This document shows positions 1 through 35,990 of a stretch of DNA of 35,990 nucleotides, in pieces. Location of the stretch: NCBI GenBank assembly GCA_017937405.1, contig JAGBDS010000004.1:1-35990 (forward strand). Direction: 5' to 3'. This DNA comes from Oscillibacter sp. (GTDB lineage Bacteria > Bacillota > Clostridia > Oscillospirales > Oscillospiraceae). Below the pieces are notes generated by a model, which made no database searches, was not told where the DNA came from, and saw only the letters and a program-made list of their open reading frames with translations. Within the stretch, counting starts at the first letter, position 1. Every line of letters starts with the position of its first letter. The translations under genes were made by a program, and so were the position numbers.

Positions 1-197
1 CTGCCCTCCAGCCGGGTCAGCACAGGCCATGCGCTTCGGATCTCATCCACATGGCAGTCCCTTGCGGAAGCATTGCCGACCTCCAGCGCTTCCACCAGCT
101 CGATGCAGTGGTCGAACTGCTCTCTGGGAATGGGGAACGGAATAGTCGCAACGCCGTATTCCGGGTGGCTGGCGTTGCTCAATACTGCTTGCATCAT
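1..197 (-). CDS. ardA: Antirestriction protein ArdA-like, N-terminal part only
   Basis: The reading frame is open from the ATG at 197-195 to the left window edge (65 codons), so the gene is truncated by the window. The N-terminus begins MMQAVLSNASHPEYGV and continues with TIPFPIPREQFDHC, which resembles the start of ArdA-family proteins carried by Clostridia ICEs. ArdA proteins mimic DNA and block type I restriction enzymes when an element enters a new host; that role is family knowledge, not visible in this fragment. The ATG overlaps the stop of the upstream 232-residue gene (ATGA, 194-197), so the two are translationally coupled. A second ATG follows immediately. Identification rests on recall of the N-terminus only. 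Confidence 0.6.
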   Translation of the reverse strand, partial: MMQAVLSNASHPEYGVATIPFPIPREQFDHCIELVEALEVGNASARDCHVDEIRSAWPVLTRLEG

Positions 198-892
198 TGC
201 TTGATATCACCTGTCTTTCTTTCTAAATTCAAAATCGCATCTCCGTACTTGGCCAGAAGCAGAGCGCAGATAATCAGTTGGAACGCCTCATCTGTGACCA
301 GTTCGGGAGATGCGAGATCGGCGGTGGTGATGTTGCGGCTGCCGATGGAGATGGCCTTTGCCGCCTGGTAGACGCTGTACAGCTCCGGCTGGATACCGGA
401 GAGCCGGACAGCCTGGAAGTCGAAGCCATCGCTGTCAAAGTGCCAGATGACCCTGCGCCAAATATCCTCGTATGCGGTGAGGAGGAAGAGCGCCGCCTTG
501 TTTCGGTCTGACATCCGATAGCAGCGATCTCTTGTGCGCTTCCAGCGGTTCCAATGGGTGTCACTCAGGAAAAAGTTGAATGCGTGTTGGTCGAGGTAGT
601 CCTGCAGTCGGCTCTGGAGTTGCGGCCCCATCTCGGAGCAGAAGCAGTCCCGCACAAACTCGGTGAGGTCGAGCGCTCCGGCCTCGATTCGTTCCTCCAG
701 ACAGATGCACTGACTCAAGGGGCAGGGGTGCTTGCGGTCGAAGTTCGTACAGTACCGGCAGTCCACATCCTTGGACTTGTACCGAAAGCCGGGATGATAC
801 AGGCCGTGGCCTCTGGGTTTGAAGTTGGGCGGGGTCATCATCTGCTGTTCCATCTGGCGCAGAGGGGTATCCCGCATGAAATAGCGTGTCAT
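194..892 (-). CDS. Conserved ICE accessory protein with a cysteine cluster
   Basis: A 232-residue cytoplasmic protein with no signal peptide or membrane segment. Near residues 46-65 it has a compact cysteine cluster (CRYC, HPC, LSQCICLEER), a plausible metal site, followed by a helical C-terminal half. Similar proteins starting MTRY-MRDTP and carrying this cluster occur in Clostridia ICE gene sets beside ArdA; this is from memory, and no biochemical function is known to me. The ATG start at 892 is preceded by AAAGGAGT. Its stop overlaps the ArdA-like start by four bases. The terminator at 921-959 separates it from the next upstream gene, so it probably has its own promoter or depends on read-through. 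Confidence 0.65.
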   Translation of the reverse strand: MTRYFMRDTPLRQMEQQMMTPPNFKPRGHGLYHPGFRYKSKDVDCRYCTNFDRKHPCPLSQCICLEERIEAGALDLTEFVRDCFCSEMGPQLQSRLQDYLDQHAFNFFLSDTHWNRWKRTRDRCYRMSDRNKAALFLLTAYEDIWRRVIWHFDSDGFDFQAVRLSGIQPELYSVYQAAKAISIGSRNITTADLASPELVTDEAFQLIICALLLAKYGDAILNLERKTGDIKQ

Positions 893-920
893 AGGTGGCT
901 GACTCCTTTCGGTAAAACAA

Positions 921-959
921 AAAAAGCGCCGGAGTCTTATTGCTAAAACTCCGGCGCTT
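921..959 (-). terminator. Rho-independent terminator after the 229-residue ICE gene
   Basis: Arms at 924-935 and 948-959 form a perfect 12-bp stem around a 12-base loop. Read on the minus strand the hairpin is followed by a run of seven Ts. It lies 11 bases after the stop of the gene ending at 971. Confidence 0.85.
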
Positions 960-970
960 ATCGTTGGTTG

Positions 971-1660
971 TTACATGGTCTGTTCCTGGCTGTAGGGTTC
1001 CACGGTATGCTGATCCTGCTCTCTGATGCGGTCCATGATATCGGGCATTCCGTTCTCAATCTGTTCCTGAACACTTTTGATGCACTTCTCCTGTTCGTAG
1101 GTCAGGTCGAAGCCTGCGTCGAGGGTGTCTGCACAGCATCGGTAGATTTCAATGAGCTGCTCGTCCTTGAAGAGCTGCTGTTCGGGAATGAGGCCGGAAC
1201 GGGTGGCGAAGTCACGCTTGGCTCCCTCGTAGTTGCCGGTAAAGTAGTGACCGTGGGACAGGCCTTTGCGGTCGTGATCCCAGTCCCAGGTGACGAACTC
1301 CACTCCATACTTGCTATGCGCTCCTGCCAGCACTACACCGTTGAAATCCGCCAGTACCTTATATCTGTCCGGCAGGTCGCTGACCTTCAGGGGAGGGGCC
1401 TGTTCCATTTGCTTCATATACTCGGCAGTGTTACAGACGATCCTGTATGCCTTGTCCTTTGCTGCCACATACTCCTGGGTGGGGATGTTATCGCTGCGGT
1501 AGGTGATGCCGCCGATCTGGTCTACCTCACAAAGCGGATGTTCATCCAGCCAGACAGCAAGCCTGCCGCCGACGCTCGGCTCCACTCGGAAGCCCTCGCG
1601 CCGAAGGGCGATGGCTGTTTCCTGAAAATATCTTTTCTTTTCCTCTGCGCTGACTCTCAT
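971..1660 (-). CDS. Conserved ICE accessory protein, function unknown
   Basis: A 229-residue soluble protein. I place the start at the ATG at 1660 because GGAGG (1669-1673) lies 8 bases upstream; the longer open frame to 1765 runs back through the upstream gene's terminator hairpin and is not credible. Recognisable stretches are VEFVTWDWDHDRKGLSHGHYF and EIYRCCADTLDAGFDLTYEQ, which recur in proteins of Clostridia conjugative elements. I know of no defined activity. A terminator follows directly (921-959) and two more lie upstream (1696-1739 and 1758-1784), so the gene appears to be a single-gene transcription unit. Confidence 0.65.
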   Translation of the reverse strand: MRVSAEEKKRYFQETAIALRREGFRVEPSVGGRLAVWLDEHPLCEVDQIGGITYRSDNIPTQEYVAAKDKAYRIVCNTAEYMKQMEQAPPLKVSDLPDRYKVLADFNGVVLAGAHSKYGVEFVTWDWDHDRKGLSHGHYFTGNYEGAKRDFATRSGLIPEQQLFKDEQLIEIYRCCADTLDAGFDLTYEQEKCIKSVQEQIENGMPDIMDRIREQDQHTVEPYSQEQTM

Positions 1661-1690
1661 TGTATTTTCCTCCGTTCTTTTTTGAGAAAT

Positions 1691-1739
1691 AAAAAAAGCG
1701 CCAATTTGATGGTCTGTTACGACCGTCAAATTGACGCTT
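1691..1739 (-). terminator. Terminator for the orphan gene (distal of two)
   Basis: Arms at 1696-1714 and 1721-1739 form a 19-bp stem with two mismatches and a six-base loop. On the minus strand it is followed by seven Ts (1691-1697). The outer stem and T-run resemble those of the terminator at 921-959. Confidence 0.8.
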
Positions 1740-1750
1740 ACATCTCGGGT

Positions 1751-1784
1751 AAAAGAAAAGGACAACCGATTTTCGGCTGTCCCT
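1751..1784 (-). terminator. Terminator for the orphan gene (proximal of two)
   Basis: Arms at 1760-1769 and 1774-1783 (GGACAaCCGA against TCGGcTGTCC) form a hairpin. The minus strand continues into TTTTCTTTT. It begins 18 bases after the stop of the gene at 1802, making a tandem pair with the terminator at 1691-1739. Confidence 0.7.
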
Positions 1785-1801
1785 TGAAAAATGTGTATTC
1801 A

Positions 1802-2185
1802 TTATTTCTTAAAGTCATTTATTACGTCAAGTAGGTCAAGATTGTTAGTTTCTGCATTTAAGTCCAGAAAGCTATTTATGTGTTCGGGTAGATAGGCATT
1901 TACCAATTCTAATAGTCTGCGATAATTCCAATCATCTGTATAATCAAAGTTATGCTTCACGACATTATACAAATGCGAATTTAGCCATTCATGCGGGAGT
2001 TCAGCTATTTTCCTGCGTCCCAATAAAATGCTTGCGTCATTTTGCCCGCAACAAGACCATTGCAGTAAAATAAGTAAAACCTTTTCAGATATGCAATCGT
2101 CATACCTATCAAGGCTGCAAAGGTCTGAAAACAAAATATCGTATTTGGATAATTCTTCTTTTAGCTTTTCTTCTCGCCAGTCCAC
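1802..2185 (-). CDS. AT-rich orphan gene, function unknown
   Basis: A 127-residue soluble, mostly helical protein that I do not recognise. The start chosen is GTG at 2185 because AAGGAGG (2192-2198) lies six bases upstream; a TTG at 2221 in the same frame would place this ribosome binding site inside the gene. Codon use is strikingly AT-rich (many AAA, ATT, TTA) compared with the GC-rich neighbours on both sides, which points to separate acquisition as element cargo. It is followed by two tandem terminators. Small single cargo genes of this kind are often toxins, immunity proteins or defence components, but nothing in the sequence identifies such a role. Confidence 0.6.
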   Translation of the reverse strand: MDWREEKLKEELSKYDILFSDLCSLDRYDDCISEKVLLILLQWSCCGQNDASILLGRRKIAELPHEWLNSHLYNVVKHNFDYTDDWNYRRLLELVNAYLPEHINSFLDLNAETNNLDLLDVINDFKK

Positions 2186-2324
2186 CTTTGACCTCCTTGA
2201 TATGGCATATTGATTTCTCAAATCCCAATGTGAAAAATATTATAGCACATAGATGTGAAATTTTCTACCGTCTTTCGGTGTTACGGCTCTTTCTCGCCTT
2301 TTACCTTTCTGATACAGTACCCGA

Positions 2325-2346
2325 TACATGGGGACTGTCCCATGTA
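2325..2346. repeat. 22-bp inverted repeat between the orphan gene and the HTH gene
   Basis: Arms TACATGGG (2325-2332) and CCCATGTA (2339-2346) are perfect around a six-base centre. It lies 53 bases downstream of the HTH gene stop on the minus strand and upstream of the orphan gene. With no T-run beside it, it fits an operator or a weak terminator equally well. Confidence 0.5.
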
Positions 2347-2398
2347 GGAACAGCCCTGGTAGTGCGGGAGAATATTGCCGTGTAGGAATATTATGTTC

Positions 2399-2959
2399 TT
2401 ACTCTTGTTCCAAGTACCGTAGTGCTATCTGCCGATTGGTATTGGAGAGGTGACTGGGGTTCTGGATGGTGTATTCCGAGATGAACTCCACCAGCCATTT
2501 CTTTGCGATGACTTGTGTCCTGTCCGGCAGCATGACACTCTTGAGCTTCTGGTGAACCAGCCACTGACCTATCGTTCCGTGACTGTACCCGATGAGTGAC
2601 CGGACATCTTTCGGTGTCAGAGCATCCGGCTGTTCTGCCCACAATGTGTAGAGAAATCGTTGAAAGTCCCTGACATTGATTTGGGCGATGGGATTGATGC
2701 GCTTGTTCTTGTTGTTGAAGAGACCGACCGGAGCGGCCACAGTTTCCGGTGCTGTTTCCAGCGTCCGGAGATAGGTGACCACATCGTCGATGCGGATTTT
2801 ATAGCGGCGGGTTTTCTTGCCGCTGTCCTGACAGGGGATATACCCGCCGTCGAGGAGCCATTTTGCCTTGCGTTTGCTGATGCGGCAGATGCGGTACAAC
2901 TGATCTGCGCTTATGATTTCGGGATATTCCTCGTAGAGGAAGGAGTACTCTGTTTCCAC
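2399..2959 (-). CDS. Helix-turn-helix protein, excisionase/integrase-adjacent type
   Basis: A 186-residue DNA-binding protein. Residues about 15-65 form a winged HTH of the excisionase/MerR-like type (ISADQLYRICRISKRKAKWL, then GGYIPCQDSGKKTRRYKI, then DDVVTYL). A second helical region around residues 115-165 (KDVRSLIGYSHGTIGQWLV) looks like another HTH. The start is GTG at 2959 with GGAGG at eight bases. Proteins of this form normally sit next to the site-specific recombinase at the end of Clostridia ICEs and help direct excision; that role is inferred. Here no recombinase accompanies it before the attachment site, so the integrase must lie at the far end or be lost. Confidence 0.65.
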   Translation of the reverse strand: METEYSFLYEEYPEIISADQLYRICRISKRKAKWLLDGGYIPCQDSGKKTRRYKIRIDDVVTYLRTLETAPETVAAPVGLFNNKNKRINPIAQINVRDFQRFLYTLWAEQPDALTPKDVRSLIGYSHGTIGQWLVHQKLKSVMLPDRTQVIAKKWLVEFISEYTIQNPSHLSNTNRQIALRYLEQE

Positions 2960-3019
2960 TGTTTTGTCCTCCGTAGGGGTGTGGTTGGTTGATTGATGCT
3001 GTCAGTGGCAGGCAACCGT

Positions 3020-3348
3020 CTACACTTTCCCTTTTGAAGGGGTCGGAAACTATAGTTACTTAAAGGCATATTCGCCTTCCTCACTTCTACGCTTTTTCTA
3101 CACTTTGCGGAGAGTTTTGCGAATTTTGGTCTAAACCGAGGGGTATTCGAATCCCGAAAAACCGTTGCTATGACTGCGTTTTTCGGTGACCAGAGTTACC
3201 TCAATTCTCTTAAAATCACCCTGTACATCGGATTCGAAATCGAGTAGGTCATTTCGGCTTCCGAGCCGGAAAACCCTTGATATTTCGGCGTTTTTGCGGT
3301 ATCCTGATGTTAGCTTGTGGGGCGGTTTCTACGCTTTTTCTACGCTTT
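3020..3348 (+). repeat. Five copies of a 9-bp repeat at the element end (candidate integrase arm sites)
   Basis: CTAC(A/G)CTTT occurs at 3020-3028, 3087-3095, 3098-3106, 3329-3337 and 3340-3348, all in the same direction. Four copies form two tandem pairs, each with an 11-bp period, sharing TTCTACGCTTTTTCTAC (3085-3101 and 3327-3343). Multiple short direct repeats near an attachment core are typical arm-type binding sites of tyrosine recombinases. The 480 bases from 2960 to 3440 hold no credible gene. Confidence 0.6.
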
Positions 3349-3411
3349 GTGTAGGGTGCGTATTTGATTCAAAATGCGAGTGGTATTCGATTTGGCGGGG
3401 TCTTAAAGTTA

Positions 3412-3431
3412 CTCATCGATTCTCATCGATT
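3412..3431 (+). repeat. Perfect 10-bp tandem repeat beside the attachment site
   Basis: CTCATCGATT is repeated twice without interruption (3412-3421 and 3422-3431), ending 15 bases before the tRNA-like core. Its position suggests a recombination accessory site. Confidence 0.6.
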
Positions 3432-3443
3432 TTTCACTCCAAA

Positions 3444-3502
3444 TGACTCGAAATCAAGTTGTCCGCAAGGGCACGTGGGTTCGAATCCCACCCGCTGCGC
3501 CA
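3444..3502 (+). other. tRNA-Ser(CGA) 3' fragment: attachment-site half of the element
   Basis: This is the 3' two thirds of a tRNA-Ser gene. It shows anticodon loop CTCGAAA (3447-3453, anticodon CGA at 3449-3451), 3' anticodon stem TCAAG, a long variable arm TGTCC-GCAA-GGGCA, T-arm GTGGG-TTCGAAT-CCCAC (3475-3491), acceptor strand CCGCTGC (3492-3498), discriminator G and encoded CCA (3500-3502). The long variable arm and discriminator G indicate serine. The 5' half (acceptor strand, D-arm) is absent: upstream sequence matches only the inner three anticodon-stem pairs (TGA, 3444-3446). It is therefore not a functional tRNA but the duplicated 3' end left by integration. Confidence 0.85.
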
Positions 3503-3541
3503 ACTCGTCGCAAACGTCATATCGCTTGCGACGAGTTTTTT
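3503..3541 (+). terminator. tRNA terminator
   Basis: Arms 3503-3513 and 3526-3536 form a perfect 11-bp stem, ending in T5 (preceded by the T of the stem). It starts directly after the CCA, as expected for the native tRNA-Ser terminator left on the chromosomal side of the junction. Confidence 0.85.
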
Positions 3542-3564
3542 ATGCTTTGCATCAAAAACTCATC

Positions 3565-3602
3565 CCGCCCGATTCGAACAGCTGGACTGTCGAACCGGGC
3601 GG
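3565..3602. terminator. Hairpin at the end of the 425-residue gene
   Basis: Arms 3565-3577 and 3590-3602 form a 13-bp stem with one mismatch. It lies just after the stop of the minus-strand gene at 3614, and T-rich sequence occurs on both sides, so it probably terminates that gene. Confidence 0.55.
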
Positions 3603-3613
3603 TTTGTTTTTGC

Positions 3614-4891
3614 TCAGGTTGCCGCGCCGCCTGCGGGGGGCGTAGGAGAATTCATCTCTCTGAGCCGCCGTTCCCGCATGGGAGCGCCGATCTGACTGAT
3701 CTTCTGCTTTAAAATGCGGTACTGCTGGAGCATCGGCTGGAGCATCGCCACAGTATCGGGGTCATCGCAGCTGGCACAGAATTTTTCCACATGCGCCATT
3801 TTGCCCATGAGCTTGCTGCACTCTTTTGCAAAGTCCCGGCTATCCTGAGAAGCTTTGGGATCCTTTAGCTGATTGCGGAAGCACTCCAGACCCCGTGTGG
3901 GCAGAATTTCCATAATGTGGTCGTCAAACTCATCATCGGTGGGGAAAGCGTCATCCCCACGCGCCTCCTTCACATTTCTCTTGAGAACGTCTCCCACGCT
4001 CTGATAGAGCATAGTGATATACTCCTGAACATGCTTGTTTTCCAGATATTCGTCCCACATCTTCATGCCCCGCACGACCATGGAGACCGAAGCCTCATTC
4101 ACTTTAACATATCCCACTGCGATCTGGCATTCTTTCATGCCGGAAAGTGCCGTTTGAAAGTCGAACCCATTGGCTTCCAGTTTTTTAAAGAGTTCCCTAG
4201 CCTGCTCTGCAATGGGCGTCACTACCGGAGCACTGCGTACTGCAAGAAATTGTCCATCACTGCCACGGGCGCCCCTTTGCTGCATCATCCTCATTTCCTC
4301 GGGGGTCACGATGCCCGGGTCTTTGCGGTTTGCCTTTTGGAAGCGCCGTACCTTCCTCACACGGCTACGGACTGGGGTGGTCTCGATGGCGGGGATCAAG
4401 GTTCGGCAGTCCCGCTGAACCTGTACCGGCTCGGGCGCGGGTTCAGGCGGCCCTCCGGCGGAAGACTCCTCACGGTTGCGGGAAAAGGTGCTCTTGAACC
4501 AGTTTTTGACGCGTTGCCAGCGGCTCAGCTGCTGCTGCGGGGCGGCCTGCGCCGCCTCCGGGGGTGGAGGCGTTTCAGCCAGAGGCTGGACGATCTGCGC
4601 CAGGGGAACGGCGATGACCTGAGGCTCCTGGGCGGCTTCCTCCTCCAGACGGCGGATGCGGGCCTCGACATTGAGCTGACCCATGACGAGGGCTATGACG
4701 GGGTCTCTTCCCACACCCATGTCGCGGCTCAGATCCAGGTGTTCGAAATCCGGATGGTTTCTCTGCATGTACCGCATTTGCCCCAGGCGTTCCTGGTAAT
4801 AATCCATATCGACCCGTTCATCCTGTTGGACGTTCTGGCGATACGCATCCAGTTCCTGCCGGCTTTTCTCCAAACGTTCCTGTGCAGTCAA
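3614..4891 (-). CDS. Unknown 425-residue helical protein, coupled to the GNAT gene
   Basis: I do not recognise this protein. It is soluble, with a charged helical N-terminus (residues 1-90), a Pro/Gln/Ala-rich linker near 95-125, a basic patch (SRWQRVKNWFKSTFSRNRE and RVRKVRRFQKANRK) and a folded C-terminal half containing two cysteines in CASC. The start is TTG at 4891: its TTGA overlaps the stop of the upstream acetyltransferase gene, and AAGGAGGAG sits seven bases upstream. The basic patch resembles a membrane- or nucleic-acid-binding segment, but no function can be given. It is the second gene of a two-gene unit and is probably lineage-specific. Confidence 0.7.
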   Translation of the reverse strand: MTAQERLEKSRQELDAYRQNVQQDERVDMDYYQERLGQMRYMQRNHPDFEHLDLSRDMGVGRDPVIALVMGQLNVEARIRRLEEEAAQEPQVIAVPLAQIVQPLAETPPPPEAAQAAPQQQLSRWQRVKNWFKSTFSRNREESSAGGPPEPAPEPVQVQRDCRTLIPAIETTPVRSRVRKVRRFQKANRKDPGIVTPEEMRMMQQRGARGSDGQFLAVRSAPVVTPIAEQARELFKKLEANGFDFQTALSGMKECQIAVGYVKVNEASVSMVVRGMKMWDEYLENKHVQEYITMLYQSVGDVLKRNVKEARGDDAFPTDDEFDDHIMEILPTRGLECFRNQLKDPKASQDSRDFAKECSKLMGKMAHVEKFCASCDDPDTVAMLQPMLQQYRILKQKISQIGAPMRERRLREMNSPTPPAGGAAT

Positions 4892-5745
4892 GTTTCGTCT
4901 CCTCCTTCAAGCTCATATGTCAGCGCCACAAGCTCAGTCTCCTCAGCCGGGGACGCGGAGGTGCCGGCTATGATTTGGGAAATCTTGTCCATCGTCATCA
5001 GCCGCACCGGGGTTTCGTAGGGGTGCTGCTTCGCCATAGCATGGACGCTGGCGCAGGCCATGGCGGCCGCCCGGCGGGAATCCTCTGCCAGCACATAGCG
5101 GTATACCATAGAGAAGCCCTCCTGCCCCTCATCCTCGGCGAAAAGCAGCAGGCCGGTGATCTCCTCGTGCTCCACCATTGCCACGCTGCAGGGCAGATAG
5201 TCCTCCCGCCGCAGCGGGAAGCTGACCAGCGTGTCCTCCCCCCGCTTCTGTGCTTTCTGACTAAAGGCACGCAGGTAGACATTGGGCACTTGGGAGAACG
5301 GGATCACGCCCCGGGGAACGGTGAAGCTCCCCAGCTTGCCCTCCGCCAGGGCGCCCACCGTGGTTTCAAACAGCTTTTCCCGGCTGGCCGTAATGATGTC
5401 GAAGTCGTTAAAGAGGAAGAAATACGTATACTCACTTCTGGAGTCCAGAAATGCCGCCAGTGTGCCGGCTGTTTTTTCCCGCTTCAAAATGCTGATAAGG
5501 CTCCTGAGCAGCCGCGTACCGGCCCCTTGGAACCTAAGCTCCGGTTCCACATAGATCCACAGGATCTCCACGTCGCTCTCGCCCACCTGCGTCATCAGGA
5601 TACCGACGGGATGGAAGCCATCCTCGCGCCGATCCAGTAGCCCCAGGGAAAAGGTGCCCGGCCCTCCCAGCTGCTGTGCCAACGTTTCCGGCAGCAAATG
5701 CGAAAAGCTGGCCCTGTGTTCCTCTTTCAGCACAATGATATCCAC
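4888..5745 (-). CDS. GNAT-family N-acetyltransferase
   Basis: A 285-residue protein whose N-terminal 140 residues are a GNAT acetyltransferase domain. The acetyl-CoA binding motif A is at residues 66-90 (YVEPELRFQGAGTRLLRSL), with the Q/R-x-x-G-x-G/A signature RFQGAG. The C-terminal half (150-285) looks like a second, diverged GNAT-like fold without a clear motif. The family transfers acetyl groups from acetyl-CoA to amines of small molecules or proteins; the substrate here is unknown. The start is GTG at 5745 with AAAGGAAG upstream. It is co-transcribed and translationally coupled with the following unknown gene. Confidence 0.75.
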   Translation of the reverse strand: MDIIVLKEEHRASFSHLLPETLAQQLGGPGTFSLGLLDRREDGFHPVGILMTQVGESDVEILWIYVEPELRFQGAGTRLLRSLISILKREKTAGTLAAFLDSRSEYTYFFLFNDFDIITASREKLFETTVGALAEGKLGSFTVPRGVIPFSQVPNVYLRAFSQKAQKRGEDTLVSFPLRREDYLPCSVAMVEHEEITGLLLFAEDEGQEGFSMVYRYVLAEDSRRAAAMACASVHAMAKQHPYETPVRLMTMDKISQIIAGTSASPAEETELVALTYELEGGDET

Positions 5746-5771
5746 ACGTTCACTTCCTTTGTTCTTTTTTT

Positions 5772-5777
5772 AGTATA
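5772..5777 (-). promoter_or_regulatory. -10 element for the GNAT operon
   Basis: TATACT on the minus strand, 27 bases before the GTG start. No good -35 box is visible at 16-18 bases. The rest of 5778-5987 contains no gene that I can see. Confidence 0.4.
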
Positions 5778-5987
5778 GCACATGCCACCCATGATAAATA
5801 TCCGTTTTTCTAAAATTTTCATAAAAATATCGTCGGCAGGAACAAAGGGAATCACCGGCTGCGGGAGGAATGCGAACGGTTTTGAAGCTCCAACTTTTCA
5901 GTTCGTACCCAAAACCAACCGTGAATCCAGCACAGCGGGTTCGATTCGGGTTGGGAAAGGAAAATATCCAGATTGAAGCCGTTTGCC

Positions 5988-6024
5988 AAAAGGGGGGACA
6001 GGCTTTGCCTGTCCCCCCCCTTTT
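5988..6024 (-). terminator. Terminator of the beta-helix transferase gene
   Basis: A long GC-rich hairpin (AAAAGGGGGGACAGG, loop CTTTG, CCTGTCCCCCC) lies 13 bases past the stop at 6037. A/T runs on both sides would allow action in either direction. Confidence 0.8.
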
Positions 6025-6036
6025 GATATTTTTCCG

Positions 6037-6699
6037 TCATTTGCGGGCGGCGATGTCGTTCTGGGCCTTGAAAATGCTGTCCGCCGGGATGGTGCCCCGG
6101 ACGGAGGACGTGGGATAGATGCTGGTGTTCCGGCCGATGACCGTACCGGGGTTCAGAACGCTGTTGCAGCCCACCTCCACATGGTCGCCCAGGATGGCGC
6201 CGAACTTCTTCCGGCCCGTCTCGATGCGCTCTTCGCCGTTTCTCACCACCACCAGGGTCTTGTCGGACTTCACGTTAGAAGTGATGGAGCCTGCGCCCAT
6301 GTGGCTCTTATAGCCCAGGATGGAGTCGCCCACATAGTTATAGTGGGGGGTCTGGACGTTATCAAAAAGGATGACGTTTTTCAGCTCCACAGAGTTGCCC
6401 ACCACACAGTTGGCTCCCACCAGGGCGCTGCCGCGAATGAAGGCGCAGTGGCGGACCTCCGTCTCAGGGCCGATGATGCAGGGAGCACCCAGGTAGGCCG
6501 AGGGGAACACCTTAGCGGTCTTATGCACCCAGACGTTGGGGGCGGGCTGGTCATACTCGCCGGTGGGCAGGGTGGGGCCCAGGGCCAGGATGAGTTCCTT
6601 GATGCCGTCCAGGGCCTGCCAGGGATATTCAAATTGCGCCAGATAGTCCCCCGCCAGGGTGTGGGACAGGTCCAGCAGTTCAGAAACGTTCAGTTTCAT
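6037..6699 (-). CDS. Left-handed beta-helix transferase (GlmU C-domain/LpxA-like)
   Basis: A 220-residue protein made mostly of hexapeptide repeats (about residues 60-215, e.g. LGAPCIIGPETEVR, GSALVGANCVVGNSVE, VEVGCNSVLNPGTVIGRNTS), the left-handed beta-helix fold of acyl/acetyl-transferases. It resembles the C-terminal half of GlmU but lacks the N-terminal uridylyltransferase domain and its GxGTRM motif. Annotated relatives are called UDP-N-acetylglucosamine pyrophosphorylase-like, a name that overstates what is shown. The substrate is probably a sugar nucleotide or amino sugar. The start is ATG at 6699 with AGGAG nine bases upstream. It is transcribed divergently from the YfcE-type gene. 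Confidence 0.75.
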   Translation of the reverse strand: MKLNVSELLDLSHTLAGDYLAQFEYPWQALDGIKELILALGPTLPTGEYDQPAPNVWVHKTAKVFPSAYLGAPCIIGPETEVRHCAFIRGSALVGANCVVGNSVELKNVILFDNVQTPHYNYVGDSILGYKSHMGAGSITSNVKSDKTLVVVRNGEERIETGRKKFGAILGDHVEVGCNSVLNPGTVIGRNTSIYPTSSVRGTIPADSIFKAQNDIAARK

Positions 6700-6734
6700 A
6701 GCGATTCACTCCTGTTTGATGGATTCAACCACGT

Positions 6735-6763
6735 ATTATATACCTCCGCTGCGGCAGCTGCAA
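6735..6763 (-). promoter_or_regulatory. Promoter of the beta-helix transferase gene
   Basis: On the minus strand -35 TTGCAG (6758-6763) and -10 TATAAT (6735-6740) are 17 bases apart. It forms a back-to-back divergent pair with the plus-strand promoter at 6773-6801. Confidence 0.7.
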
Positions 6764-6772
6764 GATTTTGCG

Positions 6773-6801
6773 TTGCTTTTTCTGAGTCGGGGCGCTACAA
6801 T
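6773..6801 (+). promoter_or_regulatory. Promoter of the YfcE-type phosphodiesterase gene
   Basis: -35 TTGCTT (6773-6778) and -10 TACAAT (6796-6801) are 17 bases apart, with transcription starting about 33 bases before the ATG at 6841. Confidence 0.6.
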
Positions 6802-6840
6802 CATACTGATATGAAACTGACTGACAAAGGAGAACTTTCC

Positions 6841-7383
6841 ATGAAACTGCTTATCGCATCCGATCTCCACGGCTCCACCCACTACTGCCGCTTGCTGCTG
6901 GACGCCTTCCGGCGGGAACAGGCGGAGCGGCTGGTGCTGCTGGGTGACCTGCTGTACCACGGCCCCCGGAATCCCCTGCCGGAGGAATACGACACCATGG
7001 CCGTCACCGCCCTGCTCAACGGCGTGGCTGACCAGCTGTTCTGCGTCCGGGGCAACTGCGATTCCGAGGTGGACCAGATGGTGCTCCACTTCCCCATGCT
7101 GGCGGACTCCGCCCTGCTGTACGCTGACGGCAAGGCCATCTTCGCCACCCACGGCCATCTCCACGGGCCGGACGCTCCCCCGCCGCTGAAGCAGGGCGAC
7201 TTCCTGCTCTGTGGACACACCCATCTGCCGGTGCGGCGGGACTGCGGCACCTTCACCTATCTGAATCCCGGCTCCCTGTCCCTGCCCAAGGAGGGCACCC
7301 CCCACAGCTACATGACGCTGGAGGACGGCGTGTTTGCCTGGCACGACCTGGTGACGGGAGCGGCATTTGAACCCCTGCATTAA
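6841..7383 (+). CDS. YfcE-type metallophosphodiesterase
   Basis: A 180-residue calcineurin-like phosphoesterase. All metal-binding motifs are present: SDLHGS (N-terminal D-x-H), GDLLYHG, GNCDSEVD, THGHLHG and CGHTHLP. E. coli YfcE, which has the same GDxLxHGPRN-P stretch, is a Mn-dependent phosphodiesterase with an unknown physiological substrate. The start is ATG at 6841 with AAAGGAG ten bases upstream; the frame is open far upstream but only this start begins the domain. It is a single-gene unit with its own promoter and terminator. A second, different member of the superfamily lies at 9352. Confidence 0.85.
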   Translation: MKLLIASDLHGSTHYCRLLLDAFRREQAERLVLLGDLLYHGPRNPLPEEYDTMAVTALLNGVADQLFCVRGNCDSEVDQMVLHFPMLADSALLYADGKAIFATHGHLHGPDAPPPLKQGDFLLCGHTHLPVRRDCGTFTYLNPGSLSLPKEGTPHSYMTLEDGVFAWHDLVTGAAFEPLH

Positions 7384-7387
7384 GCGA

Positions 7388-7417
7388 AAAACCGCCCAAA
7401 ATGGGCGGTTTTTTTCA
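7388..7417. terminator. Bidirectional terminator between convergent genes
   Basis: Stem AAAACCGCCC (7388-7397) with GGGCGGTTTT (7403-7412), followed by more Ts. It lies between the plus-strand phosphodiesterase and the minus-strand gene ending at 7415, and has U-runs in both directions. Confidence 0.85.
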
Positions 7418-7708
7418 TCCTCTTTTCGGCGGGTAGGGGATGCGGTAGGGCTCCGTGCCCCGCTCCGCCAGCTTCTGCTCCAGCCAGGAGCGGATCTGCT
7501 CCACGCCCTCCTCCGTCCAGGGGAAGGTCTCCGTCTCCACGTTCTGGGCCAGCTCAAAGCTGGTGTTCTCATACACCCAGACCTGGATGCTGCCGTCGTC
7601 CATCCAGCCGGTGCGCTGGAAGCGGTAGCGGAAGGTACCCAGGCTGCCGGGATACACCGACGCCTTGGTGAAAAAACTCATATTCAGAAAGTCAAAATTA
7701 CCGTTCAT
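7415..7708 (-). CDS. Small conserved hypothetical protein
   Basis: A 97-residue soluble protein with an aromatic-rich N-terminal half ([40 protein letters not shown]) followed by a charged helix ([18 protein letters not shown]). No family is recognised. The start is ATG at 7708 with GAGGAA upstream. It is convergent with the phosphodiesterase and shares its terminator. The coding signal is supported by position, ribosome binding site and composition. Confidence 0.6.
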
Positions 7709-7824
7709 CGCCGTTCCTCACTTTCAAGGGCCATGATATCAAATCCGGCGGCGGCTGTCAAACCGCCGACTGCTTTTTTCACGGATGGGGCATACTACTG
7801 CCAACACGCGAAGGAGGCGGAAAG

Positions 7825-9258
7825 ATGGACTCTATCTGGACAAAAACAGCCGCCCTGCCGGAATTTCCCATGCTGGACGGCGACTATGAGGCGGATGTGG
7901 CAATCATCGGCGGCGGGCTGGCCGGGATGCTCACCGCCAGCTTTCTACGGCGGGCAGGGGCTGAGGTGACGGTCATTGAGGCAAACCGCGTCGGCAGCGG
8001 CCAGACTGCCGGCACCACCGCCAAGCTGACGGCTCAGCACGGGCTGAAATACCATCAGCTCACGGAGGATTTCAGCCCCGAGGCGGCGGGACAATACGCC
8101 CGGGCCAACCTCGCCGCCGTGGAGCGGCTGCGGCGGCTGGTGCGGGAGTGGGACATCGACTGCGATTTTGAGGACTGCGACAGCTTTCTTTACACCACCG
8201 GGGCGCCGGGGCCGCTGGAGCAGGAATACGGCGCCTGCAAGGCTTTAGGGATGGACGTGTACCTCACCCACGACACGGAGCTGCCCTTTTCCGCCCTGGC
8301 CCTGGGCCTGCGGGACCAGGCCCGGTTCCATCCTCTGAAGCTGCTGGCGGCCCTGGCGGACGGCCTGACCATCTACGAGCACAGCCGGGTACTGGATGTG
8401 GAGGAGGGGCGGGTCATGGTGGAGGGCGGCAGCGTCACCGCCAAAACGGTCATTTTCACTTGCCACTACCCCTTTTTGAACGTGCCGGGATACTTCTTCG
8501 CCCGGCAGCACCAGGAGCGCAGCTATGTGCTGGCCCTGGAGGGCGCGAAATGGATGAAGGGGTGCTATCTGGGCGTGGAGGAAGATGGCTTGTCCTTCCG
8601 CTCCTGGGGGCCGTATCTGCTGCTGGGCGGCGGTGCCCACCGCACGGGAGACAACCGGAAGGGCGAAAAATACGAAATGCTCCGGCAGGCGGCACGGCGG
8701 TACTGGCCCCAGTGCCGGGAGGCCGCCGCCTGGTCCGCACAGGATTGCATCCCCATGGACGGCGTGCCCTACATTGGCCAGTACGCCGAAAGCCGCCCGG
8801 ACTGGCTGGTTGCCACCGGGTTCCAGAAGTGGGGCATGAGCTCCTCGGTGGTAGCGGCGGAAGTCCTGAGCGCCATGGCCCTGGGGCAGACGCCTCCGGC
8901 GGACAGCGCCGTGTTTGCCCCCCACCGCTTCAAGGCCGGGGCCTCCGCTCAGCAGCTGGCGGAGGACGCCGCCTGCTCCATCAAGGGCTTGAGCAAGCGG
9001 TTTCTGGAGCCGGGACGGATTTCCGCCGGCCACATCCAGCCGGGACACGGCGGCGTGGCGGAGGTGGACGGTGAAAAGCTGGGCGTCTACCGGGATGAAA
9101 AAGGTGAGCTGCACACGGTAATCCCCAAATGCCCCCACATGGGCTGCCAGCTGGAGTGGAATCCCGACGAGAAAAGCTGGGACTGCCCCTGCCACGGCTC
9201 CCGGTTCGACATCTACGGGCGATTGCTCACTGGGCCCGCCCAGGCCAACCTTCCTTAA
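7825..9258 (+). CDS. FAD-dependent oxidoreductase fused to a Rieske [2Fe-2S] domain
   Basis: A 477-residue protein in two parts. Residues 25-370 form a DAO-type FAD oxidoreductase with the dinucleotide-binding motif IIGGGLAGMLTA and the following acidic VIEAN. Residues about 390-477 form a Rieske domain with ligands C436, H438 (CPH) and C454, H457 (CPCH). This glycine-oxidase-like plus Rieske fusion is widespread in bacteria; the substrate is unknown. It probably oxidises an amine or hydroxy acid and passes electrons through the iron-sulfur cluster. The ATG at 7825 has AAGGAGG eight bases upstream. The protein ends a few residues after the usual last strand of the Rieske fold. Confidence 0.85.
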   Translation: MDSIWTKTAALPEFPMLDGDYEADVAIIGGGLAGMLTASFLRRAGAEVTVIEANRVGSGQTAGTTAKLTAQHGLKYHQLTEDFSPEAAGQYARANLAAVERLRRLVREWDIDCDFEDCDSFLYTTGAPGPLEQEYGACKALGMDVYLTHDTELPFSALALGLRDQARFHPLKLLAALADGLTIYEHSRVLDVEEGRVMVEGGSVTAKTVIFTCHYPFLNVPGYFFARQHQERSYVLALEGAKWMKGCYLGVEEDGLSFRSWGPYLLLGGGAHRTGDNRKGEKYEMLRQAARRYWPQCREAAAWSAQDCIPMDGVPYIGQYAESRPDWLVATGFQKWGMSSSVVAAEVLSAMALGQTPPADSAVFAPHRFKAGASAQQLAEDAACSIKGLSKRFLEPGRISAGHIQPGHGGVAEVDGEKLGVYRDEKGELHTVIPKCPHMGCQLEWNPDEKSWDCPCHGSRFDIYGRLLTGPAQANLP

Positions 9259-9267
9259 ACGCAAAAC

Positions 9268-9293
9268 GCCCCGCGGACAGATGTCCGCGGGGC
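9268..9293 (+). terminator. GC-rich hairpin after the oxidoreductase gene
   Basis: GCCCCGCGGAC pairs with GTCCGCGGGGC across a four-base loop, ten bases past the stop. There is no T-run, so it may stabilise the mRNA end rather than terminate. Confidence 0.5.
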
Positions 9294-9295
9294 CA

Positions 9296-9324
9296 TTGCA
9301 TCCTGCGGAAAAACGGCGTATACT
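9296..9324 (+). promoter_or_regulatory. Promoter of the second phosphoesterase gene
   Basis: -35 TTGCAT (9296-9301) and -10 TATACT (9319-9324) have 17-base spacing. The predicted transcript starts near 9331, which excludes the ATG at 9334 as start. Confidence 0.75.
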
Positions 9325-9351
9325 GTACGTTATATGAAAAGGGGTGCCGTT

Positions 9352-9819
9352 ATGAAAATTCTGGTCCTGGCCGACTCTCACGGGAATGTCTCCAATATGC
9401 TGCAGGCGGTGGAACGGGAAGCGCCCCGGATGATCCTCCATCTGGGGGACTGCTGGCGGGACGGCGAGCATCTCCACGACGCTTGCCCCGGCATCGAGTT
9501 TCACCAGGTCCCCGGCAACTGCGACTTCCGCCCAGCGGAGGAAAGCCAGCGACTGCTGTTTATCGAGGATAAACGTGTCCTCATTTGCCACGGTCACACC
9601 TACGGCGTGAAGCAGTCGCTGCTCAGCGCGGGCTATGCCGCGGAGGAACAGAATTTGGACTGTTTCCTGTTCGGCCACACCCACAATCCCTTGGTGGATA
9701 TGCGGGGCAAAACGCTGTTTCTGAATCCCGGCAGCATCGGGGACTACCGCCGCCCCACTTACGGCGTTGTGACCATGGACCGGGGCCGTCTGGATGGACG
9801 GATCGTGGTGCTGGAATAA
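9352..9819 (+). CDS. Small metallophosphoesterase (YfcE/MJ0936 type)
   Basis: A 155-residue calcineurin-like phosphoesterase with ADSHGN, HLGDCWRDGE, PGNCD, CHGHTYG and FGHTHNP, giving the full set of metal ligands. It belongs to the short single-domain branch, often annotated YfcE or phosphodiesterase MJ0936 family. Substrates of close relatives are undefined cyclic or diester phosphates. The second ATG (9352) is chosen over 9334 because the promoter leaves too little leader for the first, and AAAAGGGG lies correctly for the second. It is a separate unit from the gene at 6841 and only distantly similar to it. Confidence 0.85.
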   Translation: MKILVLADSHGNVSNMLQAVEREAPRMILHLGDCWRDGEHLHDACPGIEFHQVPGNCDFRPAEESQRLLFIEDKRVLICHGHTYGVKQSLLSAGYAAEEQNLDCFLFGHTHNPLVDMRGKTLFLNPGSIGDYRRPTYGVVTMDRGRLDGRIVVLE

Positions 9820-9826
9820 GGTTCTC

Positions 9827-9855
9827 TTGCCAAATGGAGAAAACACGTCTATAAT
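9827..9855 (+). promoter_or_regulatory. Promoter of the small membrane protein gene
   Basis: -35 TTGCCA (9827-9832) and a perfect -10 TATAAT (9850-9855) are separated by 17 bases, eight bases after the preceding stop codon. Confidence 0.8.
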
Positions 9856-9898
9856 GGATTCAATATTTTATTCCCATTCAACGGACAAGGAGGTACAT

Positions 9899-10354
9899 AT
9901 GGATATTCTCTCCCAACTTCCCTATTTCTTCGGCGCTGCCGCCGGCGGCTTTATCGTGATGGCCTGCATCGGCATTCAGGCGCTGGTGGCCCTGTTCTCC
10001 TCTATTCCTCTGGCCAAGCGCCGCCACCGGGAGAACCCCGCCTTTGATTTGAAAAAGGCCCGCAGCCGCATCATCATGGTGACGCTGATGGTGCTCATCC
10101 TGGTGGGCGTCATCTCCGCTGTGGTCATCCACTTTACATCCATCGCCCCCACCGCGGGCTATCTGTTCGGCATGATCGTGGCCTTCGTGTGCAGCATCCC
10201 CCGGATGACCCCCAACAACGAGCAGAATCAAAAGAACTTTGACGAGGCCTACGCCGACTGCTACCCCTTTGTCCCCAAGGAGCCTGCCGCCCCGGCGGAG
10301 AAGCCCAACGTTCTGCCGGAAGCCGGTCAGGATGCGGAGGACAAGGAAATCTGA
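9899..10354 (+). CDS. Small three-helix membrane protein, function unknown
   Basis: A 151-residue integral membrane protein with hydrophobic segments at about residues 9-36, 57-79 and 84-100. The loop between the first two is basic (KRRHRENP), and a soluble acidic, proline-rich tail (residues 115-151) follows. No family is recognised. The start is ATG at 9899 with AAGGAGG six bases upstream. Its own strong promoter and terminator make it a single-gene unit convergent with nifU. Confidence 0.7.
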   Translation: MDILSQLPYFFGAAAGGFIVMACIGIQALVALFSSIPLAKRRHRENPAFDLKKARSRIIMVTLMVLILVGVISAVVIHFTSIAPTAGYLFGMIVAFVCSIPRMTPNNEQNQKNFDEAYADCYPFVPKEPAAPAEKPNVLPEAGQDAEDKEI

Positions 10355-10363
10355 CGGACCTGA

Positions 10364-10397
10364 AAAATTCCCGGAACTGAGGTTCCGGGGATTTTCC
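10364..10397. terminator. Bidirectional terminator between the membrane protein gene and nifU
   Basis: The stem CCCGGAAC/GTTCCGGG is extended by A/T pairs (AAAATT and GATTTT) with loop TGA. It lies between convergent genes ending at 10354 and 10400. Confidence 0.8.
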
Positions 10398-10399
10398 TT

Positions 10400-10846
10400 T
10401 TATTCGTGCTCCTGATGACAGGTGTCGCAGTGGCCGTCGCACTCCCGCAGCTCGTCGCCGTAGGGGATGTTGTTCTTGTCGTAGTAGTCCCGGATGGCGG
10501 CCCGCACCGCCTCCTCCGCCAGGACGGAGCAGTGGATCTTCTGGGCGGGCAGGCCGTCCAGAGCCTCCACCACCGCCTTGTTGCTGAGGGTCAGGGCCTC
10601 GCTGATGGGCTTGCCCTTGATCAGCTCCGTAGCCATGGAGCTGGTGGCGATGGCGCTGCCGCAGCCGAAGGTGTTGAACTTCACGTCGGTGATGGTCTGG
10701 GTGTCGTGGTCCACCTTGATATACATCCGCATGATGTCGCCGCACTTGGCGTTGCCCACCTCGCCGATGCCGTCGGCGTCCTCCATCTTTCCCACGTTCC
10801 GGGGATGCTGGAAATGGTCCATCACTTTATCGCTATACAATGCCAT
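10400..10846 (-). CDS. nifU: Fe-S cluster scaffold protein NifU/IscU
   Basis: A 148-residue scaffold on which iron-sulfur clusters are assembled from sulfur supplied by the adjacent cysteine desulfurase. The three conserved cysteines are C35 (AKCGD, with D37), C62 (FGCGSA) and C106 (HCSV). The protein extends past the usual IscU end with a Cys/His-rich tail holding C136, C140 and C143 (ECDGHC, DTCHQEHE), an unusual potential extra metal site. The start is ATG at 10846 with AAAGGAG upstream, 15 bases after the nifS stop, so the pair is one operon. No suf or isc regulator is nearby. Confidence 0.9.
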   Translation of the reverse strand: MALYSDKVMDHFQHPRNVGKMEDADGIGEVGNAKCGDIMRMYIKVDHDTQTITDVKFNTFGCGSAIATSSMATELIKGKPISEALTLSNKAVVEALDGLPAQKIHCSVLAEEAVRAAIRDYYDKNNIPYGDELRECDGHCDTCHQEHE

Positions 10847-10861
10847 GTTACATGACTCCTT

Positions 10862-12049
10862 TCAAATCAGGTGGGGCCGCTGGCCCTTCTCCAGTTCGTC
10901 CCACACCGGGGACATATCCCGCAAATAGGACACGATATTGGGCAATTCTTTCAGTATATAGTCAATTTCCGCTTCCGTGTTATATTCGCTGAGACTCAGC
11001 CGCAGGGAGCCGTGGGCTACCTCATGGGGACGGCCCAGGGCCAGCAGCACATGGCTGGGGTCCAGGGAGCCGGAGGTGCAGGCAGAGCCGGAGGACGCCG
11101 CGATGCCCTTGGCATCCAGGAGCAGCAGCAGGGATTCGCCTTCGATGCCCTCAAAGCAGACGTTGACGTTGCCGGGCAGCCGGCGCTTCGGGTCTCCGTT
11201 CAGCACCGTGTGGGGGATGGCCGTCAGACCCGCGATGAGCTTGTCCCGCAGGGGCTCCAGGAACGCTGCGTTCTTCTCCATGTTGGCGCAGGCCTCCTCA
11301 AAGGCCGCCGCCGCGCCGCAGATGCCGGGGATGTTCTCCGTACCGGCCCGCTTGCCCCGCTCCTGGGCGCCGCCATGGATGACGTTGGTCAGGGCGATGC
11401 CCCGGCGGGCGTACAGTACGCCCACACCCTTGGGGCCGTGGAACTTATGGGCGGAGAGGGACAGCATATCAATGTGCATGGACTGGACATCGATGGGCAG
11501 ATGGCCCGCCGCCTGGACGGCGTCGGTATGGAAGAGGACGCCCGCCTCATGGCACACCGCGCCGATCTCCGGGATGGGCTGGATGGTGCCGATCTCGTTG
11601 TTGGCAAACATCACCGTCACCAGGCAGGTATCCGGCCGGAGGGCGGCTTTCACCTGCTCCGCCGTCACCACGCCGTCAGGCGGGATGTCCAGCAGAGTGG
11701 CCTCGAAGCCCTCCTTCTCCAGCGCCTGGAGGGTGTGGAGAATGGCGTGGTGCTCAAACTTGGTGGAGATGATATGCTTCTTCCCCTTTCGGGCACCCAG
11801 GAGGGCGGCGGAGCGGAGGGCCTGGTTATCGGCCTCGCTACCGCCGGAGGTGAAGGTGATCTCCCGGGGGTCGGCATTCAGATACTTGGCAAAGGTCTCA
11901 CGGGCCGCCGCCAGTTTCTCCGCCGCCCGCTGACCGGGGGTATGGAGACTGGAAGGGTTGCCGTATATCTCCTGAAAACAGGGCATCATCGCGGCCAGGG
12001 CCGTGGCGCTGACAGCGGTGGTGGCCGCGTTATCCGCATAGACGTTCAT
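10862..12049 (-). CDS. nifS: Cysteine desulfurase NifS/IscS
   Basis: A 395-residue class V aminotransferase-fold enzyme that removes sulfur from cysteine, leaving alanine and a persulfide passed to the NifU scaffold. The PLP-binding lysine is K202 (SAHKFHGPKG), the conserved histidine lies in FEHHAIL, and the catalytic cysteine is C324 in the flexible loop SSGSACTSGSLDPSH typical of group I (IscS/NifS) enzymes. The start is ATG at 12049 with GGAGGAA upstream. It is first in the operon with nifU. The promoter region carries a palindrome overlapping the candidate -10. Confidence 0.92.
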   Translation of the reverse strand: MNVYADNAATTAVSATALAAMMPCFQEIYGNPSSLHTPGQRAAEKLAAARETFAKYLNADPREITFTSGGSEADNQALRSAALLGARKGKKHIISTKFEHHAILHTLQALEKEGFEATLLDIPPDGVVTAEQVKAALRPDTCLVTVMFANNEIGTIQPIPEIGAVCHEAGVLFHTDAVQAAGHLPIDVQSMHIDMLSLSAHKFHGPKGVGVLYARRGIALTNVIHGGAQERGKRAGTENIPGICGAAAAFEEACANMEKNAAFLEPLRDKLIAGLTAIPHTVLNGDPKRRLPGNVNVCFEGIEGESLLLLLDAKGIAASSGSACTSGSLDPSHVLLALGRPHEVAHGSLRLSLSEYNTEAEIDYILKELPNIVSYLRDMSPVWDELEKGQRPHLI

Positions 12050-12078
12050 GGTATTCCTCCATTTCCTATCTTTTTACT

Positions 12079-12096
12079 ATGATATAGAGATACCAT
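12079..12096. promoter_or_regulatory. 18-bp imperfect palindrome over the nifS -10 region
   Basis: ATGATAT-AGAG-ATACCAT has seven-base half-sites with one mismatch around a four-base centre. It overlaps the candidate -10 of nifS-nifU and is therefore a plausible operator for an iron-sulfur or iron-responsive repressor. The regulator is not identified. Confidence 0.45.
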
Positions 12097-12115
12097 ATTA
12101 TTTCCCATTTGTCAA
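12087..12115 (-). promoter_or_regulatory. Candidate nifS promoter
   Basis: On the minus strand a consensus -35 TTGACA (12110-12115) is followed after 17 bases by TATCTC (12087-12092), a weak -10. The weak -10 would suit a regulated promoter. Confidence 0.5.
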
Positions 12116-12118
12116 GTA

Positions 12119-12168
12119 GGATATATTTATAAAACGCCTGCATCGGCAGGCATTTTATAAATATATCC
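12119..12168. repeat. 50-bp AT-rich inverted repeat upstream of nifS
   Basis: Two 23-base arms (12119-12141 and 12146-12168) are complementary except for one position, around the centre ATCG. The outer part of each arm is AT-only apart from its end, and the inner part is GCCTGC/GCAGGC. It lies between the nifS promoter and the terminator of the Dabb gene. A second hairpin (CGAGGGG/CCCCTCG) follows at 12178-12200. Confidence 0.7.
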
Positions 12169-12257
12169 GATCCAACACGAGGGGACTACCGCCCCCTCGT
12201 ACTCCCCCTGCGAGGAAGAAACTTCTTCTAATCATACAGAGGCCTATCTGCAAGCTG

Positions 12258-12307
12258 AAAAAACACGCCGCTTACCGACTGATTTTGTCCGGCAAGCGGC
12301 GGTTCTT
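12258..12307. terminator. Terminator of the aminotransferase-Dabb operon
   Basis: Arms GCCGCTTaCCGaC (12267-12279) and 12287-12300 form an imperfect stem. Read on the minus strand it ends in six Ts (12258-12263); on the plus strand it is also followed by Ts. Confidence 0.75.
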
Positions 12308-12310
12308 TTT

Positions 12311-12592
12311 TCAAAATTCGTAATCCACGGCCACCCGGTCCTCCCGGATGGACTTACACAGGGCAGAGACGGCCTTGTGGCGGGGGTCGTTCTTATACGT
12401 ATCCAGAGCTTCCAGGCTCTCGAACTCACTGACCAGGACGGCGTCGTAGTTGCCCTCCCCCACATTGACAGCCACCTCGGACTTCAAAAGTTGGGGGATG
12501 ACACCCTGGAGGGAGCGCAGGCCGTCCAGAAACTGCTTCTGCTCCGCCTCCGTGCCAGGGTGGAATTTCCACATGACGATATGGCGGATCAT
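12311..12592 (-). CDS. Stress-responsive A/B-barrel (Dabb) domain protein
   Basis: A 93-residue protein covering a single Dabb domain: start MIRHIVMWKF, the helix AEQKQFLDGLRSLQG, and the YDAVLVSEFESLEALDTY and YKNDPRHKAV segments typical of this ferredoxin-like dimeric fold. The family includes stress-induced and some polyketide-cyclising proteins; a specific role here is unknown. The ATG at 12592 lies one base after the aminotransferase stop (TGA-G-ATG), with GGGAGG inside the end of that gene serving as ribosome binding site. It is therefore translationally coupled to and co-regulated with the T-box-controlled gene. Confidence 0.85.
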   Translation of the reverse strand: MIRHIVMWKFHPGTEAEQKQFLDGLRSLQGVIPQLLKSEVAVNVGEGNYDAVLVSEFESLEALDTYKNDPRHKAVSALCKSIREDRVAVDYEF

Positions 12593-12593
12593 C

Positions 12594-13796
12594 TCAGCCC
12601 TCCCGCTTGGCGTTGTACGCCGCGATGCCCAGGCCCAGCAGCTCCACGGAGCGGCGCAGCTCGGCGGGGTTAGTGACGTAGGCAATGCGGATCTCGTTGC
12701 GGCCCTTGCCGGGGGTGGCGTAGAAGCCCTCACCGGGGGCGTACATGACGGTCTCGCCGTGGTCCTCGAACTCCTGCAGCAGGAAATACTGGAGCTTTTC
12801 CGCGTCGTCCACCGGCAGGGTGACCATCAGATAGAAGGCGCCCTCCGGGGAGTTGAACTTCACGCCGGGAATTTTGCTCAGGCCCTCCACCACGGCGTCA
12901 CGGCGGCGCTGGTACTCTGCCCGCAGGTCCTCGTAATAGGCCGGGGTCATAGAGCGGTACAGGGCGGCAGCGCCCACCTGGTCCAGCGTGGCGGCGCACA
13001 GGCGGCCCTGGCAGATCTTCATGGCGTGGGCCATCAACTCCTTGTTGCGGGAGACCACCACGCCCACCCGGGAGCCGGTGGCGGAGAACCGCTTGGACAC
13101 GGAGTCCACCACGATCACGTTTTCCGCCGCGTCGGTATACTCCAGCATAGAGGACGGCTTCTCGCCGCCGTAGACCAGCTCCCGGTAGACCTCGTCGCTG
13201 ATCAGGAACAGGTCATGCTCTTTGGCGATGTCCGCCATGAGCTGCCGCTCCTCGGGACGCAGGACCACGCCGGTGGGGTTGCCGGGGTTGGTCATCAGGA
13301 TGGCACGGGTGTGCTCGTTGATAAAAGGCTCGATGCGCTCCCGGCTGGCGAAGCGGTAACCCTCCTCCGGGGTGGTGGGAATGGGTCGGATGGTGGCGCC
13401 GGTGATGCGGATAAAGGTATCGTAATTGGGGTAATAGGGCTCGGGCACCAGCACTTCGTCGCCGTCCTCCAGGATGCAGGAGAAGATGATCTGCAGTGCC
13501 TCGCTGCCGCCGTAGGTGGCCAGAATGTCGTCGCAGGAGATGGGATAGCCCATGCCCGTGTAATAGTCCCGGACGGCCTCCACATAGCTCTCCACGCCGG
13601 GAGAGGGGGCGTAGGCCAGAACGGATTCTCCGAAACTCCGGATGGCGTCAAAGAAGGCCTTGGGGGTCTCAATGTCCGGCTGACCGATATTCAGGTGCAG
13701 GACCTTCCGGCCCTTTGCTTCCGCTTCCACCACATAGGGACGGAATTTGCGGATGGGCGAGAGGCCGCAGGCCTCGATCTTACTGGAAAATTTCAT
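12594..13796 (-). CDS. Class I/II PLP aminotransferase under T-box control
   Basis: A 400-residue fold-type I aminotransferase of the aspartate-aminotransferase branch. The PLP lysine is K235 (DSVSKRFSATGSR), with N173 (NPGNPTG), D201 and Y204 (DEVYRE), and R243 for the phosphate. The substrate cannot be read from sequence alone, and relatives are annotated as aspartate or alanine/aromatic aminotransferases. The start is ATG at 13796 with AAGGAGG seven bases upstream, shortly after the T-box terminator. The T-box means expression rises when a particular tRNA is uncharged, linking the enzyme to the synthesis of that amino acid. Confidence 0.85.
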   Translation of the reverse strand: MKFSSKIEACGLSPIRKFRPYVVEAEAKGRKVLHLNIGQPDIETPKAFFDAIRSFGESVLAYAPSPGVESYVEAVRDYYTGMGYPISCDDILATYGGSEALQIIFSCILEDGDEVLVPEPYYPNYDTFIRITGATIRPIPTTPEEGYRFASRERIEPFINEHTRAILMTNPGNPTGVVLRPEERQLMADIAKEHDLFLISDEVYRELVYGGEKPSSMLEYTDAAENVIVVDSVSKRFSATGSRVGVVVSRNKELMAHAMKICQGRLCAATLDQVGAAALYRSMTPAYYEDLRAEYQRRRDAVVEGLSKIPGVKFNSPEGAFYLMVTLPVDDAEKLQYFLLQEFEDHGETVMYAPGEGFYATPGKGRNEIRIAYVTNPAELRRSVELLGLGIAAYNAKREG

Positions 13797-13828
13797 AAAA
13801 CAGCCTCCTTGAGACAAAAAATCAAATA

Positions 13829-14056
13829 AAAAACGCCCCTGACACCTGTCAGGGGCGAATATGTATCCGCGGTACCACCCTGATCTGTCCCCCGCTTTGG
13901 GGACATCTCACGTCATCCGGTAACGGGGATGGGTCGTTCCGCTCCTCGCGGACTGCTCCGAAGTGGCTGCTTCCCGGCGTGGGCTGAGGGTTTGCACTTT
14001 CTCCCTCTCACTGTGAACCGGTTTCAGGAAGCTGGCTTCATCATCGCTTTTCAGTA
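13829..14056 (-). ncRNA. T-box riboswitch leader of the aminotransferase operon
   Basis: The minus strand carries the near-invariant T-box sequence AGGGTGGTACCGCGG (13867-13881). Shortly after it comes a terminator hairpin, CGCCCCTGAC/GTCAGGGGCG plus T6 (13829-13857), whose 5' arm can instead join the T-box antiterminator. Upstream lie the stem I region, opening with AGCGATGATGAAG, and a purine-rich AGTGAGAGGGAG. Uncharged tRNA pairs with the specifier codon and the T-box bulge and prevents termination. The specifier codon cannot be assigned with confidence by eye; a TTC within GCCACTTCGGAGC is one possibility only. Confidence 0.9.
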
Positions 14057-14062
14057 TGAAAC

Positions 14063-14090
14063 ATTATAGCGCTTTCCCGGACTTTGTCAA
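14063..14090 (-). promoter_or_regulatory. Promoter of the T-box leader
   Basis: Consensus -35 TTGACA (14085-14090) and perfect -10 TATAAT (14063-14068) on the minus strand, with 16-base spacing. The transcript would begin near 14056, which sets the leader at about 260 bases. Confidence 0.85.
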
Positions 14091-14108
14091 GCCCGGTAGT
14101 ACAAACTT

Positions 14109-16709
14109 TCATACCCCTTCATCCGAAAACGGTGGTTCTTCATCGTCGCTGTCCGGTGCGCCGCCCATCTGCATCTCCTGCCACTGGGCGCGGGTGATGA
14201 GCAGCTGCCGGGGCTTGGAGCCCTCGAAGGGGCCTACGATGCCCCGCTCCTCCATCTGGTCCACCAGCCGGGCGGCACGGGAGTAGCCTAGCTTCAACCG
14301 GCGCTGGAGCATGGAAACGGAGGCCTGGCCTGTCTCCAGCACCACATCCACGGCGGCGGGCAGCAGCTCGTCGCCGTCCTCGTCGCCGGAGTCGGCAGCG
14401 GCGGCAGAGCCGCCCTTGGCGCCGCCCTTTTCCTTCTCCTGGATGGACTCCTCGATCTTGGCGATGACCTCGTCGGAATACTGGGCCTCGCCGGACTGCT
14501 TGACGAACTCCACCACCTGCTCGATCTCCTCCGGGGAGATGAAGCAGCCTTGGACACGGGTGGGCTTTCCAGCACCCAGCGGGGCGTAGAGCATATCGCC
14601 CCTGCCAACCAGCTTTTCCGCGCCGGTATTATCCAGAATGATGCGGGATTCCAGAGAGGACGCCACCGCGAAGGCAATGCGGCTGGGGATGTTGGCCTTC
14701 ATCAAACCGGTGATGACATCGGCGGAGGGCCGCTGGGTGGCGATGACCAGGTGGACGCCTGCGGCACGGCCCATCTGGGCCACACGGCAGATGGATTCTT
14801 CCACTTCCTTGGCCGCCACCAGCATCAGGTCGGCCAGCTCGTCGATGACCACCACCACGCTGGGCAGCGTCTCCATGCCCTCGGTGGCCCGGGCCAGACG
14901 GTTGAACTCCTCCAGCTTCTTCACGCCGTGCTCGGAAAAGGTCTTGTACCGCTTCATCATCTCGAACACCGCCCACTGGAGGGCGCCGGCGGCCTTCTTC
15001 GGGTCCGTCACCACCGGGATCAGCAGGTGGGGGATACCGTTATAGGGGGCCAGCTCCACCATTTTGGGGTCCACCATGATGAAGCGGACCTCGTCGGGAG
15101 TGGACTTGTAGAGCATACTGATGATGAGGGAGTTGGTGCAGACGGACTTACCGGAGCCGGTGGTACCCGCGATCAGGACGTGGGGCAGCTTTTCGATGTC
15201 GCCGATAACATTTTTGCCCGCGATGTCCCGGCCCAGGGCAAAGGCCGTCTTGGACTTGTGCTCGGTGAAATCGCGGGACTCGATGACGTCCCGGATGAGG
15301 ACGGGGGTGACATGCTTGTTGGGCACCTCGATGCCCACCACGGAGATCTTGTCGGGGATGGGGGCAATGCGGACGCCGGTGGCGCCCAGGGCCAGGGCGA
15401 TATCGTCCGCCAGATTGGTAATTTTGGAGAGCTTCACGCCCTGGTCCAGCACGAACTCGTACCGGGTGACGGAGGGGCCGTGGACCACGTCGCCGGGGGT
15501 GGCGTCCACGCCGAAGCTGGTGAGGGTCTCCGCCAGGCGGCGGGAGTTGTTCCGCAGCTCGGCCCCGGCCTCGATGTGGTTCTCTCCACGGCTGGCCTGC
15601 AGCAGGGTGATGGGCGGGAACTGATAGACGTCCTCTTCCGTGGCCAGCTTCTCCTCGATCTCCGCCGTGACGGCGGCGGTCTGGGCCGCCACCTCTTTGG
15701 CGGTGTTGGCCTTCTCCTTTCGGAGAGAGACCGGTTCTTCCGCCACAGGCATCGGCGCGGGAGCGGCGGCAGGAGCGGGTGTAGGCGCAGGGGCGGGGAC
15801 GGGCACCGCAGGCGCGGAGACCACCGGCTCGTCGCCTCTGGGGATGGCCGGGGTCTTTTCCATCCTTTCAGGCTGTTCGCTCAGCACCTGAGCAGGAGTC
15901 TTCTGCTGGTCGGACTTATGCCGGAAGAAGCTGGTGAACTTCCCCTCCTTCTCCGGCGCTTTTTCGGGGGTCTTCTCTGCCGGTTTGGCGGCGGGCACAT
16001 CGTCCAGGGGGAAGTCGATCTGAGGCCGGGGCTTTTCCTCCGTCCGGCGCTTGGGCGGCTCCACAGGGACCATGCGGATATGGGGCTGCTCCGGCTCCTC
16101 CTCGTACTGGGGGCGCTCCCGGTGTTTTTCGATGAGGGCCCCTACCGTCAGCCGCAGGGCCACCATCAGCAGCACAACAAACAGGACGATAAACACGATC
16201 ATGGAAACGAGAGAAGAGAATACCGCCGAGGAACCAATGGCAAGGACACCGGAAACGGCGCCGCCGGAGGCCAGTGCGTTGCCGCTGGTCCAGAGCTTGG
16301 GCAGGACGCCCAGGGAGGACTCAAAGATCTCCTTGCAAAACAGAATATGCCCCAGGGCACCGAATAAGACCGGCAGCAGCAGGGCGCAGGCCGTCCGCAG
16401 CCGCACGGGGCGGCCGTGGTGGAACAGCAGGATCAGCGCCGCCAGCAGCATGGACGGAGCGGCCAGCCAGTAGCCGTAGCCGAACAGGCCCTTCAGCAGC
16501 GCCGCGAACCAGTCCAGGAAGATGGCGGAGACCTTGAAGTAGCTGACGGCGGCGCAAAGCGTCAGCACCAGCAGGACAACGCCCCACACCTCCCGGCGGA
16601 TGGGCCGCTGCTGGGGCTGGGACGGCTTTTGGGACCGGCCGGAGCCGCTGCCGCCGCTCTTCTTGGCGGTGGATGATTTGGTTGATTTCTTTTGTGTCGT
16701 GGCAGCCAC
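14109..16709 (-). CDS. ftsK: DNA translocase FtsK/SpoIIIE
   Basis: An 866-residue membrane-anchored ATPase that pumps chromosomal DNA at the division or sporulation septum. An N-terminal Lys/Ser-rich stretch precedes hydrophobic segments at about residues 42-58, 62-75, 82-97, 105-124 and 160-188. A proline/alanine-rich linker (about 297-322) leads to the RecA-like motor with Walker A GTTGSGKS (515-522) and Walker B VVVVIDELADLM (about 618-629). The C-terminal gamma winged helix (about 780-850, GQASVSMLQRRLKLGYSRAA) reads orienting DNA sequences. Length matches SpoIIIE/SftA-class proteins. The start is GTG at 16709 with GGAGG nine bases upstream. It follows uppP and the remnant of its duplicated end. 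Confidence 0.93.
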   Translation of the reverse strand: MAATTQKKSTKSSTAKKSGGSGSGRSQKPSQPQQRPIRREVWGVVLLVLTLCAAVSYFKVSAIFLDWFAALLKGLFGYGYWLAAPSMLLAALILLFHHGRPVRLRTACALLLPVLFGALGHILFCKEIFESSLGVLPKLWTSGNALASGGAVSGVLAIGSSAVFSSLVSMIVFIVLFVVLLMVALRLTVGALIEKHRERPQYEEEPEQPHIRMVPVEPPKRRTEEKPRPQIDFPLDDVPAAKPAEKTPEKAPEKEGKFTSFFRHKSDQQKTPAQVLSEQPERMEKTPAIPRGDEPVVSAPAVPVPAPAPTPAPAAAPAPMPVAEEPVSLRKEKANTAKEVAAQTAAVTAEIEEKLATEEDVYQFPPITLLQASRGENHIEAGAELRNNSRRLAETLTSFGVDATPGDVVHGPSVTRYEFVLDQGVKLSKITNLADDIALALGATGVRIAPIPDKISVVGIEVPNKHVTPVLIRDVIESRDFTEHKSKTAFALGRDIAGKNVIGDIEKLPHVLIAGTTGSGKSVCTNSLIISMLYKSTPDEVRFIMVDPKMVELAPYNGIPHLLIPVVTDPKKAAGALQWAVFEMMKRYKTFSEHGVKKLEEFNRLARATEGMETLPSVVVVIDELADLMLVAAKEVEESICRVAQMGRAAGVHLVIATQRPSADVITGLMKANIPSRIAFAVASSLESRIILDNTGAEKLVGRGDMLYAPLGAGKPTRVQGCFISPEEIEQVVEFVKQSGEAQYSDEVIAKIEESIQEKEKGGAKGGSAAAADSGDEDGDELLPAAVDVVLETGQASVSMLQRRLKLGYSRAARLVDQMEERGIVGPFEGSKPRQLLITRAQWQEMQMGGAPDSDDEEPPFSDEGV

Positions 16710-16730
16710 GGTATGTACCTCCGATGGTGA

Positions 16731-16803
16731 TTACTGGATGATGGTCAGGACCAGGGTGACGGTACCTGCGATCCAGCAGTAATAGGCGAAGAAGCCGAAC
16801 TTG
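16731..16803 (-). pseudogene. uppP: Detached second copy of the uppP 3' end
   Basis: These bases repeat the last 24 codons of uppP: 16732-16803 match 16939-17010 at offset 207 with one difference (T16735 versus C16942). The copy keeps the reading frame and ends with TAA; its last codon reads CAG instead of CGG. It lacks any upstream coding part and abuts the ftsK ribosome binding site, as the original uppP end probably did. Confidence 0.85.
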
Positions 16804-16937
16804 TCTCCCCACAAAATCTTCGATTTTGCGGGGGCCCCTTGATTGGGACTCAAATGGTCAGGCAAAGCCCGACCATTTCAAGGTTTTGCGGTCTGCAAAA
16901 CCCTTGACGCCGCTTGCGCGTCTGGGCAAGTTTTCTG
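16804..16937. repeat. Hairpin-rich spacer between the two uppP 3' ends
   Basis: About 134 bases of non-coding sequence built of successive palindromes: CCCC-ACAAAATC/GATTTTGCGGGG, AAATGGTC/GACCATTT, CAAGGTTTTGC/GCAAAACCCTTG and GACGC/GCGTC. It has no resemblance to uppP or ftsK and looks like a small inserted element. Confidence 0.65.
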
Positions 16938-17771
16938 CTACCGGATGATGGTCAGGACCAGGGTGACGGTACCTGCGATCCAGCAGTAATAGGCGAAGAA
17001 GCCGAACTTGCCCTTGTCGGCGATCATTTTCAGCAGGCGGATGCAGGCGTAACCCACGAGAGCGGCCACCGCCACGCCCACCAGGTATGCGGGGACGTCG
17101 CCCCAGATGATGCCGGCCTCCGCTGCATCCTTCAGGCTGAGGATGTTAGCGCCCAGGATAGCGGGGATGGACAGCAGGAAGGAAAAGCGGACAGCGAACT
17201 TCCGCTCAAAGCCCACGAAGCACCCAGCGGTAATGGTGGTACCGGAGCGGGAGATGCCGGGGCAGGTAGCAATGGCCTGGCCCACGCCCACCAGCAGCGC
17301 ATCCAGCAGTGTGGCACTCTTCTCCGTCTTGCGGCCCTTCTTCACCCGGTCGCTGGCAAACAACAGGAAGCCTGTGACGATCAGGGCGCCCGCTACAAAG
17401 TACATATTGTTGCTAAGGCCCTCCACCAGGTCCTTCACAGGAAGGATAACAAACAGCGGCAGCGTGCCCACGATGATGAGCAGGATCAGCCGCCGGGCAG
17501 GGGGAACGGGGGTCGGCGTGGAGCGGTGGGCCAGGTCGCTGACGCCCCGGAAAAACTCCAGGACCATGTCCCGGATGTCGTCCCAGTAGGCGACGAACAC
17601 CGCCAGCAGGGTGCCCAGGTGCAGCAGCACATCGAAAAACTCCGGGATGTCAGAGGCGCCGGACATGCCCAGCAGGTGCTCCGCGATGGCCAGATGACCG
17701 GAGCTGGAAATGGGCAGGAACTCCGCCACGCCCTGAATAAGGCCCAGGAGGATGGATGACAACAGAGACAA
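16938..17771 (-). CDS. uppP: Undecaprenyl-diphosphatase UppP (BacA)
   Basis: A 277-residue multi-pass membrane enzyme that dephosphorylates undecaprenyl diphosphate to recycle the lipid carrier of wall synthesis; overproduction gives bacitracin resistance in other bacteria. The family motifs are present: GVAEFLPISSSGHL with its catalytic glutamate and PGISRSGTTI. The start is probably TTG at 17771 (MSLLSSILLGLIQG, matching the family N-terminus) with AAGGAG ten bases upstream; GTG at 17780 is an alternative but sits too close to that site. The last 24 codons recur downstream at 16731-16803. It is probably the first gene of a uppP-ftsK unit. Confidence 0.93.
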   Translation of the reverse strand: MSLLSSILLGLIQGVAEFLPISSSGHLAIAEHLLGMSGASDIPEFFDVLLHLGTLLAVFVAYWDDIRDMVLEFFRGVSDLAHRSTPTPVPPARRLILLIIVGTLPLFVILPVKDLVEGLSNNMYFVAGALIVTGFLLFASDRVKKGRKTEKSATLLDALLVGVGQAIATCPGISRSGTTITAGCFVGFERKFAVRFSFLLSIPAILGANILSLKDAAEAGIIWGDVPAYLVGVAVAALVGYACIRLLKMIADKGKFGFFAYYCWIAGTVTLVLTIIR

Positions 17772-17865
17772 TATGCTCACGCTCCTTATGGTTCAAATTT
17801 TCATACAAAAATAGTATAGCATGAATGCCCCAAAAATTCCAGTCATATTTATGTCAACGCAACAG

Positions 17866-17897
17866 AAAACGGGGAACGCGATGCGTTCCCCGTTTTT
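17866..17897 (-). terminator. Terminator between rnc and uppP
   Basis: AAAACGGGGAACGC (17866-17879) pairs perfectly with GCGTTCCCCGTTTT (17883-17896). The minus strand ends in Ts, three bases past the rnc stop. It is followed by the uppP leader, which has a TATACT -10 near 17812. Confidence 0.85.
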
Positions 17898-17899
17898 CG

Positions 17900-18583
17900 T
17901 CATTTTTCGCCCAGGACAGCCAGCGCCGCTTTGGCGGCGGACTGCTCGGCCTCTTTCTTGCTGTGGCCGGAGCCGGTGCCTACCACCGCGCCATTGAGCA
18001 ACACCTCCGCCACAAAGGTCTTGGCATGGTCCGGGCCCTGCTCTCCTGCCATGCGGTAGCTGAGCTCCTGGCCCGCCTGACGCTGGACCAGCTCCTGGAG
18101 GGCGGTCTTGTAGTCCCGGCGGCGTTCCTCCACCGCCTCCTCCTTCTCGGCGTCCAGCAGCAAACGGTGGATGAGGGCCGAGGCCTCACCGATGCCGCCG
18201 TCCAGATACACGGCGGCGAACACCGCTTCCGTAGCGTCCGCCAGAATGGAGGTGCGGGTGCGGCCGCCTCCGGCCTCCTCGCCCCGGCCCAGCTTCAGAT
18301 AGCTGCCCAGGTCCAGCTTCCGCGCCACCTCATACAAGCTCTGCTCGCACACCAGCGCCGCCCGGATGCGGGTCAGGTCCCCCTCCGGCAGGTCGGGATG
18401 CTGGACGAACAGGAATTCCGCCGTCACGAAGCCCAGCACGGAATCTCCCAGGAATTCCAGCCGCTCGTTGCTGTTCAGCCCGGCGGAGCGGTGCTCGTTG
18501 GCGTAGGAGCTGTGGTTCAGCGCCTCGGACAGCAGGGCCGGGTCCCGGAAGGTGTAATTCAGTTTTTTCTCCAGTTCCTGCAT
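17900..18583 (-). CDS. rnc: Ribonuclease III
   Basis: A 227-residue double-strand-specific endoribonuclease that processes rRNA precursors and structured mRNAs. The signature NERLEFLGDS is at residues 39-48, a second acidic cluster (ADATEAVFAAVYLDGG) supplies the remaining metal ligands, and a double-stranded RNA-binding domain occupies about 155-225 (KTALQELVQR to KKEAEQSAAKAAL). I use ATG at 18583 rather than the in-frame TTG at 18598 because GGAGAGG lies six bases before the ATG and would fall inside the longer form. It lies downstream of acpP, as in many Firmicutes (plsX-acpP-rnc). Confidence 0.95.
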   Translation of the reverse strand: MQELEKKLNYTFRDPALLSEALNHSSYANEHRSAGLNSNERLEFLGDSVLGFVTAEFLFVQHPDLPEGDLTRIRAALVCEQSLYEVARKLDLGSYLKLGRGEEAGGGRTRTSILADATEAVFAAVYLDGGIGEASALIHRLLLDAEKEEAVEERRRDYKTALQELVQRQAGQELSYRMAGEQGPDHAKTFVAEVLLNGAVVGTGSGHSKKEAEQSAAKAALAVLGEK

Positions 18584-18604
18584 AGCGTTCCTCTCCAAAA
18601 GGAA

Positions 18605-18625
18605 ACCCCGCGCGGACGGCGGGGT
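18605..18625 (-). terminator. Hairpin between acpP and rnc
   Basis: CCCCGC and GCGGGG pair across a seven-base loop, followed on the minus strand by TTTCCTTTT. It may attenuate transcription from acpP into rnc. Confidence 0.5.
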
Positions 18626-18633
18626 ATGTTCCT

Positions 18634-18879
18634 TTACTTCAGCTTTCCGGCGATATAATTTACCGCGTCGCCCACGGTCTTGAGCTTGCCCAGGTCTTCC
18701 TCCTGGACCTCGCCCATCTCAAATTCCTCCTCCATGGCCATGACCAGCTCCACCAGGTCCACGGAATCGGCGCCCAGGTCCTCCTCAAAAGAGGTCTCCA
18801 TGGTCACTTCGGAGGGCTCCATGGCGAACTGCTCGGCCACCAGCTCCTGCATCGTTTGAAAGATTTCTTCGATAGACAT
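18634..18879 (-). CDS. acpP: Acyl carrier protein
   Basis: An 81-residue acidic carrier protein of fatty acid synthesis. S39 in GADSVDLVEL is the phosphopantetheine attachment site. The flanking helices (IEEIFQTMQELVAEQF and EEEFEMGEVQEEDL) fit the four-helix fold. The start is ATG at 18879 with AAGGAG ten bases upstream. It has its own promoter just inside the plsX-acpP gap, in keeping with the high demand for ACP, and forms a lipid-synthesis cluster with plsX. Confidence 0.95.
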   Translation of the reverse strand: MSIEEIFQTMQELVAEQFAMEPSEVTMETSFEEDLGADSVDLVELVMAMEEEFEMGEVQEEDLGKLKTVGDAVNYIAGKLK

Positions 18880-18927
18880 TTCTGCCACACTCCTTACGGG
18901 ATGATTCCTATATGTTGTATTGAGGCA

Positions 18928-18957
18928 ATCATACGGCAACAGCCGCGTACCTGTCAA
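18928..18957 (-). promoter_or_regulatory. acpP promoter
   Basis: Consensus -35 TTGACA (18952-18957) and TATGAT (18928-18933) on the minus strand, 18 bases apart, directly downstream of the plsX stop. Confidence 0.75.
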
Positions 18958-18964
18958 GTGCTTC

Positions 18965-19999
18965 TTACACTTTTTCAGCGCCGCGCTCCAGCTTCATGGC
19001 GCCGATGTTGGCCTCGATGTCCGCGATGAAGCCGCTTTCCGCATACTCCTTGGCCCGCAGGACGGCGTTGCAGATGGCCCGGGCGTCAGAGGAGCCGTGG
19101 GCCTTGATGACCGGCTTGGAGATGCCCAGGAAGGGCGTGCCGCCGATCTCGCTGGGGTCCAGCAGCTTCTTCATGTCCGCCATGTCGCTCTTCACCATGG
19201 CGGCGGCAAGCTTCGTTTTCGTGCTGGAGAGGAACATCTTTTTCAGTTCCTTCAGCAGGAACTTGCCGGTGCCCTCCAGACTCTTCAGCATGACGTTGCC
19301 GGTGAAGCCGTCGGCCACCACCACGTCGGCGCCGCCCATCATCACGTCGCTGGCCTCGATGTTTCCGGTGAAGTGGAGGCGTCCCGCCTCCGATGCGGCC
19401 CGGAGCAGCGCGTAGGTCTCATGACGCAGGGCGTCACCCTTCTCCTCCTCCGCGCCGATGTTCAGCAGGGCCACCCGGGGCTTTTCCACCCCCAGGACCC
19501 GCTTGGCGTAGTAATTGCCGAGATAGGCGAACTGCATCAGGTACTCCGGCGTACACTCGGCGTTGGCGCCGCAGTCACACAGGACTGCCTTGCCGCCCAA
19601 AACGGGGATGACGGGGCCCATGGCGGCCCGGCGGATGCCCTGGATACGCTTGACCAGCAGCGTCGCGCCGGACAGCAAGGCGCCAGTAGAACCAGCGGAG
19701 ACGAAGGCGTCCCCCTCCCCCGCTTTCAGCAGGTTCAATCCCACCGTCAGGGAGGAGTCCTTTTTCATTTTAAAGGCGGTGGCGGGGTCGTCGGAAATCT
19801 CCACCACCTCGCTGGCGTCTTTCAGCTCCACGCCGGAAGGCAGGGTCTTTTCGCCGCAGGCCTCCACGGCCCGCAGCACGTCCGCCGCCCGGCCCACCAG
19901 GAGGATGTCCACGCCGTGCTGCTTGTGGGCGTCCAGTGCGCCCTGAACTACGGCTGCGGGGGCGTTGTCGCCGCCCATGGCGTCTACGATGATCTTCAT
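18965..19999 (-). CDS. plsX: Phosphate acyltransferase PlsX
   Basis: A 344-residue peripheral enzyme that converts acyl-ACP to acyl-phosphate, the acyl donor for PlsY in phospholipid synthesis. The N-terminus KIIVDAMGGDNAP is the family hallmark; VSAGSTGALL, DCGANAECTPEYL, VADGFTGNVMLKSLEG and the final domain agree over full length. The ATG overlaps the trmFO stop (ATGA, 19996-19999), so translation is coupled. It is followed by acpP, its substrate carrier. Confidence 0.95.
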   Translation of the reverse strand: MKIIVDAMGGDNAPAAVVQGALDAHKQHGVDILLVGRAADVLRAVEACGEKTLPSGVELKDASEVVEISDDPATAFKMKKDSSLTVGLNLLKAGEGDAFVSAGSTGALLSGATLLVKRIQGIRRAAMGPVIPVLGGKAVLCDCGANAECTPEYLMQFAYLGNYYAKRVLGVEKPRVALLNIGAEEEKGDALRHETYALLRAASEAGRLHFTGNIEASDVMMGGADVVVADGFTGNVMLKSLEGTGKFLLKELKKMFLSSTKTKLAAAMVKSDMADMKKLLDPSEIGGTPFLGISKPVIKAHGSSDARAICNAVLRAKEYAESGFIADIEANIGAMKLERGAEKV

Positions 20000-21303
20000 G
20001 CGAGGACCTCCTCCTTGATCTGGTCGATGATGGCAAGGGACCGCTGGGACAGCTCGGCGTTCTTGTTCCGCTTGCCCTTGACCCGGTGGCTAAGCGGCGG
20101 AATGATGCCGAAGTTGATATTCATGGGCTGGAACTGGGTAATGGACTGGTTGGAGACATACAGCCCCAGGGCGCCAATGGCAGTCTCCCGGGGGAAGTCG
20201 ATGGGGTCCATGCCCCGCAGCCGCCGGGCGGTCTCCACGCCCACCAGGAAGCCGCTGGCGGCGGATTCCACATAACCCTCCACGCCGGTCATCTGTCCGG
20301 CGAAGGAGATGCGGGGCTGGGCTTTCAGGCGGTAATAGCGGTCCAGCAGCTTGGGGGAGTTCAGGAACGTGTTGCGGTGCATGACGCCGTAGCGCAGGAA
20401 CTCCGCGTCGTGGAGGGCGGGGATCATGGAGAACACCCGCTTCTGCTCCGGGAACCGCAGGTGGGTCTGGAAGCCCACCAGGTTATAGACCGTACCGTCG
20501 GCGTTGTCCCGGCGGAGCTGCACCACGGCGTAGGGCCAGCGGCCCGTGCGGGGGTCGTCCAGCCCCCGGGATTTCAGGGGGCCGTACAGCAGCGTGTCGT
20601 GGCCCCGGCGGGCCATGACCTCCACCGGCATGCAGCCCTCGAACACCTGGCTGTCCTCAAAGCCGTGGACCTCCGCCTCCTGGGCGGTGGTCAGGGCCTG
20701 CCAGAAGGCGTCGTACTCCTCCTGATTCATGGGGCAGTTCACATAGTCCAGGCCGCCCTTGTCGTACCGGGAGCCAAACCAGGCCTTGTCCATATCCACG
20801 CTTTCGGCGGACACCAGAGGCGCCGCCGCGTCGTAAAAGTGGAGGTCACTGTCCTCCCCCAGAAGGGATTGCAGGCGCTCCGCCAGGGCGTCAGAGGTCA
20901 GGGGGCCGGAGGCGATGACCACCTCGCCCTCCGGGATCTCCGTCACTTCGCCGGGGACGACGGTGATGCGGGGATGGCTTTTGACCTTCTCCGTCACCAT
21001 CTGGGCAAAGCCGTGGCGGTCCACCGCCAGGGCGCCGCCGGCCTCCACCCGGGTGGCGTCGGCGCAGGACAGGATCAGGCTGTCCAGGCGGCGCATCTCC
21101 TCTTTCAGCAGGCCCACGGCGTTTTCCAGCTGGTCGGAGCGCAGGGAGTTGGAGCAGCACAGCTCCGCGAAATCATTGGTCACATGGGCGGGGGTCTTTT
21201 TCTCCGGTTTCATTTCCCGGAGCGTCACGTCAATACCCCGCTTGGCAAGCTGCCAGGCACATTCGCTGCCAGCAAGGCCCGCACCGATGACGGTCACATT
21301 CAT
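19996..21303 (-). CDS. trmFO: tRNA (uracil-5-)-methyltransferase TrmFO, folate-dependent
   Basis: A 435-residue flavoenzyme that makes m5U54 in the T-loop of tRNA using methylenetetrahydrofolate and FADH2. It has the FAD-binding motif VIGAGLAGSECA at the N-terminus, then CSNSLRSD, AGGALAVDRHGFA and, near the C-terminus, QMTGVEGYVESAASG and NINFGIIPPL, all characteristic. The start is ATG at 21303 with AAGGAGG eight bases upstream; the longer open frame runs into the palindromic intergenic region. It is four bases overlapped with plsX. topA, commonly its neighbour in Firmicutes, lies upstream beyond a 381-base gap. Confidence 0.95.
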   Translation of the reverse strand: MNVTVIGAGLAGSECAWQLAKRGIDVTLREMKPEKKTPAHVTNDFAELCCSNSLRSDQLENAVGLLKEEMRRLDSLILSCADATRVEAGGALAVDRHGFAQMVTEKVKSHPRITVVPGEVTEIPEGEVVIASGPLTSDALAERLQSLLGEDSDLHFYDAAAPLVSAESVDMDKAWFGSRYDKGGLDYVNCPMNQEEYDAFWQALTTAQEAEVHGFEDSQVFEGCMPVEVMARRGHDTLLYGPLKSRGLDDPRTGRWPYAVVQLRRDNADGTVYNLVGFQTHLRFPEQKRVFSMIPALHDAEFLRYGVMHRNTFLNSPKLLDRYYRLKAQPRISFAGQMTGVEGYVESAASGFLVGVETARRLRGMDPIDFPRETAIGALGLYVSNQSITQFQPMNINFGIIPPLSHRVKGKRNKNAELSQRSLAIIDQIKEEVLA

Positions 21304-21684
21304 AGAGAAGTCCTCCTTTGTTGAGGGTGTCCCCCGGGGTGGGGGACGGGGAATGAACCCCCCGTTTCTCTTTTTTGCGAAAAAGAGAAATGGGCCGTTC
21401 ACGGTCCAAAGAGAAATCGCTTGGGCGGATCAACTTGACACGAATGTGTCAAGTTGACCGCGGGACGGGGGTCGAGCGAGACGGTGCGGTGGAAACTTGG
21501 GGAGCATGTGCCGGGTGCGCCGTATCCTTGGGGAGCCAAGATGGTGCTTCCCCGCATTTGGGGGCTTGGGTGGGGCTTTCAGGGTGGGTATCGTATGGTC
21601 CCTACTCCTCTTTCCGCGCTCCCCGCTTCGCTTAGCGCTACCTAGGCAGTGAATAGCGGGCGGTGAGAGACGTCCTTCCGTGCT
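21304..21684. repeat. 381-bp hairpin-rich intergenic region between topA and trmFO
   Basis: I see no gene here. The trmFO-proximal half is built of inverted repeats: GTCCCCC/GGGGGAC (21330-21348), TTTCTCTTTTT/AAAAAGAGAAA (near 21365-21390) and a perfect 11-bp pair CAACTTGACAC/GTGTCAAGTTG with loop GAAT (21431-21456). The topA-proximal half has G-rich stretches and GCGCT/AGCGC pairs near 21618-21640. It interrupts what is often a tight topA-trmFO pairing and looks like inserted or decayed non-coding elements. Confidence 0.6.
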
Positions 21685-24024
21685 TTAAGCCTCTTCCTTC
21701 TTGGCGGTCTTTTTTGCAGCCGTTTTTTTAGTCGTGGTCTTCTTCGCTGTCGTTTTCTTGGCCGCGGTAGTCTTTTTCGCTACGGGCTTTTTTGCCGCTG
21801 TCTTTTTGGCGGCGGGCTTCTTCTCGGCGGTCTCCTCCACGGGAGCCTCGCCCTCCGTCTTCTCCTCCTGCTTGGCGGCGGGCTTGGGATAGCCCCGCTT
21901 CTCCTCCGGCAGGAAGTTGGAGCAGGCCTCGTTGATGCAGAAGGGTTTTTTAAAGCCCCGGCCTGCCTTTTTGAACATGGTATGGCCGCAGACCGGGCAG
22001 TCGTCCTTCACAGGCACGTCCCAAGTCATAAAGTCGCACTTATTACTCTCGTCCCGGCTGTTCAGGTGCTCGCAGCAGTAGTAGGTGTACTGCTTGTTGG
22101 TCTTTTTGCTGGTTCCGGTGCGCTTCATCAGCCGTCCGCCGCACTTGGGGCAGCGGCCCGGCATCTCCACCACCAGGGGCATGGTGAAGCTGCACTCGGG
22201 GTAGCCGGGGCAGGCCAGGAAGCGGCCGAACCGGCCGGACTTCACCACCAGGTTCCGCCCGCACTCGGGGCAAATTTCCTCGCTGACCTCGTCGGGCACC
22301 TTGATGCGCACGCCCTCCAGGTCCTGCTCGGCCTTTTTCAGGTGGTCCTCAAAGTCGCCGTAGAAGTCCCGCAGGACGCCCTTCCAGGGGGTGGTGCCCT
22401 CCTCCACAGAGTCCAGCTTCTGCTCCATGTGGGCGGTGAACTTCGTGTCGGCAATGTCGCTGAATTTGTCCTTCATCAGCTCCGTCACCACCCGGCCCAG
22501 GTTGGTGATGCGCAGGTATTTGCCCTCCTTGATGACATACTCCCGGTCAAGGATGGTGGACACGGTGGGGGCGTAGGTGGAGGGCCGGCCGATGCCCTGC
22601 TCCTCCATGGCGCGGATGAGGGAGGCGTCGGTATAGTGGGCGGGGGGCTGGGTGAAGTGCTGGTCCTTGGCGAAATCCTTCAGGGTCAGGGTCTCGCCCT
22701 CCTGAAGGGCGGGCAGGGGAGATTCCTTCTCCTCCTTCTCCTCGTCCTTGCCCTCTTCGTACACGGCGGTATAGCCGGAGAATTTCAAGCTGGAGGAGCT
22801 GGCCCGGAAGCTGTGTCCCGCGGACTCCACCTCCACGGCCACGCTGTCGTACACGGCGTTGGCCATCTGGCAGGCCACATAGCGGCTCCAGATCAGGCGG
22901 TACAGGCGGTACTGCTCGCCGGTCAGGTCCTTTTTCAGCATTTCCGGCGTCCAGTTCACGTTGCTGGGGCGGATGGCCTCATGGGCGTCCTGGGCGCCCA
23001 CCTTGGCCTTGTAGCGGTGGGCCTGGGGGGGATAGTAGGCCGCGCCGTAGCGGCCCAGAATGAATTCCTTGGTGGCGGCGATGGCCTCCTCGGAGATGCG
23101 GAGAGAGTCGGTACGCATATAGGTGATGAGGCCCACGGTACCCTCGCCCTCGATGTCCACGCCCTCGTAGAGCTGCTGGGCGATGGCCATGGTACGGCGG
23201 GGAGTCATGGAGAGCTTTCTCGACGCCTCCTGCTGCATGGTGGAGGTGGTGAAGGGCGGAGAGGGGCTGCGCTGCTTGTCGGTCCGTTTCACGCTCTTGA
23301 CGGTGAACACGCTGTTCTCCGTCTCATGGATGACAGCGTCCACCTCCGCCTCACTTTTCAGCTCGGCCTTTTTGCCGTCTTTTCCGTGATACCGGGCGGC
23401 AAAGGGCACCTTTTTCAGGTCGTTTCCCAGGAGATTGGCGTCCAAGGTCCAGTATTCCTCCGGCTGGAAGGCCTCGATCTCCCGCTCCCGGTCATCCACC
23501 ATGCGGGTGGCGACGGACTGAACACGGCCGGCGGACAGGCCCCGGCGGATCTTCTTCCACAGCAGGGGAGAAAGCTCATAGCCCACCAGGCGGTCCAAAA
23601 TGCGGCGGGCCTGCTGGGCGTCCACCAGGTTCTGGTCGATGTCCCGGGGCTCCCGAATGCTCTCCTGCACCACTTTTTTCGTGATCTCGTTGAAGGTGAC
23701 TCGCTTCGTCTTTTCGTCCGGCAGATTCAAAAGCTGCTTCAAATGCCAGGAAATGGCCTCGCCCTCCCGGTCCGGGTCGGTTGCGAGGTAGACCGTATCC
23801 GCCGCCTTGGCGGATTTTTTCAGGTCGCTGATAATGTCCTCTTTGCCCTTGATGGGCTTGTAGATGGGTTCAAAATCCTTCTCCACATCCACGCCGATGG
23901 TGCTTTTGGGCAGGTCCCGCAGATGGCCCATACAGGCCTTCACGGTAAAGTCCTTGCCCAGGTACTTGCCGATGGTCTTCGCCTTCGCGGGAGACTCCAC
24001 GATGACCAGACTGTGATTTGCCAT
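21685..24024 (-). CDS. topA: DNA topoisomerase I
   Basis: A 779-residue type IA topoisomerase that relaxes negative supercoils. The Toprim domain starts at residue 5 (SLVIVESPAKAKTIGKYLG) with acidic DPDRE at 83-87. The catalytic tyrosine is Y302 (ITYMRTDSLR). The C-terminal part has zinc-ribbon cysteines (CPECGRNL, CPGYPEC, CPKCGGRL, CPVCGH). The final 45 residues are a repetitive lysine/alanine/threonine tail (AAKKT-type units) like that of histone H1 and some actinobacterial topoisomerases. The start is ATG at 24024 with GGAGG six bases upstream. It follows dprA by 46 bases. Confidence 0.95.
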   Translation of the reverse strand: MANHSLVIVESPAKAKTIGKYLGKDFTVKACMGHLRDLPKSTIGVDVEKDFEPIYKPIKGKEDIISDLKKSAKAADTVYLATDPDREGEAISWHLKQLLNLPDEKTKRVTFNEITKKVVQESIREPRDIDQNLVDAQQARRILDRLVGYELSPLLWKKIRRGLSAGRVQSVATRMVDDREREIEAFQPEEYWTLDANLLGNDLKKVPFAARYHGKDGKKAELKSEAEVDAVIHETENSVFTVKSVKRTDKQRSPSPPFTTSTMQQEASRKLSMTPRRTMAIAQQLYEGVDIEGEGTVGLITYMRTDSLRISEEAIAATKEFILGRYGAAYYPPQAHRYKAKVGAQDAHEAIRPSNVNWTPEMLKKDLTGEQYRLYRLIWSRYVACQMANAVYDSVAVEVESAGHSFRASSSSLKFSGYTAVYEEGKDEEKEEKESPLPALQEGETLTLKDFAKDQHFTQPPAHYTDASLIRAMEEQGIGRPSTYAPTVSTILDREYVIKEGKYLRITNLGRVVTELMKDKFSDIADTKFTAHMEQKLDSVEEGTTPWKGVLRDFYGDFEDHLKKAEQDLEGVRIKVPDEVSEEICPECGRNLVVKSGRFGRFLACPGYPECSFTMPLVVEMPGRCPKCGGRLMKRTGTSKKTNKQYTYYCCEHLNSRDESNKCDFMTWDVPVKDDCPVCGHTMFKKAGRGFKKPFCINEACSNFLPEEKRGYPKPAAKQEEKTEGEAPVEETAEKKPAAKKTAAKKPVAKKTTAAKKTTAKKTTTKKTAAKKTAKKEEA

Positions 24025-24070
24025 ACTTACCTCCAGGCGCCCCGGCGGGGCGCACATTTTTTCATGCCAT

Positions 24071-25252
24071 TTATTCGCAAAGGGTCACAGCACGGGTATA
24101 GCGCTTCCCGCTGTGCTGTGTCACCATATGTTCCATTTCCAGAAGCGTCAGGGCCGACAGCACCCGCCGGGTGGGGATGCCGGTCTGCTCGATCAGGTCG
24201 TCCACCAGGGCCGGTTCTTCGTCAGACATGGCCCGCAGCAGGGCCAGCTGGTCGTCGGTCAGGCCGCTTTTATTGATATCCAGGGACGGGGGCACTGGCT
24301 TCGGCTCCGCCTTCTGCCGGGCCTGATAGCCCATGGCGGCGGGCTGTTCCTTGGCCTCGTCCTGCTTCAGCTTCTCTGGGAACCGCCCCGCGTACTCCCG
24401 CAGGATGTCCCAGGCGTCCGACACCAGCCCGGCGCCGTCCCAGATGAGACGGTTGCAGCCCACGCTGGTGGGCGCGTCGATGGGGCCGGGGACGGCGAAT
24501 ACGTCCCTGCCCTGCTCCAGAGCCGTTTCGGCGGTGATGAGAGCGCCGCTGCGCTCCGGGGCCTCCACCACCAGCGTGGCGAGAGACAATCCGGAGAGGA
24601 TGCGGTTTCTCGCGGGGAAATGGCTCCCCGCCGGTTCTGTGCCCGGCGGATACTCGGAGAGCAGCACGCCCGCCGCGGCGATATCCTCGTACAGGTAGCG
24701 GCTCTCGTAGGGGTAATGGACGTCCAGTCCGTTGCCCACCACGCCTACGGTGACGCCGCCCGCCCGGAGAGCGCCCCGGCTGGCCGCCGCGTCGATGCCC
24801 TTCGCCAGGCCGCTGACCACCACGGCGCCGCCGCTGGCCAGGCCGTAGCCCAGCTTTTCCGCGCAGGCGATGCCGTAGGGCGTGCAGTCCCGGGTGCCTA
24901 CCACGGCCACCGCCGCCTCCTCGTCAATGGCGGGCAGGCGGCCCTTCACATACAGCAGGCAGGGCGGGTCGTAGATGTTCTGGAGCCTGCCCGGGTATTC
25001 CGCGTCCTGGATGGTCAGGATGCGCAGGCCCAGCCGCTGGCAGTCCGCCAGAATTTTATCGGTCTTATCCAGCTTGTGGTCCTCCAGGGCCTTGGCCTGC
25101 TCCCGGGTGATGCCCTCTGTCAGCAAAATTTCCCCGGTGTCGGCGTAAAACACGTCCTCGGGGCTGCCGAAGTGGCGCAGCAGCGCCAGCCGGGCCTGAT
25201 TGGACACGCCCCGGCACTCTGCCAGCCACACCCAGTATTTCAATGCCGACAT
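24071..25252 (-). CDS. dprA: DNA-processing protein DprA (Smf)
   Basis: A 393-residue protein that binds incoming single-stranded DNA and loads RecA during transformation. The Rossmann-like core carries VVGTRDCTPYG, VSGLAKGIDAAA, HFPARNRILSGLS and ERSGALITAETALEQGRDVF. An N-terminal SAM-like region (residues 1-70) and a C-terminal winged helix (about 325-390) flank it. The start is ATG at 25252 with an AGGGGG ribosome binding site. dprA upstream of topA is a classic Firmicutes arrangement. Presence of dprA alone does not prove competence. Confidence 0.95.
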   Translation of the reverse strand: MSALKYWVWLAECRGVSNQARLALLRHFGSPEDVFYADTGEILLTEGITREQAKALEDHKLDKTDKILADCQRLGLRILTIQDAEYPGRLQNIYDPPCLLYVKGRLPAIDEEAAVAVVGTRDCTPYGIACAEKLGYGLASGGAVVVSGLAKGIDAAASRGALRAGGVTVGVVGNGLDVHYPYESRYLYEDIAAAGVLLSEYPPGTEPAGSHFPARNRILSGLSLATLVVEAPERSGALITAETALEQGRDVFAVPGPIDAPTSVGCNRLIWDGAGLVSDAWDILREYAGRFPEKLKQDEAKEQPAAMGYQARQKAEPKPVPPSLDINKSGLTDDQLALLRAMSDEEPALVDDLIEQTGIPTRRVLSALTLLEMEHMVTQHSGKRYTRAVTLCE

Positions 25253-25268
25253 GGGCGTTTCCCCCTTT

Positions 25269-26030
25269 TCAGTCGTTCCGCGCGGCCTCCCACAGCAGCA
25301 CCGTGGCCGCCATGGCCGCGTTCAGGGATTCGCAGTGGTCGCTCATGGGAATGAGGGCGGTCTGGTCGCAGACCGCCAGCAATGCTTGGGAAAGGCCCTT
25401 TCCCTCGCTGCCGATGGCGATGGCGCACCGGCTGTAATCCAGGGTGCGGGCGTCCACGGTGTCCGCCCGGAGGGCGGCGCCGTAGAGGGGCAGGCCGCTG
25501 GCCGTCAGCAGATGCCGCAGGTCCGGGATGTCGCAGTTCCACACTGGGCAGCGGAACACCGCGCCCATAGTGGCCCGGACGGTCTTGGGATTATAGAGGT
25601 CGGCGCAGCCGTTCACCAAAAACATTCCGTCGGCCCGGAAGGCGTCCGCCGTCCGAAGGATGGTGCCCACGTTGCCGGGGTCCTGGACGCCGTCCAGCAC
25701 CACATACCGCTTTCCGGGCAGTATTTCCGACAGGGCCGGGGGACGCATGGCGCACACCGACAGCACGCCCTGGGGCGTCTGGGCCGGGGAGACGGACTTC
25801 ATCACGTCTTCCGGCACGGTCACCATCCGCACCCCCGCCGGGATGGGCGGCAGGGCGGCGTCTTCTGTGCAGACCACGGTGCGCAGGTCCCCGCCGTGGA
25901 GGAGGGCCTCCTCCAGCAGCTTGGGGCTGTCGCAGAGGAACTGGCCGCTTTTCCGGCGGTAGGCCCGGTCAGAGGCCAGCTTCCGCAGATGGGTGCACAG
26001 AGGATTGCTCCGGCTGGTAATAGTCTCCAT
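25269..26030 (-). CDS. TrmH/SpoU-family RNA 2'-O-methyltransferase
   Basis: A 253-residue knotted (SPOUT) methyltransferase. The three family motifs are visible: DGVQDPGNVGTILRTADAF, AIGSEGKGLS and IPMSDHCESLNAAMAATVLL. The N-terminal substrate-binding part (METITSRSNPLCTHLRKLAS) resembles RlmB/TsnR-type rRNA methyltransferases that modify a ribose in 23S rRNA, but the exact target is not certain. The start is ATG at 26030 with AAAGGAGG eight bases upstream. It precedes dprA by 16 bases, so trmH-dprA-topA probably form one transcription unit. Confidence 0.88.
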   Translation of the reverse strand: METITSRSNPLCTHLRKLASDRAYRRKSGQFLCDSPKLLEEALLHGGDLRTVVCTEDAALPPIPAGVRMVTVPEDVMKSVSPAQTPQGVLSVCAMRPPALSEILPGKRYVVLDGVQDPGNVGTILRTADAFRADGMFLVNGCADLYNPKTVRATMGAVFRCPVWNCDIPDLRHLLTASGLPLYGAALRADTVDARTLDYSRCAIAIGSEGKGLSQALLAVCDQTALIPMSDHCESLNAAMAATVLLWEAARND

Positions 26031-26059
26031 GGCCTGTTCCTCCTTTCGTGTTGAAAACG

Positions 26060-26085
26060 GCCTGCGGACGGAGCCGTCCGCAGGC
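26060..26085 (-). terminator. Terminator between lysS and the trmH-type gene
   Basis: GCCTGCGGACG pairs perfectly with CGTCCGCAGGC around a four-base loop, followed on the minus strand by CGTTTTC. It lies in the leader of the methyltransferase gene, so it could end lysS transcription or act as an attenuator. Confidence 0.65.
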
Positions 26086-26134
26086 TGGCTATCATTAAAA
26101 ACGGAAACTTTGCGCAACGGGAAGGAAGATAGTT

Positions 26135-26164
26135 ACGAAAGGAACCCAGGAGGGGTGCCTTTCG
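26135..26164. repeat. Inverted repeat downstream of lysS
   Basis: ACGAAAGG-AACCC and GGGGT-CCTTTCGT form a hairpin with a four-base loop. Ts follow on the plus strand only, so it would not be a typical terminator for lysS. Confidence 0.5.
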
Positions 26165-26186
26165 TTTTCAATCATACAAGTTCTTT

Positions 26187-27692
26187 TTAGTCCAGGGGCT
26201 TCATCGTCGGGAAGAGGATGACTTCCCGGATGGTGTCGGCGCCGGTGAGGAGCATGACGCAGCGGTCGATGCCCATGCCCATGCCGCCCGTGGGAGGCAT
26301 ACCGTACTCCAGGGCGTTCAGGAAATCCTCGTCCAGCATCTCCGTCTCGTCGTCGCCCCGCTCCCGCTGCTCCACCTGCTTTTCAAAGCGCTGGCGCTGG
26401 TCGATGGGGTCGTTCAGCTCGGAGTAGGCGTTGGCCAGCTCGCTGTGGCACACGAACAGCTCGAACCGCTCGGTAAGCCGGGGGTCGGCGGGGCTGCGCT
26501 TGGTCAGGGGGCTGACCTCCACGGGGTACATAGTGATGAAGGTGGGCTGGATCAGCTTCTCCTCCACCCGCTGGTCAAAGCAGGCGTACAGGGCGTTGCC
26601 CCAGGTCTTTTCGGCGGCGTCAGCCAGCTCCACGCCCACGGCCTTGGCGGCGACCACAGCTTCGGCGTCGTCGGTGATGGCGCCGAAGTCGATGCCCACA
26701 TATTCCTTGACGGCGTCCACCATGGTCAGGCGGCGCCAGCCGGGAGTCAGGTCGATCTTCTCTCCCTGCCACTCCACCTCATAGGTGCCCAAAATCTTCT
26801 GGGCGGCACCGGAGATGATGCCCTCGGCAATGTCCATCATGCCGTGGAAGTCGGTGTAGGCCTGGTACAGCTCCACCGTGGTGAACTCGGGGTTATGCTT
26901 GGGGTCCATGCCCTCGTTGCGGAAGATGCGGCCGATCTCATACACCCGGTCCATGCCGCCCACGATCAGCCGCTTCAGGGGCAGCTCCGTGGCGATGCGC
27001 ATGTACATGTCGATGTCCAGGGTGTTGTGGTGGGTGATGAAGGGCCGGGCGGCGGCGCCGCCGGCAATGGTGTTCAGCACCGGGGTCTCCACCTCAATGT
27101 AGCCCATATTGTCCAGATAGTCCCGCATGAACTTGATGAACTGGGAGCGGACAACGAAGTTCCGCTTCACCTCGGGGTTCACCATCAGGTCCACATACCG
27201 CTGGCGGAACCGCAGCTCCTTGTCCTGCAGGCCGTGGAACTTCTCCGGCAGGGGCAGCAGGGACTTGCTCAGCAGGGTGATGTTCTTGGCCCGGACGCTC
27301 ATCTCGCCCCGCTGGGTGCGGAACACCTCGCCGTCCACGCCCACGATATCACCGATATCGTACTTCTTGAACTTCTTATAGACTTCCTCGTCCATCTCGT
27401 CCTGGCGGGCGTAGAGCTGGATGCGGCCGTCACGGTCCTGGAGGTCGCAGAAGCTGACCTTGCCCATGCCGCGCTTGCTCATCAGGCGGCCGGCGACCTT
27501 CACGGGCTGGCCCTCCAGAGCGTCAAAATCGTCCTTGATCTGCTGGGAGGTGTGGTCCCAGTCAAAACGGGTCTGCTGGAAGGGGTCCTGGCCCTCGGCC
27601 TGGAGGGCGGCCAGCTTCTCCCGGCGGACCTTGCGCTGCTGGTTCAGGTCCTGCTCGGGGGCGGCCTGCTGGTTGTTCTTCTGTTCAGACAT
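26187..27692 (-). CDS. lysS: Lysyl-tRNA synthetase, class II
   Basis: A 501-residue enzyme that charges tRNA-Lys. An N-terminal OB-fold anticodon-binding domain (about residues 60-170, KVAGRLMSKRGMGKVSF) precedes the class II catalytic core, with motif 2 around FRNEGMDPKHNPEFT and motif 3 GMGMGIDRCVML near the C-terminus. Full length agrees with bacterial LysS. The start is ATG at 27692; the AAGGAG ribosome binding site overlaps the greA stop, giving a tight greA-lysS operon, which is a common Firmicutes pair. Confidence 0.96.
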   Translation of the reverse strand: MSEQKNNQQAAPEQDLNQQRKVRREKLAALQAEGQDPFQQTRFDWDHTSQQIKDDFDALEGQPVKVAGRLMSKRGMGKVSFCDLQDRDGRIQLYARQDEMDEEVYKKFKKYDIGDIVGVDGEVFRTQRGEMSVRAKNITLLSKSLLPLPEKFHGLQDKELRFRQRYVDLMVNPEVKRNFVVRSQFIKFMRDYLDNMGYIEVETPVLNTIAGGAAARPFITHHNTLDIDMYMRIATELPLKRLIVGGMDRVYEIGRIFRNEGMDPKHNPEFTTVELYQAYTDFHGMMDIAEGIISGAAQKILGTYEVEWQGEKIDLTPGWRRLTMVDAVKEYVGIDFGAITDDAEAVVAAKAVGVELADAAEKTWGNALYACFDQRVEEKLIQPTFITMYPVEVSPLTKRSPADPRLTERFELFVCHSELANAYSELNDPIDQRQRFEKQVEQRERGDDETEMLDEDFLNALEYGMPPTGGMGMGIDRCVMLLTGADTIREVILFPTMKPLD

Positions 27693-27704
27693 AGCAGCTT
27701 CTCC

Positions 27705-28178
27705 TTAGCGTTCGATCTTCTGCACCGTGTAGGTGATAGCGCCGCGGGGAGCCTCCACAGTGACGGTGTCGCCCTCCTTGGCGCCCAGCAGGGCCTTGCC
27801 GAAGGGGGATTCCTCGGAAATGATGCCGTGCATGGGGTCGGCCTCCTGGGAGCCCACGATCTTGTAGGCGGGCAGGGTCTTGCCGCTGGCGTCGGCCACC
27901 GTGACGGTGCAGCCGATGGTCACCTCGTTGGTGGTACCGGAGTTCTCGTCCACGATGACGACGTGCTGCAGGATCTCCTCCAGCTCGGCGATGCGGGAAT
28001 ACAGCTTGCCCTGCTCGTTCTTGGCCTCGTCGTACTCGCTGTTCTCGCTCAGGTCACCGAAGCCCCGGGCGATCTTGATCTGCTCGGCCACCTCGTCGGA
28101 GCGGGTGGTCTTCAGATAGTTCAGTTCCTCCTGCAGCTCCTGGGCGCGGGCAGCACTCATTTTGTATTCTTTTTCCAT
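27705..28178 (-). CDS. greA: Transcription elongation factor GreA
   Basis: A 157-residue factor that enters the RNA polymerase secondary channel and stimulates cleavage of backtracked transcripts. The N-terminal coiled coil (residues 8-75, RAQELQEELNYLKT to RIAELEEILQH) carries the acidic tip DLSENSEYDEAK. The C-terminal FKBP-like domain ends with GDTVTVEAPRGAITYTVQKI. The ATG at 28178 has AAAGGAAA upstream. It is the first gene of the greA-lysS operon, with a consensus promoter. Confidence 0.96.
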   Translation of the reverse strand: MEKEYKMSAARAQELQEELNYLKTTRSDEVAEQIKIARGFGDLSENSEYDEAKNEQGKLYSRIAELEEILQHVVIVDENSGTTNEVTIGCTVTVADASGKTLPAYKIVGSQEADPMHGIISEESPFGKALLGAKEGDTVTVEAPRGAITYTVQKIER

Positions 28179-28266
28179 ATCGTCGTTTCCTTTCTGCTAT
28201 CTTGTGACGGGGGAAAGCACGAGACTTTCCGCCGCACATACTTATTCTATATTATCACAGCGTATT

Positions 28267-28295
28267 ATTATAGAGGCTGATTTTCGGAATGTCAA
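28267..28295 (-). promoter_or_regulatory. Promoter of greA-lysS
   Basis: Fully consensus -35 TTGACA (28290-28295) and -10 TATAAT (28267-28272) on the minus strand with 17-base spacing. The -35 box contains the TGA stop codon of the preceding gene. The leader before the greA ATG is about 80 bases. Confidence 0.9.
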
Positions 28296-29035
28296 GCCCG
28301 TGCTCCGCCGACAGCCACCTGCCCCGGACGCAGGACTCCCGCTTCCCGCAGGGCCGCCAGCAGCTGGCCCCGGTCCGCTTCCGGCGGAAGGGCCTCCTCC
28401 ATAGCGGGCGGCAGGCTGATGGGCGGCAGGGGCTGGCTCTCGTCGAACAGGGCCAGCACCGCCGGGTTTTTCAGGTCCGTCCGGGCGTCGAACAGCACCA
28501 GAGCGTCCGCCCCCTCCAGCTGCTCCTTGGACGGCCCCAGCAGCAGCGACACGCCGTATTCCCGCCGCAGCTGGCGGCACAGCTCCTCCCCGCCGTAGGG
28601 CAGGTCCAGCAGGACATAGCGGTGCCGCAGGGACAGCTCCGTCACCGTCCGCACCACCTCCCCCGTCAGCTGGGCCGCGCACACCGCCACCCGGGCCCCC
28701 GCCGGACTTTGGCCTCTCTCCTCCAGCGCCCAGCGGACCCAGTCCGCCGCCAATGCCCGCCGCAGGGACAGGGTGGACACCGGGCGCAGGCCGCACCGGG
28801 CCAGCTCCTGTCCGCAGGGGAACGATGCCGGCAGCACCGCCTGGGTGACCCCCAGCTTCCGCAGCCGCTTCCCCGCAGCCAGCACCCGGCGGCGCAGGAT
28901 GGCCTCCGGCGTCCGGGGACCCCGCTGGAGCGACGCCCGGTACAACCGCAGATGCAGCACGTTATCCTCTTTCACCGTAACGGCCTTCCGCCGTTTGCCC
29001 CGCTCCGGCGGGGCCCATTCCAACAAAGCGATCAT
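28292..29035 (-). CDS. Unknown 247-residue protein
   Basis: I do not recognise this protein. It is soluble, arginine/leucine/alanine-rich and strongly GC-biased in codon use. An N-terminal block (MIALLEWAPPERGKRRKAVTV) is followed by what looks like a Rossmann-like alternation of strands and helices (VTQAVLPASF, ARVAVCAAQ, RYVLLDLPYGGEEL, GVSLLLGPSKEQLEGADALV). The start is ATG at 29035 with GGGAGGG upstream. Its stop codon lies within the -35 box of greA. A role linked to the following housekeeping genes cannot be argued from sequence. Clear codon periodicity and the ribosome binding site support it as a gene. Confidence 0.65.
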   Translation of the reverse strand: MIALLEWAPPERGKRRKAVTVKEDNVLHLRLYRASLQRGPRTPEAILRRRVLAAGKRLRKLGVTQAVLPASFPCGQELARCGLRPVSTLSLRRALAADWVRWALEERGQSPAGARVAVCAAQLTGEVVRTVTELSLRHRYVLLDLPYGGEELCRQLRREYGVSLLLGPSKEQLEGADALVLFDARTDLKNPAVLALFDESQPLPPISLPPAMEEALPPEADRGQLLAALREAGVLRPGQVAVGGARA

Positions 29036-29056
29036 AAAACAACCCTCCCGCCCCAT

Positions 29057-29200
29057 GGTATGGAGCGGGAGGGGGAATTATGTGCTTTATACGAAAGCCT
29101 GATAAAAAGCTTAAAAAGCTTTTTATAGCGCGAAGCGCGGCAGGTTTTTATGAGACGGCGTGACACACGGAACGTGCGGCACGAGCATGCGCAGCATGCG
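29057..29200. repeat. Hairpin-rich gap upstream of the unknown gene
   Basis: No gene is visible. It contains AAAAAGCTT/AAGCTTTTT (29104-29124), GCGCG-AAG-CGCG, and GCATGC-GCA-GCATGC (29186-29199) one after another. Composition differs from the flanking genes. Confidence 0.5.
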
Positions 29201-29232
29201 GGATTTCAAATAAAGCTTTTTATTTGAAATCC
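29201..29232 (-). terminator. Terminator of the ftsE-ftsX-hydrolase operon
   Basis: A perfect 14-bp stem GGATTTCAAATAAA/TTTATTTGAAATCC with loop GCTT, three bases past the stop at 29236. It is AT-rich and lacks a separate T-run, so termination is likely but not certain. Confidence 0.6.
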
Positions 29233-29235
29233 GTA

Positions 29236-30468
29236 TTAAGCGGAACCGGACAGGGTATAACCCGTCAGATAGCCCTTGCAGGGCGGGGCGCCGTGGTTCA
29301 GGGGATTGATGCGCACACCGTTCTCCGTGATCTCAAAGTGGAGATGGGGGCCGGTGGAATGGCCTGTGGAGCCGGTGATGCCGATGACATCGCCCTGGTT
29401 CACATACTGGCCCGCCTCCACCTTCCGGCTGCTCATGTGGCCGTACAGGGTGGTGTTGCCGCTGCCATGGGAGATGACCACATAGTTGCCGTAGGAGCTG
29501 GAATACTGGGACACAATGACAGTTCCGGACTTGGCGGCGTAGATGGGGCTGGTATAGCCCACCCGGCCGATGTCGGTGCCTTTATGGTTGGTAGAGCCGA
29601 TACCGCCGGGGGATGTCCGTCCGCCCACGGTGGAGGTGATGTAGCGGCTGTCCACCGGCCAGATGTAGCCGCCGGGGTTGGACTGGGAGGACTTGCCTGC
29701 CGCCGCTTGCTCCTCCGCCAGCTTTTTGGACAGCCGGAGGGCCTCCGCCAGGATGCGGTCCTCCTCCGCGTCCAGCGCGGCCAGCGTCTCCTTGTTCTCC
29801 TGCTCGTTGTCATTGATGGCATTGACCATGGCGATGGCCTGCTGGCGCTGCTTGTCCAGCTCGGACTTCTTGCTCACAAGGTCCGCCTTGGCGGCTTCCC
29901 GCTCGGCCTTGCTGTTCTCCAGCTGCCCCTTCTTCTCCGTGATCTCCGCCTGGAGGACCTTCAGGTCGTCGATGACTTTCTGGTCGGCCTCCATGACCTC
30001 ATTCACGTCGTTGAGCCGGGTCAGCATGTCCGTAAAGCTGGAGGCACCGAAGAGGACGGACCAGTAGCTGACCTCGCCGCTCTCCTCCATGGCCCGGACC
30101 CGCTGGCAGAACAGCTCATACTGGGCGGCCTCCCGCTTTTCCGCGTCCGCCAGCTCCTCCTCCGTCTGGGTGATGAGGCTGGCATAATCCGCGATCTGGG
30201 CCTCTACATTCCCGATCTGGGCGGAGGTGTTGGCGATCTGCTGGTCCAGGACCTTCTTCTGCTCCAGGACCTTGGCCTTGTCGCCCGCCAGTTCCTTCAG
30301 CTTGGCCTCCAACACCTTTTTCTGGCTGCCCAGGTCCTTGGCCTCATTTTTCAGCTTGTCGATCTCCTCCTGGGTGACAGCCAGTACGGGGGCCATCTCC
30401 GCCCCCACCAGGCACACCGCCAGGAGCAGCGCCGCCAGCACGCGGCACAGTCGTTTCATTTTCTTCAT
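29236..30468 (-). CDS. Coiled-coil M23 (LytM) murein hydrolase, EnvC/PcsB-like
   Basis: A 410-residue secreted protein. A signal peptide (residues 1-30: MKKMKRLCRVLAALLLAVCL and the following stretch to VLA) is followed by a long coiled coil (about 32-265, heptads such as KVLEAKLKELAGDKAKVLEQ). A C-terminal LytM/M23 peptidase domain has zinc ligands H295 and D299 (NHKGTDIG) and the HLHF motif (H375, H377). All ligands are present, so it is probably an active endopeptidase rather than a degenerate activator. It is the last gene of the ftsE-ftsX operon, four bases after ftsX; FtsEX is known to gate EnvC, PcsB and similar partners during division or wall growth. Confidence 0.9.
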   Translation of the reverse strand: MKKMKRLCRVLAALLLAVCLVGAEMAPVLAVTQEEIDKLKNEAKDLGSQKKVLEAKLKELAGDKAKVLEQKKVLDQQIANTSAQIGNVEAQIADYASLITQTEEELADAEKREAAQYELFCQRVRAMEESGEVSYWSVLFGASSFTDMLTRLNDVNEVMEADQKVIDDLKVLQAEITEKKGQLENSKAEREAAKADLVSKKSELDKQRQQAIAMVNAINDNEQENKETLAALDAEEDRILAEALRLSKKLAEEQAAAGKSSQSNPGGYIWPVDSRYITSTVGGRTSPGGIGSTNHKGTDIGRVGYTSPIYAAKSGTVIVSQYSSSYGNYVVISHGSGNTTLYGHMSSRKVEAGQYVNQGDVIGITGSTGHSTGPHLHFEITENGVRINPLNHGAPPCKGYLTGYTLSGSA

Positions 30469-30472
30469 ATTA

Positions 30473-31360
30473 TTACACCTGCAAGAATTTGCGGATAGCG
30501 GACAAGCTGCCGCCTACGCCGATGACGATGCCCGCCCCGGCAAAGACCGCCGCCACCGGGACCCAGAGCTGCTCAAAGGGGATGATGTGGATGAGCTGGA
30601 GGGTGTCGTTGTTGGCAACGCCCTGGGACACCGCCTCGTACAATCCCCACTGGAGGAAAAAGGCGATGACCGCGCCCAGGATGCCGAACAGGAAGCCCTC
30701 GTACACGAAAGGCCAGCGGATGAAGCCGTTGGTGGCGCCCACCATCCGCATGATGGCGATCTCGTCCCGGCGGTCAAAGGTGGTGAGCTTGATGGTGTTG
30801 GAGATGATGAACACCGACACCACGAACAAAATGGCGATCAACGCCACGCAGACCACCGTTGCCACGTTGCGGACGGTGACGAAGCCGCCGGCGATCTCCT
30901 CATGGGCGGTGACGTTGGCGATACCGGGGGTATTCCTGATCTGCTCCACCGTCTCGCCCTGCCGCTCCAGGTCCGTCACCTTGAGGACATAGCGGTCCCG
31001 GAAAATCTCCGGGTCCAGATTCTGGAACAACTGCTCGTCGGGATACCGGGCGGCAAAATCCTCCGTGGCCTGCTGCTTGCTGATATATGTCGCGGAGGTC
31101 ACGTTGGGGATGGCCTCCAGCTCCTTTTGCAGGGCCTTGGATTCCTGCTCCGTATAGGTATCATCCACATACGCCAGGATCTCGTTCTCCTGCTCCAGGT
31201 CCTCCAGCAATCCGTTGGCGTTCACCGCCACCAGCGTGAAGGTACCCATAATGAGCAGGCACGCCACCGTGATACCGATGGCCGCGAAGGACATAAATCC
31301 GTGGCTGAACATATTGGAGAGGCCCTCATGGGCAAAATATCCGAGATCGTGCTTAGCCAT
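30473..31360 (-). CDS. ftsX: Cell division protein FtsX
   Basis: A 295-residue membrane protein with four helices: about residues 24-46, then three in the C-terminal half (CVALIAILFVVSVFIISNTI, FLFGILGAVIAFFLQWGLY, VPVAAVFAGAGIVIGVGG). An external domain of about 120 residues lies between helices 1 and 2 and contacts the cognate hydrolase. It transmits ATP hydrolysis by FtsE across the membrane. The start is ATG at 31360, overlapping the ftsE stop by eight bases, with GGGAGGG upstream; the longer frame to 31405 lies inside ftsE. Confidence 0.94.
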   Translation of the reverse strand: MAKHDLGYFAHEGLSNMFSHGFMSFAAIGITVACLLIMGTFTLVAVNANGLLEDLEQENEILAYVDDTYTEQESKALQKELEAIPNVTSATYISKQQATEDFAARYPDEQLFQNLDPEIFRDRYVLKVTDLERQGETVEQIRNTPGIANVTAHEEIAGGFVTVRNVATVVCVALIAILFVVSVFIISNTIKLTTFDRRDEIAIMRMVGATNGFIRWPFVYEGFLFGILGAVIAFFLQWGLYEAVSQGVANNDTLQLIHIIPFEQLWVPVAAVFAGAGIVIGVGGSLSAIRKFLQV

Positions 31361-32045
31361 GGATGTGCCCTCCCACATAGCCGCCCACGCTGTCGTTGAT
31401 GACATGGCCGGAATCGATGGTGATGACCCGCTTGCCGAAGCGGTCCACCAGGTCCTTTTCGTGGGTCACCACCACCACGGTGGTCCCCAGCTCATTGATC
31501 TTCACCAGCAGGTTCATCAGCTCCAGGGACCGGTCCGGGTCCAGGTTGCCGGTGGGCTCGTCTGCGATGATGGTATTGGGGTTGTTCACCAGCGCCCGGG
31601 CGATGGCCACACGCTGCTGCTCGCCGCCGGAGAGCTCCGTGGGATAGCGGTCGGCCTTGCCCCCCAGCCCCACCAGCTCCAGCACATAGGGGATACGCTT
31701 TTTGATCTCCTTGGGAGCGGCTCCCACGGCGCGCATGACAAAATCCAGGTTGTCATACACCGTCTTTTTCTCGATCAGACGGAAATCCTGGAAGATGACC
31801 CCCAGGGTCCGCCGCATCAGGGGGATCTGCCGGTTGGAGATATTGCTGACGGAAAAACCGTTGATCATAATACGGCCCGCGCAGGGCTCCACTTCGCCGG
31901 TCAGCAGTTTGATAATGGTGGATTTGCCGGAGCCGGAGGGGCCCACCAGAAAGACAAACTCCCCATCTTCGATGGTCAGAGTAATGCCCCGGATGGCCTT
32001 TGTCCCATTTTCGTACTCCATTTCCACGTCTTTCAGTCGGATCAT
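31353..32045 (-). CDS. ftsE: Cell division ATP-binding protein FtsE
   Basis: A 230-residue ABC ATPase partner of FtsX. Walker A GPSGSGKS is at 35-42, Q-loop FQDF at about 85-88, signature LSGGEQQR at 138-145, Walker B IIADEP at 159-164 and switch H195 (VTHE). The start is ATG at 32045 with GAGGTG upstream; the longer in-frame opening to 32219 crosses the promoter. The C-terminal tail after residue 210 is short and glycine/histidine-rich. It is first in the operon ftsE-ftsX-M23 hydrolase. Confidence 0.95.
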   Translation of the reverse strand: MIRLKDVEMEYENGTKAIRGITLTIEDGEFVFLVGPSGSGKSTIIKLLTGEVEPCAGRIMINGFSVSNISNRQIPLMRRTLGVIFQDFRLIEKKTVYDNLDFVMRAVGAAPKEIKKRIPYVLELVGLGGKADRYPTELSGGEQQRVAIARALVNNPNTIIADEPTGNLDPDRSLELMNLLVKINELGTTVVVVTHEKDLVDRFGKRVITIDSGHVINDSVGGYVGGHIHG

Positions 32046-32129
32046 ACAGGCACCTCGTGATACTTGAGAACACGACGCCCACACATCTGTATATTGCAGG
32101 GCAGTCGACATAATTCCAAAGATAATCAC

Positions 32130-32158
32130 ATTATATACGGTTTTTTCCGGCAATGCAA
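32130..32158 (-). promoter_or_regulatory. Promoter of the ftsE-ftsX-hydrolase operon
   Basis: -35 TTGCAT (32153-32158) and perfect -10 TATAAT (32130-32135) on the minus strand, 17 bases apart, giving an untranslated leader of about 80 bases. Confidence 0.8.
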
Positions 32159-32264
32159 TCTCTGTTTGCAAGTTTTTACGGAAATCCCCCGCTTTGGAAA
32201 ACATCTCCGCTCGATACACGCCCGGTTAACGGAAAATGCATCCTATACTGGGAATGATTTCCAT

Positions 32265-32297
32265 AAAAGCAGGCCCCGGCAAAAGCCGGGGCCTGCT
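32265..32297 (-). terminator. Terminator of the PucR/CdaR-type regulator gene
   Basis: AGCAGGCCCCGGC pairs perfectly with GCCGGGGCCTGCT (loop AAAA), 16 bases past the stop. The minus strand continues TTTTATGG. Confidence 0.85.
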
Positions 32298-32313
32298 TGC
32301 TCTGCTATTTGGT

Positions 32314-33405
32314 TCAGGAATCGATGCCCCGGCTGGTCAGGTACTTCTTGACCATGAGGGCTACCTTGAAGGTGATGGCGTCGTCGAACTCCCGCAGGTC
32401 CAGACCGGTGAGCTTCTTGATCTTCTCCAGCCGGTAGACCAGGGTGTTGCGGTGGACGAACAGCTTCCGCGCCGTCTCGGACACGTTCAGATTGTTCTCG
32501 AAGAACTTATGGATGGTGAACAGCGTCTCCTTGTCCAGAGCGTCGATGGGATTCTTCTTGAAGACCTCCTGGAGGAACATCTCGCACAGGGTGGTGGGCA
32601 GCTGGTAGATCAGACGGCCGATGCCCAGATTCTCGTAGTTGATGACATACTTCTCGGTATCGAAGACCTTGCCGACTTCAATGGCGATCTGGGCCTCCTT
32701 GTAGCTCTTGGCCAGGTCCCGCAGGTGGGTGGCAACGGTGCCCACGCCAACCACCACCGTGCTCTCGCCGCCGGAACGGAGCGTATCCTCAATGGAGGCA
32801 GCGATCTTGTTCAGCTCCTTGATGCCGGAGCCCTCGGGCATCTGGTGGATGAGCACCACATCGCCCTCGCCGATGCTGAGGACAAAATCGTTCTGACGGT
32901 CAGGGAACAGGGACTGGACCACATCGGTGGGGACGGACTCGCCCTTTTTCAGGGAGCGGACCACAAACACGCCCCGGGGCACATCCGCGGTGACCCGCAG
33001 CTCCTTGGCCCGCATATAGATGTCGCCCAGCATGATGTTGTCGGAGATGATATCCTTGATGAAGGAGCCGCGGTCGTGCTTCTCCTCATAATAGGACTTG
33101 GCTGCGTTCAGCGCCACGGTAGCCATGGCGCAGACGGTCTTGCTGACCTCATTGTCGCCAAAGGCAAACGCGGCGTAGTCGAACTGGTTGCCCCATCCAT
33201 TCAAAGCCTTGAAGGTCTTGCCGTCAGAGGAAGTCATGCTTCCAGCGGCATTGTTGACCACCGGCACATACTCCGCCCAACGCTGGCCGATCATGGACAG
33301 TTCGCTGCAGGCAATGACGATGCCCTCACCGTCAATGACACCGACGGTCCGGTCCGTGTTTTCCTTCAGCTGCAGAACCACGTTTTGAAAAATTCTCCCA
33401 GACAT
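32314..33405 (-). CDS. PucR/CdaR-type transcriptional regulator
   Basis: A 363-residue regulator. The N-terminal part (about 1-130) resembles the sugar-diacid-recognition/GAF-like sensor of CdaR (QNVVLQLKENTDRTVGVIDG and GIVIACSELSMIG). A central domain follows, and the C-terminal PucR-type HTH (about 300-350) reads NVSETARKLFVHRNTLVYRL with the family LxVHRNTLxYRL pattern. Such proteins activate catabolic genes in response to small organic acids; the ligand here is unknown and no catabolic operon is adjacent. The start is ATG at 33405 with GAGGAGGG upstream. It is a single-gene unit with a strong promoter. Confidence 0.88.
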   Translation of the reverse strand: MSGRIFQNVVLQLKENTDRTVGVIDGEGIVIACSELSMIGQRWAEYVPVVNNAAGSMTSSDGKTFKALNGWGNQFDYAAFAFGDNEVSKTVCAMATVALNAAKSYYEEKHDRGSFIKDIISDNIMLGDIYMRAKELRVTADVPRGVFVVRSLKKGESVPTDVVQSLFPDRQNDFVLSIGEGDVVLIHQMPEGSGIKELNKIAASIEDTLRSGGESTVVVGVGTVATHLRDLAKSYKEAQIAIEVGKVFDTEKYVINYENLGIGRLIYQLPTTLCEMFLQEVFKKNPIDALDKETLFTIHKFFENNLNVSETARKLFVHRNTLVYRLEKIKKLTGLDLREFDDAITFKVALMVKKYLTSRGIDS

Positions 33406-33466
33406 GGTCGCCCTCCTCACCTGTCATCACACGTTAAAATTCTTTGTGTAATTTGTCAATGACTAT

Positions 33467-33495
33467 ATTATATCGGCAGTTTTGGCAAAATGCAA
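33467..33495 (-). promoter_or_regulatory. Promoter of the PucR/CdaR-type regulator gene
   Basis: -35 TTGCAT (33490-33495) and -10 TATAAT (33467-33472) on the minus strand, 17-base spacing. A second TTGACA lies at 33454-33459 with only a weak -10 partner. Confidence 0.75.
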
Positions 33496-33510
33496 GATGT
33501 TTTTTCTTTT

Positions 33511-33542
33511 TTCAACAAAAAAACTGCACCCTTTTTGTTGAA
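33511..33542. terminator. AT-rich inverted repeat after the pseudouridine synthase gene
   Basis: TTCAACAAAAA pairs with TTTTTGTTGAA across about ten bases, 18 bases beyond the stop at 33561. It has T-rich rather than classic GC-stem character, so its terminator role is tentative. Confidence 0.45.
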
Positions 33543-33560
33543 GTTTCGGCTTTTTCCGTA

Positions 33561-34286
33561 TCAATGTGAAATGTGCCGTAAGCCCTCCAGTTCCTCCGGG
33601 GTCAGAAAACGGTGTTCCCCCCGTGAAAGTGACAAATCCAAGGGCAAATTGCCCATTCGCACCCGCTCCAGATACAGCACCGGTTTTCCTCGAAATGCCA
33701 GCATCCGCTTGACCTGATGGAACTTTCCCTCCCGTAGGGTGACGTGGGCTTCGCTCTCCTCCCCCACTGACAAAATCTCCAATCCGGCGCTCTGGCAGAC
33801 CAGACCGTCGTCCAGGGTCATCCCCGCCGCAAAGGCCCGGCAGTCCTCCTCCGTCAGGCGGCCCGCCACCCGGGTATAATACACTTTTTCCACATGGTGC
33901 CGGGGAGACAACAGGTCGTGGGCCAAGCCGCCCTCGTTGGTCAGCAGCAGCAGGCCCTCAGTGTCCTTATCCAACCGTCCCACCGGGAACAGGCCCTGCT
34001 TTTTCAGCTCCGGCGGCAGCAGGTCCAGAACGGTGGGGCCCCGGCCATCCTCGGTGGCGGACAGGTATCCGGCGGGCTTGTTCAGCATGACCCAGGTGTA
34101 CTTCCGGTACGTCAGCAGTTCGCCGTTGACCGTGATCTCCGATGCCAGCGGGTCGGCCTTATCCTCGGCGGAGCGGGCCGGCACGCCGTCCACCAGCACC
34201 CGTCCCTGGCGCACCAGTGCCTTGACCTCCCGCCGGGACCACTTTCCCGTGGAGGCGATGATCTTGTCCAGGCGCTGTTTTTCCAT
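33561..34286 (-). CDS. Pseudouridine synthase, RsuA/RluB/RluE/RluF family
   Basis: A 241-residue rRNA-modifying enzyme. An N-terminal S4 RNA-binding domain (residues 1-60, MEKQRLDKIIASTGKWSRRE, VRQGRVLVDG) is followed by the catalytic domain with aspartate D106 in GRLDKDTEGLL. The KFHQVKRML stretch near 190-200 and the FRGKPVLYLERVRMG segment are family features. Similarity is closest in form to the 16S-type enzyme RsuA, but the target uridine cannot be stated. The start is ATG at 34286 with AAAGGAG upstream. Confidence 0.9.
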   Translation of the reverse strand: MEKQRLDKIIASTGKWSRREVKALVRQGRVLVDGVPARSAEDKADPLASEITVNGELLTYRKYTWVMLNKPAGYLSATEDGRGPTVLDLLPPELKKQGLFPVGRLDKDTEGLLLLTNEGGLAHDLLSPRHHVEKVYYTRVAGRLTEEDCRAFAAGMTLDDGLVCQSAGLEILSVGEESEAHVTLREGKFHQVKRMLAFRGKPVLYLERVRMGNLPLDLSLSRGEHRFLTPEELEGLRHISH

Positions 34287-34362
34287 GGTCCTTCACTCCT
34301 TTTCCGGTATTTTATCATATTCTCCGCTGAAAATGAATAGGAAGTGGCAGGAGGGATTCGAT

Positions 34363-34827
34363 ATGCTGATTTGGACCGCTAAGTTTTCCCGAAAAAAAGC
34401 CGTTGCCGCTGTGATCGCCATGGGGATCGTCATGGCGGCGCTCATCATTCTCATGGGCCGGATGGAAGAAAACACAGAGCCGCCCCTGCTGACCGACAAC
34501 ACGCAACGGGTCACTTATCTCCAGTCCCTGGGCTGGGAGGTAAAGCCCGAGCCGGTGGAAACGCTGCAATTCCTGCTGCCGGACACCCTGGCGGAGCCGT
34601 ATCTTAGCTATAACGAGCTGCAAACCGCCCAGGGCTTCGATCTGACGCCCTGTCTGGGCAAGCAGGTGTCCCGGTATACCTACACTGTCACCAACTACCC
34701 GGACCGCTCAGAAGGCGTTCAGGCGAACCTGTACATCTGCGAGGACCGGCCCGTGGCGGGAGATATCTGCTGTCCCGGCGCGAACGGTTTTCAGGAAGCG
34801 CTGGTGCGCTCCTCTGAAGATAAATAG
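34363..34827 (+). CDS. DUF4830 membrane-anchored protein
   Basis: A 154-residue protein with one N-terminal membrane segment (about residues 12-31, AVAAVIAMGIVMAALIILMG) preceded by a basic start. The external domain begins VTYLQSLGWEVKPEP and includes NELQTAQGFDLTP and YTVTNYPDRSE, the pattern of the DUF4830 family found in Clostridia. Function is unknown. The start is ATG at 34363 with AGGAGG eight bases upstream; the in-frame ATG at 34333 lacks such a site. It is divergent from the pseudouridine synthase and convergent with tuf, sharing the terminator at 34831-34860. Confidence 0.75.
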   Translation: MLIWTAKFSRKKAVAAVIAMGIVMAALIILMGRMEENTEPPLLTDNTQRVTYLQSLGWEVKPEPVETLQFLLPDTLAEPYLSYNELQTAQGFDLTPCLGKQVSRYTYTVTNYPDRSEGVQANLYICEDRPVAGDICCPGANGFQEALVRSSEDK

Positions 34828-34830
34828 ATA

Positions 34831-34860
34831 AAAAAGGCTGCCGCTTTCGCGGCAGCCTTT
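34831..34860. terminator. Bidirectional terminator (copy A of the tuf terminator)
   Basis: AAAAGGCTGCCGC/GCGGCAGCCTTTT, loop TTTC. It serves the DUF4830 gene on the plus strand and is identical to the tuf terminator at 35026-35055. Confidence 0.85.
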
Positions 34861-34874
34861 TGGAAACCCTTCAA

Positions 34875-34922
34875 TTAGGCCTCGATGATGTCGGTAACGG
34901 CACGGTCGCCAACGGTACGGCC
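34875..34922 (-). pseudogene. tuf: Detached, diverged second copy of the tuf 3' end
   Basis: These bases encode [15 protein letters not shown] and stop, matching the end of the tuf gene ([15 protein letters not shown]) except for two residues. Together with the following terminator the repeat covers 34831-34922 versus 35026-35117 (offset 195), with 73 identical bases, then four differences in seven, then twelve identical. No upstream tuf sequence is present. Confidence 0.85.
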
Positions 34923-35025
34923 GTTTCCCACCCGGCTCAGCCGGGTGGGAGCCCTTTTTTCATTAAATGATACGGGCCTTCGGCCCGCCCCGCTTTGCGG
35001 GGCCCAGGGTGACCGTTTGCAAGCG
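34923..35025. repeat. Hairpin-rich spacer between the two tuf 3' ends
   Basis: About 103 bases with CCCACCCGGCT/AGCCGGGTGGG, GGGCC-TTC-GGCCC and GCCCCGC-TTT-GCGGGGC in succession. It is unrelated to tuf and similar in style to the spacer at 16804-16937. Confidence 0.65.
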
Positions 35026-35055
35026 AAAAAGGCTGCCGCTTTCGCGGCAGCCTTT
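35026..35055 (-). terminator. tuf terminator (copy B)
   Basis: The same perfect hairpin as 34831-34860 (AAAAGGCTGCCGC/GCGGCAGCCTTTT), starting 15 bases after the tuf stop codon and ending in Ts on the minus strand. Confidence 0.85.
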
Positions 35056-35069
35056 TGGAAACCCTTCAA

Positions 35070-35990
<921 letters not shown>

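Follow-up and report, generated by a model that had tools for sequence, protein, structure and literature searches.

The uppP gene of the Oscillibacter sp. DNA analysed here (35,990 nucleotides, hereafter the window) is followed by a second copy of its own 3' end, and the two copies enclose a small, strongly folded non-coding element that is found next to duplicated gene ends elsewhere in the genome, in the genus and in the family. The element has a defined order of parts and conserved hairpins; about half of its copies show complementarity to their target, sites occur both occupied and empty, and lineages are specific to single sites. Judged from comparison of sequences, it is somewhat probable that the element behaves in a homing-like way, recognising a single gene end through base pairing and either importing or creating a spare copy of that end. 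The features at uppP, where U denotes the functional copy of the gene end, D the displaced copy, T' the target, and H1 to H4 the hairpins, are as follows.

16938-17780, minus strand: the complete uppP gene, closed by the functional version of its 3' end (from the ORF list; named from its sequence and the preliminary description).
17005-17013, minus strand: target T' (GGGCAAGTT on the minus strand), with 6 nt lying within the duplication and 3 nt beyond it.
16939-17010, minus strand: U, the functional uppP 3' end, with 68 bp the same as in D and a different last codon and stop.
16924-16932, minus strand: guide-like arm, the exact reverse complement of T'.
16807-16925, minus strand: element core with four hairpins (109.8 bits against the covariance model; fold).
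16906-16922, minus strand: hairpin H1 (fold; placed by eye).
16879-16906, minus strand: hairpin H2 (fold and alignment consensus; placed by eye).
16852-16878, minus strand: hairpin H3 (fold and alignment consensus; placed by eye).
16807-16833, minus strand: hairpin H4 (fold and alignment consensus); the displaced gene end starts 3 nt past it.
16732-16803, minus strand: D, the native uppP 3' end, displaced; its downstream flank resembles that of empty sites.

The preliminary description of this locus had reported that the last 24 uppP codons recur with one base change and an intact in-frame stop. Both points were confirmed: 16732-16803 and 16939-17010 agree at 71 of 72 positions, 16736-16803 and 16943-17010 are identical over 68 bp, and the in-frame stop is TAA in the displaced end but TAG in the gene proper. 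The spacer, given there as 134 bases, measures 135 bp (16804-16938). As had been claimed, it repeats no gene sequence, with one exception, the 9-nt reverse complement at 16924-16932 of 17005-17013. Its description as a string of palindromes is borne out by the fold of the minus strand (-67.1 kcal/mol, z -6.96), which none of 200 shuffles equalled, and the ORF list holds no ORF of 60 aa confined to the 135 nt between the copies. The best relative of the window uppP shares 94% identity; the nearest named uppP relatives belong to Oscillibacter and Dysosmobacter, alongside unnamed Oscillospiraceae or Clostridia.

Across the 36-kb window, direct repeats spaced 60-450 bp apart exceed 17 nt in two cases only, the uppP end and a 73-nt tuf end. 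The tuf copy has the same geometry as the uppP copy and a divergent core, and the fold of its spacer reaches z -3.1, with 2 of 200 shuffles as good.

35070-35990, minus strand: tuf (EF-Tu), open at the contig end, the second target gene in the window (named from its own sequence).
35112-35122, minus strand: target T' in tuf (AGGGTGGCCGT on the minus strand).
35026-35117, minus strand: U copy of the tuf 3' end, with a terminator-like hairpin.
35006-35016, minus strand: guide-like arm of 11 nt, forming 10 Watson-Crick pairs and one G-U pair with T' (counted by eye).
34923-35025, minus strand: spacer with the divergent variant core (weak model match, 25.2 bits at 34927-35051).
34831-34922, minus strand: D copy of the tuf 3' end, with 4 mismatches to U in 92 bp.

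Used as a query against the window's own genome, the uppP spacer had 14 matches with E-values of at most 1. Inspection of their flanks revealed two copies of a gene end around most of them, at the 3' ends of lepA, murE, rsfS, glmS, a fusA-like gene, an Spx/ArsC-like gene and a trmL-like gene, and at the 5' end of uvrB (names come from a protein-family scan, some below the cut-off, except that uvrB and uppP were named from sequence); no gene-end duplication was seen at the matches L009 and L012. A covariance model built from 24 cores, with the core of L009 left out of the alignment, gave 16 matches here; within the genus, 47 of the 86 genomes have matches, at least 36 in the richest. These per-genome counts may be low, since up to 42 candidates were scored in each genome. 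In a family-wide draw, 39 of the 150 genomes had matches, as did 31 of the 106 genera, the own genus included. Nineteen of 20 scanned target proteins match a named family, mostly a housekeeping one, some of them below the curated cut-off as fragments. The places fetched for further study were the best-scoring part of the genus match list. From match lists of 122 and 60, 153 elements entered the flank analysis; this set excludes repeated retrievals of a single place, matches below ~37 bits, two partial matches (L135 at 1228, L187 at 829) and the weak window match at 34927-35051, which was taken up separately. Units of gene end plus element also form tandem arrays (L177, L172, L144, L258 and others), mostly at ~195-270 bp spacing and with four units in L258, and G013 has one element pair 137 bp apart. 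Draft contigs end at or near elements in L053, L098, L099, L108 and L246, so the element repeats probably break assemblies. Another dispersed repeat (L028, L032, L033, L042, L043) seems to share only an H4-like hairpin, followed by GAGGAGGAA-type sequence, its copies in L033 lying ~121 bp apart.

Along the folded strand there follow in turn the gene body, T', functional end (U), guide-like arm, H1 to H4, displaced native end (D) and native flank. With four of the 153 elements set aside for short flanks, a direct repeat scoring at least 40 flanks 138 of the remaining 149; 95% of mismatched pairs score up to 32, and their 99% point is as high as 92, probably because some of these pairs are the same gene in two species. 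The 11 elements with no flanking duplication above the threshold are at L009, L012, L015, L107, L127, L137, L165, L167, L169 and L174 (two in L174). Removal of duplicates reduced the 138 to 134, and the requirement that D lie within 8 nt of the core reduced these to 124. On the folded strand, D starts 0-5 nt past the core in 108 of the 124, and U ends before H1. The duplicated stretch is usually ~40-110 bp long and in some cases, such as the tuf and c69 sites, holds a terminator-like hairpin; in the c69 target group (L035, L121, L122, L147, L151, L154) this hairpin is followed by a T run, and an Rfam match is absent. Of the 124 elements, 83 match one of 14 gene-end motifs and could be assigned to as many gene families; in these, the body of the gene lies on the U side. 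The assigned sites are mostly at the 3' end of a gene, where the folded strand is the sense strand. At the uvrB gene start the element is antisense to the gene, and further gene-start sites were read by eye in loci of other genera. The repeat was seen at 25 of 32 elements from other genera (33 of 34 matches used, one dropped for a short flank).

The core model comprises 119 positions in several hairpins, and the element as a whole spans ~115-145 nt. RNAalifold predicts 32 pairs from the core alignment, in 19 of which at least one sequence has changed on both sides yet still pairs. In a separate count, pairing is kept in 96.7% of cells compared with 84.2% in shuffles, and 85 cells have changed on both sides, compared with 23 in shuffles. 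The alignment holds 45 G-U cells against 4 A-C cells, indicating that the modelled strand is the folded one, i.e., the sense strand of genes targeted at the 3' end. Rfam gave two matches in 14 loci, a T-box and an M-box, both away from the element, and none in 6 further loci. The spacer is a conserved structured element with many homologues, in agreement with the earlier view that the arrangement is not a plain tandem duplication.

Among the observations that go beyond the preliminary description are a target-complementary arm, site-specific lineages, sites at gene starts, and the variant copy at the tuf end. The bases between U and H1 often hold the reverse complement of the gene sequence across the start of the duplication, the exact match being 9 nt long in uppP and 13 nt in mutS of L097. 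An uninterrupted match of at least 9 nt is found in 53 of 124 elements, compared with ~1% of 976 shifted controls, and 39 of these 53 matches end 5-8 nt inside the duplication. When at least 10 matching positions in a 12-nt window are required, 64 of 124 own pairs qualify against 6 of 620 swaps between gene families; swaps within a gene family qualify in 201 of 612 cases. The arm stays below 10 of 12 in 60 of the 124 elements, a few of which are clipped by tandem arrays. For loci of other genera, the same level is reached by 16 of 25 own pairs and by 31 of 600 cross pairs, some of the latter being the same gene. In mutS, the targets CTGGACGCCCTC, CTGGACGCCCTG and CTGGACGCCATC each face their own complement, so that some synonymous target changes have a counterpart in the arm. 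This correspondence points either to regeneration of the arm at insertion or to selection for pairing.

In a test grouped by target gene that covered 30 groups and 32 genomes, 93 of 124 elements have their nearest core at the corresponding site of a different genome (~5 expected), and 3 have it at another site of their own genome (~6 expected). Recent transposition within a genome is unsupported, given these site lineages. Core distance correlates weakly with host distance (rho 0.17, n=213). Among 29 uppP loci of Oscillospiraceae type, 4 are filled, 1 is truncated where its contig stops, 1 resembles a remnant and 23 lack the insertion; the last include L045, L046, L048, L049, L051, L062 and others with a single uppP end, the kind of relative that the preliminary description had expected. 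L064 holds the probable remnant of an old uppP insertion. At glmS, the motif indicates a single end in 25 of 30 loci, at least two of which are cut by contig ends (L246, L251), and G075, counted as single-end, carries the end once more on a different contig. For mutS, 21 of 31 loci were scored as single-ended, a number that falls to 18 on reading, G086, G012 and G023 carrying a truncated or degenerate second copy; the mutS locus of G041 is an empty site, next to the filled site of G018. These empty sites, together with the dispersed copies of the spacer beside duplicated gene ends at the levels of genome, genus and family, which had likewise been anticipated, support the original proposal of a small non-coding element that entered near the end of uppP with the gene end supplied or duplicated.

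The tails of U are common across species, namely IIR-stop for uppP in the window and L047 and KLS-stop for mutS in G004, G018, G042 and G086, unlike the native tails kept in D, which suggests that the element brings part of the gene end. For uppP and mutS, it appears to supply the last codon(s) and the stop of the functional copy as well. Signs of decay in D are a Y to D change in L060 and a truncated D after the element in mutS of G086 (L300).

The mean difference between U and D is 0.068 within a genome; comparisons of U-U, D-D and U-D between genomes all give ~0.20 (247 pairs). The duplication is therefore younger than the species split or has been homogenised, and the gene end has not simply been carried along an old lineage. 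Across 83 coding pairs and 1,855 codons, we counted 255 synonymous differences, 91 others and 6 at stop codons, and in sense-strand pairs of at least 15 codons third positions hold 222 of 306 U-D differences. Polarised on relatives, the derived changes comprise 132 synonymous and 15 nonsynonymous in U, and 99 and 50 in D, with 39 ambiguous; the higher nonsynonymous share indicates that D is relaxed. Neutral decay of D from an identical duplication does not match the synonymous bias, nonsynonymous sites being about threefold more numerous. Rapid turnover would account for this bias, as would a gene end acquired from a close relative. Core distance correlates to the same degree with U-U and with D-D distances (rho 0.34 each), and in an import test over 63 nt the host-distance correlation is weak even in empty-site controls (median rho 0.17; mean of a second test 0.05). 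At glmS of the window's genome, the closest sequence to U is that of G074/G075 (7 differences), whereas D comes closest to G007 (6), a split that hints at import of U. No mosaic tracts were seen in U in 28 pairs, where mismatch rises slightly towards the 3' end.

PF01797 (Y1_Tnp) and PF00078 (RVT_1) each match in 36 of 86 genomes. At an E-value of 0.001, a level at which drafts and very divergent enzymes leave room, RVT_1 has no match in the carriers G041, G018, G024 and G099, and Y1_Tnp none in G041, G008, G099 and G091, genomes that are at least 91% complete and hold 18-33 copies of the element. No element lies near any of the seven Y1 loci scanned, those with weak matches (L286-L292, as opposed to the stronger L198-L217), and no RAYT gene flanked by copies was found there. 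Insertion by a reverse transcriptase was rejected because of the carriers with no detectable RT, and mobilisation by a Y1 or RAYT enzyme because of the carriers with no detectable Y1 and the weak Y1 loci with no element nearby.

The preliminary description knew of no such element, and we found no described equivalent in the open-access literature, most subscription papers lying outside its coverage. Group I and II introns share site-specific lineages in conserved genes and guide pairing at the insertion point. The present element differs in the lack of an Rfam intron match, in its far smaller size and in its antisense orientation at a gene start. As for IS200/IS605 insertion, we know of no target duplication. 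Similarities to IS200/IS605 would lie in the hairpin ends acting as single strands and the choice of target by guide pairing; in IS608, according to the accessible text, a 4-nt guide beside the hairpin pairs with the target, and longer pairing has been engineered (PMC5934647). Here a longer arm next to H1 pairs at the duplication start in about half of the copies. IS608 carries tnpA and has a native guide of 4 nt (PMC5934647), whereas several carriers here have no detected Y1 transposase, and the window elements, with 103-135 nt between copies, contain no Y1 (HUH) transposase. Among small bacterial repeats, the subject of an available review (PMC2229807), REPs are described as 20-40 bp palindromes with a GTAG or CGTC tag (PMC3733652). 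In common with REP/RAYT systems, the element consists of short, dispersed, non-coding hairpins with G-T stem pairs, presumably mobilised in trans (PMC3733652). It differs from REPs in its four hairpins, gene-end duplication and site-specific arms, the accessible REP text never using the word 'duplication' (PMC3733652); no 20-40 bp palindrome with either tag, sought by eye, was found in the 119-position core. A closer parallel in outcome is offered by the mobile ORF elements of fungal mitochondria, in atp6 of Allomyces and in atp6, atp9, cox2 and nad3 of Glomus, where, in the text available, insertion near the 3' end brings a new C-terminal part and leaves the native end downstream, at conserved targets and with differences between close relatives (PMC3630166). 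Replacement of the gene end with a displaced native end is what we see at uppP and mutS. The fungal elements encode a homing endonuclease, are inserts of several hundred to ~1000 bp and reside in mitochondria (PMC3630166); ours, in contrast, has a non-coding hairpin core of ~115 nt with a target-complementary arm, resides in bacterial chromosomes and leaves no room for a homing endonuclease ORF in the 135 nt between the uppP copies.

Recombination alone could account for part of these data. Each site would then have acquired the element a single time in the distant past, possibly through fold-back template switching, and the element would no longer move by itself. Homologous recombination would swap filled and empty alleles among species, and recombination between the direct repeats would remove the insertion. 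The site-specific lineages with no sign of recent spread within genomes, the patchy occupancy and the lack of RVT_1 or Y1_Tnp matches in the tested carriers all fit, as do the tandem arrays, whose spacing of roughly 140-270 bp is compatible with unequal exchange. However, some 30 target groups of identical geometry in one genus set call for a mechanism that can act repeatedly, 70-bp direct repeats enclosing 135 bp are expected to be lost quickly unless the insertion re-enters, and the U-D differences show no tracts in 28 pairs. We hold this account to be unlikely, while giving it real weight.

That the element is a 3' structural or termination signal under selection, with the duplication as a by-product of its gain, is improbable. 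Its strong structure and the predominance of gene 3' ends, with the folded strand sense there, speak for a signal, but uvrB and other gene starts (the latter by eye) carry it in antisense, occupancy varies among close relatives, the duplicated ends of tuf and c69 already hold a terminator-like hairpin, and the complement of the target is left unexplained. Still less credible is an intron-like RNA, in which T' would be joined to D in the transcript and the middle spliced out, so that both gene ends are used. Such use would match the mainly third-position (222 of 306) and synonymous (255 versus 91) U-D differences, and the arm pairs across the duplication start as an aligning guide would; against it stand the antisense insertion at the start of uvrB, the decay of D in L060 and G086, the lack of an Rfam intron match and a core that is, to our knowledge, much smaller than known self-splicing introns. 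An assembly artefact at repeats, suggested by the draft state of the window's genome (112 contigs) and by contigs that end at elements, can be practically dismissed, since single-contig genomes (G100, G178) and many unrelated assemblies share the arrangement with diverged copies.

We thus return to the homing-like element as the probable reading, and infer mobility, a putative enzyme and an origin of the spare gene end along the following lines. The arm would pair with T' on single-stranded DNA and direct entry to one defined place, as IS200/IS605 guides do, with the putative enzyme supplied in trans. The same event would bring a gene end from a close relative or duplicate the host's own, so that the gene that is hit stays functional; D would be a decaying relic, and spread between species would occur mainly at the same site. 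In a more ambitious form, which we put forward tentatively and hold to be rather less than an even prospect, this would be a self-programmed homing element with a 9-16-nt guide for its own essential-gene site, a protective gene end and a putative trans-acting enzyme, a natural long-guide counterpart of engineered IS608.

Even with another mechanism, a structured element of this geometry occurs across the family, with no described counterpart in the open-access literature. If the homing-like reading is true, the element would be a source of error in the annotation of gene ends and in drafts that break at its repeats, and might offer a base for programmable insertion. It would constitute a bacterial parallel to the gene-end-carrying homing elements of mitochondria, and the housekeeping genes of a major gut bacterial family would harbour up to dozens of guide-bearing, harmless insertion sites.
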